Source: Peptococcaceae bacterium CEB3
Lineage (GTDB): Bacteria; Bacillota; Desulfitobacteriia; Desulfitobacteriales; Desulfitobacteriaceae
Reading direction: 5' to 3'
Assembly (NCBI GenBank): GCA_001029295.1
Contig: LDXJ01000050.1
Coordinates: forward strand, 1 to 64,000
Length of the DNA stretch: 64,000 bases
Part shown: positions 1-64,000 of the stretch, one piece after another
Numbering within the stretch: the first letter of the stretch is position 1
How the letters are laid out: every line of letters starts with the position of its first letter
The notes under the pieces: model-generated
The model's input: only the letters and a program-made list of their open reading frames with translations
The model's database searches: none
Told to the model about the DNA's origin: nothing
Translations under genes and position numbers: made by a program

Positions 1-800
1 TTGATCCGCAGCTTTGTGTTTCTCTCCTAAAAAGTTCGCTGAAGAAAAAGGCTGACGAAGTGCTTGAATCCATTGAAGGCTATCAAATGACTCCCGAGCA
101 ACAGTATCGTGCTCGATTGATCCGCAGTCATCTTGAGTTTGTCGAGAATTCCATCAACCACCTGGACACTATGCTAAATACGCTTGTTGCTCCTTATGAG
201 AACGCTATCCAGCTGCTTTGTACCATTCCCGGAGTTGACCGCACTTCTGCCATCACGATCATCTCCGAGATTGGTACCGACATGACCCACTTCACATCCT
301 CCAAGCGGCTCTGTTGCTGGGCGGGTTTAACGCCTGGCAACAATGAATCTGCCGGCAAAAAGAAATCTGTACGCATCACGAGAGCTGGGGTTTACCTCAA
401 ACCCGCCCTCGTTCAGGTTGCTCACGCTGCTGTCAAAGCGAAGGACAACCCTTACTACAGAATCAAGTATGAGCGCATTGCGAAGAGGCGTGGAAAGAAG
501 CGAGCCATTATCGCCATCGCTAGGATGATCCTCACAGCAATTTACCACATGCTTTCTACCGGCGAGGTTTTCAATCCCTGTGACCTCTACCAGGTCGATA
601 TGACAGTGGAATTGCGCGACAAGCAAAAGGAGAAAGCCCTGAAGCGTGCTGTCAGTCTGTTGATATCACAAGGGATTGTTCAAGCTTCGGATATTTTAGA
701 TTCTACTCTAAAGCCTGCCTAAAAAATTTTCGTTTTTTGCTCCAAGGGGTTAGTCCGCCTTTTTTTAGATTTCCTCTAAGTAATCAGCGATTCTATTGTT
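1..800 (+). mobile_element. IS110-family element, right part (left part outside window)
   Basis: The transposase frame fills the left edge. Its 3' flank (723 to about 800) has no gene. The element must end before about 805, because from about 810 the sequence matches the leader of the gene at 7031-7384. IS110 elements lack conventional long terminal inverted repeats, so the exact right end cannot be read from one copy. The 3' flank could carry part of the guide (bridge) RNA region used by the family, but no structure was established. Confidence 0.75.
3..722 (+). CDS. IS110/IS116/IS902 family transposase, 5'-truncated by the window edge
   Basis: C-terminal portion of a DEDD-type recombinase of the IS110 family, which moves the element by RNA-guided recombination. 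The frame is open back to base 3, so the catalytic N-terminal domain lies outside the window. The visible part holds the Transposase_20 (helix-hairpin-helix) region: LLCTIPGVDRTSAITIISEI, then CCWAGLTPGNNESAGKKK, then the basic stretch RIAKRRGKKRA. The C-terminus looks complete, ending at a TAA followed by AT-rich non-coding DNA. The family assignment is firm from these motifs; activity cannot be judged from a fragment. Confidence 0.93.
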   Translation, partial: DPQLCVSLLKSSLKKKADEVLESIEGYQMTPEQQYRARLIRSHLEFVENSINHLDTMLNTLVAPYENAIQLLCTIPGVDRTSAITIISEIGTDMTHFTSSKRLCCWAGLTPGNNESAGKKKSVRITRAGVYLKPALVQVAHAAVKAKDNPYYRIKYERIAKRRGKKRAIIAIARMILTAIYHMLSTGEVFNPCDLYQVDMTVELRDKQKEKALKRAVSLLISQGIVQASDILDSTLKPA

Positions 801-809
801 TTCACGCTA

Positions 810-918
810 ACATACCTCCTTTAATTTGGGGCTTATTTTTGAGCCCAAAGAAATCATAACCCCGGAAGATTAATTCTCCCTGCAAGTGGAATTAAACCCC
901 GATTAAAAGTTGGACGGA
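810..918. repeat. Duplicated leader region, copy 1 (copy 2 at 7389-7497)
   Basis: About 109 bp nearly identical (roughly half a dozen differences by eye) to 7389-7497, in the same orientation. In copy 2 this is the promoter/leader and ribosome binding site of the minus-strand gene 7031-7384. Here the minus strand shows the same AGGAGGTATGT site and then a GTGAAAA start, but the frame closes within ten codons beside IS110 DNA. Copy 1 is therefore the orphaned leader of a lost paralogue. It keeps ATTAAA/ATTAAT elements at 869, 891 and 902, matching the positions in copy 2. Confidence 0.8.
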
Positions 919-928
919 CCTGTTTCCG

Positions 929-1144
929 TTGGTGCTTTTGGCCGCGTATTTTGAACAGGAAGTCTTTGATTTCTTCTGCGGTGATTGGCGGGTCTTCTGG
1001 GGCATTGTCCTGACCGTCGTCGTCATCGAGGGGATTGAACGCCTGCCGGCCCTGGCAGCGGCGAGGCCGTGGGCCGGTCTCATCTTGTTCGCGGGTGCCG
1101 CTTTAAGCCTGGTGAATTCTCTCGAACGGGAAACAAAGGCATAG
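929..1144 (+). CDS. Small two-segment membrane protein or fragment, unrecognised
   Basis: A 71-codon frame from a TTG at 929; the frame is open back to about 896 without a good ribosome binding site. Two hydrophobic stretches (around FWGIVLTVVVIEG and WAGLILFAGAALSLV) suggest a small membrane protein. It lies where copy 1 of the duplicated leader departs from copy 2, and is followed directly by a terminator hairpin that copy 2 also has. It may be a real small gene or the tail of a membrane gene truncated during the rearrangement. I do not recognise the family. Confidence 0.35.
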   Translation: MVLLAAYFEQEVFDFFCGDWRVFWGIVLTVVVIEGIERLPALAAARPWAGLILFAGAALSLVNSLERETKA

Positions 1145-1157
1145 GCGGCGGCCTGGG

Positions 1158-1192
1158 AGAAGCCCTTTCGTTAGAGGAACGTAAGGGCTTCT
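1158..1192 (+). terminator. Hairpin terminator
   Basis: Perfect 10-bp arms AGAAGCCCTT / AAGGGCTTCT followed by a T-rich stretch. It closes the small frame ending at 1144. A near copy is at 7521-7555, part of the same duplication. Confidence 0.65.
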
Positions 1193-1349
1193 TTGCCTTG
1201 AGCGACGTTTCCTTCGCTAACGCAAGATTGATAAACAACGAGAAAGGAGCGTGTGAAAAAGGAGCCTGCGCCTCCGGTCTTGTGGGGGGGTACTCAGGCT
1301 TGGCGCCAGCCGAGTCCTTTATAGTTTTTGCCCTCTGCGTTTAAGAACG

Positions 1350-1378
1350 TTGACCTGAACGCATAATATGGGTATAAT
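1350..1378 (+). promoter_or_regulatory. Sigma-A type promoter for the AAA_14 ATPase gene
   Basis: TTGACC (1350-1355), 17-bp spacer, TATAAT (1373-1378), placed 23 bp before the chosen ATG at 1401. Confidence 0.7.
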
Positions 1379-1400
1379 AAGCGTGAGAGGTAAACACTTT

Positions 1401-2699
1401 ATGGAACGAAAAATAACAAAGAAGCTTCTGGAGTGGAAAAACAGGCAGAAAAGAATGCCCTTAATCTTATACGGGGCTAGGCAGGTCGGCAAGACTTACA
1501 GTGCTCTTACTTTTGGCAAGGAGTATTATAAGAACACTGCCTATTTCAGTATGGAAGATTCGGGTGAAATCGCCGCCATCTTTGAGCGTGATTTAAACCC
1601 CGAAAGGATTATAAGGGAGCTTGCGGCCAAGAGTGGACAAAGCATTTTCAAAGGGGAGACCCTGATTGTTTTTGATGAGATACAGGCTTGTGAAAGAGCC
1701 TTAACGTCGCTGAAGTATTTTTGCGAACAAGCACCAGAATATCATATCATTGCAGCGGGGAGTCTGCTGGGTGTCAGTTTAAACAGAGACAAGTATTCTT
1801 TCCCGGTGGGCAAGGTAGACATGTTGACACTCTACCCTCTCGATTTTGAGGAATTTCTTTGGGCAACAGATCACAAGGCTCTTGGCACAATGATCCGGGA
1901 GGCATACCGACAGCTTGAGCCAATGTCTCTGCACGAAACTGCGATCGATTATTACAAGACCTATTTGGTTGTGGGCGGTATGCCGAGGGTCGTCAAAGAA
2001 TACGTGGACACAAGGGATTTTCACTTTGTTTATGCCGCCCAAAAGACGCTTAACGATGCTTATATCGCGGATATGGCCAAATATGCAACGCCTTATGAAA
2101 CTACCAAAATTATGGCGGCTTGGGGTAGTATACCCGGTCAGTTGGCAAAGGAAAATCGCAAGTTCCAGTACAAACTGATTAGGTCAGGGGCACGATCTTA
2201 TGAGTACGAAACTCCCCTTGACTGGTTGAAAGCGGCGGGTATTATTAACAAATGCGTCAAAATTAAGGAAGGGAAGATGCCCCTTTCCGCCTACGCGGAA
2301 AATTCCTCTTTCAAAGTGTACATGCTGGATACGGGGTTGCTCTGTTCAAAACTCGATATTGCGGCGAATGTTGTCATAGATAATCCGCCGAGTTTTGATG
2401 GTTTTAAAGGCGCCTTGGCCGAAAATTACGTGATGCAAGCGCTGGTAAATAACGGTTTTTGTCCTTATTATTGGAGTTCAGCCGGTAAAGCGGAGCTTGA
2501 TTTTGTGATTCAGGACAGAGAGGGAAACATTATCCCCCTTGAGACGAAGTCGGCAAACAATGTCAAAGCTAAAAGCCTGGCGGCATTTGTGACGAAATAT
2601 GAACCACCCTATTCCATACGGGTATCAAGCAAGAACTTCGGATTTGAAAATAGAATCAAAAGTATCCCTCTATATGCGGTCTTTTGTTTGGAACGCTAA
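1401..2699 (+). CDS. AAA_14 / DUF4143 family ATPase
   Basis: Single-gene unit encoding a 432-residue ATPase of the widespread AAA_14-DUF4143 family, whose cellular role is not established. I start it at ATG 1401, after an AGAGG site 10 bp upstream; an earlier in-frame ATG at 1368 overlaps the -10 box. The Walker A motif is GARQVGKT (residues 25-32) and the Walker B is TLIVFDEIQ. The C-terminal DUF4143 part contains GKAELDFVIQ and PLETKS, spaced like the D...ExK of PD-(D/E)XK nuclease folds. Length is normal for the family. No partner gene is adjacent, so its role (often guessed as defence or mobile-element related) is left open. Confidence 0.9.
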   Translation: MERKITKKLLEWKNRQKRMPLILYGARQVGKTYSALTFGKEYYKNTAYFSMEDSGEIAAIFERDLNPERIIRELAAKSGQSIFKGETLIVFDEIQACERALTSLKYFCEQAPEYHIIAAGSLLGVSLNRDKYSFPVGKVDMLTLYPLDFEEFLWATDHKALGTMIREAYRQLEPMSLHETAIDYYKTYLVVGGMPRVVKEYVDTRDFHFVYAAQKTLNDAYIADMAKYATPYETTKIMAAWGSIPGQLAKENRKFQYKLIRSGARSYEYETPLDWLKAAGIINKCVKIKEGKMPLSAYAENSSFKVYMLDTGLLCSKLDIAANVVIDNPPSFDGFKGALAENYVMQALVNNGFCPYYWSSAGKAELDFVIQDREGNIIPLETKSANNVKAKSLAAFVTKYEPPYSIRVSSKNFGFENRIKSIPLYAVFCLER

Positions 2700-2922
2700 G
2701 AGGTACTGGGCAATGATGCCTTTCCTCCAGACTGGCTTGCCCCATCTTTTATCTTAACGACTGAGGCCGCTCAAATGGGGAAGGGGCCGCCAGGGTAAGA
2801 GGTTCACTTCATTAAAATACGATTAGAAAATGATTAAAAAGCCCCAAATGCCTAAACTGTCCTTCTGTTTGGCCCGATATCTATTTTGAGACCAGCGCAC
2901 CAAAATTGAGAGGAGGCTTAAA

Positions 2923-3267
2923 ATGGTGATATCTGCCACAGGCGGTCAGGCGAACCCGTCAGCTAGTTTATTCAGCTCTTTGAACGCATCAAATGTGTCC
3001 ATGACGGTTACCGCAAGCGATCCCACCCTTTTAACGAGGCAGGCACAGCAGCTGACCAACCAAATAACCCAATTGCAAGGTAAGAATGGCAGCGCACAAC
3101 AGGTACAGAAGCTTCAGCAAGTGTTGCAGATGGTGAAGGACAGAATTCAACAGCAGCGACGGCTTGCGCGGGAAAGACAAGTCGACATTCAATCGGCCAC
3201 GGCTCAACCGGTAAGCAAGGGAAAGATGACCAACAATCTTGGCAGACGCATCGACGTTAAAGCTTAA
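2923..3267 (+). CDS. FlxA-like small coiled-coil protein
   Basis: A 114-residue protein preceded by a strong GAGAGGAGG site. The N-terminal third is Ser/Thr/Ala-rich with no signal peptide. The middle (about residues 40-80) is a Gln-rich heptad region, RQAQQLTNQITQLQGK then QVQKLQQVLQMVKDRIQQQ, predicted to form a coiled coil. This layout resembles the FlxA-like family, which has no firm biochemical function. It stands alone, converging on the sensor kinase gene that follows on the other strand, with only 23 bp between stop codons. Confidence 0.75.
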   Translation: MVISATGGQANPSASLFSSLNASNVSMTVTASDPTLLTRQAQQLTNQITQLQGKNGSAQQVQKLQQVLQMVKDRIQQQRRLARERQVDIQSATAQPVSKGKMTNNLGRRIDVKA

Positions 3268-3290
3268 CGGCGCCAAAACCAACAAGCGCC

Positions 3291-4772
3291 TTAGAGCGGC
3301 AGTTCCACCCGGAAAACTGTTCCATGTCCTGCAACACTTTCCACACTGACGCGTCCCCCATGGGCCTCAACCAGGGATTTTACAATGGACAGGCCCAGAC
3401 CGGTTCCACCTTGCTCACGGTTGCGGGACTTTTCACCCCGGTAAAACCGTTCAAAGACATGGGGGAGATCCTGAGGCGAGATGCCGCTGCCGTTGTCGCG
3501 AACTTCCAGAACGAGAAAGGAACCGGAACCAGAACCGAAAGCGCGGGCGGAGGTTTTCCCGGAAGGCAGGTCTGAAGCGAAAGGATGGAGGATCAGTTCA
3601 ATTTCCCCGGTCAAGGGGTCGGTGTAATGGACGGCGTTTTGAAAAAGGTTTAGAATGACTTGTTTCAGGTGTTGCTTGTCACAAGAGAGGTAGCCGGGGC
3701 CGTGAATTTCTACCTTCAGGGAGCGCTTTCCTGCCAAAAGGTGAAGTTCCGGCTCCATAGCTTTCAGCAGGTCGGCCAGTGAAGTTTCTTCTTTGTTCAA
3801 GGTGGGCTCACGGTCGAAACGGGCTAAGAGCAGAAGTTCATTCACGAGTTTGATCAGTCGTTCCGATTCCATGTGCATGCTTTGCAAGGCAGAATGCAAT
3901 TGATTCGGGTTATCCTCGGCCCCAAGAAGGAGAACTTCGAGAAAGCCGTGCAAAGCGGTTAAGGGAGTGCGGAGCTCGTGCGAGGCATCGGCCACAAAGC
4001 GCCTCAGCGTTTCACGGGCTTCCTTTTCCCTGGCGAAAGCTGTCTCCAGTCTGGCAAGCAAGGAATTGAAAGAATGAGCCAGGCTGTTGAGCTCGTCCGT
4101 TTCCTGCGAGGGCAAGCGGTCCTGTAAGGTACCGGCGTCCATCCTCTCCAGGGACTGAATCATTCCGGAGAGAGGAAAAAGCAAGCGGCGGATTAGAAAA
4201 CTGAACGCCAAGCCACCCAAGAGCAGGGTTACCAGCGCTCCCAAACCATAAACGGCCAGAGACCCGCGCAGAATGTCTTCCGTGGGTTTGAGAAAAGTGC
4301 TCGCTTGAATCAGATAGGCCGCTTTTCCGGGAGGACCGAAGCGTAAGAGTACGACCGTTTCCCGTCGCCCTTGATTGTCCAGGGCTATTCCGGACCAATC
4401 CGGTCTGCTGCCAGGCATAAAGAGGCTTTTATATTGTTCAGGAGTTAGAACAGGTACAGAGTGCCGGTGATCTTCCCCGGGACGAAGGGGCTGCAGGGTA
4501 CCGTCCTTGCCGACCAGGACTAAGGAAACGTCCGGGCCCAAGAGTTTGGGCAAGGCGGATTGGGCGGCAGGGGAGCCGGCCGCAAGTTGATCCCAGACCT
4601 GGGGACCAATAGCGCGAATCTGATCTTGCAGATTTGCGGCGGCCGTGCGATTTAGGTATTCCTGCATGACGGTATACTCAAAAAGCCCCATGGTCAGGAG
4701 GAGGAGGGCAAGAAGCAAGAGAGAGCCGCTGAGCAGTCTGAAACGAAACGAGCGGAGCACCCTGCGGATCAT
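3291..4772 (-). CDS. Membrane sensor histidine kinase (HAMP, HisKA, HATPase_c)
   Basis: Sensor partner of the response regulator at 4902-5585. Visible layout: TM1 about residues 13-35, an extracytoplasmic domain of about 135 residues, TM2 about 171-195, HAMP about 195-250, then HisKA with the phospho-acceptor His265 in [14 protein letters not shown], and a complete HATPase_c with N box [15 protein letters not shown] and [13 protein letters not shown]. At 493 residues it is full length. It sits 129 bp downstream of the regulator on the same strand, the usual order of an OmpR/PhoB-type pair. The stimulus is unknown; the adjacent secreted DUF5666 protein suggests an envelope signal. Confidence 0.95.
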
Positions 4773-4901
4773 TTTCCATCGGCCTCCTCATCTATTACGA
4801 TCTGTTAGGGCAATGAACGATGCGGTCACACGCAAGTGAGCCTGCGACAAATTCTTTCTACATTATGATTGTGTATGAGTATGCCGGTATTAATACCGAC
4901 A

Positions 4902-5585
4902 TTAAGCTAATTCAACGCGATAGCCTGCTCCACGAAGCGTCCGAATGCGCTTGTGTTCCGTATCTCCAAGTTTTTCGCGCAGGGCGCGCACATAGACTTC
5001 CACAATATTTTCTTCCCCATTAAAATCATAGCCCCAGACCTGTTCCAGGATCTGTCGTTTACTCAACACTGCGCCGTGGTTAATCAGCAGGTAGTAAAGG
5101 AGTTCATATTCTGTGGGAGATAGTTCGAGCAATGTCCCTTGGTAATGGATTTCACGTTTAGCCGCATCGAGCTGAAACAAGCCCAGGAACTGGATTCCCC
5201 CAAGTTCGGGAAATTGATTGCGCAGACGGGCTTGTATACGGGCCAGCAGCTCTTGGAAACTGAAGGGTTTGATCATGTAATCATCGGCTCCCAGGTTCAG
5301 ACCGTGCACCCGATCATCGACTTCATCTCGGGCCGTAAGCATAATCACGGCGGTGCGAATCTGAGACTTAAGTTGACGGCAGACCTCAAACCCGTTCATG
5401 CCCGGCATCATGATATCCAGGACCACCACGTGGGGTTGAAATTCCAGGGCTTGGTTGAGCGCAGTCATGCCGTCTTTGGCGGTGCGGACGATATAGCCTT
5501 CGTTACCAAGACCCATATCGAGGAACTGGAGAATATTTGGTTCATCATCAATAACCAAAACGCGAAACCGGTTTAAGGAGGCCAT
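4902..5585 (-). CDS. OmpR/PhoB-family response regulator
   Basis: A 227-residue regulator with an N-terminal receiver domain (acidic pair D13-D14, phospho-acceptor Asp57 in VVVLDIMMPG, Lys in DYMIKPF) and a C-terminal winged helix (SPTEYELLYYLLINHG through RTLRGAGYRVE). I take ATG 5585, which has a GGGAGGGA site; a longer frame to 5621 has no better site. It is the first gene of a two-gene operon with the kinase at 3291-4772. OmpR-type regulators bind direct repeats at 11-bp spacing, and such an array lies upstream of the neighbouring DUF5666 gene (6862-6899), a likely target. Confidence 0.95.
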   Translation of the reverse strand: MASLNRFRVLVIDDEPNILQFLDMGLGNEGYIVRTAKDGMTALNQALEFQPHVVVLDIMMPGMNGFEVCRQLKSQIRTAVIMLTARDEVDDRVHGLNLGADDYMIKPFSFQELLARIQARLRNQFPELGGIQFLGLFQLDAAKREIHYQGTLLELSPTEYELLYYLLINHGAVLSKRQILEQVWGYDFNGEENIVEVYVRALREKLGDTEHKRIRTLRGAGYRVELA

Positions 5586-5720
5586 TCTTTTACTCCCTCC
5601 CCCCCTTGTCTGTCTTCTCATCTGGTCACTTCTTCATGCGCTCCTAAGGTTCTAGGAGGTCTTTGAGGATCCTGGCAGTGGATCTTATAGGAGGATCTTA
5701 ACATCTCGTCGAAGATATGT

Positions 5721-5750
5721 AAAACCGCACCGGCGTCCCGGTGCGGTTTT
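5721..5750 (-). terminator. Rho-independent terminator after the DUF5666 gene
   Basis: Arms AAAACCGCACCGG / CCGGTGCGGTTTT with a 4-nt loop. On the minus strand it ends in TTTT, 20 bp beyond the DUF5666 stop codon. It separates that gene from the regulator-kinase operon. Confidence 0.8.
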
Positions 5751-5769
5751 GGCCTGAAGTGGCTCGAAC

Positions 5770-6789
5770 TTAATTTTTTTGGCGCAATGTCCGGATTCGG
5801 GTCACGGATGAATATCGATTCATTCCGACGGTCAATTGGCTGGATGTATTGCCTGGGCCACGTTGGATGATGGGATGTGAATTGAGATTTAAATGAGGTG
5901 GAACGAGGTCCACCTCAGCGGCTGTCAGATTCGAGATGGTTTTCGAGATGGTCGAGGTCGAAGAGGGCGAGGGCGGGGGAACTTGCTCCCCACCGACCAG
6001 GCGGATGTGAACGTCTTTTCCGGCTTGTAACGCCGAAGTGCCGATGGATTGGGGACCGCTGTCAAGCTTGGTGTTTCCGGTCAAGCTGACGATGAAGGTC
6101 CGTCCGTCCGGCGCCTTGACCGTCAATGACCGGCTGGTAACGCCGGCGATTTTTCCGCCCAGCCCGTCTGGTTTCTTGCCGGGGTGACCTGGCAACCCAT
6201 CCCGGTGGGGGGGAGCCAGATGAACGTGAAGCGCGTCAAAGGTCCCGTTGTTCCAGCTGCCGTCCACGTCGACTTCTGCTCCGGCCTTCAGATCGGACAG
6301 ATTCAACTTTTGAGCCGGCCCCCGATCATACACCGTCCCGGAGGAGAGCTTCACAGTGACGGTTTTACTCGGGGTTTTGAGTGTCAACTGGTCGCTGCTG
6401 ACTGATGTAATGGTCCCGTGAACATGAGGAACATCGAGATGAACGTGAAGCGCGTCAAAGGTCCCGTTGTCCCAGCTGCCGTCCACGTCGACTTCTGCTC
6501 CGGCCTTCAGATCGGACAGATTCAACCTTTGAGCCGGCCCCCGGTCATACACCGTGCCTGAGGAGAGCTTCACAGTCACGGTTTTACTCGGGGTTTTGAG
6601 TGTCATCAGGTCGCCGCTGACTGACGCGATAGTGCCGCGAACGTGGGGACGAAGAGGGGCTTTGACCAGGGGAGGAGGGGCCGAAGGGAGGCCCGCCGGC
6701 AGAGTGTCGGCCAACGCTGCAACACCTCCAAGCCCGACCACGAGGAACGAGGAAACAGTTACAGCCGCCACTTTGGTGAGTTTCTTCAT
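5770..6789 (-). CDS. Secreted DUF5666 repeat protein
   Basis: A 339-residue exported protein. A signal peptide (MKKLTKVAAV start, hydrophobic core, cleavage near ALA-DTLP at about residue 27) is followed by a Pro-rich linker. Two almost identical 73-residue DUF5666 units follow, each with TLKTPSKTVTVKLSSGTVYD and a His-bearing FDALHVHL end. A third diverged unit then begins around GGKIAGVTSRSLTVKAPDG. The tail is low-complexity and polar. DUF5666 domains are small beta-barrels of unknown function. Clusters such as HVHLDVPHVHG could bind metal, which is only a guess. The gene has its own terminator and a four-fold 11-bp repeat upstream, and probably belongs to the regulon of the adjacent two-component pair. 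Confidence 0.85.
   Translation of the reverse strand: MKKLTKVAAVTVSSFLVVGLGGVAALADTLPAGLPSAPPPLVKAPLRPHVRGTIASVSGDLMTLKTPSKTVTVKLSSGTVYDRGPAQRLNLSDLKAGAEVDVDGSWDNGTFDALHVHLDVPHVHGTITSVSSDQLTLKTPSKTVTVKLSSGTVYDRGPAQKLNLSDLKAGAEVDVDGSWNNGTFDALHVHLAPPHRDGLPGHPGKKPDGLGGKIAGVTSRSLTVKAPDGRTFIVSLTGNTKLDSGPQSIGTSALQAGKDVHIRLVGGEQVPPPSPSSTSTISKTISNLTAAEVDLVPPHLNLNSHPIIQRGPGNTSSQLTVGMNRYSSVTRIRTLRQKN
6219..6656. repeat. Two 219-bp coding repeats within the DUF5666 gene
   Basis: Units of 219 bp (73 codons) repeat with very few base differences, including third positions. This indicates a recent in-frame duplication. The third protein unit is much more diverged. Confidence 0.85.
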
Positions 6790-6861
6790 GTTTAGTTATT
6801 ACCTCCTTGCACAAATTCTCTTCTGTGACCTTGCGTGACAATGTTATTGTGCAGGAGTTGT

Positions 6862-6899
6862 CTGAAACGGGGCTGAACTTCAGCTGAAAGTTAGCTGAA
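6862..6899 (-). promoter_or_regulatory. Four CTGAA repeats at exact 11-bp spacing (OmpR-type operator)
   Basis: CTGAA starts at 6862, 6873, 6884 and 6895. On the minus strand this reads TTCAG four times in 11-bp phase, about 75-110 bp upstream of the DUF5666 start. Helical phasing of this kind is the signature of OmpR/PhoB-family regulators binding as tandem dimers. A separate small inverted repeat, ACAAT-N3-ATTGT, lies at 6838-6850 closer to the gene. Confidence 0.65.
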
Positions 6900-6979
6900 A
6901 TTTTCCATCCCAGATGATTAGATGAGTATGGGAAATTACCCCAGAGATCCTGCGTGAATCAACTATGCTGGCCCAGTAG

Positions 6980-7008
6980 AGAGGACGCCCCCACTGGGAG
7001 CGTCCTCT
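6980..7008 (-). terminator. Hairpin at the 3' end of the small secreted protein gene
   Basis: Arms AGAGGACGC / GCGTCCTCT, 22 bp beyond the stop codon of 7031-7384. The T tract on the minus strand is poor, so the terminator call is moderate. Confidence 0.5.
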
Positions 7009-7030
7009 TGGACTTGTCCTTCTTTAATTG

Positions 7031-7384
7031 CTATTGCTGAACTTGCACTTGTAAAGTGTCCGTATCCGGCCCGGAAGGAGATTCTTCGGCGGATTTCTTT
7101 TCAGCGGATTTCTTTTCGACGGAAGAAGTTTCCGATTTATCAGGAGCCCCAGTATTGACCTGATAGTTGCCTTGTTGCTGGTACTGATAGTTAACTTTGC
7201 CGGTGTCGGACTTAGCGGCCGCTTGAACCGCCGTTGTCGCGGGAGCGGAAGGGCTGACCACCGCGGTTGGATTTGAAGCCGGGGTGGGTGTGGCGGCGAA
7301 AGCCATGCCGCCGAAAGCGCCTAGACCGGCCAAGGCACCGGCCAAGGCCAGAGTTCCGGTAGTGACGACCAGAGATTTCTTCAT
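7031..7384 (-). CDS. Small secreted Ala/Gln/Ser-rich protein, unrecognised
   Basis: A 117-residue exported protein. The N-terminus MKKSLVVTTGTLALAG through GGMAFA-ATP is a clear signal peptide of about 31 residues. The mature part is low-complexity: a Pro/Thr/Ala linker, a Gln/Tyr patch (VNYQYQQQGNYQVN), a repeated KKSAE motif and a Gln-rich end. It looks intrinsically disordered. The start is set by an AGGAGGT site shortly before ATG 7384. Its leader region (7389-7497) is duplicated at 810-918, where the coding part has been lost next to IS110. No family is recognised. Confidence 0.75.
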   Translation of the reverse strand: MKKSLVVTTGTLALAGALAGLGAFGGMAFAATPTPASNPTAVVSPSAPATTAVQAAAKSDTGKVNYQYQQQGNYQVNTGAPDKSETSSVEKKSAEKKSAEESPSGPDTDTLQVQVQQ

Positions 7385-7388
7385 GCAG

Positions 7389-7497
7389 ACATACCTCCTT
7401 TAATTCGGGGCTTGTTTTTGACCCCAAAGTGATCATAACCCCGGAAGATTAATTCTCCCTGCAAGTGGAATTAAACCCCGATTAAAAATTGGACGGA
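7389..7497 (-). repeat. Duplicated leader region, copy 2, with 11-bp spaced TTTAAT elements
   Basis: Matches 810-918 almost base for base. On the minus strand it contains TTTAAT at 7486 and 7475 (11 bp apart) and ATTAAT two further turns along (7453). These are kept in copy 1 and could be another OmpR-type site. The terminator-like hairpin AGAAGCCCTT / AAGGGTTTCT at 7521-7555 is a diverged partner of 1158-1192. The rest of the gap to 7752 shows no gene. Confidence 0.7.
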
Positions 7498-7752
7498 CGG
7501 ACCGAATGTCATGGCCCGGAAGAAGCCCTTTCGTCAGCGGAACGGAAGGGTTTCTTTGCCTTGGCGAAGTTTTTCATACGATATTAATCCAAAATTAAGC
7601 CGTCATTAATGCTTGGATGCTAACCTAGTATCAAGCCCCATTTATTATTGACGGTTCTCGCCTGGGGTGTGGTCACCCTGGTGGTTTTATCATGAGATCT
7701 CCTGGCCGAGTGACAGTTACAGAATATAATTTTAAAGGATGGTATATAAGTC

Positions 7753-9048
7753 ATGGAACTTTCCTGGAACCGCTACCCGCGCTTGGAGCATCGCGAAGTA
7801 TTGACCTTGTCTGATCTGTCTGCCGGCTTGCCAGAAACGGCGGGATTCTGCCTGCCCCATGGAAACGGCCGAAGTTATGGGGATGTTTGCCTGAACGAGG
7901 GTGGGGTATTGCTGGATACCCGCAGACTTAATCACATCATTGCTTTTGATCCGGTGACGGGCCGTCTTCGCTGCGAGTCCGGTGTACTGTTGAAAGAAAT
8001 TATCGATTTGGTATTGCCATGGAGCTGGTTTTTGCCGGTCACACCAGGTACGCAGTATGTTACGGTTGGCGGAGCCATTGCCAACGATGTTCACGGCAAG
8101 AATCATCACTGGGCCGGCTCTTTTGGCAACCATGTAATCTGCCTGGAATTGTTGCGCTCTGACGGGCAGCGGATCCAATGTGCCAAAGAGGAGGCAGGGG
8201 AGTGGTTCAGCGCAACCATTGGCGGTTTAGGTTTAACCGGTCTGATTACTTGGGCGGAGATACAGCTCATCCCGGCGCATAATCCGTGGATGATGGTAGA
8301 GTCCAGGCGCTTTGCCAGTCTGGATGAATTTTGGCAGATCAATCAAGAGGCTGAGGATCATTGGCCTTACACAGTAGCATGGCTCGATTGCCTGTCGGCC
8401 GGGCGCGGCAAAGGAAGGGGCATCTATATGGCCGGAAGGCATGCCCTCTGGACAGAGAGCCTGACAGGCCGCCGCCCGCGATCCTTGCGGTTTCCTTTGG
8501 ACCCACCGTTTTCGTTGATCAATCCTTTCAGTTTGCGCCTTATCAATAGCCTTTATTTCCACCAACCATTAAAGAAGAAACCGGCTTTATCTCATTACGC
8601 AACGTTCTTTTACCCTTTGGATGGAGTGCTGGAATGGAACCGCATTTACGGAAGAAAGGGCTTTTTTCAGTACCAATGTGTTCTGCCGCCGGAAGCCGCT
8701 CAAGCGGGGATCGCTGCGATGTTAAAGAAAATCTCAGCCAGCGGACAGGGTTCGTTCCTGGCGGTACTTAAGACCCTTGGGACGGTTCCTTCCCGAGGCC
8801 TGCTGTCGTTTGCCCGCCCGGGAGTAACACTAGCCTTGGATTTTCCTAACTGCGGCCAAAAAACGTTACGGTTGTTTAATGAGGTGGACGCTATTGTACG
8901 CGATACGGGCGGTGCGCTCAACCCTTCCAAAGACGCGCGCATGCCGGCCTTAATGTTCAAAACCGGCTTTCCCAATTGGGAACGTTTTGCCGCCTATATT
9001 GATCCCAAATTCTCATCCAGTTTTTGGAGGAGGGTAACCCATGAGTAA
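7753..9048 (+). CDS. dprE1: DprE1-like FAD-dependent oxidoreductase (decaprenylphosphoryl-ribose 2'-oxidase family)
   Basis: A 431-residue oxidase. With the next gene it would epimerise a polyprenyl-phosphoryl pentose (ribose to arabinose in actinobacteria): DprE1 oxidises the 2'-hydroxyl and DprE2 reduces the ketone. The FAD-binding domain shows HGNGRSYGDVCLNEGG and TVGGAIANDVHGKNHHWAGS, very close to the mycobacterial hallmark. The C-terminal substrate domain contains GVTLALDFP, where mycobacterial DprE1 has GWNICVDFP. The Cys attacked by benzothiazinones is therefore Ala361 here. ATG 7753 follows an AAAGGATGG site. The stop overlaps the DprE2 start by 8 bp, showing translational coupling. 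The true sugar-lipid substrate in this organism is unknown. Confidence 0.85.
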   Translation: MELSWNRYPRLEHREVLTLSDLSAGLPETAGFCLPHGNGRSYGDVCLNEGGVLLDTRRLNHIIAFDPVTGRLRCESGVLLKEIIDLVLPWSWFLPVTPGTQYVTVGGAIANDVHGKNHHWAGSFGNHVICLELLRSDGQRIQCAKEEAGEWFSATIGGLGLTGLITWAEIQLIPAHNPWMMVESRRFASLDEFWQINQEAEDHWPYTVAWLDCLSAGRGKGRGIYMAGRHALWTESLTGRRPRSLRFPLDPPFSLINPFSLRLINSLYFHQPLKKKPALSHYATFFYPLDGVLEWNRIYGRKGFFQYQCVLPPEAAQAGIAAMLKKISASGQGSFLAVLKTLGTVPSRGLLSFARPGVTLALDFPNCGQKTLRLFNEVDAIVRDTGGALNPSKDARMPALMFKTGFPNWERFAAYIDPKFSSSFWRRVTHE

Positions 9049-9796
9049 TCGGCAACGGATTGTCATTTTTGGTGCCACCTCTGCCATAGCTTCCGCCTGC
9101 GCCAGGCAATGGGTGAAGCGTGGCGACAGCCTCTTCTTGGTAGGACGCAACGAGAGCAAACTAGAGGGTTTGATTGCTGATCTCCGAACGCAAAGTTCGA
9201 CGGGACAACAGATAGAAGGGACAACTGCCGATCTGAACGACTTTGAGCGGCACGAGGAACTTTTTACCCGCGCCGAACAAGTTCTGGGCGAGATTGATAT
9301 GGTACTCATCGCTCACGGCACTCTTCCGGACCAACAAGCCTGCCAAAATTCCGTATCATTGACGATGGAAGAGATTCGTACCAATGGGCTGAGCGTCATC
9401 GCCTTGCTGACCAGCGCGGCTAACAGAATGGAGGCCCGGGGAAGAGGCTGTCTGGCCGTGATCACTTCAGTGGCCGGAGACCGGGGCCGCGCAAGCAACT
9501 ATGTGTATGGAGCGGCGAAAGGCATGGTGACCCTATTCTTGCAGGGACTGCGTAATCGCCTGGCCAAACGGGGGGTGACAGTCATTACTATCAAGCCGGG
9601 CTTTGTGGATACTCCGATGACTGCTCGTTTTGAGAAGAAAGGTCCCCTCTGGGCGGAGCCTGAAACTGCAGCTTACGGTATTGTGACAGCCGTTGAAAAG
9701 AGAAGGGATGTAGTTTACCTCTCCGGAATATGGTGCTGGATCATGTTAATCATCCGGCACATTCCCGAGAGTATTTTTAAAAGGCTTAGCTTATAA
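9041..9796 (+). CDS. dprE2: DprE2-like short-chain dehydrogenase
   Basis: A 251-residue classical SDR that would reduce the 2'-keto intermediate made by the upstream oxidase. It has the cofactor glycine motif GATSAIA (residues 11-17), LFLVGRNESKLE, NAG-region equivalent AHGTLP, and the catalytic triad Ser143-Tyr156-Lys160 (YGAAK). The C-terminus is hydrophobic (IWCWIMLIIRHIP), as in DprE2 proteins, suggesting membrane association. GGAGGAG precedes the ATG inside the end of dprE1. As an isolated SDR the family would be uncertain; the coupling to DprE1 makes DprE2 the best call. Confidence 0.8.
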   Translation: MSNRQRIVIFGATSAIASACARQWVKRGDSLFLVGRNESKLEGLIADLRTQSSTGQQIEGTTADLNDFERHEELFTRAEQVLGEIDMVLIAHGTLPDQQACQNSVSLTMEEIRTNGLSVIALLTSAANRMEARGRGCLAVITSVAGDRGRASNYVYGAAKGMVTLFLQGLRNRLAKRGVTVITIKPGFVDTPMTARFEKKGPLWAEPETAAYGIVTAVEKRRDVVYLSGIWCWIMLIIRHIPESIFKRLSL

Positions 9797-9820
9797 GAAG
9801 GATAGCAATAAGGTGATAAG

Positions 9821-11494
9821 GTGAATAACAGAAGGATGCCAAAGAAAAACAGCAGAAAAGACCTCCACAAACTCGAACAGCTCATAATTCTCATGGCTGT
9901 CGTACTCGTAGCTGTCTTGGTTTCGATCTGGCGCAGCCGTACCAACAATTCCCTGTCTCCCGTGAATCTCTCGGCTAATACAACCGGACAAGTGGCTCGG
10001 CTATTAGAGCATTCGGGGCAATACCAAGTGCTGAGCGGACCAACTAACGGTACTCTATCAATATACGCCTTGGGCGATGCCGGCAAAATGAGAGAAATTC
10101 TGGTGGACGCGCATAAGAGCGGCTATCCGTACCACATATACAAATTTAAAACCGCAGACACCGGCCAAGGCTACGCAATCGATCTGCCGCCGAAATCTTT
10201 AAGCAGCGGATCCCGGGTCAATGATACGGGGTTGATTATGCAATATCCTGATATCTTTTATGTCAGTTCTTTTGATGGACAACTGCAGTCGATCAACGCT
10301 TACGACTTGAATAATAACAAAAGGACTGTTTTTGCATTCAATGGTATGGTTAAAAAAGCAAACCTAGTACCGGCAAATAAGAACCAGGTAAAAGTCCAAC
10401 TCGTTGAGAATAATCAAAATGTGGAAACATCCCTCAATATCGGTAAAAATGGCATCTCAAGCAGTTCTCCGACATTAAAGCTCATGCACAGCCCCGCCGA
10501 TAATACGTCAGCTTTTATCCGCTTAGTGGAAGGCGTAAAGAAAATTATGGGTAACGGTACGGTAGCCTTCCTGGAAAATACCTGGTATCAAAGCAAAGAC
10601 ACCTTCAAAAGCCTGTTGTACTCCGTAAATAGCGGTGGTCAGCGCCCTGGCTTGACCAATTCCGGCGGAGCGCAAGCAGCCGGGACCTCCAAACCGGCCT
10701 TACCGGCAGCGGTCAACAGCCCGCCCCTGGAGAAATCGATCACATTTCCCGATCCCTCTCGACCCTATGTTAAAGCCAGCCTAGTGAAGATTAATCCCGC
10801 TTTGGTCAACTTTCATCTGGTAGCGGGCACCAAAGACCCTGTCTCAGTAACAGGCATTCACGGATCTGGTATGATCCCATTGAGCGTTCAACGGCAGGGG
10901 AATGTCATAGCGGCTTTTAACGCGGGCTTTCAGTCCAGGGACGGCATCTACGGTTTTATGACGGAGCAAAGGGTTTATCAGTCACCGGTTCCGGGTTTGG
11001 CCACGTTTTGTATCTATGGGGACGGGAAGGTTGATATAGGGTCCTGGGGTAATGAAATAAAGTCGGATGCAGGTATGGTCGCCTTGAGGCAAAACCTACA
11101 TCTCCTGATAGACCACGGCAAGCTGAATCCCCTGATAAATGACCAGGCAAAATGGGGTATAACAGTCAATAATGCCGTCCGGGTATGGCGCTCCGGCATT
11201 GGGATAGACAAGCAAGGCCGAATTATCTACGCCGCCGGTGACAGTCTGACGGCCGAAACTTTAGCCAGAGCCTTGCTAAGTGCGGGTTGCGTCAGGGCCA
11301 TGGAACTTGACATAAACAGTTATTGGGTGACTTTTAACTTTTTTCAGCGCACAGTCGGTAATCACGGTGTAAAGTTGGAGGGCACAAAACTTGACCCCTC
11401 TATGAGAAGGTCGGTTGCGCGATATTTGACACCCGATACCAGGGATTTCTTCTATTTGACACTAAAGCCACTTAATAATCAAACCACCCCTTAA
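9821..11494 (+). CDS. Membrane-anchored phosphodiester glycosidase (NAGPA domain) protein
   Basis: A 557-residue protein with a single N-terminal anchor (EQLIILMAVVLVAVLVSIW, about residues 21-40), so most of it lies outside the membrane. The first 290 residues are an unrecognised beta-rich region. The C-terminal part (about 310-550) is a NAGPA/DUF2233 domain with IAAFNAGFQSRDGIYGFMT and RAMELDINSYWVTF; the last matches the usual N-x-D-G-G-S region, although the GGS is changed here to INS. NAGPA domains cleave sugar-phosphate diesters. GTG 9821 follows an AAGGTGATAAG site 24 bp after dprE2, so it may share that transcript. The altered active-site loop leaves catalysis uncertain. Confidence 0.75.
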   Translation: MNNRRMPKKNSRKDLHKLEQLIILMAVVLVAVLVSIWRSRTNNSLSPVNLSANTTGQVARLLEHSGQYQVLSGPTNGTLSIYALGDAGKMREILVDAHKSGYPYHIYKFKTADTGQGYAIDLPPKSLSSGSRVNDTGLIMQYPDIFYVSSFDGQLQSINAYDLNNNKRTVFAFNGMVKKANLVPANKNQVKVQLVENNQNVETSLNIGKNGISSSSPTLKLMHSPADNTSAFIRLVEGVKKIMGNGTVAFLENTWYQSKDTFKSLLYSVNSGGQRPGLTNSGGAQAAGTSKPALPAAVNSPPLEKSITFPDPSRPYVKASLVKINPALVNFHLVAGTKDPVSVTGIHGSGMIPLSVQRQGNVIAAFNAGFQSRDGIYGFMTEQRVYQSPVPGLATFCIYGDGKVDIGSWGNEIKSDAGMVALRQNLHLLIDHGKLNPLINDQAKWGITVNNAVRVWRSGIGIDKQGRIIYAAGDSLTAETLARALLSAGCVRAMELDINSYWVTFNFFQRTVGNHGVKLEGTKLDPSMRRSVARYLTPDTRDFFYLTLKPLNNQTTP

Positions 11495-11524
11495 CTCAGA
11501 CCCCTTAATAATCAAGCCACCCCT
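11471..11524. repeat. 33-bp spaced direct repeat spanning the stop codon
   Basis: CTTAATAATCAAACCACCCC at 11471 recurs at 11504 with one change. The stop codon of the preceding gene lies in the first unit. It is one of many short tandem duplications in the gaps of this window. Confidence 0.7.
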
Positions 11525-11652
11525 CAAATTCCGATAACAGCATTGAGCTAGGCCTAACATGGCATCATCCTGGGGATGGTTGTGAAGGGTGCGCCGTACA
11601 GATCTCATAAGGGCAGTAATAGGGAACGCTGGCAATTTAAGAAAACTTTAAT

Positions 11653-11680
11653 TTGATCTTTCGACCGAAAATGCTATACA
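11653..11680 (+). promoter_or_regulatory. Possible sigma-A promoter for the zinc phospholipase-like gene
   Basis: TTGATC (11653-11658), 16-bp spacer, TATACA (11675-11680), 31 bp before the GTG at 11712. It is the only good candidate in the gap. Confidence 0.5.
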
Positions 11681-11711
11681 TTATATGTTAAAGGGGACAT
11701 GCCTTTAGCAA

Positions 11712-12563
11712 GTGATATTGGAAAGATCCGGTTACCACTTTGTGCCTCAGGACAGTATTGATGAGCAAGAGGTGTCTTATTTGGGGATAGTGTCTCGGCA
11801 GACGATAAACATGGTTTCAAAAGCCTTAATGACCCCGGTCAAGCCCTTGCAGGTTTTTATGGATGCTCCCAGTCAGACACATGGTTACTGTTTGCAACAA
11901 GCTTACGATATTCTCTGCCAAGATGGCAAAGATGATGTGGCAGCCTATTTCCGTCCCTTCGATCGATGGCTTAGAAAAGGTTCGTTTTGGGCTGACCAGG
12001 GTTGGAGAAATGTCTGCCATTATTTTTTTGCTTCTAACAAGTTCAGGCCCGGAGCTGAAACGGAGTGCCAGTATTATTTTGACAAAGCCGTCACCACCTG
12101 CCAACAAGACATAAGCAAAGGTATGTTCTACTTCGGGGCTGCTGTGCACCTGGTACAAGACATGTGTGTACCACATCATGCCGTGGGAGCTGTTTTTGAC
12201 GGACACAAAGAATTTGAAAGATGGACAGGCGAGAATCTTCATCATTTCAGTGCCGGGAAAAGTGGGATTTATATGCCTTTTACGGGCCCAAGTGAATGGA
12301 TTAGACACAATGTCGCCACGGCTTCAACCTACTATCCCCTTGTTTCGAAAGGGAAAGGATGTGACGAAGGGAATTACTATGAAGCCGCGGGAGAACTTTT
12401 GCCGCTTACTATTTATACGACAGCCGGTTTTTTGGATTTTGCCAAACCGGTTTTGCAGCAAGCCAGTGTAACGATTCCCCAGACATCCTGGCTTGACGTT
12501 GCGGGTGAGAAAATGCCTGATTATGCAGCCGTATCCTTTAATCACGGGAGTAGAGGCGCTTAA
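11712..12563 (+). CDS. Zinc-dependent phospholipase C-like protein, no signal peptide
   Basis: A 283-residue protein resembling the Zn_dep_PLPC (PF00882) family, helical hydrolases that bind three zinc ions and cut phospholipid headgroups. The key match is AVHLVQDMCVPHHAVG followed by FDGHKEFERW, equivalent to the H-x3-D-x4-H core and following His/Glu ligands of the Bacillus cereus enzyme. SHWALIN-like N-terminal Trp is absent, and no signal peptide is visible from GTG 11712, whose AAAGGGG site is rather far (about 15 bp). Either the protein is cytoplasmic or the N-terminus has diverged. It lies between two NAGPA genes, suggesting a role on phosphodiester-linked envelope lipids or polymers. 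Confidence 0.65.
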   Translation: MILERSGYHFVPQDSIDEQEVSYLGIVSRQTINMVSKALMTPVKPLQVFMDAPSQTHGYCLQQAYDILCQDGKDDVAAYFRPFDRWLRKGSFWADQGWRNVCHYFFASNKFRPGAETECQYYFDKAVTTCQQDISKGMFYFGAAVHLVQDMCVPHHAVGAVFDGHKEFERWTGENLHHFSAGKSGIYMPFTGPSEWIRHNVATASTYYPLVSKGKGCDEGNYYEAAGELLPLTIYTTAGFLDFAKPVLQQASVTIPQTSWLDVAGEKMPDYAAVSFNHGSRGA

Positions 12564-12678
12564 TTCTCAGCTTTCGTGCATGGACATCAATGGGAATTAT
12601 GATAGGAATTATGGCAGCGGTCCTGTCGATGGATGTCCAGTCATCTGTAATATTTATTCTCTGGAGGATAGTGTCTAA

Positions 12679-13653
12679 ATGAAGCATGGTAAGAGATTCA
12701 GCCTGAAGAAGTTCATGGGTTTTGTCGGTTTTAATATTGTCTTTGCTGCCTTGCTGGCCCCCTTCATCGTTTTCTACGGGCCCTTTCAAGCATTGAAAGT
12801 CATGGCTGTAGGCTCCATCGCTCTTTCGCGCCACCCACAGGTAGTGAGAGCCTTTCTTTCCCAAGCTGAAATTAGCAAGATTACTCATGAGTATGACGCC
12901 TTGGGAGTGAACACCCAAGCGAATGTTGTCAGTAAACAGGTGACTGCCGGCTCTACTAGCGGTGTTGTAATCCAAGACATTAAGGGACAGTCGTTTAGAG
13001 GAAAGGTCATGCTGATTAAAGATCCAAAACGGATCAAAGTCGCCGTGACCAACCGGCTGGGCAAGGCCGGAGAAGTGCTGACGCATCTTGTTCAACAGAG
13101 TGGAGCCGTGGCCGGGATTAATGCGGGGGGGTTCAACGGTCCCGGTTGGGGAGGGAACGGAGCTTTTCCCGAAGGCTTGACCGTGCACGCGGGGAAGCTT
13201 GTTTATAATGACATTGGGAGCAAAACAGCGAAAGATCTCATCGGGATCAATGATCAGGGAAAACTAGTCATCACTCCCATGTCGGCGGACGAGTTGGCTG
13301 CCCATCATATTCAGGAGGCGGTAACTTTTTACGGCCCAACTCTGGTCGCCAACGGGAAGCCGGTCGTGGCCGGAGATGGAGGGATTGGCATTGGGCCCCG
13401 GACGGGAATCGGTCAAACAGCGGACGGGACGATTATTCTTGTCGTGATAGACGGGCGTCAGCCGACCTGGAGTTGGGGCGCCACCGCTCGTGAACTAATG
13501 AATGTCTTCCTGCAGTATCACGCGGTCAATGCCGTTAACCTAGATGGCGGTTCCTCCTCGGAAATGGTTTATCAAGGTAAGATCGTCAACCGACTCTGGG
13601 ATATCTTCGGGGAACGCTATATTCCCACGGCTTTTGTTGTTATGCCGAAATAG
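12679..13653 (+). CDS. Phosphodiester glycosidase family protein (NAGPA domain)
   Basis: A 324-residue protein with an N-terminal membrane anchor (FMGFVGFNIVFAALLAPFIV, residues 13-32) and a complete NAGPA domain from about residue 115. Motifs are AVAGINAGGFNGPGWGGN, FYGPTLVANGKPV, GPRTGIGQTADGTIILVVID and the hallmark VNLDGGSSSEMVYQG. Members hydrolyse sugar-1-phosphate diesters; mammalian NAGPA uncovers mannose-6-phosphate, and bacterial members act on wall or exopolymer phosphodiesters. GGAGG lies 11 bp before ATG 12679. Unlike the paralogue at 9821-11494, the active-site loop is intact. It is the last gene of the envelope cluster. Confidence 0.88.
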   Translation: MKHGKRFSLKKFMGFVGFNIVFAALLAPFIVFYGPFQALKVMAVGSIALSRHPQVVRAFLSQAEISKITHEYDALGVNTQANVVSKQVTAGSTSGVVIQDIKGQSFRGKVMLIKDPKRIKVAVTNRLGKAGEVLTHLVQQSGAVAGINAGGFNGPGWGGNGAFPEGLTVHAGKLVYNDIGSKTAKDLIGINDQGKLVITPMSADELAAHHIQEAVTFYGPTLVANGKPVVAGDGGIGIGPRTGIGQTADGTIILVVIDGRQPTWSWGATARELMNVFLQYHAVNAVNLDGGSSSEMVYQGKIVNRLWDIFGERYIPTAFVVMPK

Positions 13654-13661
13654 ACGATAGA

Positions 13662-13691
13662 TTGACAAAGAGTGGCACGGCAAGCTATAAT
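13662..13691 (+). promoter_or_regulatory. Near-consensus sigma-A promoter for a small RNA
   Basis: TTGACA (13662-13667), 18-bp spacer, TATAAT (13686-13691), immediately followed by a structured non-coding segment and a strong terminator. Confidence 0.8.
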
Positions 13692-13697
13692 GTAAGC

Positions 13698-13792
13698 AGT
13701 GGTAGGGTCCGGGCTCAGGCCGGGGATTACCACGGAGGTATAAGGCAACGACGCCGTACTGTTGCGGGCGCGCAACAATACGGCGTTTTTTT
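13698..13792 (+). ncRNA. Candidate free-standing small RNA of about 95 nt
   Basis: The segment is bounded by a consensus promoter and a strong terminator and has no plausible coding frame. The predicted 5' hairpin pairs GTGGTA (13699-13704) with TACCAC (13728-13733), enclosing CCGG-GCTCAGG-CCGG. A linker with GGAGGTATAAGGCAACG follows, then the terminator ACGCCGTA-CT-GTTGCG / CGCAAC-AA-TACGGCGT with seven T residues. GCAAC at 13745-13749 could compete with the terminator for GTTGC, so an attenuator is possible. The next gene starts 300 bp downstream, so it is not an ordinary cis leader. It matches no RNA family I recognise. Confidence 0.65.
13751..13792 (+). terminator. Strong Rho-independent terminator of the small RNA
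   Basis: A 14-bp stem in two blocks (ACGCCGTA and GTTGCG with their complements), a GGCG loop and TTTTTTT. Confidence 0.9.
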
Positions 13793-13900
13793 AATGCGTC
13801 ACAGCCTCATCCCCTTAACGGTTGAGCGTTGAATACAGGCCTTTTAGGGCGCGAAAACGGCTTTTGGCCCAAAATAATCCTGGCGGTACCCTCAATCAAG

Positions 13901-13977
13901 TATAATATACCCTATCAACTGGTAGTAACATATAACGTCAAGTCGCCACAGAATGAGACGACTGGTTACAACATATA
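13901..13977 (+). promoter_or_regulatory. -10 box and 43-bp spaced direct repeat upstream of gntR
   Basis: TATAAT at 13901-13906 is followed by two related 17-mers starting ACTGGT and ending AACATATA, at 13918 and 13961. Sites just downstream of a promoter before a HutC-type regulator fit an autoregulatory operator. No good -35 is seen. Confidence 0.4.
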
Positions 13978-14097
13978 CCGACATCTTTTTCCTGCAAGCC
14001 GCAATTGGCAGAAGAACTAGAAAATGAGTGAGAAGTTCGAAAACAAGTTCGAAAACAAGCGAGAAATGCGAAAACGGGCAAGAAGGAAGGCTGCTTA

Positions 14098-14844
14098 ATG
14101 CTTCAAGTCAATGGTTCTACTCCATATTATCAACAAATAAAGCAGTACATCCGTAACCTTATCCAAGAGGAAGGATTGCAACCCCATGAACAAATACCGT
14201 CAGAGCGCGAACTCTGCGAGCAATTTAGCTTAAGTCGTACGACGATCCGCCTGGCTTTAGCCGAAGCGGAAAAAGAGGGCTTGGTCTACAGAGTTCACGG
14301 CAAGGGCACTTTCGTATCACTTCCCAAAATTGATCAAGGCTTATCCGCCATAAACAGCTTTGAAGACACGATGCGCTCCCGCGGCTTAAAGCCACGGATT
14401 GAGGTTCTGTCTGTCGAGGCCTTGCCGGCGGATCTCGTGATCAATACGATTCTTCAGTTGGGTCTGGATGAGGAACTGACGAAATTGACTTTGTTGGGCT
14501 ACGCGAACGAGGAACCCATCGTGCACTATGAGTCCTATCTGAGCCAGAGGATTGGGTCTACCGTGGCGGACGAGGCTGTCCAACGGGCCGGGGCGGGCTT
14601 GTCTTATTCCACGTTCGAATTGTACACGGATCGCTGCGGGCTCAAACCTGTGGTAACGAATCAGACATTTGAGGCGGCCCTGGCCGACCCTGAGACAGCC
14701 AACTTGTTGCAAATCCAGGAGGGTGCGGCCGTGTTCCTGATCACATCACTTGTCTATACTGAGAACCAGCGACCGATTGAGTACAAGACGGCTCATTACC
14801 GTGGAGACAAGTTTAAGTTTAACGTCAGCAGAAAGCATTTTTGA
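14098..14844 (+). CDS. GntR-family transcriptional regulator, HutC/UTRA type
   Basis: A 248-residue regulator with an N-terminal winged helix (PYYQQIKQYIRNLIQEEG, PSERELCEQFSLSRTTIR, YRVHGKGTFV) and a C-terminal UTRA ligand-binding domain (about residues 90-240, ending RPIEYKTAHYRGDKFKFNV). HutC-type regulators sense the substrate or an intermediate of the pathway they control. It precedes an eight-gene operon in the same direction, separated by a 360-bp repeat-rich gap, and is the obvious candidate regulator of that operon. ATG 14098 follows GAAGGAAGG. Confidence 0.93.
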   Translation: MLQVNGSTPYYQQIKQYIRNLIQEEGLQPHEQIPSERELCEQFSLSRTTIRLALAEAEKEGLVYRVHGKGTFVSLPKIDQGLSAINSFEDTMRSRGLKPRIEVLSVEALPADLVINTILQLGLDEELTKLTLLGYANEEPIVHYESYLSQRIGSTVADEAVQRAGAGLSYSTFELYTDRCGLKPVVTNQTFEAALADPETANLLQIQEGAAVFLITSLVYTENQRPIEYKTAHYRGDKFKFNVSRKHF

Positions 14845-14978
14845 TCTTGCCGCAGACAATATCCAACAACACACGCTGGCAGACTCCGGGGTAAGAGTTG
14901 ATAGAATTTCGGAGGAGGTGACAGAGCGATCACCAACCTTAAGTTGACCGCAAAGGGGGATAGTGAACGAAGGATTTG

Positions 14979-15145
14979 GTGAAAGGACTGACATGATGAG
15001 TGAAAGGACTGACATCATGAATAGGGAAGGGGGACTGATGTCAAAGAACAGCGAAGGAAGGGAGTTGTCAGGAAACAGTCAAGGAAGAGAATAGTGAAGG
15101 AACAGTCAAGGAAGAGGGTTGTCAAGGAACAGCCGAGGAAGACTG
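14979..15145. repeat. Intergenic tandem repeats: 21-bp x2 and 27-bp x4
   Basis: GTGAAAGGACTGACAT occurs at 14979 and 15000. Further on, CAG(T/C)CAAGGAAGAG-like units start at 15049, 15076, 15103 and 15130, exactly 27 bp apart. All are purine-rich on the plus strand and fill the gap between gntR and the binding-protein gene. No gene is seen in 14845-15202. Confidence 0.75.
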
Positions 15146-15202
15146 ACGTTGCGAAGCCCCAAGGAGGATTGTTGCGAAAGAACGTTACAGGGGGAGGTCG
15201 TC

Positions 15203-16798
15203 ATGAAAAAGAGGTTTAGTCAGTTTGCTGTGTTATTTCTCGCTTTGTTGATCATAGTAACCGCGGGTTGCGGAACACCGCAAAAGGTCGCGTCCTCGGC
15301 ACAGGGCAAACAGCTGGACGGAGTTACGGTAGACCCCAACGCGACACTGGTGGTTGGTCTTAAAGGACCGGTCCTCACCTTTGATCCCGCAAATTACAGG
15401 GACTTAGTGACAGAATCCGTCTTGCGTAATATCTTTGACGGTTTGGTAACCACGACACCCGACGGCAAGGTCGTACCGGAAATTGCCGAGTCTTGGAAGG
15501 CGGTCAGCCCGACGGAATGGGATTTTAAGATCCGCAAAGGGGTAACCTTCCAAGACGGGAGTCCACTCACGGTTAATGATGTCAAGTTTACGTTTGACAG
15601 GTTGATTAAGGATGGAGCCATCAACGGGAAGACTTCGCCCAGAAAAGGATTGTTGGGGCCTCTCAAATCCATACAGGTTGTTAATGACAGTACAGTTCGG
15701 TTTATTTTCTCCTCACCTTGGCCGATTTTCCTGCCCATGCTTGCCCATGAGCAGATTGTGCCCAAAGCCTACTTGGAAAAGGTGGGTGACTCGTCATTTG
15801 CTCAGCATCCCATCGGAGCCGGACTTTTCAAGTACGTTAAAGGAAATCCTAATAGCCAGATCGTGCTGGAAAGGTATGATAAGTACTACGGGGGGCCCCC
15901 GGACATCCCTCCCGTCGGACCGGCTCAAGTCAAAACGCTTATTTTCCAAGTCATTCCGGAGAATTCTACCCGCCTGGCATCCCTCATGTCGGGTGACCTT
16001 CAGATAGCGCAAGCGGTGCCGACTGATATGGTGCCTCAGTTGCAAGGGAACCAGAACGTCGTCGTCAAGATGACAGGCAGCACCCAGATGCACATGTTCG
16101 AAATGAATGTCAAAAAAGCGCCGTTTGACAAGGTGCAGGTACGCCAAGCGATGAATTACGGGATTAACATGCAGCAGATTGTTGACAAAGTGCTTAGCGG
16201 CTATGCGGTGAGAGCGGCTGGTCCGGTGCTTCCGAGCAGTCCGGCATTGGACAAAAGCTTAAAACCCTATCCCTACGATCCGCAAAAGGCGAAACAGCTT
16301 CTCCAGGAAGCGGGCTATCCGCACGGGTTTTCATTGGTGATCGATAGCGATGCGATCAATCAGGTCGTAGCCCAAGCGGCTGCCTCCGACTTGCAGAAGA
16401 TCGGCATTAAGGCGACGGTCAGGGTCTGGGATTGGGGTGTTCTGAGGCCCTTGCTGCTTAAAGGTGAAAGGGACATGGTGCTCACGGATTGGGGCAACTC
16501 AGACCAAGATCCCTCTGACCTGCTGGGGCCGACTCTGCGCGGTGGCGGACGGGGAAATTACAGCTTCTATAACAACCCGGAAGTCAACAAGTTGCTGAAC
16601 GAAGCCAACCTCAGTGTCAACGACCCGGAAAGGTATAAACAGTACGGGCAAGCGCAGAAAATCATCTACAATGAAGCACCTTGGGTCTTCGGTTATGTTA
16701 TGAAGAATATCGAGGGGATGACCAAACAGGTAGTAAATTATCGACCCAGCAGGGATAGCATGCTGACGATGATGCGTGTGGGAATTAAGGCGAAGTGA
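15203..16798 (+). CDS. Family-5 ABC substrate-binding lipoprotein (peptide/opine/nickel type)
   Basis: A 531-residue extracellular binding protein of an oligopeptide-type importer. It has a lipoprotein signal (MKKRFSQFAVLFLALLIIVT with lipobox TAGC, Cys at about residue 24). The SBP_bac_5 body begins DPANYRDLVTESVLRNIFDG and has EIAESWKAVSPTEWDFKIRK, typical of this family. ATG 15203 has a GGGGGAGG site; an upstream in-frame start lies in repeat DNA and is rejected. It is the first structural gene of the operon whose permeases and ATPases follow. The ligand is unknown; downstream enzymes point to an amino-acid-like or gamma-glutamyl compound. Confidence 0.93.
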   Translation: MKKRFSQFAVLFLALLIIVTAGCGTPQKVASSAQGKQLDGVTVDPNATLVVGLKGPVLTFDPANYRDLVTESVLRNIFDGLVTTTPDGKVVPEIAESWKAVSPTEWDFKIRKGVTFQDGSPLTVNDVKFTFDRLIKDGAINGKTSPRKGLLGPLKSIQVVNDSTVRFIFSSPWPIFLPMLAHEQIVPKAYLEKVGDSSFAQHPIGAGLFKYVKGNPNSQIVLERYDKYYGGPPDIPPVGPAQVKTLIFQVIPENSTRLASLMSGDLQIAQAVPTDMVPQLQGNQNVVVKMTGSTQMHMFEMNVKKAPFDKVQVRQAMNYGINMQQIVDKVLSGYAVRAAGPVLPSSPALDKSLKPYPYDPQKAKQLLQEAGYPHGFSLVIDSDAINQVVAQAAASDLQKIGIKATVRVWDWGVLRPLLLKGERDMVLTDWGNSDQDPSDLLGPTLRGGGRGNYSFYNNPEVNKLLNEANLSVNDPERYKQYGQAQKIIYNEAPWVFGYVMKNIEGMTKQVVNYRPSRDSMLTMMRVGIKAK

Positions 16799-16992
16799 CG
16801 GGTGAACAGAGACGAAGGCACAGGGCCGATCCCAGGGTAGGTATTTGGTAGGTGTTCCCGATCGGACTTGAGCCGGATGGAGGGGCGCAGGGCGAAGAGG
16901 TAAGGGCCCAGAGTGAAGAGCCGAGGGCGAAGAGCGCAGGGCAAAAAGCTTTTCCCCTGTGCGCCACCTCCAACACAACCCGGACGAAAGAG

Positions 16993-18012
16993 GTGAGGAT
17001 CCTGAGAACGGCAAAAATCATTCAAAGAATACTGGCAACGGTTCCGATAGTGCTGGGTGTCGTCATTTTAGTCTTTGTTTTTATGCGCTTCATTCCCGGT
17101 GATCCCGTGGACTTGATGATGGGGCAAGCAGGTAATGTCAGCCGGCAGGAAGTCGCCGATTTACGCGCTCAATTTAACTTGGACGCTCCCATTTATGTAC
17201 AGCTCTATGATTATTTAGGAAAAGCAGTACAGGGTAACTTGGGAGAGTCGTATATGGAGAAGAGGCCGGTTATCGATTTGATTGGTCAGGCCTTGCCCGC
17301 AACGCTTGAATTGTCATTAATGGCCATATTATTTGCGCTCATAGTGGCGATTCCCATCGGTGTTTATTCGGCAGTCAAACAGAATTCCGTCCTTGATCGC
17401 GCCAGTATGGGGATATCTTTCCTCGGAGTCTCGATGCCCGGCTTTTGGTTGGGGATCTTGTTAATGCTGATCTTTTCCGTTAAGTTGGGGATTGCACCGA
17501 CCCAGGGGCGGATTGCCTACGGTACCGGTTTAGTCAAGGTCACGGGGTTCTACGTGCTCGACAGCACCCTCACCGGAAACTGGGTGGCTTTGCGAAGCTC
17601 CCTCGCGCACTTGATCCTGCCGGCCATTACTTTGGGTTCTCCGACCGCCGCGGTTGTCGCCCGAGTGGTCCGTTCCAGCATGCTGGAGGTTATGCGGCAA
17701 GATTATATCGTCTTGGCTCGCGCTAAGGGCTTGCGTGAGTTCTGGGTGGTCGTCAGGCACGGTCTGCGCAATGCCCTGATTCCAACAGTCACCGTGTTGG
17801 GGACGGAAGTCGGCGCTTTGCTCGGGGGCAACATGATTGTGGAAACCGTCTTCGGCTGGCCGGGGCTGGGGCGCCTGGCGGTGACCGCCATCTTTAACCG
17901 GGATTATCCCCTGGTGCAAGGAGTGGTCATGTTCTATGCGCTCGTCTTTGTCATGGCAAATTTGGGCGTAGATATCTTGTACACATATCTCAACCCGAAG
18001 ATTTCGCTGTAG
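16993..18012 (+). CDS. ABC transporter permease, DppB/OppB type
   Basis: A membrane subunit of the importer. From GTG 16993 it is 339 residues, matching the family. It starts VRILRTAKIIQRILATVPIV, with six predicted TM segments, the conserved FMRFIPGDPVDLMMG near the N-terminus and the EAA-type cytoplasmic loop RQDYIVLARAKGLREFWVVV. The frame is open further upstream to 16852, but that stretch is purine-rich intergenic repeat (runs of GAAGAG/GGGCAGAG type) and would give an implausible 47-residue polar extension. No ideal ribosome binding site precedes the GTG, so the start is the weak point. Confidence 0.9.
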   Translation: MRILRTAKIIQRILATVPIVLGVVILVFVFMRFIPGDPVDLMMGQAGNVSRQEVADLRAQFNLDAPIYVQLYDYLGKAVQGNLGESYMEKRPVIDLIGQALPATLELSLMAILFALIVAIPIGVYSAVKQNSVLDRASMGISFLGVSMPGFWLGILLMLIFSVKLGIAPTQGRIAYGTGLVKVTGFYVLDSTLTGNWVALRSSLAHLILPAITLGSPTAAVVARVVRSSMLEVMRQDYIVLARAKGLREFWVVVRHGLRNALIPTVTVLGTEVGALLGGNMIVETVFGWPGLGRLAVTAIFNRDYPLVQGVVMFYALVFVMANLGVDILYTYLNPKISL

Positions 18013-18024
18013 GGGTGTGAGAAC

Positions 18025-18960
18025 GTGAGCAAAAACAATAGTGCGCCGGCTTTGGCCGGGCCGGGTGCGGATCCGCGTTTCAGGACTGTGCGGCGTCGGA
18101 TGTACCGTTCAGTAGAGTTCTTGACTGAGCTCAAAGGAAATCCGGCGGCCTTCATCGGTTTGTTGGTTCTTCTCTTCTACATCGGCATGGCTGTCTTCGC
18201 TCCCATTATCTCACCCCATTCTCCTGTGCGCGTTCATCTGGACGAGAGGCTCCTGCCGCCCTTTTGGCTGCCGGGTGGCACCTTGAGTCATCTTCTGGGC
18301 ACAGACGTTTTGGGGATGGATTTGTTGTCCCGGATCATCTATGGAGCCCGGATATCGTTGACCGTAGGATTTTTATCCGTGGGCATTTCTGTTATCTTCG
18401 GTGGGATTCTGGGCCTCTTGGCCGGATATTTTCGCGGGATTTTTGATGAAATTATCTGCCGAGTAGCCGATCTCCTGTTGGCGTTCCCTTTCTTGATTTT
18501 CGCCATCGGGATCATGGCTTTCATGGGCCCGGGTTTTGTGAACCTCATCCTGGCCCTGACTTTCAAAGGGTGGGTGGAATTCTTTCGCCTGGTCAGAGGA
18601 GAGGTGATGGCGGAGAAGACAAAGGAGTATGTGGAAGCGGCCAACGCCTTGGGGGTAAGCCACCTGAGAACAATTCTGGGTGAGATTTTGCCCAATATTA
18701 TTCATTCGGTTACGGTCCTCGGCACCTTGCGCCTCGGTTACATGATTATCATGGAAGCTTCACTGAGCTTCTTGGGGCTTGGTATTCAGCCGCCCACTCC
18801 GGCCTGGGGGTCAATGATTAACGCCGGCCGCGACTATATGATGAATGCCTGGTGGATAGCCACCCTGCCCGGAATTGCCTTACTGATCCTGGTCCTCTGC
18901 ATTAACTTGTTCGGGGAGGGTTTGCGGGATTTAAGCGATCCCCGGCTTAAACGTAACTGA
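18025..18960 (+). CDS. ABC transporter permease, DppC/OppC type
   Basis: The second membrane subunit, 311 residues, beginning 13 bp after the first. It has the DppC N-terminal extension, a TM at FIGLLVLLFYIGMAVFAPII, HLLGTDVLGMDLLSRIIYGAR (split by the family's GTD motif) and the EAA loop EYVEAANALGVSHLRTILGE, then SFLGLGIQPPTPAWG and NLFGEGLRDLSDPRL at the end. These are diagnostic for family-5 importers. GTG 18025 follows GGGGTGTGAG. Confidence 0.94.
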   Translation: MSKNNSAPALAGPGADPRFRTVRRRMYRSVEFLTELKGNPAAFIGLLVLLFYIGMAVFAPIISPHSPVRVHLDERLLPPFWLPGGTLSHLLGTDVLGMDLLSRIIYGARISLTVGFLSVGISVIFGGILGLLAGYFRGIFDEIICRVADLLLAFPFLIFAIGIMAFMGPGFVNLILALTFKGWVEFFRLVRGEVMAEKTKEYVEAANALGVSHLRTILGEILPNIIHSVTVLGTLRLGYMIIMEASLSFLGLGIQPPTPAWGSMINAGRDYMMNAWWIATLPGIALLILVLCINLFGEGLRDLSDPRLKRN

Positions 18961-19106
18961 ATCAAGCTTAATCGACAAGAGCAAAGATACCCCCCCGAAC
19001 CATGCCATACTCACGCAGTTGACCAAAGGCCGTTGGCGCCCCCGAAGTTGAGTTGAACGCGAACTGCGGCTTCTGGACTGGAACGAGAGGAGAGGAGTAT
19101 TAAGTC

Positions 19107-20099
19107 ATGCTGGCCATCGAGCGGTTAACCATGATCTATGAAACGAAGCGCGGCAGGGTCAAGGCTGTCAATAAAGTCGACCTGTCTCTGGGAAAAGGGG
19201 AGATCTTGGGCCTCGTCGGGGAGTCGGGCTGTGGTAAGAGTGCTACCCTGCTCACTATTCTCGGATTGGTGTCTTACCCGGGCAAGGTAACCGGTGGCCG
19301 TATCATCTTCCGAGGAGAGGATCTCCTTCAGAAAACACCGGCAGCGCTGAGGAAAATCCGGGGTAAAGAGATTGCGATGATTTTCCAGGATCCCATGACC
19401 ACGCTGAACCCCGTGTTTAAGGTGGGAGACCAGATTAGGGAATCTTTGCAAATTCACGGCTTGCTGAATGAACAGGCCGAAGGCGGTCGGTTCAAAGGAA
19501 GAAAACGCAAAGAGAGTGAAATGGACAGGGTTTACCAACTCATGCGGGAAGTCGGGATACCCTCGCCGGAAAAGCGCTATTTTGAATACCCCTTTCAATT
19601 CAGCGGCGGGATGCAGCAGAGGGCGATCATAGCCATCGCCTTGGCCTGCTCGGCTCAGCTGCTTTTGGCCGACGAGCCGACCACCGCCTTGGATGTTACG
19701 ATTCAGGCTCAGATTCTGGAACTGCTGGCAAAAATCAACCGAGAACGGGAGACCGCCATGATCCTGGTCACTCATAATCTGGCTATGGCCGCGGAGTTCT
19801 GCCAGAGGATTGCCGTCATGTATGCCGGCGAGATTGTGGAACAGGGGTCGACCGACGAAGTGTTGGAAAAACCGCAACACCCCTATACCCAAGGGCTTTT
19901 GCGCTCAATTCCCCGAATAGGTAAAGTGAAACAGAAGCTCGAGCCGATTCCGGGAACCGTTCCCGACCTGGCAGCCTTAGATGGAACCTGTCCTTTCTAT
20001 CCCCGTTGCGCTCAGGCTCGACCCGCCTGCTTGGAGGATGAACGCAGTCTGGAAGACGTGGGCGGCGGACACTGGGTAAAATGCGCCCTTTACAGCTGA
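19107..20099 (+). CDS. ABC transporter ATPase, DppD/OppD type
   Basis: A 330-residue ATP-binding subunit. Walker A is GESGCGKS, the Q-loop FQDPMTTLNPVF, the signature FSGGMQQRAIIAIALA, and Walker [14 protein letters not shown] with the switch His in LVTHN. The C-terminal oligopeptide-transporter domain carries the Fe-S-type Cys pattern C-x5-C-x6-C (TCPFYPRCAQARPAC). ATG 19107 follows GAGAGGAGAGGA. It is separated from the permease gene by 146 bp in which no gene is seen. Confidence 0.95.
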   Translation: MLAIERLTMIYETKRGRVKAVNKVDLSLGKGEILGLVGESGCGKSATLLTILGLVSYPGKVTGGRIIFRGEDLLQKTPAALRKIRGKEIAMIFQDPMTTLNPVFKVGDQIRESLQIHGLLNEQAEGGRFKGRKRKESEMDRVYQLMREVGIPSPEKRYFEYPFQFSGGMQQRAIIAIALACSAQLLLADEPTTALDVTIQAQILELLAKINRERETAMILVTHNLAMAAEFCQRIAVMYAGEIVEQGSTDEVLEKPQHPYTQGLLRSIPRIGKVKQKLEPIPGTVPDLAALDGTCPFYPRCAQARPACLEDERSLEDVGGGHWVKCALYS

Positions 20100-20204
20100 G
20101 CGAAACTCGGCAGTACTTCGGTGGGGAGGGGACAGACGTTGGCAAAAATCCTTGCAAAAACGCGTGATCCCGTTGCGATCTGCGACGGAGGGAGGGGATA
20201 GACC

Positions 20205-21194
20205 TTGATAAAAACCCCTTTGATCGAGCTTCGTGGCGTGAAGAAACACTATGTGCTGAAGAAGAGCATGTTGGAAAAGCTTGCCGGAGGCCGGGAACAG
20301 GTCGTCAAAGCTGTGGACGGGGTGGATCTGCAGATCTTCAACGGAGAGACCTTGGGCTTAGTCGGCGAGAGTGGCTGTGGCAAGTCAACCTTGGGCAGGA
20401 CGATTTTGCAGCTTCACCCGCCCAGCGCCGGGGAAATTATATTTGACGGTAAACCTATTCATGGTCTCAAGAGGGAGGAACGGCGGGATTTTTGCCGTCA
20501 GGCCCAGATTATCTTTCAGAACCCCTACTCCTCCCTCAACCCGAGGAAAAGCGTCCGGCAGATTTTGGCGCTGGCTCTCCAAGCGCGAGGTCTAAGTGAT
20601 CCCAACGTGCAAGAAGAAGAAATCCGCCTGCTTTTACCTAGGGTGGGACTATCGGAAGCGCATATTGACAGGTATCCTCACCAATTCAGCGGAGGACAAC
20701 GCCAGCGGATCGGGATCGCGCGGGCCTTGGCGCTGAAGCCGCGCTTTGTCGTGGCGGATGAACCCGTTTCCGCCTTGGATGTTTCGGTCCAGGCTCAGAT
20801 CATAAATTTGCTGGAAGAATTGCAAGCGGAATTTGAACTCACTTATCTGTTTGTCGCCCATGATTTGAGCGTCATCCACCACATCAGCGACCGGGTGGCC
20901 GTGATGTATCTGGGCAAAATTGTAGAAATTGCCGAGACGGAGAAATTGTTCAATGATCCACGGCACCCTTATACCCAGGCTTTGCTCTCCGCTATTCCAA
21001 GAGTAGACAAAGAAGCCAGACGCAACCGAATCCTCCTGACCGGAACTGTTCCAACCCCTATCGATCCGCCTGCCGGGTGCGCTTTTCACCCCCGGTGTTT
21101 TAGAAGGAAGGGCCGCGTCTGTGAGGAACAGCCGCCGGATTTGGCCTATGATTCTTCTCAGCATGGTGTGGCCTGTTACGCTTGTCAGAGTTAG
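20205..21194 (+). CDS. ABC transporter ATPase, DppF/OppF type
   Basis: The second ATPase, 329 residues, pairing with DppD to form the nucleotide-binding heterodimer. It has Walker [11 protein letters not shown]-loop IIFQNPYSSLNPR, signature [17 protein letters not shown], Walker B VVADEPVSALDV and the C-terminal Cys cluster GCAFHPRCFRRKGRVC. The start is TTG 20205 after GAGGGAGGGG. This completes a five-component importer (binding protein, two permeases, two ATPases). Confidence 0.95.
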   Translation: MIKTPLIELRGVKKHYVLKKSMLEKLAGGREQVVKAVDGVDLQIFNGETLGLVGESGCGKSTLGRTILQLHPPSAGEIIFDGKPIHGLKREERRDFCRQAQIIFQNPYSSLNPRKSVRQILALALQARGLSDPNVQEEEIRLLLPRVGLSEAHIDRYPHQFSGGQRQRIGIARALALKPRFVVADEPVSALDVSVQAQIINLLEELQAEFELTYLFVAHDLSVIHHISDRVAVMYLGKIVEIAETEKLFNDPRHPYTQALLSAIPRVDKEARRNRILLTGTVPTPIDPPAGCAFHPRCFRRKGRVCEEQPPDLAYDSSQHGVACYACQS

Positions 21195-21252
21195 ACGTGA
21201 CGGCACACAGGGATCACCGCAGCTGCGCCCGGGAAAATCATGTGGGGGCGGG

Positions 21253-21312
21253 CAGAGTGAAAACGGAAACAGGTAGAGTGGAGAGAGAAACGAGCAGTGA
21301 AAGGGGAAATAA
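21253..21312. repeat. Degenerate ~21-bp purine-rich tandem repeat
   Basis: Three degenerate units (GCAGAGTGAAAACGGAAACAG, then GTAGAGTGGAGAGAGAAACG, then GCAGTGAAAGGGGAAATAA) occupy the gap before the AtuA-like gene. The last one supplies that gene's ribosome binding site. Confidence 0.55.
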
Positions 21313-21315
21313 GCG

Positions 21316-22680
21316 TTGAAAGAGGAATTGAAATTCTTATGTCCGAACGGTCATCTTGGCTTCGCCCCGACCAAAGAAGGAAGTTATTACTTAGGAGTTC
21401 GGGAAAAACCCGATTTCATCCTCTGTGATTCGGGCAGCGACGACATCGGCCCGGGACCTCTGGGTGCGGATGTTTGCGCCAGCCCCAGAGAGTGGCAGAC
21501 ACATGATCTGGAATTAATGCTGGTTGAAGCCCGCAGGCTCGGAGTGCCGATGATCATAGGATCCGCGGGAGACACCGGTACCAACAGCCGGGTGGACATG
21601 TATCTGGAGATTATCACCGAACTGGCGCGCAAACACAACCTGCCCAAGTTTAAGCTGGGTTATTTTTACTCCGAAGTCGACAAAGCCTATTTAAAGGCAA
21701 AGATGGACCAGGGTGGAATGATTGAGGGTTTGGACGGACGGCCTAATTTAACTTATGAGCAACTGGCCAAGACCGATCGAATTGTAGCGGTGGCAGGAGT
21801 CCACCCCTTTATGAAGCTGCTGGAAATGGGGGCGGATGTCATTATCGGGGGACGTTCCAGTGATTGTGCCATTTTTGCCGCCCCAGCCATGTTTCATGGG
21901 TTTTCTGCTGATTTGTCGTATTATCTGGGCAAAGTTCTCGAATGCGCATCCTTTAACGCGGAGCCTTACGGGGGAAAAGAATCTGTTTTAGGCACGATTA
22001 CCCGGGAAGAGGTCAAAGTCAAAGCTATGCATCCGCAACAACGCTGCACGGTGGCCTCGGTCGCCGGTCATGCCATGTATGAAAGGTCCAATCCCTTTTT
22101 CGAATATGTCGCCGGCGGGGTCTTGGACATGACTCATTGTCATTATGAGCAGTATGATGAGAAGACTTGCAAAATCACGGGTCCGCAATTTCGCCCCATA
22201 GAGGGCAAAATCAAAGTCAAACTTGAGGGTTCGAGCAAAATCGGGGAACGCTATATCGGGATTGCCGGGATACGGGATCCCTACACGATAAAGAATATTG
22301 ATCAAGTGATCGGATGGGCCAGAAACCAAGTGGAGGAGAAGTACGGGACGAGCGGCTATGAATTGCATTACCGTGTCTTCGGCAAAAACGGGGTGATGGG
22401 CGATTTGGAACCTGTCAAAGAGAGCAAGTCCCATGAATTGGGCATTGTCGTCCAAGGGGTGGCGCCCACCAAGGAAATGGCGGAGGAGATTACCATGATC
22501 GGCACTCGCCAATTGTTCTACGCCCGCTTACCCGAGGTCAAAGGTACGGCAGGGGGGGCCGCTTTCATGCTGGATGAAGTGCTCCCTGCTTCCCCGGGTT
22601 ACGTGTGGACTTTAAACCACGTGGTGTCAGTGGATGACCCCTTGGAACTTTTTCCAGTACGGTTAATGGAAGTGGGATAA
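21316..22680 (+). CDS. AtuA/DUF1446-family protein
   Basis: A 454-residue protein of the acyclic terpene utilization AtuA-like family (DUF1446/PF07287). Named members are linked to isoprenoid catabolism, but most, including those paired with DUF4387, have no known reaction. Visible hallmarks are DSGSDDIGPGPLGAD near residue 40, GSAGDTGTNSRVDMY around 88, the loop ADVIIGGRSSDCAIFAAPAM around 175-195, and the C-terminal RLPEVKGTAGGAAFMLDEV. The start is TTG 21316 after AAAGGGG. The DUF4387 gene follows after 14 bp; the two are usually found together and may form one enzyme. Confidence 0.88.
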   Translation: MKEELKFLCPNGHLGFAPTKEGSYYLGVREKPDFILCDSGSDDIGPGPLGADVCASPREWQTHDLELMLVEARRLGVPMIIGSAGDTGTNSRVDMYLEIITELARKHNLPKFKLGYFYSEVDKAYLKAKMDQGGMIEGLDGRPNLTYEQLAKTDRIVAVAGVHPFMKLLEMGADVIIGGRSSDCAIFAAPAMFHGFSADLSYYLGKVLECASFNAEPYGGKESVLGTITREEVKVKAMHPQQRCTVASVAGHAMYERSNPFFEYVAGGVLDMTHCHYEQYDEKTCKITGPQFRPIEGKIKVKLEGSSKIGERYIGIAGIRDPYTIKNIDQVIGWARNQVEEKYGTSGYELHYRVFGKNGVMGDLEPVKESKSHELGIVVQGVAPTKEMAEEITMIGTRQLFYARLPEVKGTAGGAAFMLDEVLPASPGYVWTLNHVVSVDDPLELFPVRLMEVG

Positions 22681-22694
22681 GGAGGAGGTCGCTC

Positions 22695-23021
22695 ATGGAA
22701 ACGGTAAAATTGGTGGATCTCGCTAAGACGATTCGCAGTAAGAATGCCGGCCCGGACAAGATCACTTTCGATATCATCTTTCGGGAGAAGGAGAATTATG
22801 ATTTAGTCAAGAGCAGTGGAGTTGTCAGCCGCGAGCGGATCTGCGATATCTATAATTTACAGGCCAGCGAAATTGCCGACTTTGTGGAGTTCGACCCGGC
22901 TTATGCCATCAAGTTCACCATCTACCGCCGCCGACCCAGTGGCAGCCCGGGGGAATCGGACGTGTTCGGCTGCCAACAGTATGCGCCCCTGCTCGACCTA
23001 GAGATCCCGGTGGCCCTCTAA
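22695..23021 (+). CDS. DUF4387 family protein
   Basis: A 108-residue protein matching the DUF4387 family (LVDLAKTIRSKNAGPDKITF, DIIFREKENYDLVKSS, then AYAIKFTIYRRRPSGSPGES and GCQQYAPLLDLEIP). It is nearly always encoded directly after an AtuA-like gene, as here, and sometimes fused to it, so it is probably its small subunit. GGAGGAGG precedes ATG 22695. The biochemical role is unknown. Confidence 0.88.
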   Translation: METVKLVDLAKTIRSKNAGPDKITFDIIFREKENYDLVKSSGVVSRERICDIYNLQASEIADFVEFDPAYAIKFTIYRRRPSGSPGESDVFGCQQYAPLLDLEIPVAL

Positions 23022-23039
23022 GTGACATCCGGCCTGCGG

Positions 23040-23125
23040 AGAGTACGAGGGCGGAGAGTGCAAGGGTGACAGTACGAGGGGGAGAGTGCGGGGGCGAGGG
23101 TGCGAGAGCGAGGGTGGAGGTGAAA
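23040..23125. repeat. Degenerate 14-15 bp purine-rich tandem repeat
   Basis: AGT(A/G)CGAGG-like units begin at 23042, 23057, 23071 and 23085, then continue as AGGGTGCGAG and AGGGTGGAGG. They fill the whole gap and provide the ribosome binding site for the C26 hydrolase. Confidence 0.6.
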
Positions 23126-23129
23126 GGGT

Positions 23130-23885
23130 ATGAAACCCCTAATCGGGATTAACTGCGCTTTTCAAGAAGAGAATAGCCGTTTTAACGATCGGCTGCATTT
23201 AGCGCGGATTTATGTACAGGCTATAGAAAAGGCAGGTGGAATTCCTGTACTCCTCCCTATCGTGGACGCCGCGGAGACCGTCCGCTCCTTGCTCGCTAAA
23301 GTGGACGGCTTGCTGATGAGCGGAGGGGGCGGGTTGCCGGCAAAATTCAGTGCTGACGAAACCCTGCCGGACCTGGCGCAGCAAAACCCCATCCGCCACC
23401 GCTTCGACGTCCGGCTGGTCGAGCTGGCTTTGCAACGTGATTTGCCCATTTTGGGCATCTGCCGCGGCCATCAGACAGTCAATGAGGTAGCTGGGGGGAC
23501 ATTACATCTTTCTTTGGCGGGATTGACCCGACAAGACCACCGACAGAGCGGCCCGGATGATCAGGTTTGTCATCAGATGCGAATTCTCGGGGATTCGCGC
23601 CTGGCGGCTCTCTTGGGGACTACCCTTGTGGGAGTAAACAGCTTTCACCGCCAGGCGGTTGCCCGCTTGGCACCCGGTTTTCGGGGAGTTGCCTGGGCCG
23701 ATGATGGCGTTCTGGAGGCCTACGAAAGCGCTGAACATGCGTTTGTCATGGGCTGTCAATTCCATCCTGAATCCTTGATGCTCAAGGACAGCCGTTTTGC
23801 CGCGATTTACGAAGTTTTTGTTCAGGCGGCAGGTCAGTACCATGACAGAGCTGGACGACATAGCGTTCAGGGCCCGGTCGCATGA
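23130..23885 (+). CDS. Class I glutamine amidotransferase-like gamma-glutamyl hydrolase (peptidase C26, PuuD-like)
   Basis: A 251-residue hydrolase of the C26 family, which cleaves gamma-glutamyl amides such as gamma-glutamyl-GABA. It begins KPLIGINCAF, has the nucleophile elbow ILGICRGHQTVNEVAGG with Cys111, and the His212-x-Glu214 pair in GCQFHPESL, so the triad is complete. In puu-type pathways it releases glutamate from a gamma-glutamylated amine. Here it lies in an operon with a peptide importer, AtuA/DUF4387 and a racemase. A gamma-glutamyl or amide substrate is inferred, not shown. Confidence 0.92.
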   Translation: MKPLIGINCAFQEENSRFNDRLHLARIYVQAIEKAGGIPVLLPIVDAAETVRSLLAKVDGLLMSGGGGLPAKFSADETLPDLAQQNPIRHRFDVRLVELALQRDLPILGICRGHQTVNEVAGGTLHLSLAGLTRQDHRQSGPDDQVCHQMRILGDSRLAALLGTTLVGVNSFHRQAVARLAPGFRGVAWADDGVLEAYESAEHAFVMGCQFHPESLMLKDSRFAAIYEVFVQAAGQYHDRAGRHSVQGPVA

Positions 23886-24019
23886 GGGCGTTCAGTGATT
23901 TCAACACCCGAATCCGAGCACGCAAACGAGTTGCAAAAGCCGCCGGACAGCGCCTGTCGGCTTGCTGATAGCCACTTGCTTTAGGGGGGTTGTGATTTGG
24001 GGCAAAGGGGGAAAGAGCA

Positions 24020-25084
24020 GTGAGTTTACCGGAAATCGTGATAGACCTTGAGAAGATCACAAATAACGTTCGAAACGTGCGTGCTTTAACCGACCCCTTA
24101 GGGCTAGAAGTGGTCGGGGTGACCAAGGGTGTGCTGGGCGACCTGCGTATCGCGGGGGCTTTTTTGGCGGGAGGGATTACCACATTTGGCGATTCCCGTT
24201 GGGAAAACCTGCAACGCCTGCGTCAGGCGTTTCCAGACGTCTCCTTAATGCTCTTACGGATTCCCGGTTTGTCCCAAATAGAAAGTGTGATCCAGTGGAG
24301 CGATATCAGCTTGAACTCGGACATGGAAGTGCTGCGAGCTTTGTCGGAGGAAGCCCTGCGCCTGAGCAAACGCCACAAAGTCATTCTCATGGTCGATTTG
24401 GGCGATTTGCGCGAGGGAGTCTGGCCTCGGGATTTGGCCGAATTCACGAAAAAGGCGAGTACGCTCCCGGGAATTCGGATCGTAGGCTTGGGCGTCAATT
24501 TTGCTTGTTACGGTGGCTTAATACCTACGGTTGAGAAACTCAACACGCTGGTTGAGTTGGCCGGTGTCATGGAGGAGATCCTAGGATATTCGCTGACCGT
24601 GATTTCCGGAGGCAATTCGGCCAATTTGGGACTGGTTTTGAATCGAACGATTCCTCGGCGCATCAATGAATTGCGCTTGGGCGAAGCCATCCTCTTGGGG
24701 ACAGAGAGCATTAAGAGGCAATTATTACCGGGGGCGGTGGCGGACGCCTTCGTCCTCAGGGCTGAAATTATTGAGTGTTACGAAAAGCCTACGCTTCCCC
24801 AGGGAGAAATCGGGCAGGATGCCTTTGGCGAGGTACCGGAGTTCAGTGATGAAGGGTGGCGCCAACGGGGAATCCTGGCTTTAGGACGCCAGGATGTGCC
24901 TGTGGAAGGTTTGATTTTACGCGACCGGCGGCTGAAGATTTTCGGAGCGAGCTCAGATCATCTGATCGTTGATTTAACGCAAGCACCTGAATTTGCGGTC
25001 GGCTCGATCGTAGAGTTTAACCTCAGGTATCCCGGCCTTCTGGGGGCGATGACCTCGCCGTATGTGAGAAAGAAGTATATTTGA
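24020..25084 (+). CDS. PLP-dependent amino acid racemase, ornithine/alanine racemase family
   Basis: A 354-residue fold-III PLP enzyme. The N-terminal barrel has the Schiff-base lysine Lys36 in VVGVTKGVLGDLRIAG and GDSRWENLQRLR. GNSANLGLVLNRTIPRRIN and RLGEAILLGTE match the orr (ornithine racemase) subgroup rather than classical Alr. The C-terminal beta domain (about 240-350) is present. It would interconvert L- and D-forms of an amino acid taken up or released by the upstream gene products. ATG/GTG choice: GTG 24020 follows GGGGGAAAGAG. It is the last gene of the operon. Substrate specificity cannot be read from sequence. Confidence 0.88.
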   Translation: MSLPEIVIDLEKITNNVRNVRALTDPLGLEVVGVTKGVLGDLRIAGAFLAGGITTFGDSRWENLQRLRQAFPDVSLMLLRIPGLSQIESVIQWSDISLNSDMEVLRALSEEALRLSKRHKVILMVDLGDLREGVWPRDLAEFTKKASTLPGIRIVGLGVNFACYGGLIPTVEKLNTLVELAGVMEEILGYSLTVISGGNSANLGLVLNRTIPRRINELRLGEAILLGTESIKRQLLPGAVADAFVLRAEIIECYEKPTLPQGEIGQDAFGEVPEFSDEGWRQRGILALGRQDVPVEGLILRDRRLKIFGASSDHLIVDLTQAPEFAVGSIVEFNLRYPGLLGAMTSPYVRKKYI

Positions 25085-25090
25085 CTTTCC

Positions 25091-25110
25091 CCCCGCGTTG
25101 AAACGCGAGG
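25091..25110. other. Small GC hairpin between convergent operons
   Basis: CGCGTT-GA-AACGCG extended by two outer CC/GG pairs. It lies just after the racemase stop and before the DnaJ-like gene end. It has no T tract. It resembles the subterminal hairpins of IS200/IS605-type elements, but no transposase or TnpB is nearby. A weak bidirectional terminator is the alternative. Confidence 0.35.
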
Positions 25111-25122
25111 ATTCTCAGTCGG

Positions 25123-26391
25123 TCACCTGAATTTCATACTCCGGCGGGCCTCCCGGTTAAGTCCTTGCATCCGCTCTTGGAAAAGTTCATCCCATTCATC
25201 CTGAAAACGCAGGTAAAGCAAGGGGTATTTTTTGCGCAGATAGAGAACCCCTTCTGCCAGAATTTGATCGATTTCCAGGTTCTGACCCGCCGGCCCGTCG
25301 AGAAACGGCGGCAAATCTCCGCGCAGATCCTCCAAATCTTCGTCATCCCAATAATCCGCGTACAGCCACTCGCGGACGTAGAGTGCAAGAAGGGGGAAAG
25401 CATCCTGGTCGCGTTCCAGACGGCGGATATCTTTCTCCAGCCGCATTAATTGCTGGGTCTCTTTACGCTGGGCTTGGAGTTCCGGATCGCTCGGATTTAT
25501 ATAGTAGGCGAAATCTATAAAGATCTCGGCTTCCTGGAACCTGCCCACTTCAAGGTAACCGTCGTGTTCCTGCAGTAAGGCTAGGGATATAGCCACTTTG
25601 TCTTCGACATCGCGGACGGACCTTAAGAATTTACGCAGGCGCTGCTGAATGGTGGACTTAACACTCCATTTTTCCAGGTCGATCATGGCATTGAGCCATT
25701 GAATGAAGATGTGGATGTCTTCCGGGGTCTCTGTGCCCGGCGCCGGCAAGCTGTCCAGGATAAGCTGCCACAAATCCTCTTCCCGGTCCAGTTCTTGATA
25801 GGCTTCTGAGTATATACCAAGGTAAAGGGACATTTCCCGCGGATAACTGACCCGGGCCAGGTCCAAAACGGCAACGGCTTCCTCAGTATAATCGGTTTCC
25901 AGCAGCATGTGGGCTTTGAAAGCCAGGACAGTGGGTTTGGACTCCGGCTCAGCCTGTTGTTCCACCAGGTCAAACTGCTCCCGGAAAAGCTCAAGATTTT
26001 CCTGCAACAGAGCAATTTCAGCCAAGGTGAACCGGATGCTCGGATTATCCGGCATCATCTCTATTGCTTGGCGTACCAATTCTTCCGCTTTCTCATAATC
26101 GCCGGCTTCAATGTGCCGCTGGGTGTCAAGCATGATCTTTTCCACCTGGCCGCCATATTTCCGCATCATGTCATATTCCCGGCGTTTGTGGGGGTCACGC
26201 AAAACTTCATAAGCGCGGCGGATCTGTTGAAACTCGTCGGGATGAGTTTCCGGTGGGTTCGCCTTGACCAATTCAATGTATTTCTGTTTGATCATCTTAG
26301 GGTTGGCGTTAGCCCGGACCCCGAGAATTTTGTAGTAGTTTTCCACTTTCGCTTTGCTTGAGCGACGTCGCTTAGTCTTCCGGGTTTCCAT
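25123..26391 (-). CDS. DnaJ-domain protein with TPR-like C-terminus
   Basis: A 422-residue co-chaperone. The J domain (about residues 17-75) begins NYYKILGVRANANPKMIKQK and keeps the essential HPD (50-52), so it can stimulate an Hsp70. There is no Gly/Phe, zinc-finger or DnaJ C-domain. Instead the rest is helical with TPR-like repeats (KAEELVRQAIEMMPDNPSIR, then REMSLYLGIYSEAYQELDRE) that may hold specific clients. It begins 14 bp after the DnaK-like stop with an AGGGGG site, so it is the third gene of the chaperone operon. It is not the general DnaJ. Confidence 0.9.
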   Translation of the reverse strand: METRKTKRRRSSKAKVENYYKILGVRANANPKMIKQKYIELVKANPPETHPDEFQQIRRAYEVLRDPHKRREYDMMRKYGGQVEKIMLDTQRHIEAGDYEKAEELVRQAIEMMPDNPSIRFTLAEIALLQENLELFREQFDLVEQQAEPESKPTVLAFKAHMLLETDYTEEAVAVLDLARVSYPREMSLYLGIYSEAYQELDREEDLWQLILDSLPAPGTETPEDIHIFIQWLNAMIDLEKWSVKSTIQQRLRKFLRSVRDVEDKVAISLALLQEHDGYLEVGRFQEAEIFIDFAYYINPSDPELQAQRKETQQLMRLEKDIRRLERDQDAFPLLALYVREWLYADYWDDEDLEDLRGDLPPFLDGPAGQNLEIDQILAEGVLYLRKKYPLLYLRFQDEWDELFQERMQGLNREARRSMKFR

Positions 26392-26405
26392 GCCTGTTTG
26401 TCCCC

Positions 26406-28271
26406 CTAAACTTCCAGATCGATCAAGGTATCGGTCGCCTGATCAATTAGCTCTCGCAGCCGGTCAATATCCTCACCCTGTATCGCCGCTTGCAAAGAGT
26501 CGATGGTTTTTTGAAGGAGGGTACGGTCATTAGGCGCTAAATCCGACAGCAAATTCTGGGCGCGGGTCAGCAAGGCGGCAGCTTCGCTGTGCAGGACGGT
26601 CGGCCAATCTGTCTCCGCGTCCTCCTCTTCTGTCCCAGCCAGGACCCCGTCTATTTCCCACTCGTCTTCGGCATCGTCGCTGTCCGGTTCGCTTTCGTTC
26701 TCGGCAGACTGATTGAACAATGCTTCTAAGCGACTGGCACTGGCGGCGAAGGCCTCCTGCGATTCGCGGTTGAGGGCATCCTGAACTGTCACGGTCATCG
26801 CCTTACCGGTAGACACACATTGAGCGGTCACTTCCAGAATGCCGTTTAAGTTATAACGGTAAGTTACTTCAATCTCTTCCGCTCCCGCCTCGTTGGCGGG
26901 AATTCCCTCTAAGAGAAACTCCCCCAAACGGTGATTGTGCTTAACCCACTCGTGTTCCCCTTGGTAAATTTCAATGGAGGCACTTGTTTGGTAGTCGGCT
27001 GTGGTGTAAAAAGAGTCCGAACGGGTGACCGGGATCGTGGTATTGCGTGGAATAATGATGTGAAAGCTGCCCGGCCGCACGCTGCGGTTTTTCCAATGTG
27101 TCAGGACGGCTATGCCCATAGAGAAGGGTGCCACATCTGTGGCTACCAGTCCGCTGTCGGACAGGGCTCCTGACTTCAGACCGGCTTGGACAGCGGCGCC
27201 CAGGGCCACCGCTTCCTCTGGGTGTATGTCAGTGCGGGGTTCACGGCCCAAATACTGCCGAATTAGTTCACGGACCCGGGGAATCCGGGTCGAACCACCT
27301 ACGAGCAGAATCTCCCCGATATCCCCCGCTTGGAGGCCGGCGTCCTGTAAAACATTGCGCAGACAGGTCATGGTTTCACTTAAAAAAGGCTCAATGAGGG
27401 CGACAAACTGGCTGCGGGTTAACTCAGTCTCGATCCCTAACGGCCGATCATCCTGAACCGTAACAAGAGGTAAGGATATCAGAGCGGTTTCCTCTGCAGA
27501 TAGGGTAATTTTGGCTTTCTCCGCCGCGTCTTTCAGCAGTGCTTTGGCCCGGAGATCCTGGCGCGGATCGACATCATACTCAGCGATCATCTGATCGGCC
27601 AGCCAATCGACAATCTTCCAGTCGAAATCCTCCCCGCCCAACTGACTGTTTCCATTGGAAGTTTTGACTTCCAACAGTCCGCTCATCATTTCTACAACTG
27701 AAACATCAAAGGTACCGCCGCCCAGATCATAGACGAGTACGTGCCGGTCTTCCTCCAGGTGGGCGAGCCCAAAGGCTAAGGCAGCCGCGGTTGGTTCGTT
27801 AATTATACGTTCCACCATAAACCCGGCCAACTCACCGGCCTGTTTGGTGGCCCGCCGTTGTTCGTCCGTGAAGTAGGCCGGAACAGTGATGACGGCCTCT
27901 TTCTCGCCGGGACCAAAATGGGCGTCAACGTAGCTTTTGAGTTCTTTGAGAATCAGGGCGGAAATTTCCTGAGGCAGCAAAGCTTGGCCGGCAATGGGGA
28001 TCCGTTCTGCGGACCCTATGTGGCGTTTAACGGCCGCAACGGTCCGGTCAGGCATAGCGACGCAAGCGGCACGGGCATCCTCGCCGACGATCACCTGGCC
28101 TTGCAGATCGATCAAAACCACGGAAGGAATGATGCGCTTTGAGGAGGGGTTCGGTACAATCTCAGGTTTTCCCTTATGAATATAAGCGACTGCCGAATTG
28201 GTGGTCCCTAAGTCGATCCCGACGATGGGACGAAAGCTCGCTTGCCGATTGGCGTCTTGCTTGTTGCTCAT
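26406..28271 (-). CDS. Divergent DnaK/Hsp70-family chaperone
   Basis: A 621-residue Hsp70 homologue. The ATPase domain is intact: phosphate 1 motif IVGIDLGTTNSAVAYIHKGK, phosphate 2 HVLVYDLGGGTFDVSVVEMM, adenosine motif EILLVGGSTRIPRVRELI. The substrate-binding part (about 390-510) is present but diverged. The lid is replaced by a strongly acidic segment around residues 545-590 (NESEPDSDDAEDEWE) and a short helical end. Housekeeping DnaK has a different C-terminus. It sits between a GrpE-like gene and a J-protein gene, giving a complete but specialised Hsp70 set. Confidence 0.93.
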   Translation of the reverse strand: MSNKQDANRQASFRPIVGIDLGTTNSAVAYIHKGKPEIVPNPSSKRIIPSVVLIDLQGQVIVGEDARAACVAMPDRTVAAVKRHIGSAERIPIAGQALLPQEISALILKELKSYVDAHFGPGEKEAVITVPAYFTDEQRRATKQAGELAGFMVERIINEPTAAALAFGLAHLEEDRHVLVYDLGGGTFDVSVVEMMSGLLEVKTSNGNSQLGGEDFDWKIVDWLADQMIAEYDVDPRQDLRAKALLKDAAEKAKITLSAEETALISLPLVTVQDDRPLGIETELTRSQFVALIEPFLSETMTCLRNVLQDAGLQAGDIGEILLVGGSTRIPRVRELIRQYLGREPRTDIHPEEAVALGAAVQAGLKSGALSDSGLVATDVAPFSMGIAVLTHWKNRSVRPGSFHIIIPRNTTIPVTRSDSFYTTADYQTSASIEIYQGEHEWVKHNHRLGEFLLEGIPANEAGAEEIEVTYRYNLNGILEVTAQCVSTGKAMTVTVQDALNRESQEAFAASASRLEALFNQSAENESEPDSDDAEDEWEIDGVLAGTEEEDAETDWPTVLHSEAAALLTRAQNLLSDLAPNDRTLLQKTIDSLQAAIQGEDIDRLRELIDQATDTLIDLEV

Positions 28272-28421
28272 ACTTTTTTCTCAATCCTCCCCATTTGGAA
28301 TTTTAGTCTCGTTCACAGTTATCTTTCGGCAGTGAAACGCAATGTCCCCCGTGGGGGGTTCCGGGCAACCTACCGGGAAGGATTTTGGTCGGCGCCGCGA
28401 AGAAAGGATAAGTCGCATATG

Positions 28422-29102
28422 TTACAGAGTTTGCGGATTTTCTCCTGCCTTGTTATCCTCCCGGTAAATGATGACCTGAGCTTTCCGCTTCAGCTTGCCG
28501 TTGCCTAAAATGAAGCCGCGTTTAACAACTTCCGCTACCTCATAGGGGACGGAGATACGGGCTTGCTCATCTCGCTCATCTCGAAGCTTCTCCGGACGTT
28601 CTACGGTGCCGATGCACTCCGCCACTACGGCATCATAACTGGTACCAAGCAAGGGTATTTCCCGCAGTCCAAGTATTTGTAAAGCCTGTACGACCTGCCG
28701 TGTCCACTTATCCAGCAGTTGATACCATGATTCTTGTTCGTTGTTATGTAAATGGCTCGTCAACAGATCCAAATCATCCAACCATGTCAGGAGGAATTCG
28801 GCCAAATACTCGGACTGTCGTCCGAGGGTCTCTAAAAGGGGCTTGTCCACGGCGTAAACGGCTTGCCACTCTCGGATAGCCGCCAGTCCGCTATTCAATC
28901 CCTCAAACTTTCCCTGCCAATCCTGGCCCATTTTGTATTGGAGACGGCCGAGTTTGCGAACTTGTTCGCTTGTCTCCGCAGCCTGTCGCGCGCTCTCACC
29001 CAATTGCTCCTGAAGTACACCTAAGCGTTGATTGGTTTGAGCCATTTGCTCCTCGATCCGTGCAAGCCCGTTTTTTTGTTTTGACCAGAATTTCCACTCC
29101 AT
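28422..29102 (-). CDS. GrpE-like nucleotide exchange factor (diverged)
   Basis: A 226-residue protein with an N-terminal coiled coil (about residues 10-75, RIEEQMAQTNQRLGVLQEQL) and a helical middle. Its C-terminus is built like the GrpE beta-wing: AVVAECIGTVERPEKLRD then VAEVVKRGFILGNGKLKRKA and QVIIYR. That pattern and its position directly upstream of a DnaK-like gene support a GrpE-like exchange factor for this Hsp70. I use ATG 29102, which has AAGGAG 9 bp upstream; the GTG at 29123 overlaps that site. Overall similarity is low, so the call rests on the C-terminal motif and context. Confidence 0.7.
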   Translation of the reverse strand: MEWKFWSKQKNGLARIEEQMAQTNQRLGVLQEQLGESARQAAETSEQVRKLGRLQYKMGQDWQGKFEGLNSGLAAIREWQAVYAVDKPLLETLGRQSEYLAEFLLTWLDDLDLLTSHLHNNEQESWYQLLDKWTRQVVQALQILGLREIPLLGTSYDAVVAECIGTVERPEKLRDERDEQARISVPYEVAEVVKRGFILGNGKLKRKAQVIIYREDNKAGENPQTL

Positions 29103-29193
29103 GTAGGCAATCTCCTTGTTCACGATTAAGTGAAAATAAAATCATTGTCAACGTCATTTGGCGGACAGGGGTGAAATTGAGTGGTCGATAGCC

Positions 29194-29223
29194 CTATTAC
29201 ACCGTCTGTAACCGGTGTAATAG
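29194..29223 (-). terminator. Perfect inverted repeat over the TVP38 stop codon
   Basis: CTATTACACC / GGTGTAATAG, 10-bp arms, 10-nt loop, spanning the stop codon of 29197-29862. It has no T tract, so it may be an mRNA-stabilising hairpin rather than a true terminator. Confidence 0.45.
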
Positions 29224-29862
29224 ATAGCTGGCCAGCCAGATCAGAGTCATCCCCAGAATACCGGCCCACAGCCAGATCCTGAACCTTGTGGCAACTCCCG
29301 CGAAAACCATGGCTGTCATCAAATATGAAGGAATAATCGTTACGGCAGCCGTCCACAGGTAGTCCCAAAAACGAATCGCGGGGATAAGGGCAGTAATATA
29401 GTTGACCAGAAAGCCCGGCAGAGGCAGCAAGCGGGCGATGAGTAAGCCCGCGATTCCCCTGCGGCTAACCCACCCATCCACTTGTCTGAATCTTTCATGT
29501 GAGGCTGCCTTCCGCAACAGGGGTTCCCCCAGACTGCGGATTAAGGCAAAAATAAAGAGGGCACTTAAAGTAGAACCCAGCCAAGAATAAAAAATACCCC
29601 AGCCGATTCCATAGGCCTTAAAGCACATAATCGTCAAGCTTTCCGTGGGAATCGGCGTCATACTGAGCAAGGCTATCAGGGTAACCGCCGTCACCACCCC
29701 CAGCCAACCTGTGGAACGGATGATGTCCGAGATGGCTTGATATCTGTCCAGATAGAGAAAAGCGACGATGAGCAAGATCCCGCTGATCAAAAGGGGTATT
29801 GATAATTGATTTTCTAACCGATTCAACGTGCTCAGGGTCTTATTAAGTGCTCTTTGGTTCAC
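29197..29862 (-). CDS. TVP38/TMEM64 (VTT/DedA-like) membrane protein
   Basis: A 221-residue membrane protein with about five hydrophobic segments and the VTT-domain signature ARLLPLPGFLVNYITALIPA preceded by GGWVSRRG-type sequence (VDGWVSRRGIAGLL). DedA/VTT proteins act in membrane lipid movement and homeostasis. GTG 29862 follows GGAGTTGGGAT. It is separated from the chaperone operon by 95 bp and may be co-transcribed, but nothing functional links them. Confidence 0.85.
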   Translation of the reverse strand: MNQRALNKTLSTLNRLENQLSIPLLISGILLIVAFLYLDRYQAISDIIRSTGWLGVVTAVTLIALLSMTPIPTESLTIMCFKAYGIGWGIFYSWLGSTLSALFIFALIRSLGEPLLRKAASHERFRQVDGWVSRRGIAGLLIARLLPLPGFLVNYITALIPAIRFWDYLWTAAVTIIPSYLMTAMVFAGVATRFRIWLWAGILGMTLIWLASYLLHRLQTV

Positions 29863-30178
29863 ATCCCAACTCCCTCACGAATTTTTGCCGGGCCGTTCAG
29901 CGAAAATTCCTTGCCCGCAGATCATCTAAGTCAACTAAGAACGGCCTCCGCGCTGCTTACACCTGCCCCTCTCATAATGATAACAGATTTGGCGCATCTG
30001 TCCAAGCTTTCTGCCCCATTCTCCATAGATACAGGCGAGGCCCTGCCGGCCTCGACGGTGGCTGAGGCCGTTGAGCATGCACCGGCAGAGCTCTAATCGT
30101 GCCCCGAACGGGCTCTGACCGTGCTCCGAACAGAGCTCTAATCGCAGCTTAGGCGTGAGTGTTGCTAACCCTGATTCG
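29863..30178. other. Intergenic gap with degenerate repeats, no gene seen
   Basis: Between about 30087 and 30150, AGCTCTAATCG recurs with GTGC(C/T)CCGAAC units at a spacing of about 21-28 bp. No promoter, RNA or frame is convincing in the rest. Confidence 0.5.
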
Positions 30179-31489
30179 CTATCCGCGTCGACCCGGAATG
30201 TAATATTTCTGATAGAGCTGGGAAACAGCCAGGATTCCGTGAGCGGGAGTGGGCATGGCGGCCATGTTGGCCGTATGGACGGGATATAAAATATCCGGAT
30301 TGGCCAGGTTCACGCATTCCTTGAGGTACTCGGGAGAAGCGTGACCGCTGCTGCGGGCAAAAACCAAAGCCAAGTCAAAGTCCCGGAGCCACTGCTTCAG
30401 GTTGCGAAAGGCCGGGTCGAACTCCCCCAGAGGAGGACCGTCCGAGTGGATGAAGCAGGAGCCGCCATCCGGTCTCAGATCGACCAATTCATTGAGATTG
30501 GCATAGGGCAGTTCGGTCAGAAAACGAGCCGGCTCCCGGGCAATGTCCGGCACGGTTAGCCTGGGAACATCCAGCCCGGCGATCCAGGGCGGGAGCCCCT
30601 TGACGCGAAATTCTTGGGTCACGAAGACGGCCGGCCGCGCAAGGCGGTATTCCTCGGGTGAGAGTGTGCGGAACAAGTGGTGGGTGGCAGGGGTTAAGAC
30701 CAGTTCCCGGCCCAAAGACCGGGCAGCGCGGGCGAAAGTAGCGATACGGTCGATATTGCGGTTATAAATCATAAAAAAGGCGGATTTCCCGGGGCGCACC
30801 GCAGACTCAATGACTGTGCCGATCTCGCTTTCGCTGTAGGCGTCCGGACGGGGAGCCTCACAGGCCCGGGTTCCTTCGCTTACTAAGATATTTGTGCCCA
30901 GCTCACCTAACCTGGCGAAAAACGCCGTGGTGACCTCCGGGTGCAGGCCATGTCCGCGGAAGTCGCCGGTGTAAGCGAGGGTTCCCTCCGGCGTCTTAAC
31001 GTAAAACCCGGTGGCACCGGGGATGTCGTGCTCGACCGGCAGGGGCAGGACTTTCAGCCGCCCGAAATCTATCCATTCGCCATAAGGAAAGACCCGCAGG
31101 TCCCGGTGTGTCCCGATGCCTTCGCCGACGACTTCCAACTGGCGCAGAAGGTTAAAGCTGGGCTGACTCAAATAAACCGGTACGGAGGGGTCCAGGTAAG
31201 ACAACATCCCGACATGGTCCAAGTGGAAATGGCTGACGAAAACAGCGACGTGTTTAGAAGGTGTCGGACTGTAGAGGTAGGACAAATTCGGAATGACGCC
31301 GGCGGCCCGGGAATCTTCCGTTTCACGTCCCGGACGGACCGTCAGCACTTGGTCGAATCTCCCTTTGCCCGGTTCATATGTGGCGCCGAAGTCAAAGATG
31401 AGTTCGTCGGTACCTGAGGTGAGGTGCAATTTAGTGCCACCGATGACGTTGACGCCTCCGTGCAGACTGAAAAATGTTTTGTTACTCAT
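30179..31489 (-). CDS. Metallo-beta-lactamase fold hydrolase, RNase J / beta-CASP-like
   Basis: A 436-residue metallohydrolase. The zinc motif is FVSHFHLDHVGMLSYL (H-x-H-x-D-H), with the downstream metal Asp in LAYTGDFRGHGLH. The middle insert (about 200-350) corresponds to a beta-CASP domain (ILVSEGTRACE, SAFFMIYNRNIDRIATFARA). The end SSGHASPEYLKECVNLANPD followed by YPVHTAN matches the beta-CASP C-terminal His motifs of RNase J. A nuclease role is therefore likely, but this protein is shorter than RNase J and lacks its C-terminal domain. It follows a sugar importer on the same strand, 64 bp after malG-type permease. Confidence 0.82.
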   Translation of the reverse strand: MSNKTFFSLHGGVNVIGGTKLHLTSGTDELIFDFGATYEPGKGRFDQVLTVRPGRETEDSRAAGVIPNLSYLYSPTPSKHVAVFVSHFHLDHVGMLSYLDPSVPVYLSQPSFNLLRQLEVVGEGIGTHRDLRVFPYGEWIDFGRLKVLPLPVEHDIPGATGFYVKTPEGTLAYTGDFRGHGLHPEVTTAFFARLGELGTNILVSEGTRACEAPRPDAYSESEIGTVIESAVRPGKSAFFMIYNRNIDRIATFARAARSLGRELVLTPATHHLFRTLSPEEYRLARPAVFVTQEFRVKGLPPWIAGLDVPRLTVPDIAREPARFLTELPYANLNELVDLRPDGGSCFIHSDGPPLGEFDPAFRNLKQWLRDFDLALVFARSSGHASPEYLKECVNLANPDILYPVHTANMAAMPTPAHGILAVSQLYQKYYIPGRRG

Positions 31490-31522
31490 AGCCTAGCCGC
31501 CACCCTTTCCTCAAGTGCACTC

Positions 31523-31540
31523 GTTCAGCTTAAGCTGAAC
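31523..31540. repeat. 18-bp perfect palindrome, copy 1
   Basis: GTTCAGCTTAAGCTGAAC, 13 bp beyond the stop of the permease at 31553-32380. An identical palindrome followed by the same ATC lies at 44616-44633, in both cases just after the last gene of a sugar-transport-related operon. Confidence 0.8.
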
Positions 31541-31552
31541 ATCGATAAATAT

Positions 31553-32380
31553 TCACCCCTTGATTCCGCCCGCTCCGGAATACATCCCTTTCATAAACTG
31601 TTTCTGGGCGATGAGAAAAAGGACGAGCACCGGCAGGGTGGTATAGACCACGGCGGCCGACAGGCCGGTCCAATCGGTTCCGTTGGTGCCGAGAAAATTG
31701 GACAGCCCCACTTCGACCGGCTGGACGGCGGCCGAGTTGGTCATAATGAAAGGCCAGAGGAAACTGTTCCAGGACCCGAGAAAAGTGTAGAGCCCGATCG
31801 TAATAAGGGACGGCCGGGCGGCCGGAACGGCGATTTTCCATAAAAAATAGAGGCGGCCGGCCCCGTCCAACTGGGCCGCTTCCCAATAGTCAGAAGGCAG
31901 GGTAAGAAAAAACTGGCGCAACATGAAAATCCCGAAGACGGAGGCGCCCCAGGGGACGATCTGGGCCCAGTAAGTGTTAAGCCAGTTGAAATCTTGCAAG
32001 AGAATATAGTCGGGAATCAAGAGGACCGTTTGAGGAATCATCATCAGGGCCAGAAAAGCCATGAAAAGGAGAGATTTGCCCGGGAATCGCATCGTGCCGA
32101 AAGCAAAACCCGCCAGAAGAGAAGTCAGGAGGACCAACAAAGTGGTGACCGTGGCGATGAACAAGGTGTTGCCGAAGTACCGCAACCAGGGGGCACCGCT
32201 CCAGGCCCGGACGTAATTGCCGAATTGCCCATGGGGCAGCAAGACCGGCGGGTACTGCAGGGCCTGACCCGAAGTATTTAAAGAAGTGACGACAACCCAG
32301 TAAAACGGAAAAACAAAGAGTAACGCTAAGACCACTACCAGAATGATGCGCAGGATGTTAAGCCAGGGGTGGTGTCTCAT
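31553..32380 (-). CDS. Carbohydrate ABC transporter permease, MalG type
   Basis: A 275-residue permease of a CUT1-type sugar importer, with six predicted TM segments. It ends like MalG (KQFMKGMYSGAGGIKG), and the EAA loop is YWEAAQLDGAGRLYFLWKIA. I take ATG 32380, which has AGGAGG 8 bp upstream, rather than the in-frame codon at 32395. It lies downstream of the binding-protein gene. There is no ATPase gene in the operon; the UgpC/MsmX-type ATPase at 45593-46693 is the only candidate in the window. Confidence 0.92.
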   Translation of the reverse strand: MRHHPWLNILRIILVVVLALLFVFPFYWVVVTSLNTSGQALQYPPVLLPHGQFGNYVRAWSGAPWLRYFGNTLFIATVTTLLVLLTSLLAGFAFGTMRFPGKSLLFMAFLALMMIPQTVLLIPDYILLQDFNWLNTYWAQIVPWGASVFGIFMLRQFFLTLPSDYWEAAQLDGAGRLYFLWKIAVPAARPSLITIGLYTFLGSWNSFLWPFIMTNSAAVQPVEVGLSNFLGTNGTDWTGLSAAVVYTTLPVLVLFLIAQKQFMKGMYSGAGGIKG

Positions 32381-32456
32381 CGTAAACCTCCTCAAGGGGG
32401 GATAGGCGCCTTGACGGTGCCTGTCCCCTTTTTGGCGAATCGGTCGGGCAAAAGTG

Positions 32457-33779
32457 TTATTGGGCGCTGGCCAAAGCCTGTTGAGCTTTGCTCGCGGCTT
32501 GATCCAGGGCTTGCTGAACCGGAACTTTTTGCGTCAGAACCCGGGTGATGGCATCGCCGATATAACCGACTGCCTGTTGCATGCCGGGAACCGGGGGCTG
32601 GGCCTTAGCGTATTGCAAGGAATCGGCGGCGATTTTCTGATAGGGATGGCTGTCCAGATAGGCCTTCATCAACGGGAGAGCGGAGGTGCGGATTGGCAGG
32701 TAGCCGGTCTGTTGGGCCCAATACGCGGTTTGCTGCGGCTCCGTCAGGAACTTAATAAACTGCCAAGCGGCTTGTTTCTGGGCGGCGGTGGTACGAGAAA
32801 AGATAGCGATGTTCGTACCCTGCATGATGTTGCCTTGACCGGCGGAGCCGGAGGGCAGGGCAGCGATTTTTAGATTAAACTTTTTGTTGACGGCATGGAG
32901 CACGTAAGGGTAGGAAGCGACGGTACTCATATCGAAAAGGGAACGCTGCGCTCCCAAGGCGGTTTCGCCGGGGTAGTTGCTGCCCAATTTGAGCGCGCCC
33001 GCGCTGTAGAGGTCCTTGAACAACTGCATGGTTTGAACGCCTTGGGCCGAATTGAAGGCGATTTTGCCGTTGGCATAAAGGTGGCCGCCATTGGAACGCA
33101 GAACGGAAATCCAAAGGTAAGTCCCATTAGCCGGTGCGGTCGGGGTGCCGGGATCGATGGTCAGCCCCCAGCTATTGTTGGCGCCGGAGGTTGCGGCTTG
33201 GGCGGCGGTCGCAAAATCATTCCAAGTTTGGGGTGCGGTTTTGTTCAGCTGTTTCATTTTATCAGCATTGTAATACATGACAAAATCGCTCTTATTAAAA
33301 GGAAGCATCCAGGTCTTGCCGTCGGGCAGCTGTTGATCTTTCCAGATGGTCGGAACGAAGTCCGCGATTTCTTTTGGGCTGAAACCGTCTTTACCTTTAA
33401 TGTAAGAATCAAGCGGAATAATCGCTCCGGATTTGGCAAAATCCGCCGCCCAATCTTCATAAACCTGACCGATGGTGGGCGGATTTTTGGCGGCTACGGC
33501 CGCGACCTCTTTTTGCTGCAGGACTCCGTAATTGGGCTCGGGCATGAGAGTGACCTTAATATTGGAATGTTTGCTTTCAAATTGGCTGATCAGGTGATCC
33601 AGCGCACTTTTTTGGGTGCCGGAAACCATCGTCTCCGCGAACGAGATGGTGACCGGACCCCCGGAATTTGCGGTGGTGCCGGGGTTTGGCGCGGTACCGC
33701 AGCCCGCGACCGTAAGCGACAGTGCCAGGGCAGCGGCGGCAAAAGCACTCAGGGTCTTGAGTTTCCGATTGATTTTCAC
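32457..33779 (-). CDS. Extracellular sugar-binding lipoprotein (SBP family 1)
   Basis: A 440-residue binding protein for a CUT1 sugar importer. The signal is LSAFAAAALALSLTVAGC with the lipobox Cys at residue 27. SBP_bac_1 features follow: VTISFAETMVSGTQKSALDH, FESKHSNIKVTLMPE, and late AAWQFIKFLTEPQQTAYWAQ, close to UgpB/MsmE proteins. GTG 33779 follows AAAGAGG. It is unusual in lying between the two permease genes. The ligand is unknown. Confidence 0.93.
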   Translation of the reverse strand: MKINRKLKTLSAFAAAALALSLTVAGCGTAPNPGTTANSGGPVTISFAETMVSGTQKSALDHLISQFESKHSNIKVTLMPEPNYGVLQQKEVAAVAAKNPPTIGQVYEDWAADFAKSGAIIPLDSYIKGKDGFSPKEIADFVPTIWKDQQLPDGKTWMLPFNKSDFVMYYNADKMKQLNKTAPQTWNDFATAAQAATSGANNSWGLTIDPGTPTAPANGTYLWISVLRSNGGHLYANGKIAFNSAQGVQTMQLFKDLYSAGALKLGSNYPGETALGAQRSLFDMSTVASYPYVLHAVNKKFNLKIAALPSGSAGQGNIMQGTNIAIFSRTTAAQKQAAWQFIKFLTEPQQTAYWAQQTGYLPIRTSALPLMKAYLDSHPYQKIAADSLQYAKAQPPVPGMQQAVGYIGDAITRVLTQKVPVQQALDQAASKAQQALASAQ

Positions 33780-34034
33780 TTAAAGGACCTCTTTCTTTCT
33801 TTCTTTTTTTGGCAAGGAGAAAGCATGATCGCGTGAGAAGCACACTTTTTTTGTGAGGGGCATCACTCCCTTCATGCCGAGTTCAACCCGCCCCATCGGC
33901 ACGCCTCAGAGGTCAGTACACTCCCGGGATAGTGTCTTGTGTCTTTTGGCAGCTTACCGCGTTCCGGCGACTGGTGCGTTTCCGGGCCAAGTGCTTGTCT
34001 CGGAGGGGGCGCCGCGAAACGTGAATGCTTGAGA

Positions 34035-34916
34035 TTAGTACGCTTCTGAACGGGAAACTCGCATCTGAACCAGGGTGAGAGCCGCGATAATGATAAAGAG
34101 GAGCACCGCCAAAGCGGCCGCATAGCCGGTGTGGTAAAATACAAAAGCCTGCTGGAAGAGCAGGAAGCTGGCGGTCGTGGTGGAGCCTGCCGGGCCGCCG
34201 TTGGTCAGAGTAAAAAACTGGGTAAAGGCCTGCAGGGCGCCGATGGTGTTGATGACAGTCACGAAAAGAGTGGTCGGGGTCAGTAAAGGCCAGGTCACAT
34301 GCCAGAATTCCTGCCAGGCGGAGGCCCCGTCAATTCGGGCAACCTCTCCCAGCTCGGAGGGTATGGTTGTGAGTCCGGCCATAAAAATGATAATATTGAA
34401 GCCCATAGTGTGCCACAAAGTATAGAGGATTACCGAGGGCATGGCCCATCTGGCGGATTGCACCCAGCCGATTTGCGGCAAGTGCAGGAAATGCAGTATG
34501 GCGTTGAAGAGCCCAAACTGGGGGTTAAAAAGCCAGAGCCAGACGATGGAGGTGGAGACGACTGGGGTTACATAGGGAGCAAAGAACATGAGCCGAACCA
34601 GCCCGAGCCCGCGGAAGGGACGCATGAGCAGGAGGGCGATGAACAAAGCCGCGAAAATCCCGACGGGTACGGAACCGAGGACAAAATAAAAAGTGGCGAT
34701 CAGGCTGTGCCACAATTCCGGGGATTTCAGTAAGGCGGTATAATTGCTGAAGCCGACGAATTTGGACATAGAGGTATTGAGAAAATTCCAGTTGAACAGA
34801 CCTATGTACAGAACATAAAAAGCCGGCAGCAAAGTGAAAGCCAAGAAAATCAAAGCGGACGGAGACAGGTACAAATAGGCCTGGAACGCTTCGAGTCGGG
34901 TTCGCTTACCGGTCAT
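34035..34916 (-). CDS. Carbohydrate ABC transporter permease, MalF/UgpA type
   Basis: A 293-residue first gene of the sugar-import operon, with six TM segments. The N-terminus FQAYLYLSPSALIFLAFTLL and the EAA loop ELGEVARIDGASAWQEFWHV are typical of UgpA/MalF. ATG 34916 follows GGGAGGGAG. A strong minus-strand promoter lies at 35062-35090. The 255-bp gap to the binding-protein gene contains no gene. Confidence 0.93.
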   Translation of the reverse strand: MTGKRTRLEAFQAYLYLSPSALIFLAFTLLPAFYVLYIGLFNWNFLNTSMSKFVGFSNYTALLKSPELWHSLIATFYFVLGSVPVGIFAALFIALLLMRPFRGLGLVRLMFFAPYVTPVVSTSIVWLWLFNPQFGLFNAILHFLHLPQIGWVQSARWAMPSVILYTLWHTMGFNIIIFMAGLTTIPSELGEVARIDGASAWQEFWHVTWPLLTPTTLFVTVINTIGALQAFTQFFTLTNGGPAGSTTTASFLLFQQAFVFYHTGYAAALAVLLFIIIAALTLVQMRVSRSEAY

Positions 34917-35061
34917 ACGGTCACTCCCTCCCCATAATTAGACATCCATTACTAAAAAATAACATGTCCGTTTTAAGTTTAAGTAAAAATAACGTAAATC
35001 TGCCGTAAAACTTTCCGTTACCGGTGTGGTCTTGTGGCCTTGCACACATATTGAACATTTT

Positions 35062-35090
35062 AATATAATTCTAAAAGGCCGGAATGTCAA
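35062..35090 (-). promoter_or_regulatory. Sigma-A promoter of the sugar-import operon
   Basis: On the minus strand: TTGACA (35090-35085), 17-bp spacer, TATATT (35067-35062). It gives a leader of about 140 nt before ATG 34916, in which I see no riboswitch. Confidence 0.75.
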
Positions 35091-35146
35091 GGAGTGATAG
35101 GTTACGTTAAAGTACGAAAAGCGGACTCAGTTGGCTCCGGTTGGGA

Positions 35147-35335
35147 AACATAAATCCAGGAAGCTCAACATAAATCCAAGAAGCTCCTCAAAAAGTTCGT
35201 CAAAGCTCCTGAAATAGGTTTCCCAAAACCTCCCGGGAAAACTTCGAAGAAATGCCAATGCCCTAAACTGTTTTTGGAAATCCTCGAAACCCCCCTGTGA
35301 AAAAACCCCCTGTGAAAAAACCCCCTGTGAAAAAA
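35147..35335. repeat. Two tandem repeats in one gap: 20-bp x2 and 15-bp x3
   Basis: AACATAAATCCAGGAAGCTC is repeated directly (35147-35166 and 35167-35186, one difference). CCCCCTGTGAAAAAA is repeated three times (35291-35335) with decaying copies after it. They lie between divergent promoters, in a gap otherwise without genes. Confidence 0.85.
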
Positions 35336-35383
35336 CCCTGAAGAAACCCCCGAAAAATCGTTGAAAAAATTCTCAAAAGACCC

Positions 35384-35414
35384 TTGATCCTAACGTAACG
35401 TCAGGATATAGAAT
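35384..35414 (+). promoter_or_regulatory. MerR-type promoter with 21-bp operator in a 19-bp spacer
   Basis: TTGATC (35384-35389) and TAGAAT (35409-35414) are 19 bp apart. Centred between them is an imperfect palindrome ATCCTaACGTaACGTcAGGAT (35387-35407). A long spacer holding a palindrome of ACGT type is the classic arrangement for MerR/TipA regulators, which untwist the promoter. The target is the adjacent regulator gene. Confidence 0.75.
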
Positions 35415-35452
35415 ACAGTTGCCGGCAAATTTAACTCGTACGAAATGAGGGG

Positions 35453-36193
35453 ATGATGATTGAAAGGAAACTGTGGAAAGTAGGAGAACTGGCCAAGGAA
35501 ACAGGGATCACCGTGCGCACATTGCATCATTACGACCAAATCGGCCTCCTGTCTCCTTCGCAGCATTCGGAAAGCGGGCACCGGCTCTATGCTGAAACGG
35601 ATATTACCCGCTTGCAGCAAATCATGTCTCTCAAACAGTTGGGCTTTGCTCTGGACAAAGTAAAGGAGCTAATGGCAAATCCTAATTTCAACCCGATCCA
35701 AGTCATTGAGCTGCACTTGGAAAGTCTCGAAGAGCACATCCGGCTGGAACGGGAGATGTATTCCCGCTTGGAGGGAATATATCACATGCTCCGGAGGCGG
35801 CAGGATGTGAAGACGGATGAGTTTATTAAATTAATTGAGGTGATGAACATGGACGTAAACGCTTATTTCACCAAAGAGCAATTGGAGAAACTGAACAAGC
35901 GGGCCGAGCTGCTCGGTCAGGAGGCCATAAAGGACGCGGAAAATGAATGGCCGGGCTTGATCGCCAAGGTGCGTACGGAATTGGAAAAAGGCACGCCTCC
36001 CGAAAGCCCTGTGGTGGTCGAATTGGCCAAGCGCTGGCAGGAACTCGTTGGCATGTTTACCGGTGGGGATCCTGAGATCACGCAATCAGCGGAACGACTC
36101 TACAGAGAAAACCCCGACCAGGCCACACAGTTTGGGATAGACAAAGAGCTCTGGCTGTATGTCAAAAAAGCAATGGCCAAAGTAAACGCTTAA
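35453..36193 (+). CDS. MerR-family regulator with TipAS-type effector domain
   Basis: A 246-residue regulator. The MerR DNA-binding domain (KVGELAKETGITVRTLHHYD, then LSPSQHSESGHRLYAETDI, residues 7-75) leads into a long dimerisation helix. A TipAS domain follows (about 110-245: VNAYFTKEQLEKLNKRAELL, WPGLIAKVRTELEKGTPPES, ERLYRENPDQATQFGID). TipAS domains bind thiopeptide-like or other hydrophobic drugs and the protein then activates its own promoter. No efflux gene is adjacent. ATG 35453 and ATG 35456 are both close to a GAGGGG site. Confidence 0.93.
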   Translation: MMIERKLWKVGELAKETGITVRTLHHYDQIGLLSPSQHSESGHRLYAETDITRLQQIMSLKQLGFALDKVKELMANPNFNPIQVIELHLESLEEHIRLEREMYSRLEGIYHMLRRRQDVKTDEFIKLIEVMNMDVNAYFTKEQLEKLNKRAELLGQEAIKDAENEWPGLIAKVRTELEKGTPPESPVVVELAKRWQELVGMFTGGDPEITQSAERLYRENPDQATQFGIDKELWLYVKKAMAKVNA

Positions 36194-36235
36194 TTGACCT
36201 CGTGTTTTTATCAAGTGACGCTTGCACGCGGATCT

Positions 36236-36258
36236 GGGGGCCGGAAACGGCCCCCTCT
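36236..36258 (+). terminator. Terminator after the MerR gene
   Basis: GGGGGCCG-GAAA-CGGCCCCC followed by TCTCTCTC, 43 bp after the stop codon. Confidence 0.7.
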
Positions 36259-36329
36259 CTCTCAGCCAATATCAGAGGTGCCGTTACTCCAGGCCTTTGT
36301 ACCGGGCCCTTACCCTAGCGGCGCCTTGA

Positions 36330-36353
36330 CCCCGGAATTCTTCCGGGGTTTTT
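36330..36353 (+). terminator. Rho-independent terminator
   Basis: CCCCGGAA-TTC-TTCCGGGG-type stem followed by TTTTT. It is the second terminator in the gap between merR and trmK. Confidence 0.8.
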
Positions 36354-36379
36354 CAGGTCGTACGGACAGACGTCTTTGT

Positions 36380-36426
36380 CCATACGTAAGACTCCCACTT
36401 CTGCAAGTGGGAGTGGCTCCCACGTA
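36380..36426 (+). repeat. IS200/IS605-like terminal hairpin remnant, copy 1
   Basis: ACTCCCACTT-CTGC-AAGTGGGAGT (36391-36414) with flanks TACGTAAG and GGCTCCCACGTAC. An inverted homologous copy lies at 42255-42302. Such subterminal hairpins are typical of IS200/IS605 and TnpB elements, but no transposase remains. Confidence 0.55.
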
Positions 36427-36557
36427 CCTTAAGCTGAATGAGTTCACTCCGCTTCGGTCGCGCATCGCCTTTTGCTGTGTCGGCTGACACGGGTGGCGGC
36501 GGCTTCCAAGGGTTGGTTTCGGCCCGGAAATTTGCCTTCCCAGTCCCTGGTTTAAGA

Positions 36558-36586
36558 TGGACAAAATGGAAGGATGTATATATAAT
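36558..36586 (+). promoter_or_regulatory. Sigma-A promoter of trmK-nif3
   Basis: TGGACA (36558-36563), 17-bp spacer, TATAAT (36581-36586). No competing promoter is visible before trmK. Confidence 0.7.
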
Positions 36587-36654
36587 ACGTAGGAGGCGCA
36601 GGTTCCGGCTGGGCCGGCGGCCTTTGGTAAAATGTTTAAATGGGGGATGTGATC

Positions 36655-37548
36655 GTGGCGCTTTTGGGACCGCGTTTAGCCGCAGTCGCAGCCTATGTTC
36701 CCGAAGGGGCAAAACTGGGGGATATTGGGACGGATCACGCCTACCTGCCGGTGGTCCTCTGCGAAGAAGGGCGGATTCAGTCAGCGGTAGCGGTTGATGT
36801 TCACCGCGGACCCTATGAGGCAGCTCTGGCAACTGTACGCGGCCGAGGCTTGGGTGAAAAAATCTCTGTTCGCCTTGGGGACGGGTTAAGCCCGCTCTCC
36901 CCCGGAGAAGTGGACACTCTGACTTTGGCAGGCATGGGTGGGAACACGATGACGGATATTCTCAGCGACCGGCCGGAGATTTTGGCCGAAGTGTCCGCCT
37001 TGATTCTTCAGCCGCAAGGCGCGGAAAGTCGGGTGCGCGGGGGCCTGCTAACGACGGGATGGCTGTTGAAGGACGAAGTGCTGATTGAGGAAGAGGGCAA
37101 AATCTACGTCGTGATGGCTTTCGCCAAGGAGCAGAGCCGGCCGTCAATTGGGCGGGGAAAGCATCTTGACTTTCTTTCTTTCCGGGACTTGAACGAAATA
37201 GCCGAGGACTGGGTCGGGCATTTGACCGACATCGGTGCGGAGAAGCTGCGGGGTCTGAATTCAACGCACCCCGGGGGCGAAGTGGACAAGCTTTTTGAAG
37301 ACTCGGTTCGCACACTGGTCTGGCAACTGGGCCCGCTCATTTTGGCCAAGCCCAATCCTCTTCTCAGGCGTCTGCTGGAAGAGAGAATCGGAGAGTTAGA
37401 ACGGCGCCTGGCAGAAATGAAGAAGGCCAGATCGCCGGGCGCCTCCGAACGGACGATGGCCACACTGGGGCAGAAGTTGGCTTGCGAGGCAATGGCGCTA
37501 GCTCTGGATGCAGTTCAGGGGTATTGCGGAAGAAAGGAAGAGAATTGA
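36655..37548 (+). CDS. trmK: tRNA (adenine(22)-N(1))-methyltransferase TrmK-like
   Basis: A 297-residue class I SAM methyltransferase of the COG2384/TrmK family, which methylates A22 in the tRNA D-arm. Motif I is KLGDIGTDHAYLPVVLCEEG; motif IV is TLTLAGMGGNTM, and QPQGAESRVRGGL follows. I use GTG 36655, preceded by GGGGGA at good spacing; the ATG at 36640 overlaps that site. The C-terminal extension is somewhat longer than in Bacillus. The neighbour nif3-like gene follows with no gap, the usual order in Firmicutes. Confidence 0.92.
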   Translation: MALLGPRLAAVAAYVPEGAKLGDIGTDHAYLPVVLCEEGRIQSAVAVDVHRGPYEAALATVRGRGLGEKISVRLGDGLSPLSPGEVDTLTLAGMGGNTMTDILSDRPEILAEVSALILQPQGAESRVRGGLLTTGWLLKDEVLIEEEGKIYVVMAFAKEQSRPSIGRGKHLDFLSFRDLNEIAEDWVGHLTDIGAEKLRGLNSTHPGGEVDKLFEDSVRTLVWQLGPLILAKPNPLLRRLLEERIGELERRLAEMKKARSPGASERTMATLGQKLACEAMALALDAVQGYCGRKEEN

Positions 37549-38718
37549 GTGGCGGTCAGTATTAGCTACATTGCGGAGACGGTCGAAAGAGTGGCTCCGA
37601 AGATTTGGGCCGAAGAGTGGGACAATGTCGGGCTTTTGGTGGGGGATGGCGCGACGCGGATTGAGCGTCTGCTCCTGACACTGGACCCTACGGCGGAGGT
37701 GGTGGAAGAAGCGGTTAACTATGGAGCCCAAATGATTTTGGCCCATCACCCGATTATATTTCGGCCGCTCAAAAACCTGCGCAGCGGCAACTCCGAGGCG
37801 GAAATACCCCTGAGATTAATTCAGAACGGGATCGCGTACTATGCGGCTCATACAAACTTAGACCAATCGGATCTTTCTTCCAGTTGGGCTCTTGCCGCCC
37901 GCTTGGGTCTGCAAGAAGCGGAGATTCTCGCCCCAATGGGGGAGGAGACGCTGGTCAAACTGGCAGTCTTCGTGCCCGAGGCGGCTGTGGAAAAAGTGCG
38001 TTTGGCTCTGGTGGGCGCCGGGGTGGGGCAAGGGATAACGGAAGGGGAGCACCGAGCCCTTTACGCCGAGAGTTTTTTCCGGAGTTCGGGGGAGGGCATG
38101 TTCAGGCCTCTGCCCGGCTCCGCTCCTGCCGTTGGCGCCATTGGGGAACTCACACGAGTGACGGAAGTTAAGCTTGAAAGCATCCTTCCCGAGCGTCTGC
38201 TGGCCCGGGCGGTAAGAGCTTTGAAAAAGGCCCATCCCTATGAGGAGCCCGCTTATGACCTGGTTCCTTTGCGCAATCGCGGTCGAGTCCGCGGCTACGG
38301 AGTGGTAGGGTATTTGGCGCAAACGCACACTTTGGCCGAGGTTTGGCGGCACGTCCAAGAGGTCCTCAGCGGGGCGGCAGGCTCCGGGTTGACCGCGCGG
38401 CCTTATTCCTTGCACGGGCTGCGTTGGGCTGGGAACCCCGCGCAGAAGGTGAGAAAAATAGCGATCGTTAACGGCAGCGGGGGCGGTTTTGTGCCCAAAG
38501 CCCTGGCTAAAGGAGCCGATTTATTGCTGGCCGGAGATGTTGACCACCATCGGGTATTGGAAGCCCTGCAAGGGGGACTGGCCGTAGGGGATATCGGGCA
38601 TTTTTTAAGCGAGGTGCCCATGCTCAAAAGCGTAGCCGATTATCTCAAAGCGGATCAGGCGTTTGCGGAAGTCGAAATCATGATTAGCGCGGCGAACGGC
38701 TGCCCCTGGAATGAGTGA
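37549..38718 (+). CDS. Nif3-like dinuclear metal centre protein (YqfO type)
   Basis: A 389-residue Nif3/GTP cyclohydrolase I type 2-like protein. The metal-binding histidines are in ILAHHPIIFRPLK and YYAAHTNLDQS near the N-terminus, and GDVDHHRVLEA with GHFLSE near the C-terminus. The middle (about 135-235) is the inserted CutA/PII-like domain found in Bacillus YqfO (KLAVFVPEAAVEKVRLALVG). GTG 37549 abuts the trmK stop codon. The biochemical role of the family remains unsettled. Confidence 0.93.
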   Translation: MAVSISYIAETVERVAPKIWAEEWDNVGLLVGDGATRIERLLLTLDPTAEVVEEAVNYGAQMILAHHPIIFRPLKNLRSGNSEAEIPLRLIQNGIAYYAAHTNLDQSDLSSSWALAARLGLQEAEILAPMGEETLVKLAVFVPEAAVEKVRLALVGAGVGQGITEGEHRALYAESFFRSSGEGMFRPLPGSAPAVGAIGELTRVTEVKLESILPERLLARAVRALKKAHPYEEPAYDLVPLRNRGRVRGYGVVGYLAQTHTLAEVWRHVQEVLSGAAGSGLTARPYSLHGLRWAGNPAQKVRKIAIVNGSGGGFVPKALAKGADLLLAGDVDHHRVLEALQGGLAVGDIGHFLSEVPMLKSVADYLKADQAFAEVEIMISAANGCPWNE

Positions 38719-38721
38719 TAC

Positions 38722-38798
38722 TTGAGCAAAATAGTTGAAAATAGGACCCGAGTAAAATAGTTGTGAATAATAACGAGTAAAATAATTGAAAATAATAC
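38722..38798. repeat. 25-26 bp AT-rich intergenic tandem repeat x3
   Basis: GAG(C/T)AAAATAGTTG-like units begin at 38724, 38750 and 38775, ending at the promoter below. Confidence 0.75.
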
Positions 38799-38827
38799 TT
38801 GACAAAATTAGTCGGGTAAGCTAAGAT
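38799..38827 (+). promoter_or_regulatory. Sigma-A promoter of the 66-residue protein gene
   Basis: TTGACA (38799-38804), 17-bp spacer, TAAGAT (38822-38827). Confidence 0.75.
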
Positions 38828-38880
38828 AAGAATGACTATTAATAGGGCAGCAATATCAAAGAATAAAAGGCACACCCGAC

Positions 38881-38898
38881 CTGTGATTTCTATCACAG
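38881..38898. promoter_or_regulatory. CRP/FNR-type palindrome in the 5' leader
   Basis: CTGTGATTTCTATCACAG is a perfect 7-bp inverted repeat of the TGTGA-N6-TCACA class. It lies about 50 nt downstream of the predicted start point, a repressing position, and 60 bp before ATG 38958. Confidence 0.55.
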
Positions 38899-38957
38899 AT
38901 AAAAACGGGCGTATGTGTCAGAATAATTGATAGAAGCGCGAAAAGGAGGAATTAAGC

Positions 38958-39158
38958 ATGGAACGTACGGAAATCTTACGCCGCCAACGCGAGGAGATTA
39001 TGAGCCGCCTGAATGCGGAAGATGGCGAGAGGACGAAACTGTTGGTCGCCCTCATGGATATTGACGATGAAATGGAAGAGATGGGGCAGCGTGCCCCTCA
39101 GGTGCAACTCCCGCCGATGCCGTCCAGAAGGCGGATCAAACGGGAATGGCTGGCTTAA
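38958..39158 (+). CDS. Small charged helical protein, unrecognised
   Basis: A 66-residue protein with an excellent AAAAGGAGG site and its own promoter. It is helical and highly charged (TEILRRQREEIMSRLNAEDG, then ALMDIDDEMEEMG) with a basic Pro-containing end (PPMPSRRRIKREWLA). It has no signal peptide, Cys or membrane segment. A CRP-type palindrome in its leader suggests regulation by a CRP/FNR-family factor. No family is recognised. Confidence 0.75.
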   Translation: MERTEILRRQREEIMSRLNAEDGERTKLLVALMDIDDEMEEMGQRAPQVQLPPMPSRRRIKREWLA

Positions 39159-39178
39159 AATTTTTCTAAAGATTACAT

Positions 39179-39207
39179 TTGACCAAGACAAGTTTATCGA
39201 GTAAGAT
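39179..39207 (+). promoter_or_regulatory. Sigma-A promoter of rnpB
   Basis: TTGACC (39179-39184), 17-bp spacer, TAAGAT (39202-39207), placing the start at the 5' end of the RNase P RNA. Confidence 0.8.
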
Positions 39208-39213
39208 AGTGGA

Positions 39214-39597
39214 GCGAAGTCAACCGGATGGTCGCGGAGACAAGGGCCGAAAGGCTGTCTCTGAGGAAAGTCCGAGCTCTATAGGGCAGGGTGCTGGGTA
39301 ACGCCCAGTGGGGGTGACCCCGAGGAAAGTGCAACAGAGATATACCGCCCGTTGAGAAGTGGGACGTCTCACTTCCCAATAGGTAAGGATGGAAAGGCGA
39401 GGTAAGAGCTCACCGGCAGCCGGGTGACTGGCTGGCCCTGTAAACCCCACCCAGAGCAAGACCGAATAGGGGAACAAGGAAGCGGCCCGCTTCGTTCCCG
39501 GGTTAGGTCGCTTGAGGCCATTGGTAACAATGGTCGAAGATAGATGATCATCACCTCCGCCAGGAGGAACAGAACTCGGCTTACAGGTTGGCTTCGC
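39214..39597 (+). ncRNA. rnpB: RNase P RNA (class A)
   Basis: Catalytic RNA of RNase P, which matures tRNA 5' ends. The ends pair as helix P1: GCGAAGTCAACC (39214-39225) with GGTTGGCTTCGC (39586-39597). Conserved blocks appear in order: GAGGAAAGTCCGAGCTC, ACAGAGATATACCGCC, GGTAAGGATGGAAAGGCG, GGTAAGAGCTCACCGG, GCAAGACCGAATAGG, GATAGATGATCATCACC and ACAGAACTCGGCTTACAG. The layout is the ancestral class A type rather than the Bacillus class B. Antisense frames across it are spurious. Confidence 0.97.
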
Positions 39598-39692
39598 ACC
39601 ATTCCCCTCTTTCCGGGACTGCTGCTTACATAGATGACGCCGCTGCTTCCTTACTACACCGCCGTAACACCTCAACTCCATCACAGAACGAT

Positions 39693-39743
39693 AACCCGCC
39701 GTAAGTCCACGGTTTTTAACCATCGGAAGAAGGCGGGTTTTCT
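39693..39743 (+). terminator. Possible terminator with long loop after rnpB
   Basis: AACCCGCC (39693-39700) pairs with GGCGGGTT (39732-39739), followed by TTCT. The 31-nt loop makes it moderate. Confidence 0.5.
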
Positions 39744-39764
39744 CGTGGGCTCCGGCCCGAAAAC

Positions 39765-39980
39765 TTGAGTAAATTCTGGCGCACAGGCAATGGCGGCTTC
39801 TGTTTTCGCGCAATCGAGGCACTGGCCGAGGTTTCTTTGTTTGTGTCCGAAAATCATCCGTGGATATGGTTGGCCATTTTGGAAGGAAAATGGCGACACG
39901 GTAGAGAATATGTCCTATACAACAGCCTGATACAGTCGCTGGGATATTGGCTCAAGGTGGATTATGAAGAGGTCAGATGA
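39765..39980 (+). CDS. Hypothetical small protein, weak support
   Basis: A 71-codon frame from a TTG at 39765 with no ribosome binding site. It contains WIWLAILEGKWRHGREYVLY and GYWLKVDYEEVR, which look protein-like, and it ends 28 bp before the nucleotidyltransferase gene. It might be a real small gene, or the tail of a longer one cut off near rnpB. No family is recognised. Confidence 0.35.
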   Translation: MSKFWRTGNGGFCFRAIEALAEVSLFVSENHPWIWLAILEGKWRHGREYVLYNSLIQSLGYWLKVDYEEVR

Positions 39981-40007
39981 ACACGGGCGGGAAGTGATAT
40001 TGAGAAT

Positions 40008-40322
40008 ATGGCGTTTGATCTGGGGTACGGGTTGATAGAGCGAATTTGCGAAGTCGGTCAAACTTATGACATAGAACGGATTGTCCTTTTTGGCTCACGG
40101 GCCAGGGGAGACAATAAGCCGACGAGCGACATTGATCTGGCTGTCTATCCATCTCCGGGCTTTGCTCTGCAAGGTCATCTGAGCAGGGATCTTGGTGACC
40201 TAAGAACGCTTCTGAAAATAGATACCGTATTTATTACCGGATCAATTGATCCCCGGCTGGTGCATATCATTGAGAAGGAGGGTGTCACACTCTATGAGCG
40301 ATCCCAAAAGGACATGCAGTAA
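40008..40322 (+). CDS. Minimal nucleotidyltransferase (MNT-type antitoxin-like)
   Basis: A 104-residue nucleotidyltransferase of the MNT family. The active-site motif is GSRARGD (29-35) followed by SDIDL (40-44), the G-S-x10-D-x-D pattern, so the metal-binding aspartates are intact. In MNT/HEPN modules this protein AMPylates the HEPN partner and silences it. It overlaps the next gene by 29 bp, the usual coupling. The upstream start region has no strong ribosome binding site. Confidence 0.88.
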   Translation: MAFDLGYGLIERICEVGQTYDIERIVLFGSRARGDNKPTSDIDLAVYPSPGFALQGHLSRDLGDLRTLLKIDTVFITGSIDPRLVHIIEKEGVTLYERSQKDMQ

Positions 40323-40692
40323 CTTTGCCGGAGCCTGCGACAGACTGAAAGAAGGAATCGCCCAGTATGACGGTGTCAGCGCCCTCTTGCGAGACGGATT
40401 AATACAGCGCTTTGAGTTCACCTTTGAACTTGCTTGGAAAGCCCTGAAGGCGGTATTTGAAAACGAGGGACTGATCGGGTTGCACTCCCCGAAGTCCGTT
40501 TTGCGCGAGGCCTTCGCGGCTGGGCTTATAGATGACGAGGAATTATGGCTTGCTATGTTGGACGACAGGAATGCTACGGTTCACATTTACAACGAGCAGC
40601 GGGCCATCGAGATAAGTCAGCATATTCTGGAGAAATATGCCGGGCCGCTGGGGGATTTAGCGGAGAAACTTCAACAAAGGGCAGGGTACTAG
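40294..40692 (+). CDS. HEPN-domain protein, HI0074 nucleotidyltransferase substrate-binding family
   Basis: A 132-residue all-helical protein of the HI0074 family (PF08780). GLIQRFEFTFELAWKALKAV is the family core, and the HEPN RNase motif R-x4-H is present as Arg92-His97 (DDRNATVHIYN). ATG 40294 follows AAGGAGGG inside the end of the upstream MNT gene; a longer frame from 40246 lacks a site. With MNT it forms a two-gene toxin-antitoxin-type module. Confidence 0.9.
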   Translation: MSDPKRTCSNFAGACDRLKEGIAQYDGVSALLRDGLIQRFEFTFELAWKALKAVFENEGLIGLHSPKSVLREAFAAGLIDDEELWLAMLDDRNATVHIYNEQRAIEISQHILEKYAGPLGDLAEKLQQRAGY

Positions 40693-40781
40693 AGGTAGGG
40701 TGCGGCAGGTGTGTGTAAGACAATGTCCCTGAGCGAGAGGATTTTGACCTTAAACTGTCGGAAAAGGAGTGTCAATAGGTT

Positions 40782-42074
40782 ATGGAACTTGTCATTTTGC
40801 TGCTGGTCGCGGCAGTTTTCATTTTGCAACTGATCACGCTTACCCGACGCGGTCGGGATACGGGCCGGCAGTTTGAGATGAAGCTGACCAATATCGAAAA
40901 CGGCGTGGTCCGCAACGAACAAACGGTCAGGGAGGAAATGTCGCAAAACCGGATGGAATTAGGCAATAACCTCAAAGGTTTTAATGATTCCATCTTGACC
41001 CGTATGACGGAAGTCATGAATATGCAGCAGACCCAGCAGGAGATTTTTGCGCGTCAATTGAATCAATTGACCCAGTCCAATGAGCAAAGGCTGGACAAGA
41101 TGCGGGAGACTGTGGAACAGCAGCTCAGATCCCTGAGGGAGGATAATGCCAAGAAGCTGGAGGAAATGAGGACCACGGTGGACGAGAAACTCCACGCCAC
41201 TCTGGAGCAGCGCTTGGGTGAGTCGTTTAAGTTGGTGAGTGAAAGGCTGGAGCAGGTGCACAAAGGCCTCGGCGAAATGCAGACCCTGGCCAGCGGCGTC
41301 GGGGATCTGAAGAGGGTATTGACCAACGTCAAAGCCAGAGGAAATTTTGGCGAGATCCAGTTGGCGAGCCTTTTGGAACAGGTCTTGACCCGGGAGCAGT
41401 ATGAGACGAACGTCTGCACGAAAAAAGGAAGCAGCGAGCGGGTCGAATTTGCCATAAAACTCCCCGGGCACGATCCGTCGGAGGCTGCGGGTCTTTGGCT
41501 GCCCATTGACGCCAAGTTCCCGGTTGAGGACTATCAGAGGCTGCTGGACGCTCTCGACGAGGGCGACCCAGCGAAAGCGGAAATCTCCGGCAAGGCCCTG
41601 GAAAACCGTATTAAGGCGGAAGCGAAAGACATCCGGGACAAGTACTTAGACCCGCCCAACACCACGGACTTCGGCATTATGTTTCTGCCGACGGAGGGAC
41701 TGTACGCGGAAGTCCTGCGCAGACCCGGGCTCTGTGATTCCCTGCAGAGAGATTTTCGGGTGGTTATCACTGGCCCGACGACCTTATTGGCTCTTCTTAA
41801 TAGCCTGCAGATGGGTTTCCGGACCTTGGCGATCGAGAAACGCTCTTCAGAAGTCTGGGTCTTATTGGGGGCGGTGAAAACGGAGTTTGGCAAATTCGGC
41901 GACCTTTTGGACAAGACCCACAAGAAGCTGCAGGAAGCCAGCAACAGCATCGAAACCGCGGCTAGGAAATCCCGCACGATTGAGCGCAAACTGAAGGGAG
42001 TGGAACAGCTGCCGACGGCGGAGGCGGCGCGGATCATGGGAGAATCAGATGTGGCCGGGGATGAAGCCAGTTAG
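40782..42074 (+). CDS. rmuC: DNA recombination protein RmuC
   Basis: A 430-residue RmuC-family protein implicated in limiting inversions at short inverted repeats. An N-terminal membrane anchor (MELVILLLVAAVFILQLITL) leads into a long coiled coil (about residues 30-190). The RmuC nuclease-like domain begins LKRVLTNVKARGNFGEIQLA, with LWLPIDAKFPVEDYQRLLDA and IMFLPTEGLYAEVLRRPGL. The PIDAKFP motif is the family hallmark. It is preceded by AAAAGGAGT and stands alone. Confidence 0.94.
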   Translation: MELVILLLVAAVFILQLITLTRRGRDTGRQFEMKLTNIENGVVRNEQTVREEMSQNRMELGNNLKGFNDSILTRMTEVMNMQQTQQEIFARQLNQLTQSNEQRLDKMRETVEQQLRSLREDNAKKLEEMRTTVDEKLHATLEQRLGESFKLVSERLEQVHKGLGEMQTLASGVGDLKRVLTNVKARGNFGEIQLASLLEQVLTREQYETNVCTKKGSSERVEFAIKLPGHDPSEAAGLWLPIDAKFPVEDYQRLLDALDEGDPAKAEISGKALENRIKAEAKDIRDKYLDPPNTTDFGIMFLPTEGLYAEVLRRPGLCDSLQRDFRVVITGPTTLLALLNSLQMGFRTLAIEKRSSEVWVLLGAVKTEFGKFGDLLDKTHKKLQEASNSIETAARKSRTIERKLKGVEQLPTAEAARIMGESDVAGDEAS

Positions 42075-42254
42075 ACAAGGCGAAGCGGGTGAGGAATACA
42101 TATGCCCTCGGATATGAATATTTGTTAAGTTTTGGATCGCAGCAGGAAATCTGACCTTGCCTGGAGAATGATAAAGCACAAGGGTCAATAATGAAGAATA
42201 CAGTGAGAGAGCAAGACCTCTAAGCACATGAGACAGGCAAAGCCGGTACGAGAG

Positions 42255-42302
42255 AGTACTGGGAACCACTCCCACCTGTAGAAGTGGGAGTCTCACGATT
42301 GG
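42255..42302 (-). repeat. IS200/IS605-like terminal hairpin remnant, copy 2
   Basis: ACTCCCACCT-GTAG-AAGTGGGAGT (42268-42291). Its reverse complement aligns with 36380-36426 over about 40 bp with few differences. The rest of 42075-42352 has no gene. Confidence 0.55.
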
Positions 42303-42352
42303 ATGAGACAAAGAATTAGTGGGATGGTGATCAAAGAAGAGGAGGCAAAGGC

Positions 42353-43582
42353 ATGCGGGTAAGGAAAAAGTTAATTTGGGTGGTGGTGGGAGTAACGTTA
42401 CTTTTTGTCCTAACAGGGTGCAGTCCGAATCAGTGGGAACTGTTCCGTGCTTCCATGAAGCTGCAAGGTGCCCAGTCCATGCAAGAGCACACCACGATGA
42501 GTTTCCAAGTGAGGGACTCGGGTTTTGATCCCAATGTTCAACAACGAGTGGACCAGATGGCGGCCTTTTTGAATTCCGCTAAGCTGGATCTAGATGTCAA
42601 GGCGAACAGTAATGAGCAGAAAACCGTTTCAAAAGCGCAAATGGACATAGCTGTGAGTTCACCGGGGATGAACTTGGATTTCCCCGTTTGGGTCGACTCG
42701 GATCTCAATGGGAACACCCCAAAAGTGACAGAAATCATAAAACTGCCACCCGTAGCGGCAGCGTCTTTGCCCCCACAGTTCGCGGGCAAAGAGTATATGG
42801 TTATGGATCCTTATGCAATGAACCAGTCCGCACAAAATAACATCGACATGACCCAACTTATGAACTTCAGCAAAACCTTCCAAACCTCAGAGATTAACTT
42901 TTTGAAAAGTTATGCGCAACAGTTCAATCCCGGGTTTCATGTTATTGACAATGGCATCCAGTACCTGCCGGAAGAAGCGGGTCCGGTGCCCGCGCGGATG
43001 TATGAAATTAAACTGAATGACGCTCAATTCAAGGATCTTATCCGTTACACGGTCAATAATTTTGTTCAAAGCCAAGAAGCTATGAATTTCGTTAAAAACT
43101 TTATGGATTCCACTCTGAAACTCAGTCAAACTCCGGACGCGGCTAAAAACATCAGTAATTTTGACCAAGCATTCGAGCAATTCAAGACGAATAGACCTCA
43201 ATTTTTGGCCAAATTCAATGCCGCTATGGATAAGTTGCAAAATGTCACGATCTTGGGGGATAAAGGACTCGACATACAATACGCTGTTTCCGGCACCTAT
43301 CTGGTGAAAGAAAGTGGGACACTGAATCTTAAAGTCGACTTGGCCCAGATAAGTCAATTCATAAATACTCTCAACGGAAAGCAGAACCTTCTTCCGGGTG
43401 CCAAGGGCACCATTGATCTGACGGTCAATTTCAGTACCGATATCACCGGTATTAACCGTCAACCTGACATTAAGATGCCGACCGTGGACAAGAATAACTC
43501 GTTCAATTATATGGATCTGCTCAAGTCAGCGCCGGGAACGACCCCGATGCCGGGAACGACCCCGATGAAGTTCGCGAATTAA
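42353..43582 (+). CDS. Secreted lipoprotein, unrecognised
   Basis: A 409-residue lipoprotein: LIWVVVGVTLLFVLTGCSPN gives a lipobox with Cys at residue 23. The body alternates amphipathic strands and helices (HTTMSFQVRD, AKLDLDVKANSN, KAQMDIAVSSPGMNLDFPVW), similar in style to beta-sheet lipid-binding or stress lipoproteins of Firmicutes, but no family is certain. The end carries a perfect duplication (PGTTPM x2) at DNA level near 43530-43567. ATG 42353 follows GAAGAGGAGG. A hairpin follows the stop codon. Confidence 0.8.
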   Translation: MRVRKKLIWVVVGVTLLFVLTGCSPNQWELFRASMKLQGAQSMQEHTTMSFQVRDSGFDPNVQQRVDQMAAFLNSAKLDLDVKANSNEQKTVSKAQMDIAVSSPGMNLDFPVWVDSDLNGNTPKVTEIIKLPPVAAASLPPQFAGKEYMVMDPYAMNQSAQNNIDMTQLMNFSKTFQTSEINFLKSYAQQFNPGFHVIDNGIQYLPEEAGPVPARMYEIKLNDAQFKDLIRYTVNNFVQSQEAMNFVKNFMDSTLKLSQTPDAAKNISNFDQAFEQFKTNRPQFLAKFNAAMDKLQNVTILGDKGLDIQYAVSGTYLVKESGTLNLKVDLAQISQFINTLNGKQNLLPGAKGTIDLTVNFSTDITGINRQPDIKMPTVDKNNSFNYMDLLKSAPGTTPMPGTTPMKFAN

Positions 43583-43608
43583 GTCAAAGATCAACCGCGT
43601 CGTGAAAA

Positions 43609-43634
43609 GGCCCATGGTGAAACCACCATGGGCC
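43609..43634. terminator. Bidirectional hairpin between convergent genes
   Basis: GGCCCATGGT / ACCATGGGCC, 10-bp arms and 6-nt loop. On the minus strand it is followed by TTTT, so it best serves the gene at 43655-43885. Confidence 0.7.
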
Positions 43635-43654
43635 AATTGCCGTCGGCGGAGACG

Positions 43655-43885
43655 TCAACTCTTATCACATATTTGGCATAAGATTTGCTTCGATTCATCC
43701 GGCAGCATATCGACGAGATGTTTCAGTCCAACATTATAGACCAGAGCCAGCAAAAAGCGATCCCTTTCTTCTCCACCCCACAAAGCTTCTCCGTCAATCA
43801 ACTCAAGTTTGTTTTCATAAGGAGTGTGTTCTTCCCAAATGCCGTAGGTTAGTTTTTGAGGTTCGAACTTGGGTATGAGATGCAT
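43655..43885 (-). CDS. Hypothetical 76-residue protein
   Basis: A small acidic protein with a strong GGGGAGGG site before ATG 43885. LIPKFEPQKLTYGIWEEHTP and KLELIDGEALWGGEERDRFL suggest a compact soluble domain. The second half has regular hydrophobic spacing (LLALVYNVGLKHLVDML). It ends QILCQICDKS. Similar small proteins occur widely in clostridia without known function. It is followed by a good terminator. Confidence 0.72.
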   Translation of the reverse strand: MHLIPKFEPQKLTYGIWEEHTPYENKLELIDGEALWGGEERDRFLLALVYNVGLKHLVDMLPDESKQILCQICDKS

Positions 43886-43932
43886 TACTGGTTAGCCCTC
43901 CCCAATACAGGCCATTCCGCGCGGCCCTTCAT

Positions 43933-44074
43933 TCACCGAATAAATCGCTGTGCGATCCGGTGCGCACCAAAGTTAGAACGAGAACATCATTTTCCACTTT
44001 TCAGTTCCCTCAACGCTTCCTCTACATCGCTATAGCGTTTTGCGTTAGTGTCTCTGGCAAGACGTTCGGCGTTT
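43933..44074 (-). pseudogene. Remnant of a toxin-antitoxin pair (antitoxin and RelE/YafQ-type toxin tails)
   Basis: Two short reading frames on the minus strand retain recognisable C-termini. From 44065 to 43987 the frame reads ERLARDTNAKRYSDVEEALR then ELKSGK-stop, like a RelB/DinJ-type antitoxin end. From 43994 to 43933 another reads ENDVLVLTLVRTGSHSDLFG, the characteristic C-terminus of RelE/YafQ toxins. Nearly all of the toxin has been deleted between them. Neither piece has a start signal, so this is a decayed locus. It overlaps the end of the zinc-ribbon gene. Confidence 0.7.
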
Positions 44075-44461
44075 TCACTTTTTCCCCTCGTCGTCGTCGG
44101 GTTTCACCGGGGTATATCCCTGATTCAGGGCTTCCTCATAGTAGTCGAAAACTTTGTCCTGGAGTTTGCCCACACAGTCCGGGCAGACGCAATAGCAGAC
44201 CTTCTCGGGATCCCCTTCTTCGGTCGGAGCATAAGAACAAAAAGCGAAGACTTCTGTTTCTTTGCCGCAAATCTCACAGGTTTTGCAAGGCACTTCCGGT
44301 TCCAGGTTCTTCTCGATATGCCCAAGGCAATCCGGGCAGACACAGTAGCAAACTTTCTTATCCTCGTGCTCCGTGTGCTGGGTTTTGCAAAAAGCATGGA
44401 CGTTTTCGGTCGTGCCGCAATAGATGCAACTGCCACACGTGACGTTCTCATCTGTTTCCAT
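44075..44461 (-). CDS. Double zinc-ribbon Cys-rich protein
   Basis: A 128-residue protein made of two similar halves (about residues 9-50 and 60-103). Each has C-x2-C-G, a VHAFC or VFAFC turn, and KVCYCVCPDC, giving about eight Cys per half. These are probably paired zinc-binding knuckles. The acidic tail (KPDDDEGKK) is short. AAAGGAG lies 9 bp before ATG 44461. There is no signal peptide, so it is likely cytoplasmic. The family and partner are unknown; internal duplication is clear from the sequence. Confidence 0.8.
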   Translation of the reverse strand: METDENVTCGSCIYCGTTENVHAFCKTQHTEHEDKKVCYCVCPDCLGHIEKNLEPEVPCKTCEICGKETEVFAFCSYAPTEEGDPEKVCYCVCPDCVGKLQDKVFDYYEEALNQGYTPVKPDDDEGKK

Positions 44462-44615
44462 GGGCGAAGCTCCTTTCCTGACGCTATTGGCAAGGTCCTT
44501 GAAGGCATTTTACCCAAAGTTGTGATAAAAAGCAATCCTTTGTATCTAATGGATCTAATGGCCGGCCGCTTCAGTCTATCAGGTCAACAAATCACCCTGC
44601 CCAGAAAGTGAACGG

Positions 44616-44633
44616 GTTCAGCTTAAGCTGAAC
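44616..44633. repeat. 18-bp perfect palindrome, copy 2
   Basis: GTTCAGCTTAAGCTGAAC, identical to 31523-31540 and again followed by ATC, 8 bp beyond the stop codon of the CdaR-like gene. Confidence 0.8.
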
Positions 44634-44640
44634 ATCAAAG

Positions 44641-45582
44641 TTACCCCGCTAACCAGACCGCCAAGAAAAGTGAGACGGCTTGCCTGAAATCCCTGGGATT
44701 GTACCCCGTCAACTCGGTGATGCGGTCCAATCGGTAGATCAGGGTATTGCGGTGAATGTAGAGGAGGCGCGCGCTTTCCGTCAAGCTCAGTCCTGTGTGG
44801 AAATAGGTTTGCAGGGTCTGCCGCAGTTCCGGGGAGAGTTTGCCGAGGACACTTCCTGAGTAGTGCTCCAGAGGCTCAGAAGGGCTTTGAGCGAATAGTT
44901 GGGCAAACCCCGCCTGCCATTGCGCCAGGCCGGCTTCGCCGGGAAAAAAGCGCCGGTGCACACGAGCGAGCCGCTGCAGTGCCAAATAACTTTCCCACAA
45001 CCCCCGAGTTCCGGGTGTGTCCACATAGACGTAGGACAAAATCCCAAGTTCGTCGGCCAACACGGAGTGGATCTGACTGATGAGGCCCGCCGCCCAGGAC
45101 AGCAGGCTTTTTCGGTTCGCATCCGAGCTGCCCTCCGGGGATGTATACAGGAAAATCTCCGAGTCGTTAAGCAAAAATACTTCCGTGCGAGGCAGGAAAT
45201 TGCGGAGAATCAAAGGGATATCGGGGTGCCAGGCCTGACAGCGGACGAGAACGGGAACACCAAGGGGGAGATCAGGCAGGCCATACATCCGCGCCCGCTC
45301 CGCAAAGGCGGCTTCATCCCAATGTCCTAGGACAGCACTTTGCAGAATAGACTCCCAGCCCGCGGCGGGCGCCGGGTTTTCCGAAGCGGGCACTGGGTTT
45401 TCCGAAGCGGGCACTGGGTTTTCCGAAGCGGGCACTGGGTTTTCCGAGGCAGGCACGGGGTTTTCCGAAGCAGGCGCCGGGTTTTCTGCCACAGCGAGGG
45501 ACCCGGAGTCAGGGGACTCAGCTTCATGTTTTGGGGGGGTTGATCCCAGGTTAGGAGAAGGAGGTTCGTGAGGTTTTACCAT
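44641..45582 (-). CDS. CdaR/PucR-type regulator with N-terminal ENPVPAS repeats
   Basis: A 313-residue protein. The C-terminus is a PucR/CdaR helix-turn-helix (TYFHTGLSLTESARLLYIHR, then NTLIYRLDRITELTGYNPRD). The middle (about 80-240) is the diverged GGDEF-like region of this family, without catalytic motifs. The N-terminal 75 residues are a disordered Pro-rich arm with six 7-residue units (ENPVPAS), from a 21-bp tandem repeat. AAAGGAG precedes ATG 45582, 10 bp after the UgpC-type ATPase stop, so the two are co-transcribed. A role as sugar-use regulator is inferred from that link and from CdaR relatives. Confidence 0.85.
   Translation of the reverse strand: MVKPHEPPSPNLGSTPPKHEAESPDSGSLAVAENPAPASENPVPASENPVPASENPVPASENPVPASENPAPAAGWESILQSAVLGHWDEAAFAERARMYGLPDLPLGVPVLVRCQAWHPDIPLILRNFLPRTEVFLLNDSEIFLYTSPEGSSDANRKSLLSWAAGLISQIHSVLADELGILSYVYVDTPGTRGLWESYLALQRLARVHRRFFPGEAGLAQWQAGFAQLFAQSPSEPLEHYSGSVLGKLSPELRQTLQTYFHTGLSLTESARLLYIHRNTLIYRLDRITELTGYNPRDFRQAVSLFLAVWLAG
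45369..45494. repeat. 21-bp coding tandem repeat, six units
   Basis: GCACTGGGTTTTCCGAAGCG(G) and variants repeat exactly every 21 bp. The middle units are identical, indicating recent expansion. Being a multiple of three, copy-number changes alter arm length, not frame. Confidence 0.92.
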
Positions 45583-45592
45583 AAAGCTCCTT

Positions 45593-46693
45593 TCACACTA
45601 AAGACAGCTGGGTTTCGATGTCAAAATAATGGATGGCGGCCATATCGAAAGCGATGCGATGGTTTTCGAGAGCTTTGGCCTGACTTGAAGCCTCAAAGCG
45701 CGCGACCACGTTGTCGCCACCTACGGACAAGTAGACATAATTCTCCGCTCCCATGGGCTCTACCACTTCCACCTTGGCTTCCAGGGTCCAATCGGAATGA
45801 GCGGACAAAAAGGCGTCATCATCGTAGACGAATTCCGGCCGGATACCGAGCATGATTTCCTTCCCATTATAGGGGGCCAGGATTTGGCGGTGCTTTTCGG
45901 CGGCGGCAAGATGGAAGCCGGGATGGATCAACTGCGGGACCCCATTGTCCGTTTTAACGTTGACCTTAAGGAAGTTCATGGAGGGCGAACCGATAAAACC
46001 GGCCACGAAAATATTCTTGGGATGATTGTAAAGATTCATGGGAGTATCGACCTGTTGGATGTAGCCGTCTTTCATGACGACGATGCGGTCGCCCATGGTC
46101 ATAGCTTCGGTCTGGTCGTGAGTGACGTAGACCACAGTGGTCTGAAGGCGCTGGCGCAGCTTGGATATCTCAGCCCGCATCTGCACTCTCAGTTTGGCGT
46201 CCAGATTGGACAAAGGTTCGTCCATCAGGAAGACCTGAGGCTCACGCACAATGGCCCGCCCCAGAGCCACCCTTTGCCGTTGTCCACCGGAAAGGGCTTT
46301 GGGTTTGCGATCCAAGAGATGTTCAATATCCAGAATGCGAGCGGCTTCTCTGACGCGACGGTCAATTTCGGCCTTGGGGGTCTTGCGCAGTTTGAGGCCG
46401 AAGGCCATGTTGCCGTAAACCGTCATATGAGGGTAGAGGGCGTAACTCTGAAAGACCATGGCGATGTCGCGGTTTTTGGGCGGCACATCGTTGACCAAGC
46501 GCTCACCGATGAAGAGCTCTCCGCTAGTAATCTCCTCCAAGCCGGCAATCATACGCAAAGTTGTGGTTTTACCGCACCCGGAAGGACCGACAAAGACCAT
46601 GAATTCTTTGTCCTTGATTTCCAAGTTAAAATCGTGGACGACCTCATTTTGATCATACTTTTTTGTCACACCTTTAAACACCAGTCCAGCCAT
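45593..46693 (-). CDS. ugpC: ABC transporter ATPase, UgpC/MsmX/MalK type
   Basis: A 366-residue ATPase for CUT1 sugar importers. It has Walker A VGPSGCGKTT, Q-loop VFQSYALYPHMTV, signature LSGGQRQRVALGRAIV, Walker B VFLMDEPLSNLDAKLR, the switch His in VTHDQTEAM, and a C-terminal TOBE/MalK regulatory domain (from about residue 240, ILAPYNGKEIMLGIRPEF). ATG 46693 follows AAGGAGG. It is not next to permeases, like MsmX of Bacillus, which energises several sugar importers. It may serve the importer at 31553-34916, which lacks an ATPase. Confidence 0.95.
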   Translation of the reverse strand: MAGLVFKGVTKKYDQNEVVHDFNLEIKDKEFMVFVGPSGCGKTTTLRMIAGLEEITSGELFIGERLVNDVPPKNRDIAMVFQSYALYPHMTVYGNMAFGLKLRKTPKAEIDRRVREAARILDIEHLLDRKPKALSGGQRQRVALGRAIVREPQVFLMDEPLSNLDAKLRVQMRAEISKLRQRLQTTVVYVTHDQTEAMTMGDRIVVMKDGYIQQVDTPMNLYNHPKNIFVAGFIGSPSMNFLKVNVKTDNGVPQLIHPGFHLAAAEKHRQILAPYNGKEIMLGIRPEFVYDDDAFLSAHSDWTLEAKVEVVEPMGAENYVYLSVGGDNVVARFEASSQAKALENHRIAFDMAAIHYFDIETQLSLV

Positions 46694-46923
46694 GAAAAAT
46701 CCTCCTTGTCCTTATTCTGTCCGGCACCGACCCTGTCTTACACTCATTCTTGCGGATACGGCGACTTGCTGCTACGATTTGCTGCGTCGACAAAGTCGCA
46801 GTTCAAAAGCCGGCTAGTTTTAAAGACAGGGTAACAGAAGTGAGGGGATTTAGCTATTGGACAAGAGTACGAATTTTCGAGCCCCTGCTCCGTAAACAGC
46901 GGGATCTTTCCACAGGAAGTGGG

Positions 46924-46935
46924 GCAAGCGCTTGC
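46924..46935. promoter_or_regulatory. Possible CcpA-type catabolite (cre-like) palindrome
   Basis: GCAAGCGCTTGC is a perfect 12-bp palindrome with the AAGCGCTT core of cre sites, 230 bp upstream of the sugar ATPase gene. It could be a LacI-family operator. The flanks do not extend the match, so support is moderate. The gap 46694-47099 holds no gene. Confidence 0.4.
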
Positions 46936-47060
46936 TCGTTTCCATTTTCTAATGATGTCGCGATAGAGGTACGGTGGTTTTCCCCGAGAGGCAGTGCGAA
47001 AGAAGGTTCAAGATAACACAGTCGGACGCTGTGCTCCCCTTTTCCGCCCCGGTAGCGTTA

Positions 47061-47069
47061 TGCTATAAT
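47061..47069 (+). promoter_or_regulatory. Extended -10 promoter for the Rpn-type gene
   Basis: TGCTATAAT, 30 bp before ATG 47100. No good -35 is visible, consistent with an extended -10 promoter. Confidence 0.55.
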
Positions 47070-47099
47070 GGATCCAGAAACTTGCAAAGGAGTCTACCT

Positions 47100-48173
47100 A
47101 TGGTTGAGCATGGTCGAACTCCTCATCATCTGCACGACAAAGGGTATAAGGAACTGTTTTCCGACAGCGAAACCTTCCTGGAGTTTATCCAGAGTTTCAT
47201 TCCTGCCGCTTGGACCCGTGATCTCCGGGCAGAAAATTTGATCAGGATTGATAAGAGTTTTATCCTGCAAGATTTCCAAGATAAAGAAGCAGATGTCGTC
47301 TACCGTTTGCAGCATAGTAGTAGCTCGGTAATCTTTTACATTCTTTTGGAATTACAGTCCAGTGTGGATTACCTTATGCCCTTTCGCCTTTTGCTTTACA
47401 TGACCGAGATCTGGCGGGATGCTTTTCACAACACACCAGAGAAAGATCGCAGGCGTAAGGGTTTTCGTCTACCTGTTGTGGTCCCCATAGTACTTTACAA
47501 TGGTGTAAGAAAGTGGACGGCAACCTCTAATTTTCAGGGCTTGTTTGTCAATCCTGAAGACTACATCCCCTATGTCCTAGACTTTCGCTATTATTTAGTC
47601 AATGTCCGTTCCTTTGCCGAGGGGGAACTTCTCGCTTTTTCCAATTTGGTTGCTACGATTTTCGCCTTAGATCAAAGGATGGAAGCAGAAGAGTTGTTGC
47701 CCAGGCTGCGCCGTTTCATGAATGTACTACAACGTCTGAAGCCAAAGGAGTTCCAGCAATTCAAGAATTGGATGCACCATGTTTTGAATGAACGGCTTGC
47801 ACAGCCCTTGCAAGAGGATGCCAAGGCACTGCTTGAAGAAGCAAATCCTCAGGAGGTGGAACGCATGATTTATAACCTGGAACGTACTCTGAGAAAACTT
47901 GAACGCACCGCGAAACAAGAAGGCCGTGAAAAAGGTATCGAACAGGGGAAGCAGGAGGGTATCCTGACGGGAAAGATTAGAGCGAAGCAGGATGACATCA
48001 CACTCTTTTTGTCTGTGCGTTACGGGGAGGTTTCCCGGTCTCTGCAAGAGGCTGCCCGTCAGATCCAGGATGTAGTCAGTCTGGAAGAGCTCTTGAAGGC
48101 ACTCTATACGGCCTCGGACTTTTCTGAAGTAAAAGCCGTAGTGGAAAGGTTCGCGGCTCAGGATAAACTATAG
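47100..48173 (+). CDS. Rpn-family recombination-promoting nuclease/putative transposase
   Basis: A 357-residue protein of the Rpn/PF04754 (Transposase_31) family, whose E. coli members are DNA endonucleases promoting RecA-independent recombination. HDKGYKELFSDSETFLEFIQ is the family opening; the PD-(D/E)XK core shows as KEADVVYRLQH and FYILLELQSSVDYLMPFRLL. The C-terminus is helical and charged (KQEGREKGIEQGKQEGI). ATG 47100 has AAAGGAG; frames further upstream lack a site. Such genes move horizontally and are multicopy in many Firmicutes. Direct 18-bp repeats follow it. Confidence 0.9.
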   Translation: MVEHGRTPHHLHDKGYKELFSDSETFLEFIQSFIPAAWTRDLRAENLIRIDKSFILQDFQDKEADVVYRLQHSSSSVIFYILLELQSSVDYLMPFRLLLYMTEIWRDAFHNTPEKDRRRKGFRLPVVVPIVLYNGVRKWTATSNFQGLFVNPEDYIPYVLDFRYYLVNVRSFAEGELLAFSNLVATIFALDQRMEAEELLPRLRRFMNVLQRLKPKEFQQFKNWMHHVLNERLAQPLQEDAKALLEEANPQEVERMIYNLERTLRKLERTAKQEGREKGIEQGKQEGILTGKIRAKQDDITLFLSVRYGEVSRSLQEAARQIQDVVSLEELLKALYTASDFSEVKAVVERFAAQDKL

Positions 48174-48194
48174 TGCTTGGCGGATACTGTCGCC

Positions 48195-48230
48195 GTGAAG
48201 CTTACCCCAAACGTGAAGATTACCCCAAAA
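48195..48230. repeat. 18-bp intergenic tandem repeat x2
   Basis: GTGAAG(C/A)TTACCCCAAA(C/A) occurs at 48195-48212 and 48213-48230. Confidence 0.75.
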
Positions 48231-48283
48231 TGGAGTTCGTGGTCGGGTGGACAAGGGAGATAAGTGGTTAAAACAGCGTGTCT

Positions 48284-49285
48284 CTAAATATGGCTTTCTT
48301 GCCCAGCCAGAGCGCTTTTGTCATAGAGATAGCCGGAGGGCCGGAAAAACCCTGCCACCTTGGCTCGGGGAGATAGGACGACATCCCTGAGGACTTCGTC
48401 ACGGAAGGTGGGGTAGCCGGTGCGATCGACGATATATCCCACATGTTCCTTGGCCAAGGTGCGGTCGATATGGCGATCGATATAGTCATAAAGGTTTCGG
48501 CAGATTCTAAGGACGGTTTCCCTGTCAGCCCACTCCAGAAACGGTGCGGCCAGGCGGGGGTTTTTCTTTCCGGTCCGGCCCATGATCACGACGCGGAAGT
48601 ATTGGCCACCGCGGCTCCAAGCCCCAGTCGGACATTTGAGGACACACTCTCCGCAGCCCAGACAGCGTTCGGCATCGCGTTGGACTTTGAAATTGTGAAA
48701 GCGGAGGGCACCGGTGGAGACTTGCCGGCAGTTTTTGACACAGGCCTGGCAGCCGATGCAGCGCGAAGGATCATAGATGGGCTCGACCTGGCCGATGATC
48801 CCGATGTCGTGCAGGTGTACCTTGACGCAGTCGTTGGGGCAACCGGTGACAGCGATCTTGACGTGGGGGTTGTTGGGATAAATCGTCTTTTCGATGTCGT
48901 AAGCCAAGCTGGTGGTATCGAAGACGGCTTGGGGGCAGACCCGGTTTCCGATGCAAGCGACGACATTGCGGGTGCCGGCCGCCGGATACCCTTCTTCGGG
49001 CGCGGGGACTTGCACCCCCTGATCGACTTCGAGTTCGCGGATCAAGGGCGCGATGAGGGTATTGACCTCGGCAGTCGCTGCCAGCGCAATGCCCGGGATT
49101 TCAAACCCTTGGCGGGTGGTCAGGTGAACACTTCCGTCTCCGAAACGGTCGGCAATCTCCTGAAGGATGGGAAAGAATTTGGCCGGGAGATGTCCGCCTG
49201 GCACGCGGATGCGCAAGCAAGTCAGATGGCGGTCCTTGGTAACACGCCAGGCGTTTTTGGCCAGCTTCTTAGTATTTAATGACAT
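48284..49285 (-). CDS. asrC: Anaerobic sulfite reductase subunit C (siroheme/Fe-S)
   Basis: The catalytic subunit of AsrABC, reducing sulfite to sulfide in the cytoplasm. The siroheme-[4Fe4S] ligands are NVVACIGNRVC and AVTGCPNDCVKVHLHDIGII. Two ferredoxin-type clusters follow: CIGCQACVKNCRQ and CLGCGECVLKCPTGA. The N-terminal part (HLTTRQGFEIPGI) is the nitrite/sulfite reductase ferredoxin-like half. I take ATG 49285 after GGAGGAGG; a longer frame to 49309 precedes that site. It is the last gene of asrABC. The length of 333 residues is normal. Confidence 0.95.
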   Translation of the reverse strand: MSLNTKKLAKNAWRVTKDRHLTCLRIRVPGGHLPAKFFPILQEIADRFGDGSVHLTTRQGFEIPGIALAATAEVNTLIAPLIRELEVDQGVQVPAPEEGYPAAGTRNVVACIGNRVCPQAVFDTTSLAYDIEKTIYPNNPHVKIAVTGCPNDCVKVHLHDIGIIGQVEPIYDPSRCIGCQACVKNCRQVSTGALRFHNFKVQRDAERCLGCGECVLKCPTGAWSRGGQYFRVVIMGRTGKKNPRLAAPFLEWADRETVLRICRNLYDYIDRHIDRTLAKEHVGYIVDRTGYPTFRDEVLRDVVLSPRAKVAGFFRPSGYLYDKSALAGQESHI

Positions 49286-49320
49286 ATTTGAAGCCTCCTC
49301 CGGTAACATTTACCCTTACG

Positions 49321-50124
49321 TTAGTCGACCAATTTTCTGGCTTTGGCGTAATTGAAGACCGGCCCGTCCAAGCAGACATGCGTGCTGCCGACGCGGCAGT
49401 GGCCGCACTTGCCCAGGCCGCAGGACATCCGGCGCTCAAGGGAGACCCAGATTTGGTCTTCCTTGAGCCCGCGCCGCAGAAGTTCCGCACAAGTGAACTT
49501 CATCATGGCCGGTGGCCCGACGACGATGGCCCTGGTATTTGTCGGAGAAGGAATAGCCAGGTCGGGGATGAGGGCAGTGATGAGGCCGACGTGTCCTGGG
49601 CTCGGGACAGGGACGTCGCAGACTTGATCGACTGTGACCTGAACGTCGAAACTCCGGCTCCAGCTCTCCAGTTCCGGCCGGAATAAAATGTCCTCAGGAC
49701 TCTTGAAACCGGCCAAGATGGTCAGCCCCGCCAGGGTTTCCGGCCTCTCGGCAAAATGCCGAATGACGCTCTTCACAGGTGCCAAACCGGTGCCGCCGGC
49801 CGCGATGATGAGATGTCTGCCCGCAAATTGCTCTAAGGGAAAGCCTTGACCATAAGGACCGCGCAGGTAAAGATAATCGGCTTCTTCCAGGCGGCTGAGG
49901 TTTTCGGTCACCTTTCCCACCCGGCGAATGGTGAGTTCCACGGAGTCCGGCGTAAAATCGCTGATGGAGATGGGGCATTCCCCCACCCCCGGGAGGGAGA
50001 CTTCCACGAATTGTCCCGGGACCGGATTGAGGGAACAGCCTATATGATAAGTCCAATCCACGGCGGTTTGCCTGGTCTTGCTCAGGATTGGGGCCCGGAA
50101 GGGCAGGTAAGGGTTATTTGACAT
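49321..50124 (-). CDS. asrB: Anaerobic sulfite reductase subunit B (FAD/NADH reductase)
   Basis: A 267-residue flavoprotein bringing electrons from NAD(P)H to AsrC. The FAD-binding barrel contains YLRGPYGQGFPLE, the nucleotide-binding domain HLIIAAGGTGLAPVKSVIRH, and the C-terminal [2Fe-2S]-type cluster is SCGLGKCGHCRVGSTHVC, as in dihydroorotate dehydrogenase electron-transfer subunits. Its ATG lies inside the end of asrA (11-bp overlap), showing translational coupling. Confidence 0.95.
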   Translation of the reverse strand: MSNNPYLPFRAPILSKTRQTAVDWTYHIGCSLNPVPGQFVEVSLPGVGECPISISDFTPDSVELTIRRVGKVTENLSRLEEADYLYLRGPYGQGFPLEQFAGRHLIIAAGGTGLAPVKSVIRHFAERPETLAGLTILAGFKSPEDILFRPELESWSRSFDVQVTVDQVCDVPVPSPGHVGLITALIPDLAIPSPTNTRAIVVGPPAMMKFTCAELLRRGLKEDQIWVSLERRMSCGLGKCGHCRVGSTHVCLDGPVFNYAKARKLVD

Positions 50125-51178
50125 CTTTCTTCACCTCCACTGCGGCTGATGTGTCGCCTAATTTGCGGTTTGCCTCCGCTTTGGTCGAGTCTTCCAGCTC
50201 TGCGAGTTTGTTCACGCAACGGGAGAAAGAAATATATTCCGGGCAGGCGTAATCACAACGCCCGCAGCCGACACATAAATTGACGCCAAAATGCTCCTTA
50301 AAATGATAGATCTTGTGCAGCACTTTATAGCGCATGCGTTCTCCTTTATCCCGGCGGTAGGAGTGCCCGCCGGCCAGATCGGCGAAGCCGTCAATCTGGC
50401 AGCCCGCCCAGACCCGCCTTCTCTCGCCGACTTTCGGGTTGTCGTCGTAGAAGATGTCCTGCAGGCTGAAACAGCTGCAGGTCGGACAGACGACGTTGCA
50501 GCGGCCACAGGCGATGCAGCGTTCAGAGTACTCCCGCCAAAACGGGTGCTCTGAGAAGGCTTCCGGGTTATCCGGAAGCCTGACCGGGTTTTTGTGTTCT
50601 CGGACGAAAGCCGGCTCATGTTCCCGGGGTTTTCCCAGGCGGCCAAATAATTCTTCCAAGTCTTCCCGCACGTCGCAAAGATAAGCGCCGTTCTCAGGCC
50701 GGATAGAGAAAGCGTAGTCGCGGCTTTCGTTGGTGCCCATGGAGGCGCAGAAACAACCCTCAAATTCTTCTTGGCATTCCATAAGGACAAATTTTACTTT
50801 GGCCCGCGCTTCCTGATAGTAGGAGTCAGGATAGGGTCCGTTGTGCAGAAGGGCTTGATCCAGACGCTTCACCGCTTCCAGATCGCAGGAACGCAAGAAA
50901 ACCAGGATCTCACGGTCATCGGTTTCCGGTTCCCGCCACTGGCTCTCCGTAAAATAAAAAAGAGTTTGGTTTACGGGAAAAAGAATCTCTTTCGGGGAAA
51001 AATAAGATCTCTCATTGAATACAATGTCCCGGCTCCGATTGATTTCAGCATAGCCGATGAGGTCGGTATCAGAAAAACGCCCTTTTCCGGGAAGTCTTAC
51101 CGGGGCGTAAATCCGGTACTTTGGTTTCAGTAAGCGCAACAGCTCATCGAGAGCCGCCGCTTCGATTAAAGAGCCCAC
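50114..51178 (-). CDS. asrA: Anaerobic sulfite reductase subunit A (Fe-S electron transfer)
   Basis: A 354-residue 4Fe-4S protein passing electrons within the AsrABC complex. Two cluster motifs are ERCIACGRCNVVCPTCSC and NLCVGCGRCDYACPEYISF. The N-terminal half contains ILVFLRSCDLEAVKRLDQAL and KFVLMECQEEFEGCFCASMG, typical of AsrA/hydrogenase beta-like proteins. GTG 51178 follows AAAGGTGG. It is the first gene of the operon. asrABC indicates anaerobic sulfite use or detoxification; it is not the DsrAB pathway. Confidence 0.95.
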   Translation of the reverse strand: MGSLIEAAALDELLRLLKPKYRIYAPVRLPGKGRFSDTDLIGYAEINRSRDIVFNERSYFSPKEILFPVNQTLFYFTESQWREPETDDREILVFLRSCDLEAVKRLDQALLHNGPYPDSYYQEARAKVKFVLMECQEEFEGCFCASMGTNESRDYAFSIRPENGAYLCDVREDLEELFGRLGKPREHEPAFVREHKNPVRLPDNPEAFSEHPFWREYSERCIACGRCNVVCPTCSCFSLQDIFYDDNPKVGERRRVWAGCQIDGFADLAGGHSYRRDKGERMRYKVLHKIYHFKEHFGVNLCVGCGRCDYACPEYISFSRCVNKLAELEDSTKAEANRKLGDTSAAVEVKKDVK

Positions 51179-51230
51179 ACCGTGTTTCCACCTTTCTTTT
51201 CCAAATCTCGCGTCCCTGTGTTAACTAATC

Positions 51231-51313
51231 TTGCGCGGAGTAAAGCAGCCCGTGGCGGAGCAAAATAATCTTCCGCGGAGTAAAGCGGCTTTCCGCGGAA
51301 CAAAGTAGTCTTG
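51231..51313. repeat. 20-bp intergenic tandem repeat, four units
   Basis: GCGGAG/GCGGAA cores start at 51235, 51255, 51275 and 51295, exactly 20 bp apart, each followed by (T/C)AAA(G/A). They lie upstream of asrA in a 384-bp gap. Confidence 0.85.
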
Positions 51314-51364
51314 CCCAGAATCCGTTGTTCAAGTTAATACTAGCACAAGGATCACTGAGTCAAG

Positions 51365-51380
51365 TGTGATCGGGGTCACG
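51365..51380. promoter_or_regulatory. CRP/FNR-type palindrome upstream of asrABC
   Basis: TGTGA-TCGGGG-TCACG matches the TGTGA-N6-TCACA class at nine of ten positions, 187 bp upstream of the asrA start. Sulfite and nitrosative-stress genes of anaerobes are often under CRP/FNR-family regulators such as HcpR. Confidence 0.45.
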
Positions 51381-51496
51381 TATCTTCGGAATAGCCTCAG
51401 CAACCGGAGCTTCAGCTGACATCTGGGAGAGCTGCCCTCATTCCACGATTAAAACCGTGGGTTTTCGGCTGCGTTTCTGTAAAGGTTGGCGATTTC

Positions 51497-51526
51497 TGAG
51501 TAAATTCCTGAAAACGGTGCAAGATA
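51497..51526 (+). promoter_or_regulatory. Possible forespore (sigma-G-like) promoter of the SASP gene
   Basis: TGAGTA (51497-51502), 17-bp spacer, CAAGATA (51520-51526), resembling the TGAATA / CATACTA pattern of sigma-G. It is 37 bp before the ATG. Confidence 0.4.
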
Positions 51527-51562
51527 AGAATGGCTTCCGAAAAACAGTAAGGAGGAATCAAC

Positions 51563-51769
51563 ATGGCAGGAGAACGTAACACAAACACACCGGCTGTTCA
51601 AGGTGCGGGCCAAGCTTTGGATCAATTCAAATGGGAAATCGCCAACGGCATGGGTGTCCAGCTCGGCGGAGATCGTACGTCGCGTGAGAACGGGCGTGTC
51701 GGCGGGGAAATGACCAAACGCTTGATCCAGTTTGCGGAGCAGAATCTGAGCTCCGGGCAGCGGATCTGA
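51563..51769 (+). CDS. Small acid-soluble spore protein, alpha/beta type
   Basis: A 68-residue spore DNA-binding protein that coats DNA in dormant spores and is degraded by GPR protease at germination. The two SASP signatures are both present: ALDQFKWEIANGMGVQLGGD (including the GPR cleavage region around WEIAN) and TSRENGRVGGEMTKRLIQFA. AAGGAGG lies before ATG 51563. It is monocistronic with a strong terminator, the normal arrangement. It shows that the organism forms endospores. Confidence 0.97.
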   Translation: MAGERNTNTPAVQGAGQALDQFKWEIANGMGVQLGGDRTSRENGRVGGEMTKRLIQFAEQNLSSGQRI

Positions 51770-51816
51770 TTCGGGGGACGAACATAGCGGACAGGAACTC
51801 CACAACAGCGAACAGG

Positions 51817-51840
51817 CGGGGGCTTCGGCCCCCGTATTTA
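51817..51840 (+). terminator. Terminator of the SASP gene
   Basis: CGGGGGC-TTCG-GCCCCCG followed by TATTTATTT. Confidence 0.85.
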
Positions 51841-52063
51841 TTTGCCGAAAAACCGTCCCCTCGCAGTTCCGATGCAGGAGCTCCGAACCCTGTAAGAACA
51901 AGTGCTTCCCCCAAAAAATTCACGCACATAGTCCAAACGTTTGCCCCTGTGGTATAATCGGGCCAGAGACGGAAAAAAGAGCCGCGGCGTCTCCAGCAAC
52001 GGAGAACCGCAGCCGAGAACCGCGGCCGCATAGAACGTCGCGGAATCGAGTTGGAGGGGCAAG

Positions 52064-52420
52064 ATGCTGCATAACCTTTGGAATTTATTTGTAGGTTTTT
52101 TCCGGGCGAGTAACTTTGGCTTCGGCGGTGGGGCTGTTTTTATTCCGCTCATGCAGGTCGAGGTTGTAAATCGCTTTCACTGGCTGACCAATGCCCAGTT
52201 CGCGGACGCGGTGGCCGCCGCCAACGCCCTGCCGGGGCCTGTGGGGACCAAGATTCCCGGCTATGTCGGATATCAGATCGCCGGTTGGCCCGGGGCTTTG
52301 GTGGGGGTTCTCGCTTCCATCGGGCCCACGACACTCATCGTCATTCTCCTGGGCGGGGTCCTCATGAAATATGCCAATTCTCCGAAACTTCGTGCCATGC
52401 TGAACAAGCCCGGAGTTTGA
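52064..52420 (+). pseudogene. Truncated chromate transporter (ChrA N-terminal part)
   Basis: The 118 codons begin like a ChrA-type half transporter: VGFFRASNFGFGGGAVFIPL, then WLTNAQFADAVAAANALPGP and GYQIAGWPGALVGVLASIGP. A normal single-domain ChrA is about 180-190 residues. This one stops after LRAMLNKPGV, just where the conserved next helix should begin. The following DNA encodes the back half of an unrelated HD-GYP protein, so the end has been lost by deletion. The start (GGGGCAAG then ATG) looks intact. Confidence 0.8.
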
Positions 52421-52449
52421 CAGAGGAAGAGCGATACCTTGTTCATTAG

Positions 52450-52959
52450 CATCCGGTCATCAGAGAAGAAATGCTTGAGAATACACGCTTGCATCCCAAT
52501 GTGCGAGCCATTGTCAGGGGACACCATGAGCGCTGGAACGGACAGGGCTATCCGGACGGCCTGATTGGAACAAGGATTCACCGGGATGCCCACATCGTTA
52601 CCGTGGCAGATGCTTATGAGGCTTTAACCGCAGACAGGCCCTATCGCAAGGGAATCCCCCCCTATTATGCTTTGGAAATGCTCCTCAGTTGGTCGGCGAA
52701 GGACTTCAACCCGCATGTGGTCGAAGCTTTCAGGAAAGCTCTGATCTTGTACCCGGGCAATGCGGTCGTTACTTTGAACACGGGTGAAGTGGGGTGGGTG
52801 GTATCTGCTCCCAAGGAGACGCCAACACGGCCCCTTGTTCGTTTGCTCTTTGACCGGGACGGGAAGTCTGCGAACAGGGAAACCAACACTGATCTGATGG
52901 AGAAATTGACTTGCTTCATTCAGCGCGTCGAGTTCGGCGAGGCTGAGTCTAGTGCATGA
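52450..52959 (+). pseudogene. Truncated HD-GYP phosphodiesterase (C-terminal part)
   Basis: The frame opens after a TAG at 52447 and reads HPVIREEMLENTRLHPNV, then the HD-GYP signature HHERWNGQGYPDGL and VADAYEALTADRPYRKG. It ends with the extension NAVVTLNTGEVGWVVSAP. The first metal-binding half of the domain (HDIGK region) is missing. An internal ATG at 52471 has no convincing ribosome binding site. HD-GYP enzymes cleave cyclic-di-GMP; this remnant cannot. It is the other side of the ChrA deletion junction. Confidence 0.82.
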
Positions 52960-52981
52960 GCGGATTTCCTGGATAATCGTT

Positions 52982-54277
52982 CTAAGAACGGGCTTCTCTG
53001 ACCAAATAAGTCCAGCTTATGGCGAGGAGACTAAGAACCCCAGCCAGAGCAAAACTTACGGGAGCAGCGAAAACATAGTCCCATTTCAAACCTGTTAGGA
53101 TCCCCCCAACGGCCCCACCTAAGGCACTGAAGGGAATAAACACACTCCAACGCTTTTTCGTTAGGATGACGGTCATAAAGGGGATAAGAGTCGAAGCACT
53201 GATACAGCCGACGAGCAGTAGGATGTTGAGAATATAGATGTGAACAGAAAGAGCGTAGAGTTCGGTCGCCAAGGCAATAAATATTGTCACAACCCAACTC
53301 GCGCGGGTGCTAGGCCCTGCAGGCAACTTGTGCTCTAAGATAGAAAACAAAACGGAGAAAATAATGTTTAATTCTCCGACAAATGAAAAAACTAGGGAAA
53401 CAAACAAGCTGAGAAATATGATGTAAGACAATAGTCGGGAATCAAATTGCCGAAATAGATTGTCGAGCAGTTCCGGAAGGCTATTCACCTCTCCAGTGTA
53501 AATGACACTAAAGACCAGTGTTGAAAAAGAGAAAGAAAGAGTCAAACCGACTGCCCCAGCCAAAAGAAAAGTCGGGGCAATTTTCTTATTCTTGGAAGAC
53601 TGGAGAAGAGACCAAAAGGTGTGGCTCAGAAGTAAGTGACCTGATAAAATTAAAATGGAAGCGACAAGGAAAGTAACGACATCCGGATTATTTGTCACCA
53701 GGGTATAGGGCTGATACAGACGGACACCCAAATAGACATTGTTAATCCCGATGCGGAGAAACAAGTCAATAGGTAGCAGCAAGGCAACGGCAAAGAGCAG
53801 AATGAGTTGAATCATGGAAAAGAGATGGGATGGCACGAGCTTAGGAAAACTGAAAAGAAGGACGCTGAGGGCGAAAAAAATCAGTTCCCAGCCGGCCATG
53901 GAAACAGGAAGCCAAGCATCCATGAATTGTCTTCCTGCCTCCTCTTGTAGGAAGAGAATCCCCCCGTGATAAAGGATGATCATTAGAATAGGTAAGAACA
54001 AGCCGGCAGGAGGCAGCTTGTGGGCCAGACATCCCAGAAGAGTGGAATCTTGAGCAACTGATTGAACCCTTTTGCCAACAGCAGCCAGCGACGCGAAGGC
54101 CGACAGCCCGGCGACTGCATAACCCACTCCGCCCAGCAAACCAAATTTCAAACTGGCTTCCAGGGCAATGAAGAATGTGCTACCTGAGAGCCACTCCACT
54201 ACCAGAGGAATAGCCCAGTGACTTACAGCGGAAGACCGTTCAATTGGGTCGAAGCCCCATCTAAACTGGTTAAGCAA
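52982..54277 (-). CDS. Polytopic membrane transporter-like protein (SSS/APC-fold-like)
   Basis: A 431-residue, very hydrophobic protein with about 11-12 predicted TM segments, beginning AIPLVVEWLSGSTFFIALEA and including GGVGYAVAGLSAFASLAAVG. The length, TM count and early discontinuous helix are in the style of sodium:solute symporters and related APC-fold carriers, but I see no decisive motif. TTG 54277 starts 3 bp after the response-regulator stop, so it is the third gene of a kinase-regulator-transporter operon. It may be either the target or the ligand-sensing partner of the kinase. Confidence 0.6.
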   Translation of the reverse strand: MLNQFRWGFDPIERSSAVSHWAIPLVVEWLSGSTFFIALEASLKFGLLGGVGYAVAGLSAFASLAAVGKRVQSVAQDSTLLGCLAHKLPPAGLFLPILMIILYHGGILFLQEEAGRQFMDAWLPVSMAGWELIFFALSVLLFSFPKLVPSHLFSMIQLILLFAVALLLPIDLFLRIGINNVYLGVRLYQPYTLVTNNPDVVTFLVASILILSGHLLLSHTFWSLLQSSKNKKIAPTFLLAGAVGLTLSFSFSTLVFSVIYTGEVNSLPELLDNLFRQFDSRLLSYIIFLSLFVSLVFSFVGELNIIFSVLFSILEHKLPAGPSTRASWVVTIFIALATELYALSVHIYILNILLLVGCISASTLIPFMTVILTKKRWSVFIPFSALGGAVGGILTGLKWDYVFAAPVSFALAGVLSLLAISWTYLVREARS

Positions 54278-54280
54278 CGC

Positions 54281-54976
54281 CTATTTCCCCATTTCGCGAT
54301 AAGCTCGGGGAGACAATCCCGTTATCTTGCGAAACATCGTACTGAAATAATGTTGGCTGGCAAACCCGGTAGCTTCAGCAATTTGAAAAATGTTCCAATC
54401 CGTATTGGTAACCAACAATATCTTGGCTTTCTCAATTCGGTAATTTAAAACGTATTCTGAGAAGGACATTTTGACTTGTTCACTAAAACGTCGACTTAGA
54501 TAGGAAGGATTGACATGAATTTGCTGAGCAATATCGTTCAGAGCTAATTTTTCTGCATAGCGGTCCCGAACGGCGCTTAATGTGAGCTCGACGATGGATG
54601 AGTATTCTTCCCGGGTATGACCATGGATTCTAAAAAGAGATTCTCGCAGCTCGCTCTCAATGATTGGTTTGGTCAGATAGTCCACGACACCTAGCTTAAT
54701 TGACTCCTTAGCTGACTGAAAATCCTGGTAGGCAGTAATAATAACAATTTTCACCTCCGGATCCTTGGCCTTGAGCTCGTTCGCCAATTCCAGGCCTGAC
54801 TTACCAGGAAGTCGAATATCTAAAAAAGCCAGTTGAAAATGAATTTGGGCACTCAAGGCTAGGGCCTGATGCCCGTCCACCGAGGTGAAGAGATTCCAAT
54901 GCGGAAACAAGGGTTTTATAAACAAGCCGAGTTGCTCCAACTCAAAGGGCTCATCGTCTACCAGTAAGACATTCAC
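54281..54976 (-). CDS. Response regulator with AraC-type DNA-binding domain
   Basis: A 231-residue regulator of the YesN type. Its receiver domain has the acidic pair in LLVDDEP, phospho-acceptor Asp53 (LAFLDIRLPG) and Lys in VDYLTKPI. The AraC/XylS domain has two helix-turn-helix units: LNDIAQQIHVNPSYLSRRFS and IFQIAEATGFASQHYFSTMF, then RKITGLSPRAYRE. It begins at the base after the kinase stop codon. Such pairs usually control uptake or carbohydrate genes. Confidence 0.95.
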   Translation of the reverse strand: MNVLLVDDEPFELEQLGLFIKPLFPHWNLFTSVDGHQALALSAQIHFQLAFLDIRLPGKSGLELANELKAKDPEVKIVIITAYQDFQSAKESIKLGVVDYLTKPIIESELRESLFRIHGHTREEYSSIVELTLSAVRDRYAEKLALNDIAQQIHVNPSYLSRRFSEQVKMSFSEYVLNYRIEKAKILLVTNTDWNIFQIAEATGFASQHYFSTMFRKITGLSPRAYREMGK

Positions 54977-55762
54977 CTATTTCGCCTCACTTTCCGGGTA
55001 TAAGAGGGGCCAAAAAACAATGGCTTCCGTTCCGCCTTCGGGATGGTGGGTCAGGGTTACCTTGGCCTTTTCGCTGAACAGCAAATTGAGCCGGCGTCGA
55101 ATGTTTTGCAAGCCTTGACCCTTAGTTGGAATGTTTGTTGTGTTGCCATTTGTTACGTCGGGAGCGTTTTTTCTTTCTCCTGGGCCATTGTCCCAGACTC
55201 GGAGCCAGATCTTTTCCTCTTTGGTCGTGAAGGAGAAACGCAGGATCGCTTCTCCGACTTTTTTCTCCAGTCCGTGTTTAAAGGCATTTTCCACCAGGGT
55301 TTGTAGCATATACGGAAGGATAAAAGCGTTCATAAGTTCCGGCACCACTTCGTAAGACACTTTAAGTCTTTGTCCGAAGCGCATCTTTTGTATTTCCAGA
55401 TACGCTAGAGTAAATTGAATTTCCTCGTGTATTTGAGCCCACTGTCCTCTGGTTTGGTAGCTGACTCTTAAGAAAATCACCAAATTCTCCAAAGCCCGGA
55501 TGAGCTCATTAAATTTCTTTAAACGGGCCAGGCTGAGTAGTAAGTTCAGAGTGTTAAAGAGAAAATGCGGCTTGATCTGTTGTGTCAGCTGAATATATTC
55601 CATCTGTTGGAGTTCCTGCTCCAGTTGCAATTTGAGATAGCGACTTTTGATGAATTCCAACTCGCGTTCAAAGACGAGCATAAGTAATAAAGTAATAGCT
55701 CCTGCGACAGGAGCCAAAATGGAGATTATGACCAGCCATATGAACGCTTTATAAGTGATCAT
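54977..55762 (-). CDS. YesM/LytS-type sensor histidine kinase, short
   Basis: A 261-residue kinase with one N-terminal membrane segment pair (about residues 8-31) and no large sensor domain. A coiled coil leads into the His_kinase (PF06580) motif QQIKPHFLFNTLNLLLSLAR, with His66 as acceptor. The HATPase part has VENAFKHGLEKKVG and VWDNGPGERKN. The lack of an extracellular domain suggests that sensing occurs in the membrane, perhaps through the co-encoded transporter. It is first of a three-gene operon. Confidence 0.93.
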   Translation of the reverse strand: MITYKAFIWLVIISILAPVAGAITLLLMLVFERELEFIKSRYLKLQLEQELQQMEYIQLTQQIKPHFLFNTLNLLLSLARLKKFNELIRALENLVIFLRVSYQTRGQWAQIHEEIQFTLAYLEIQKMRFGQRLKVSYEVVPELMNAFILPYMLQTLVENAFKHGLEKKVGEAILRFSFTTKEEKIWLRVWDNGPGERKNAPDVTNGNTTNIPTKGQGLQNIRRRLNLLFSEKAKVTLTHHPEGGTEAIVFWPLLYPESEAK

Positions 55763-55889
55763 TGCTAGCTCCAGTCTTCAAATTCTGAGGTCGGTTCCTA
55801 CCGCAAAACGTTACTGTTAAACCGTACCGTTAAATCTTCCCACCTGCTTACTCTGAGTTTACTCCAAAACCTGGCTCATGCCAAGTATC

Positions 55890-56870
55890 CTAGAGCAAAT
55901 GACATCCGGCAAAATGCCCGGGGCCCACACTCTGCAAAGAGGGCTCCTCAAGACGACAGCGTTCCTTTGTCAACGGACAGCGGGTATGAAAACGACAGCC
56001 TGTCGGTGGGTCAAGGGGTGAGGGAACGTCTCCCTGGAGTATCACCCGCTCTGCCTTTGCCTTACCCGGGACGGGGATGGCTGTCAATAGAGCTTGGGTG
56101 TAGGGATGCCGCGGCCGGCTGAACACGGATGCCCGGTTGCCAATTTCAGCAATTTTGCCCAGATACATAACCATCACCCGGTCGGAAATGTGGTAAACAA
56201 CTCCCAGATCGTGGGAAATAAATAAATAGGTTAAGCCATATTGGCCTTGCAGTTTTTTCAGGAGATTGAGAATCTGCGCCTGTACGGAGACATCCAGAGC
56301 CGACACGGCCTCATCACAGATAACCACCTTGGGATCGACAGCTAAGGCCCGGGCGATGCCAATCCTTTGTCTTTGCCCGCCACTAAACTCATGCGGGAAA
56401 CGCTTCATCTGGTCAGCCCTAAGTCCGACGTCCTCCAAAAGTTGGATGATGCGCGGGTGCCTCTTTTCCTCGGGGACCGCCTGGGAAATCTCCAAAGCTT
56501 CTTCGAGTAACCGCCCCACAGTCTGACGTGGGTTTAAGGAGGCGAAAGGATCCTGAAACACGATCTGAATGTCTTTCCGTGTCTTCCGCAAATCCTTTCG
56601 GTTCAAATCAAGAAGGTTCTTCCCCTGAAAGAGCACCTCTCCACTTGTGGGCTCTTCGAGGCGCAGAATTGCCCGGCCGGTCGTCGATTTGCCGCAGCCT
56701 GATTCGCCGACGATACTCAGGGTTTCTCCCTTAAACACCTCAAAACTCACCCCGTCCACTACTTTGATATGATTTACTGTCCGACCGAGCACTCCACCCT
56801 TAACCGGGAAATATTGCTTAAGATTTCTTACTTCCAATAGCGGGGCCTTTTCTGATTGGCTCTGACCCAT
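55890..56870 (-). CDS. ABC transporter ATPase, DppF/OppF type (second importer)
   Basis: A 326-residue ATPase of the second peptide importer. Walker A is [10 protein letters not shown]-loop [14 protein letters not shown], signature [17 protein letters not shown], Walker [14 protein letters not shown] (Glu-Ala where most have Glu-Pro), and the C-terminal Cys cluster is [16 protein letters not shown] start it at ATG 56870, which has GGGGGAGG 9 bp upstream. A frame to 56912 would overlap the DppD gene. It is the last gene of the dppCBDF-like operon. Confidence 0.93.
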
Positions 56871-56898
56871 GGTTCGCATCCTCCCCCAGATTAATTTC

Positions 56899-57867
56899 TC
56901 ACGATTCGTCATAAAGCCAACAGCGTACCTGATGTTGATCGGTTTTCACAAGATGGGGTGTGTGTGTTTTGCACTTTTCGAGTCTTTTTAAACATCGTGG
57001 CTCGAAGGAGCATCCTTCAGGCATGTTGAAAGGGCTGGGCACGCTACCGGGAATAGGGGTCAGCTCAGCTTGCCCCTGCTCCATACGGGGAGACGAATTG
57101 AGAAGTCCGACTGTGTAGGGATGAAGGGGTAAAGTGAATAGGGACGCCACATTTGCGTACTCTACAATTTTGCCTGCATACATGACAACCACAAACTCGC
57201 AGGTTTCCCAGACCACCCCTAAGTCATGGGTAATCAAGATCATCGCCATACCTAATTCTTTCTGTAAGTTTCGGATGAGTTCCAGGATTTGCGCCTGTAT
57301 GGTTACGTCTAGCGCAGTTGTCGGCTCGTCCGCGATGAGAAGTTCGGGGCCGCAGGCCAGGGCCATGGCAATCATGACCCTTTGCCGCATGCCGCCGCTC
57401 AGTTCAAAGGGAAATTGGCGAGCTCTCTTCTCCGGGGACGGAACGCCCACCTGTTTCAACATGTCCACAGCCTTGTCCCAGGCTGCTTTTGTGCTCGCTT
57501 TTTCATGAATCCTGATGGTCTCGGCAATCTGCTCCCCGACCGTAAAGACAGGATTGAGTGAAGTCATGGGTTCCTGAAAGATCATCGCGATACTGTTCCC
57601 GCGGAGGGTGCGCATTTCTTCTTCAGAGATTGTCCGTAGATCCCGTCCTTTGAAATTCATTGCCCCTTCTACAATCTTCCCCGGACTGGCGATTAAGCGC
57701 ATGATGGACAGAGCCGTCATGCTTTTTCCGCAGCCTGATTCGCCGACGATACCCAGAGTCTGATTCCTGTCCACCGCGAAATCAACCCCATCAACCGCTT
57801 TGACAGTACCTTCATCGGTTTGAAAGTATGTTTTTAAAGCCAGAACTTCTAATAATTCCTCAGGCAT
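56899..57867 (-). CDS. ABC transporter ATPase, DppD/OppD type (second importer)
   Basis: A 322-residue ATPase. Walker A is [10 protein letters not shown]-loop [14 protein letters not shown], signature [16 protein letters not shown], Walker [14 protein letters not shown] and switch His in LITHDLG. The Cys pattern [15 protein letters not shown] is near the end. ATG 57867 follows AGGGGTGG, 12 bp after the DppB stop. Confidence 0.95.
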
Positions 57868-57879
57868 TCAGTCCACCCC

Positions 57880-58800
57880 TTAGTTAAGCTCAATTCGCCG
57901 GTTAAAATATCTATACAAAATGTCAACAACCAGGTTGATGACCATAAACATAACAGAAATGAAAAGTACTGCGCCCTGTACAACCGGAAAGTCGCGGGCA
58001 CTGATAGAATCAACGATCAATCTGCCCACTCCATTGATGGCGAAAACAGATTCTGTCAAGACCGTACCTCCGAGCAGAGCTCCGAACTCCAGGCCTACCA
58101 CGGTAATTACCGGGATAATCGCATTTTTTAAAGCATGCTTGACAATAATTACGCTTTCTTTAACTCCCTTCGCCCGTGCTGTACGGACATAATCTTGACG
58201 AATGACTTCCAGCATACTGGCTCTGGACATGCGAGCCACGATAGCTGCCCCCCCGGCACCCAACGTAATGGCCGGAAGAACCATATGAGCCCATGTCCCC
58301 CAGCCTGCCACGGGGAAAATCTGAATTTTTACTGCGAAATAGTAAATGAGCATTAGACCAATCCAGAAGCTCGGGACTGAAACCCCGAGGAGTGCCAGGA
58401 CCATCAACAGCAAGTCCGACCAAGAGCCTTGGCGCATGGCCGAAAGAATCCCAGATCCCAGTCCGATGACTACCATGATAAGGACGCTGGCCACAGCCAG
58501 CTCCGCCGTAGTAGGTAGCCGAACGAGAATTTCCTTAAGGACCGGACGATTTGATCGAATCGATGTTCCCAGGTTGCCATGAAGAACATTGCGCAAATAG
58601 TCAGCATACTGAACGGACAATGGACGATCTAAGCCCAGTTGGTGCCGTATATCCGCGATCCGTTGGGGTGAAGCACCTTCGCCTGCCATGAGGACCGCAG
58701 GATCACCCGGCACTAAGTGCATAATCAGAAACACCACCAAGGTGACCCCGATCAGCACCGGGATCATTTGCAGGACGCGTTTAAGAATAAAGTTTACCAT
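57880..58800 (-). CDS. ABC transporter permease, DppB type (second importer)
   Basis: A 306-residue permease with six TM segments. It has VVFLIMHLVPGDPAVLMAGE near the start, the EAA loop RQDYVRTARAKGVKESVIIV, and the end NLVVDILYRYFNRRIELN, as in DppB. ATG 58800 follows GAGGAGGAG, 20 bp after the DppC stop. Confidence 0.95.
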   Translation of the reverse strand: MVNFILKRVLQMIPVLIGVTLVVFLIMHLVPGDPAVLMAGEGASPQRIADIRHQLGLDRPLSVQYADYLRNVLHGNLGTSIRSNRPVLKEILVRLPTTAELAVASVLIMVVIGLGSGILSAMRQGSWSDLLLMVLALLGVSVPSFWIGLMLIYYFAVKIQIFPVAGWGTWAHMVLPAITLGAGGAAIVARMSRASMLEVIRQDYVRTARAKGVKESVIIVKHALKNAIIPVITVVGLEFGALLGGTVLTESVFAINGVGRLIVDSISARDFPVVQGAVLFISVMFMVINLVVDILYRYFNRRIELN

Positions 58801-58820
58801 GGTTTACTCCTCCTCGTCTT

Positions 58821-59708
58821 CTACTCCATCCTCTGATCCAAAGCATCCCGCAGCCCATCGCCAAATAGATTAAAGCCCAGAACGAGAGTTGCAATTGCCA
58901 GGCCCGGAAAAGCAGCAATATGGGGCGCATTCCAGAGGAAGTTGCGACCATTTGAGAGCATCGCTCCCCATTCCGGGGAAGGGGGCTGGGCGCCCAGCCC
59001 CAAAAAGGACAGACCGGCCGCGGTAAGAATCGCCGTGGCCAGGCGCAGAGTCGCCTGAATGATGATCGGCGACAAGATGTTGGGCAGGATATGGCTCCAA
59101 ATAATACGGAAATCTCCGGCCCCCATAGTTTTGATAGCGTCAATGTATTCAAGTTTCTTGACCGTTAAGGTGGAGCCGCGCACGATTCGGGCAAAAGTCG
59201 GAATCGAAAAGACTCCGACCGCGATCGTCACGTTTATCAGACTGGGTCCCAGGGCGCTGACAATAGCCAGAGCCAAAAGAATGCCAGGGAAGGCCAGAAG
59301 GATATCAACAATACGCATAATGACTGCATCCACCCATTTCCCGTAGTAACCGGCTACAAGACCCAGGGGAACTCCCACTACGGCCCCGATGAAGACCGCA
59401 GCGAAGCCGACGGAGAGTGACAATCTCGATCCATAAATAATTCGACTAAGAATATCCCGGCCCTTATCATCCGTTCCCAGGAGATGGCTGAAGGAGGGGC
59501 CTTGGAATTCGTGAGCCAGATGAATCCGCAAAGGATCTTGGGGGGAAATCCACGGAGCCAATAAGGCGACTAAAATGTAAAAAAGGATAATCGCTCCACC
59601 GATCGAGGCGGTTCTTCTTCTCCATAACTTTCTATACACGATCTTCCACTGGGGGTCCCTAGGCAAACCGGATCCCACGTTGTGCTTGCTCTCCGTTATC
59701 AACATCAT
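58821..59708 (-). CDS. ABC transporter permease, DppC type (second importer)
   Basis: A 295-residue permease and first gene of the minus-strand importer operon. HLLGTDDKGRDILSRIIYGS, the EAA loop EYIDAIKTMGAGDFRIIWSH, SFLGLGAQPPSPEWGAML and NLFGDGLRDALDQRME identify DppC. Two adjacent ATG codons (59708, 59705) follow AAGGCGG; the choice is uncertain by one codon. The binding protein is encoded on the other strand at 61047-62594. Confidence 0.93.
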   Translation of the reverse strand: MMLITESKHNVGSGLPRDPQWKIVYRKLWRRRTASIGGAIILFYILVALLAPWISPQDPLRIHLAHEFQGPSFSHLLGTDDKGRDILSRIIYGSRLSLSVGFAAVFIGAVVGVPLGLVAGYYGKWVDAVIMRIVDILLAFPGILLALAIVSALGPSLINVTIAVGVFSIPTFARIVRGSTLTVKKLEYIDAIKTMGAGDFRIIWSHILPNILSPIIIQATLRLATAILTAAGLSFLGLGAQPPSPEWGAMLSNGRNFLWNAPHIAAFPGLAIATLVLGFNLFGDGLRDALDQRME

Positions 59709-59913
59709 GTACACCGCCTTCAGACAGTCCTTTGCCCTATAAATTATCTAAACACAAGCCATAAGTAAAGGCGTTGGTTGTAACATGTCATTATTTTGAA
59801 CAATAAAGTAAAGATACTGTAAATTATTGTTTGGCAAGTTATATATAATAAGACCAACAGAGTAGCGATTATTCAAAATAATCAGAGATTATCAGAGAAG
59901 GGAGGAGAAATCT

Positions 59914-60987
59914 CTGCAGCAAGAACGCATCACCAAACTCCGCATCGCCATGGCAGAAAATGATCTCCAGGCGGTTATTCTGCGTTCGCCGGAGAACCGT
60001 TACTACTTTTCGAATTTCCGGGGTACAGCTGGGTACCTGCTCATCACACCGGAAGAGACATTTCTCTACACGGATTTTCGCTATCTTGATCAGGCGAAAA
60101 CACAGGCGCCACTTTACAAAATTATTCATCATCGTGTCAATGCTCTGGAACATATCTGTTCGGATCTCGCCGGTCTCCGTGTGAGCCGGCTGGGCCTGGA
60201 GATGGATGTGACACCGGCAGCTGACTACCTGGAAATCACGGGTTCTATGCCTTCTGTCGAGATGTTAGATATTTCGGGTGACATCTTTGCGTTGCGCATG
60301 ATCAAAGATGCCGAAGAAATACGGAAGATCAGCCGCGGTATAGAGATCTGCGATCATGCCTTCAGCCATATTCTGAACTTTATCCACGCAGGAATTTCGG
60401 AACGGGAAATCGGCTTGGAACTTGAGATCTTTATGCGCAAAGAAGGTGCCGAGGGCATCAAGACGAATCACGTGATTGCTTCTGGGGAACGCTCTGCTCT
60501 CCCCCATGGTCAAGCCACGGACCGGAGGGTCAAGAAGGGTGACTTTGTTACAATGGACTATGGAGCCCGGGTAGATGGCTACTACTCAGATTTCACCCGG
60601 ACGGTTATTATCGGTGAACCTTCGCCGCAGCGGATCGAGATCTACCGGGTTGTCCAGCAAGCACAGATGGAGGCTTTGGTTGCCATAGGCCCAGGTAAGG
60701 TTTGCTCTGAAATGGACGAAGTCGGCCGCTCTGTGATTCGCAAGGCAGGGTATGGGGAATTTTTCGGGCACAGCCTCGGTCATTCACTCGGACTTAGCAT
60801 CCACGAAAAGCCCGGTATGCGTGCAGGCGACCCCAATCGGTTGCAACCCGGTATGGTCATGAGTGTCGAGCCAGGCATCTATCTGCCAGGGTTTGGTGGT
60901 GTCCGGATTGAAGACGTGATCGTTGTTACAGAGAAAGGCTGCGTCAATTTCACGCATTCCACAAAAGAGCTTCAGGTACTCACATAA
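59914..60987 (+). CDS. Xaa-Pro aminopeptidase-like M24B metallopeptidase
   Basis: A dipeptide or Xaa-Pro peptidase of the pita-bread fold. The metal ligands are complete: FVTMDYGARVDGYYSDFTRT (two Asp), GHSLGHSLGLSIHEKPGM (His), VMSVEPGIYLPG and GGVRIEDVIVV (Glu). The first ATG is 59950, but the frame continues upstream with QERITKLRIA, the usual N-terminus of this family. GGGAGGAG lies just before a CTG at 59914, so a CTG start is likely; otherwise the protein begins at 59950. It lies between the divergent importer operon and its binding-protein gene, so it would cut imported peptides. Confidence 0.9.
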   Translation: MQQERITKLRIAMAENDLQAVILRSPENRYYFSNFRGTAGYLLITPEETFLYTDFRYLDQAKTQAPLYKIIHHRVNALEHICSDLAGLRVSRLGLEMDVTPAADYLEITGSMPSVEMLDISGDIFALRMIKDAEEIRKISRGIEICDHAFSHILNFIHAGISEREIGLELEIFMRKEGAEGIKTNHVIASGERSALPHGQATDRRVKKGDFVTMDYGARVDGYYSDFTRTVIIGEPSPQRIEIYRVVQQAQMEALVAIGPGKVCSEMDEVGRSVIRKAGYGEFFGHSLGHSLGLSIHEKPGMRAGDPNRLQPGMVMSVEPGIYLPGFGGVRIEDVIVVTEKGCVNFTHSTKELQVLT

Positions 60988-61046
60988 GGTTACACATATG
61001 AAGTCACTCACATAAACGTCATTTAGAGAAAATAGGGGGAGTATTT

Positions 61047-62594
61047 ATGAAAAAGACAGGTCTGGTCGCTTTATTGCTTGTCCTCATCTTGAGTCTAGTG
61101 GGCTGCGGTGCCATGAATGTTGCTTCTTCCGGGGCTCCTGCCTCGGGCAAGCCGGGGGGAACTCTGGTCATTGCGGAATCTTCGGACGCCACTAAGCTTG
61201 ACCCACAGCTTGGAACAGACATTCCGTCCGCCAACGTCTATTTTGGTAAGATATATGAAGGTCTTGTTGGGCAAAATGACAAGATGGAGATCGTTCCGCT
61301 TCTGGCCACCAGTTGGCAACGCGTGGATCCCAACACTTGGGAATTCAAATTGCGGCATGGGGTCAAGTTCCAGGACGGTACACCCTTCAATGCTGCTGCC
61401 GTTAAAAAAAATTTTGATCGGATTCTTGACCCGAAAACGGCTTCGCCACGCGCATCCTTATTCAGTATGGTCAAGGATATGAAAGTGGTTGATGACTACA
61501 CGATTCAGTTCATCACCTCTTATCCGTACACGCCCCTTCTCGTCAATCTGGCTCATTATGCCGGTTGCATTATAAGTCCAAAAGCGATCGACGACTACGG
61601 TCTCAAACTTGGTGACCATCCGGTGGGAACAGGTCCCTTCACATTCGAATCCTGGACGCCGGGACAACAGATAACCCTTGTCCGCAATGACAATTACTGG
61701 GGACAGAAGGCGAAGGTGGACAAGGTCGTCTTCAAAGTAGTGCCGGAAGACGCCACCCGCGTCGCCATGGTGCAGACTGGGGAAGCCCAATTGGCCGAAC
61801 CGATTCTAGCAACAGACATTGACCAGATTACAAAGTCATCAAGCATGCAACTCATCCGCACACCTGCTCTGACCAATGACTACCTTGGCTTTAACGTCAG
61901 AAAGAAACCCTTTGACGATGTGAGGGTTCGGCAGGCCATTGCTTATGCGATTGACACCGATGCAATTATGAAAGGGGTCTTCAACAACGTCGGCACCAAG
62001 GCCAACGGTCCTATGGGCCCCAAAGTATTCGGCTATGATCCCGGTCTGAAAGGGTATCCCTATGACATCAATAAAGCGAAAGAGCTTTTGAAAGCGGCCG
62101 GGTATCCGAATGGATTCAATACGACGATCTGGACCAACAATAATGCGACACGAGAGAAATTGGCCGAAGTTCTCCAATCTGAACTGAAAGGCATTGGGGT
62201 CAACGTCCAGATAAAGGTCATGGAATGGGGTGCTTATCTCGAAGCTACCGCAAAAGGAGAGCAGGACATGTATATCCTGGGTTGGTCGAACATGACGGGA
62301 GACGCTGACTACAACCAATACTACCTATTTGACTCGAAGGCTATGGGAAATCCCGGCAACCGCTCGTTCTACAATAATCCTGAGGTCGACAACCTGATCC
62401 AGCAAGGGCGGAGTGAGTCGGATCTGACGAAAAGGAAAGCTATCTACGCTCACGCCCAGGAGATTGAAATGAAAGAACTTCCCATGATCTTTTTGCGCAA
62501 TCAAGAGCTTCTCGTTGCGGCGGGCAAGAACGTAAAAGGGCTCTGGGTTCATCCAGCGGATATTTTGATGGTGACCAATGTGACAGTCCAGTAG
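61047..62594 (+). CDS. Family-5 ABC substrate-binding lipoprotein (second importer)
   Basis: A 515-residue binding protein. The signal GLVALLLVLILSLVGCGAM has its lipobox Cys at residue 20. The SBP_bac_5 body includes TSWQRVDPNTWEFKLRHGVK and FQDGTPFNAAAVKKNFDRIL. AGGGGGAG precedes ATG 61047. It follows the M24 peptidase by 59 bp on the same strand and faces the divergent dppCBDF-like operon, which lacks its own binding protein, so the two units form one system. It is similar to, but clearly distinct from, the protein at 15203-16798. Confidence 0.95.
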   Translation: MKKTGLVALLLVLILSLVGCGAMNVASSGAPASGKPGGTLVIAESSDATKLDPQLGTDIPSANVYFGKIYEGLVGQNDKMEIVPLLATSWQRVDPNTWEFKLRHGVKFQDGTPFNAAAVKKNFDRILDPKTASPRASLFSMVKDMKVVDDYTIQFITSYPYTPLLVNLAHYAGCIISPKAIDDYGLKLGDHPVGTGPFTFESWTPGQQITLVRNDNYWGQKAKVDKVVFKVVPEDATRVAMVQTGEAQLAEPILATDIDQITKSSSMQLIRTPALTNDYLGFNVRKKPFDDVRVRQAIAYAIDTDAIMKGVFNNVGTKANGPMGPKVFGYDPGLKGYPYDINKAKELLKAAGYPNGFNTTIWTNNNATREKLAEVLQSELKGIGVNVQIKVMEWGAYLEATAKGEQDMYILGWSNMTGDADYNQYYLFDSKAMGNPGNRSFYNNPEVDNLIQQGRSESDLTKRKAIYAHAQEIEMKELPMIFLRNQELLVAAGKNVKGLWVHPADILMVTNVTVQ

Positions 62595-62617
62595 GCTCGT
62601 CATTGGCAAAAGGAGTG

Positions 62618-62656
62618 ACATCGCCGGACCGTCGCGCTGCAGCGGCCCGGCGATGT
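62618..62656 (+). terminator. Hairpin after the binding-protein gene
   Basis: ACATCGCCGG / CCGGCGATGT with additional inner CCG/CGG pairing. It has no clean T run (GTCCCCTGCTTTT follows). Confidence 0.65.
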
Positions 62657-62672
62657 GTCCCCTGCTTTTAGG

Positions 62673-62701
62673 TTGACGAACAGGGAATTTTGTGCTAACT
62701 T
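62673..62701 (+). promoter_or_regulatory. Promoter for the 40-residue frame
   Basis: TTGACG (62673-62678), 17-bp spacer, TAACTT (62696-62701) preceded by TGc, an extended -10. Confidence 0.5.
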
Positions 62702-62751
62702 TTCAAGTGGAAGCTTGATCCATTACTACGCCATGAGAGGAGGGACTACTC

Positions 62752-62874
62752 GTGACAAGATTGTTCTTCATTGCAATGATTGCGTTGCGGAAGACCGGAC
62801 CCGCAGTTTCTTCGTTGCGGGATACGTATGCCCTTTTTCGGGGATATGGCGGAGTAAGTGGTTTTCCTGCGTAG
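62752..62874 (+). CDS. Candidate small protein of 40 residues
   Basis: GTG 62752 has an excellent GAGAGGAGGG site 7 bp upstream. The frame encodes 40 residues: a short hydrophobic start (TRLFFIAMIALRKTG) and a Gly/aromatic end (YALFRGYGGVSGFPA). A promoter lies at 62673-62701 and a terminator at 62910-62943, so the segment is a self-contained transcription unit. The coding nature is not proven; the same signals could define a small RNA. No family is recognised. Confidence 0.5.
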   Translation: MTRLFFIAMIALRKTGPAVSSLRDTYALFRGYGGVSGFPA

Positions 62875-62909
62875 TGCTTGCGTAAGGTGAATTGAATACT
62901 CTGTTCTGA

Positions 62910-62943
62910 GACCGCGAGGGCATCGTTCCTTCGCGGTCTTTCT
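62910..62943 (+). terminator. Rho-independent terminator
   Basis: GACCGCGA / TCGCGGTC with a 13-nt loop, followed by TTTCT. It closes the small unit starting near 62705. Confidence 0.7.
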
Positions 62944-62985
62944 AGTGTGCCCGGAATGGCCAATCAATTTATGCAGGGAAAAACA

Positions 62986-63327
62986 ATGCTGGAAGTCATG
63001 CTCACTAAAATAGAGAAAATGTACGGAGGCAACAAGATACTCAGGGGAGCTACTTTCCCGGTGCTGACAGGGGAGAAGGTAGGACTTGTAGGCAGGAACA
63101 GATCAGGCAAAACCACACTGCTCAAAATAATTGCCGGCCTGGAAACTTATGATAGTGGTGACTTAACCACACGGAATGGGGCTTCCGTCGGTTATCTGGA
63201 TCAGATGCCTGAATTGACGGAACGTTCAAAAGCTATCGATGATGATGGTCGTGTTAGTTACGGCCGGGATGGCGAAGTGGGCGAAACCAGAGAAGGGCAT
63301 CCTGGATCGCTTGATCGTACCCGATAA
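62986..63327 (+). pseudogene. ABC-F ATPase N-terminal remnant
   Basis: The 5' part of an ABC-F-type (ribosome-protection) ATPase: MLTKIEKMYGGNKILRGATF, then KVGLVGRNRSGKTTLLKIIA with GLETYDSGDLTTRNGASVGY. The Walker A has Arg where the family has Gly (GRNRSGKT for GRNGSGKT). Homology ends near codon 85, and the frame runs out 3 bp before the end of the opposing ggt gene. A normal ABC-F protein is above 500 residues with two cassettes, so this is a decayed fragment. An in-frame ATG also exists at 62947. Confidence 0.8.
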
Positions 63328-63329
63328 AA

Positions 63330-64000
63330 TCACCAGGCAGCAACCTGGCCATCGGTGCGGGGTTCCGTACCGCCGGCTAAGACACCATGCTTGTCTCGCC
63401 AGATGATTTCACCGCGGCCAAAACCGCCCGATCCCAAAGGTCGGACAATATGGTGTCCCTTGCGGGCCAGAGCTTCTGCGATATGATCTGGAACGCTATG
63501 CTCCACTTCGACTGATTTGCCTTGGAGCCATTGCCAGCGAGGTGCATCTAAGGCTGCCTGCGGATTTAGATGAAAATCAACCGTGTTCATGACTACTTGG
63601 AGATGGCCCTGGGGTTGCATAAAGCCCCCCATGACGCCGAAGGGGCCGACCGCTGTACCCTCGTGTGTTAGGAATCCCGGAATGATGGTGTGATAGGGCC
63701 GTTTACCTGGTTCGAGGACATTGACATGGTTCGGGTCAAGAGTAAAATTGTGTCCCCGGTTTTGCAGGCTGATGCCGGTCTCGGGTACCACCAGGCCGGA
63801 GCCGAATCCCATATAGTTGCTCTGAATGTAGGAGACCATGTTGCCGTTCTTGTCAGCGGTGGCGAGATAGACGGTTCCCCCTTGAGGCGGCTGACCTGGC
63901 TCCGGTTGGAGGGCCTCTTGACCAATCAATTTTCTTCGTTCCTCAGCATAAGCGGGGGAGAGCAGGTCCTCGACCCTAACCCGCATGCTTAGCGGGTCAG
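63330..64000 (-). CDS. ggt: Gamma-glutamyltransferase family protein, C-terminal part (continues past the window)
   Basis: The C-terminal half of a gamma-glutamyltranspeptidase-like Ntn hydrolase. The frame is open to the window end, so the N-terminal part is outside. The catalytic Thr of the processed small subunit lies in PQGGTVYLATADKNGNMVSY. The substrate loop follows as NYMGFGSGLVVPETGISLQN, then NHVNVLEPGKRPYHTIIPGF and GVMGGFMQPQGHLQVVMN. GGTs and related acylases move or hydrolyse gamma-glutamyl groups; cephalosporin-acylase-like relatives cannot be excluded. It adds to the gamma-glutamyl and peptide theme of the window. Confidence 0.92.
   Translation of the reverse strand, partial: DPLSMRVRVEDLLSPAYAEERRKLIGQEALQPEPGQPPQGGTVYLATADKNGNMVSYIQSNYMGFGSGLVVPETGISLQNRGHNFTLDPNHVNVLEPGKRPYHTIIPGFLTHEGTAVGPFGVMGGFMQPQGHLQVVMNTVDFHLNPQAALDAPRWQWLQGKSVEVEHSVPDHIAEALARKGHHIVRPLGSGGFGRGEIIWRDKHGVLAGGTEPRTDGQVAAW

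Follow-up and report, generated by a model that had tools for sequence, protein, structure and literature searches.

A candidate species-specific small RNA at the 3' end of a glycosidase gene in Peptococcaceae bacterium CEB3

The 64,000 bp of Peptococcaceae bacterium CEB3 DNA analysed here (the window) contain a perfect promoter between the stop codon of a phosphodiester glycosidase gene and the intrinsic terminator of that gene, and these two signals would delimit an RNA of about 95 nt. We give an even chance to the reading that this unit is indeed transcribed and is a candidate 3'-end small RNA of recent origin, specific to this species. It looks like an ordinary small-RNA candidate and not like a new RNA class.

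The glycosidase gene, which carries the unit at its 3' end, occupies positions 12679-13653 of the forward strand in the open reading frame list and encodes a NAGPA-type protein (PF09992, Pfam E = 1.9e-42) that is 92% identical to its Acididesulfobacillus acetoxydans orthologue. The gene's stop codon (13651-13653) lies 8 bp upstream of the -35 box of the promoter, in which TTGACA (13662-13667) is followed after an 18-nt spacer by TATAAT (13686-13691) on the same strand, a 12/12 match to the sigma-70-type consensus. The preliminary description had named a consensus promoter here; it is exact, and it is the sole 12/12 site in the window, with zero such matches in 60 dinucleotide shuffles of the window. 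Over the whole genome the pattern occurs at 46 sites, against 0 for a reversed control pattern, and what follows most of the 30 sites that were read downstream is visibly a protein-coding gene, a tRNA or an apparent T-box leader, so the sequence at 13662-13691 probably works as a promoter. We note that the genome has five NAGPA-type matches (the gene at 12679-13653 and paralogs on C41, C61, C64 and C17), and that A. acetoxydans also has five (one of them truncated and another only a fragment), which amounts to a small expansion of the family. Another perfect promoter of the genome (C46:64112 onward) leads into a short hairpin and terminator unit with no obvious gene, in surroundings that, judged by eye, look like a prophage with Rha/antirepressor-like and nuclease-like ORFs nearby.

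The RNA expected from this promoter (about 13698-13792) has a predicted fold of -46.1 kcal/mol (z = -5.7 relative to shuffles) that consists of a 5' hairpin and the terminator, joined by an open linker of 16 nt. The hairpin (13699-13733, forward strand, -17.6 kcal/mol) has a GTGGTAG/TTACCAC outer stem with TCC/GGG and GGC/GCC inner pairs, and so contains the GTGGTA/TACCAC 5' stem that had been described for the 95 nt; that no coding frame fits the unit is likewise confirmed. The unpaired, purine-rich linker GGAGGTATAAGGCAAC (13734-13749, forward strand) is the longest exposed stretch of the RNA. An AGGAGG had been reported in it, but its letters, CACGGAGGTATAAGGCAAC, hold a GGAGG that is preceded by C (CGGAGG). 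The full linker complement, with up to 2 mismatches, has 2 off-site matches genome-wide against 3 in the control; such sites are thus no more frequent than in the control, and no candidate target is named. A repeated GGCAACGACNCC element was also considered and was dropped, since its counts equal those of the reversed control.

No other terminator lies between the glycosidase stop codon and the -35 box, and the terminator at 13750-13792 is the sole one after the gene. At -26.1 to -26.4 kcal/mol it is the second strongest hairpin before a T-run on the forward strand of the window, which bears out the strong terminator of the preliminary description. It forms part of a conserved block on the forward strand (13739-13792) in which GGCAAC precedes the stem (13750-13787, -26.4 kcal/mol) and a T-run (13786-13792), and which is 90.7% identical over 54 nt to the sequence directly after the glycosidase gene of A. 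acetoxydans. Because it is the only terminator after the gene and is kept there in A. acetoxydans without the promoter, it most likely belongs to the glycosidase gene as that gene's own, ancestral terminator, and the block would serve both the gene and the small RNA. The orphan small RNA gene that had been proposed thus stands in part: it has promoter and terminator anatomy of its own and no Rfam match, but its conserved terminator is that of the glycosidase gene, and A. acetoxydans lacks both promoter and 5' hairpin at this locus. The unit is accordingly judged not to be free-standing, its terminator being that of the preceding gene and its RNA-specific part being confined, by this comparison, to one species.

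A. acetoxydans, of the same genus, holds the closest relatives of the glycosidase gene in a scan of named genomes. Its orthologous locus is 89.6% identical in the glycosidase gene, 90.7% in the terminator block 13739-13792, 87.7% in the region 13805-14024 upstream of the following GntR gene and 89.7% in the GntR gene itself. Between these flanks of about 90% identity, the forward-strand segment 13654-13737, which holds the promoter, the 5' hairpin and the GGAGG, has no counterpart. Its position is taken by about 36 bp of different sequence that aligns to the segment no better than shuffles do; the only local alignment to the orthologous locus is an unrelated one of 14 nt, and a BLAST search of the segment against the A. 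acetoxydans genome gave no match. By contrast, a second unit with a perfect promoter, hairpins and a terminator, which precedes a gene for a PTS glucose-type IIC-like protein (C53:32953 onward), shows about 91% conservation from promoter to terminator in A. acetoxydans, and the comparison therefore detects conservation where it is present. This second unit, which has no Rfam match at gathering score, resembles an antitermination leader, perhaps one of the GlcT/RAT type.

The motif TAGAGAG follows the stop codon in the A. acetoxydans locus, in two paralogs of the window's genome and in one A. acetoxydans paralog, so the TAGACGATAG found at that point in the window looks like a derived state. 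The simplest reading of the locus is that the window's lineage gained the promoter and hairpin and retained the ancestral terminator; loss of the promoter and hairpin in A. acetoxydans is less likely. The two species also differ farther downstream, where A. acetoxydans carries a stretch of about 110 bp with many simple repeats of the GAAGTCGAA type (L048 ~4060-4170) after the terminator and before the upstream region of the GntR gene. The window lacks this stretch; a similar simple repeat of the window lies near 14036-14060. Elsewhere in A. acetoxydans (3264225), a near-consensus promoter, ATGACA-17-TATAAT, lies about 30 nt upstream of a GGGCAACGACGCCGT terminator that is 78% like the window's; this site is about 400-700 bp from a fragment of a glycosidase gene and could be a rearranged copy (E ~0.02).

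Rfam at gathering score found nothing in the whole window but RNase P, which lies elsewhere, and a permissive scan of 13600-13900 yielded nothing better than chance miRNA matches (E of at least 1), in agreement with the earlier statement that the unit resembles no known RNA family. We note in passing an 87-nt tRNA-Ala(ggc) called by ARAGORN at 49173-49259, whose length is unusual for tRNA-Ala and which may be a misassigned tRNA. In the genome itself, its family and its order (74 genomes), a DNA search recovered, besides the locus, only the terminator of A. acetoxydans and, at a second A. acetoxydans site, a weak match limited to the terminator. A covariance model built from the single sequence and run over the 74 genomes of the order found nothing beyond the sequence itself, that same A. 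acetoxydans terminator and the window's own terminator on its reverse strand. The 5' half gave six matches of 19-31 nt in 398 genomes of the phylum (per-genome E 7e-4 to 4e-3), which is what chance would yield in so many genomes; these were rejected as homologues, since each lies within an open frame no shorter than 180 codons and looks coding. Plasmid and phage collections gave no credible match, and no homologue of the 5' hairpin was found in the 74 genomes of the order, or above chance in the 398 of the phylum. Glycosidase relatives were followed at 55 loci, and most of the checked Desulfosporosinus loci have another ORF directly after the gene, which makes them uninformative on the spacer. 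The promoter and RNA are thus, as far as these searches reach, not conserved among relatives, and the RNA-specific part appears in one genome only, so that selection on the RNA cannot be shown.

The next gene downstream (14098-14844, forward strand) encodes a GntR/UTRA transcription regulator and starts 305 bp beyond the terminator, which agrees with the gene-free stretch of 300 bp noted earlier. The region in front of it (13805-14024) is its own and is conserved, at 88% identity to A. acetoxydans, together with a TATAAT. Two direct-repeat-like sites before the GntR gene, CAACTGGTAGTAACATATAAC and GACTGGTTACAACATATACC (13916-13979), are conserved in A. acetoxydans and are likely its operator.

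The preliminary description had also offered an orphan riboswitch, in which, as an attenuator, the 5' hairpin would sense a ligand and GCAAC (13745-13749) would pair with GTTGC (13761-13765) as an antiterminator, in competition with the terminator, to allow read-through into the GntR gene. The pairing is possible and attenuator-like leaders do occur in this genome, for example before the PTS IIC gene at C53, but at -5.7 kcal/mol the competitor cannot rival a terminator of -26.4 kcal/mol, and there are no two exclusive folds of comparable stability. The 5' hairpin pairs with neither the competitor nor the terminator, and A. acetoxydans does without it while keeping the GntR gene and the region upstream of that gene. 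The hairpin also matches no aptamer family or other family of Rfam at gathering score and has no homologues in the 74 genomes of the order. The weak competitor, the uninvolved hairpin and the distance to a gene behind its own upstream region make a riboswitch very unlikely: an energetically plausible switch, a gene to control and a conserved aptamer are all missing.

Another account is that the promoter and hairpin are recent arrivals in a fast-changing spacer and have no function, any RNA being transcriptional noise that ends at the glycosidase terminator. Divergence of the spacer is complete between the two species, against 90% identity in the flanking genes, the glycosidase paralogs in the window's genome carry other, unrelated sequence after their stop codons, no homologues turned up in the searched genomes of the order or phylum, and the C53 unit is conserved where this one is not. 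Set against this, chance is unlikely to produce or keep a perfect promoter together with a stable 5' hairpin that starts at the predicted +1, and we regard the non-functional account as somewhat unlikely. Quite improbable, in our view, is that the unit is what remains of the 5' leader (promoter, hairpin and Shine-Dalgarno sequence) of a gene that was lost or never completed. This idea draws on GGAGGTATAAGGCA, which the genome contains once more, upstream of a 223-codon ORF, where it belongs to a genuine ribosome-binding site, GGAGGTATAAGGCATG; however, the match crosses the junction into the ancestral terminator block, to which ATAAGGCA belongs and where A. acetoxydans has TATTAGGCAACG, so the resemblance is probably a coincidence, and neither a start codon nor an ORF follows.

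Small RNAs that are made from the 3' ends of mRNAs by promoters of their own have been described, among them DapZ, MicL and, in the Gram-positive Lactococcus, ArgX (review PMC9438474). Like these, the candidate has a promoter at the end of a protein gene, upstream of that gene's terminator, a short predicted RNA, and a terminator in common with the upstream mRNA. Unlike these, it is a candidate predicted from sequence and has its promoter just past the stop codon and not inside the ORF; conservation among relatives, a supporting and not a defining feature of such RNAs, was not found in A. acetoxydans or the 74 genomes. The order of promoter, hairpin and terminator also recalls terminator-controlled leaders (riboswitches and protein-dependent antitermination leaders), but the candidate is without a gene to control, a credible alternative fold or a conserved sensor.

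In the favoured reading, that of a young 3'-end small RNA, a perfect promoter has come to lie between the glycosidase stop codon and the conserved intrinsic terminator of the gene; RNA polymerase would start near 13698 and stop at the shared terminator, and the RNA produced would be stable, about 95 nt long and capped at either end by a hairpin. Its role, if any, would most likely be base pairing via the exposed 16-nt linker GGAGGUAUAAGGCAAC. Hfq, whose gene is encoded in the genome (E = 1.2e-33), is a possible partner of the RNA, and its involvement would not be required. That the RNA is already a functional, newly born trans-acting RNA of one Acididesulfobacillus species, formed when a promoter and 5' hairpin were inserted before an existing terminator and acting through its GGAGG linker, is a more specific claim that we consider unlikely.

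If it is transcribed, the unit would be a clean example of the birth of a small RNA by a promoter placed before an existing terminator, with the "before" state kept by A. acetoxydans between two flanks of about 90% identity. The host is an acid-tolerant sulfate-reducing bacterium, and the gene next to the candidate RNA encodes a sugar enzyme.
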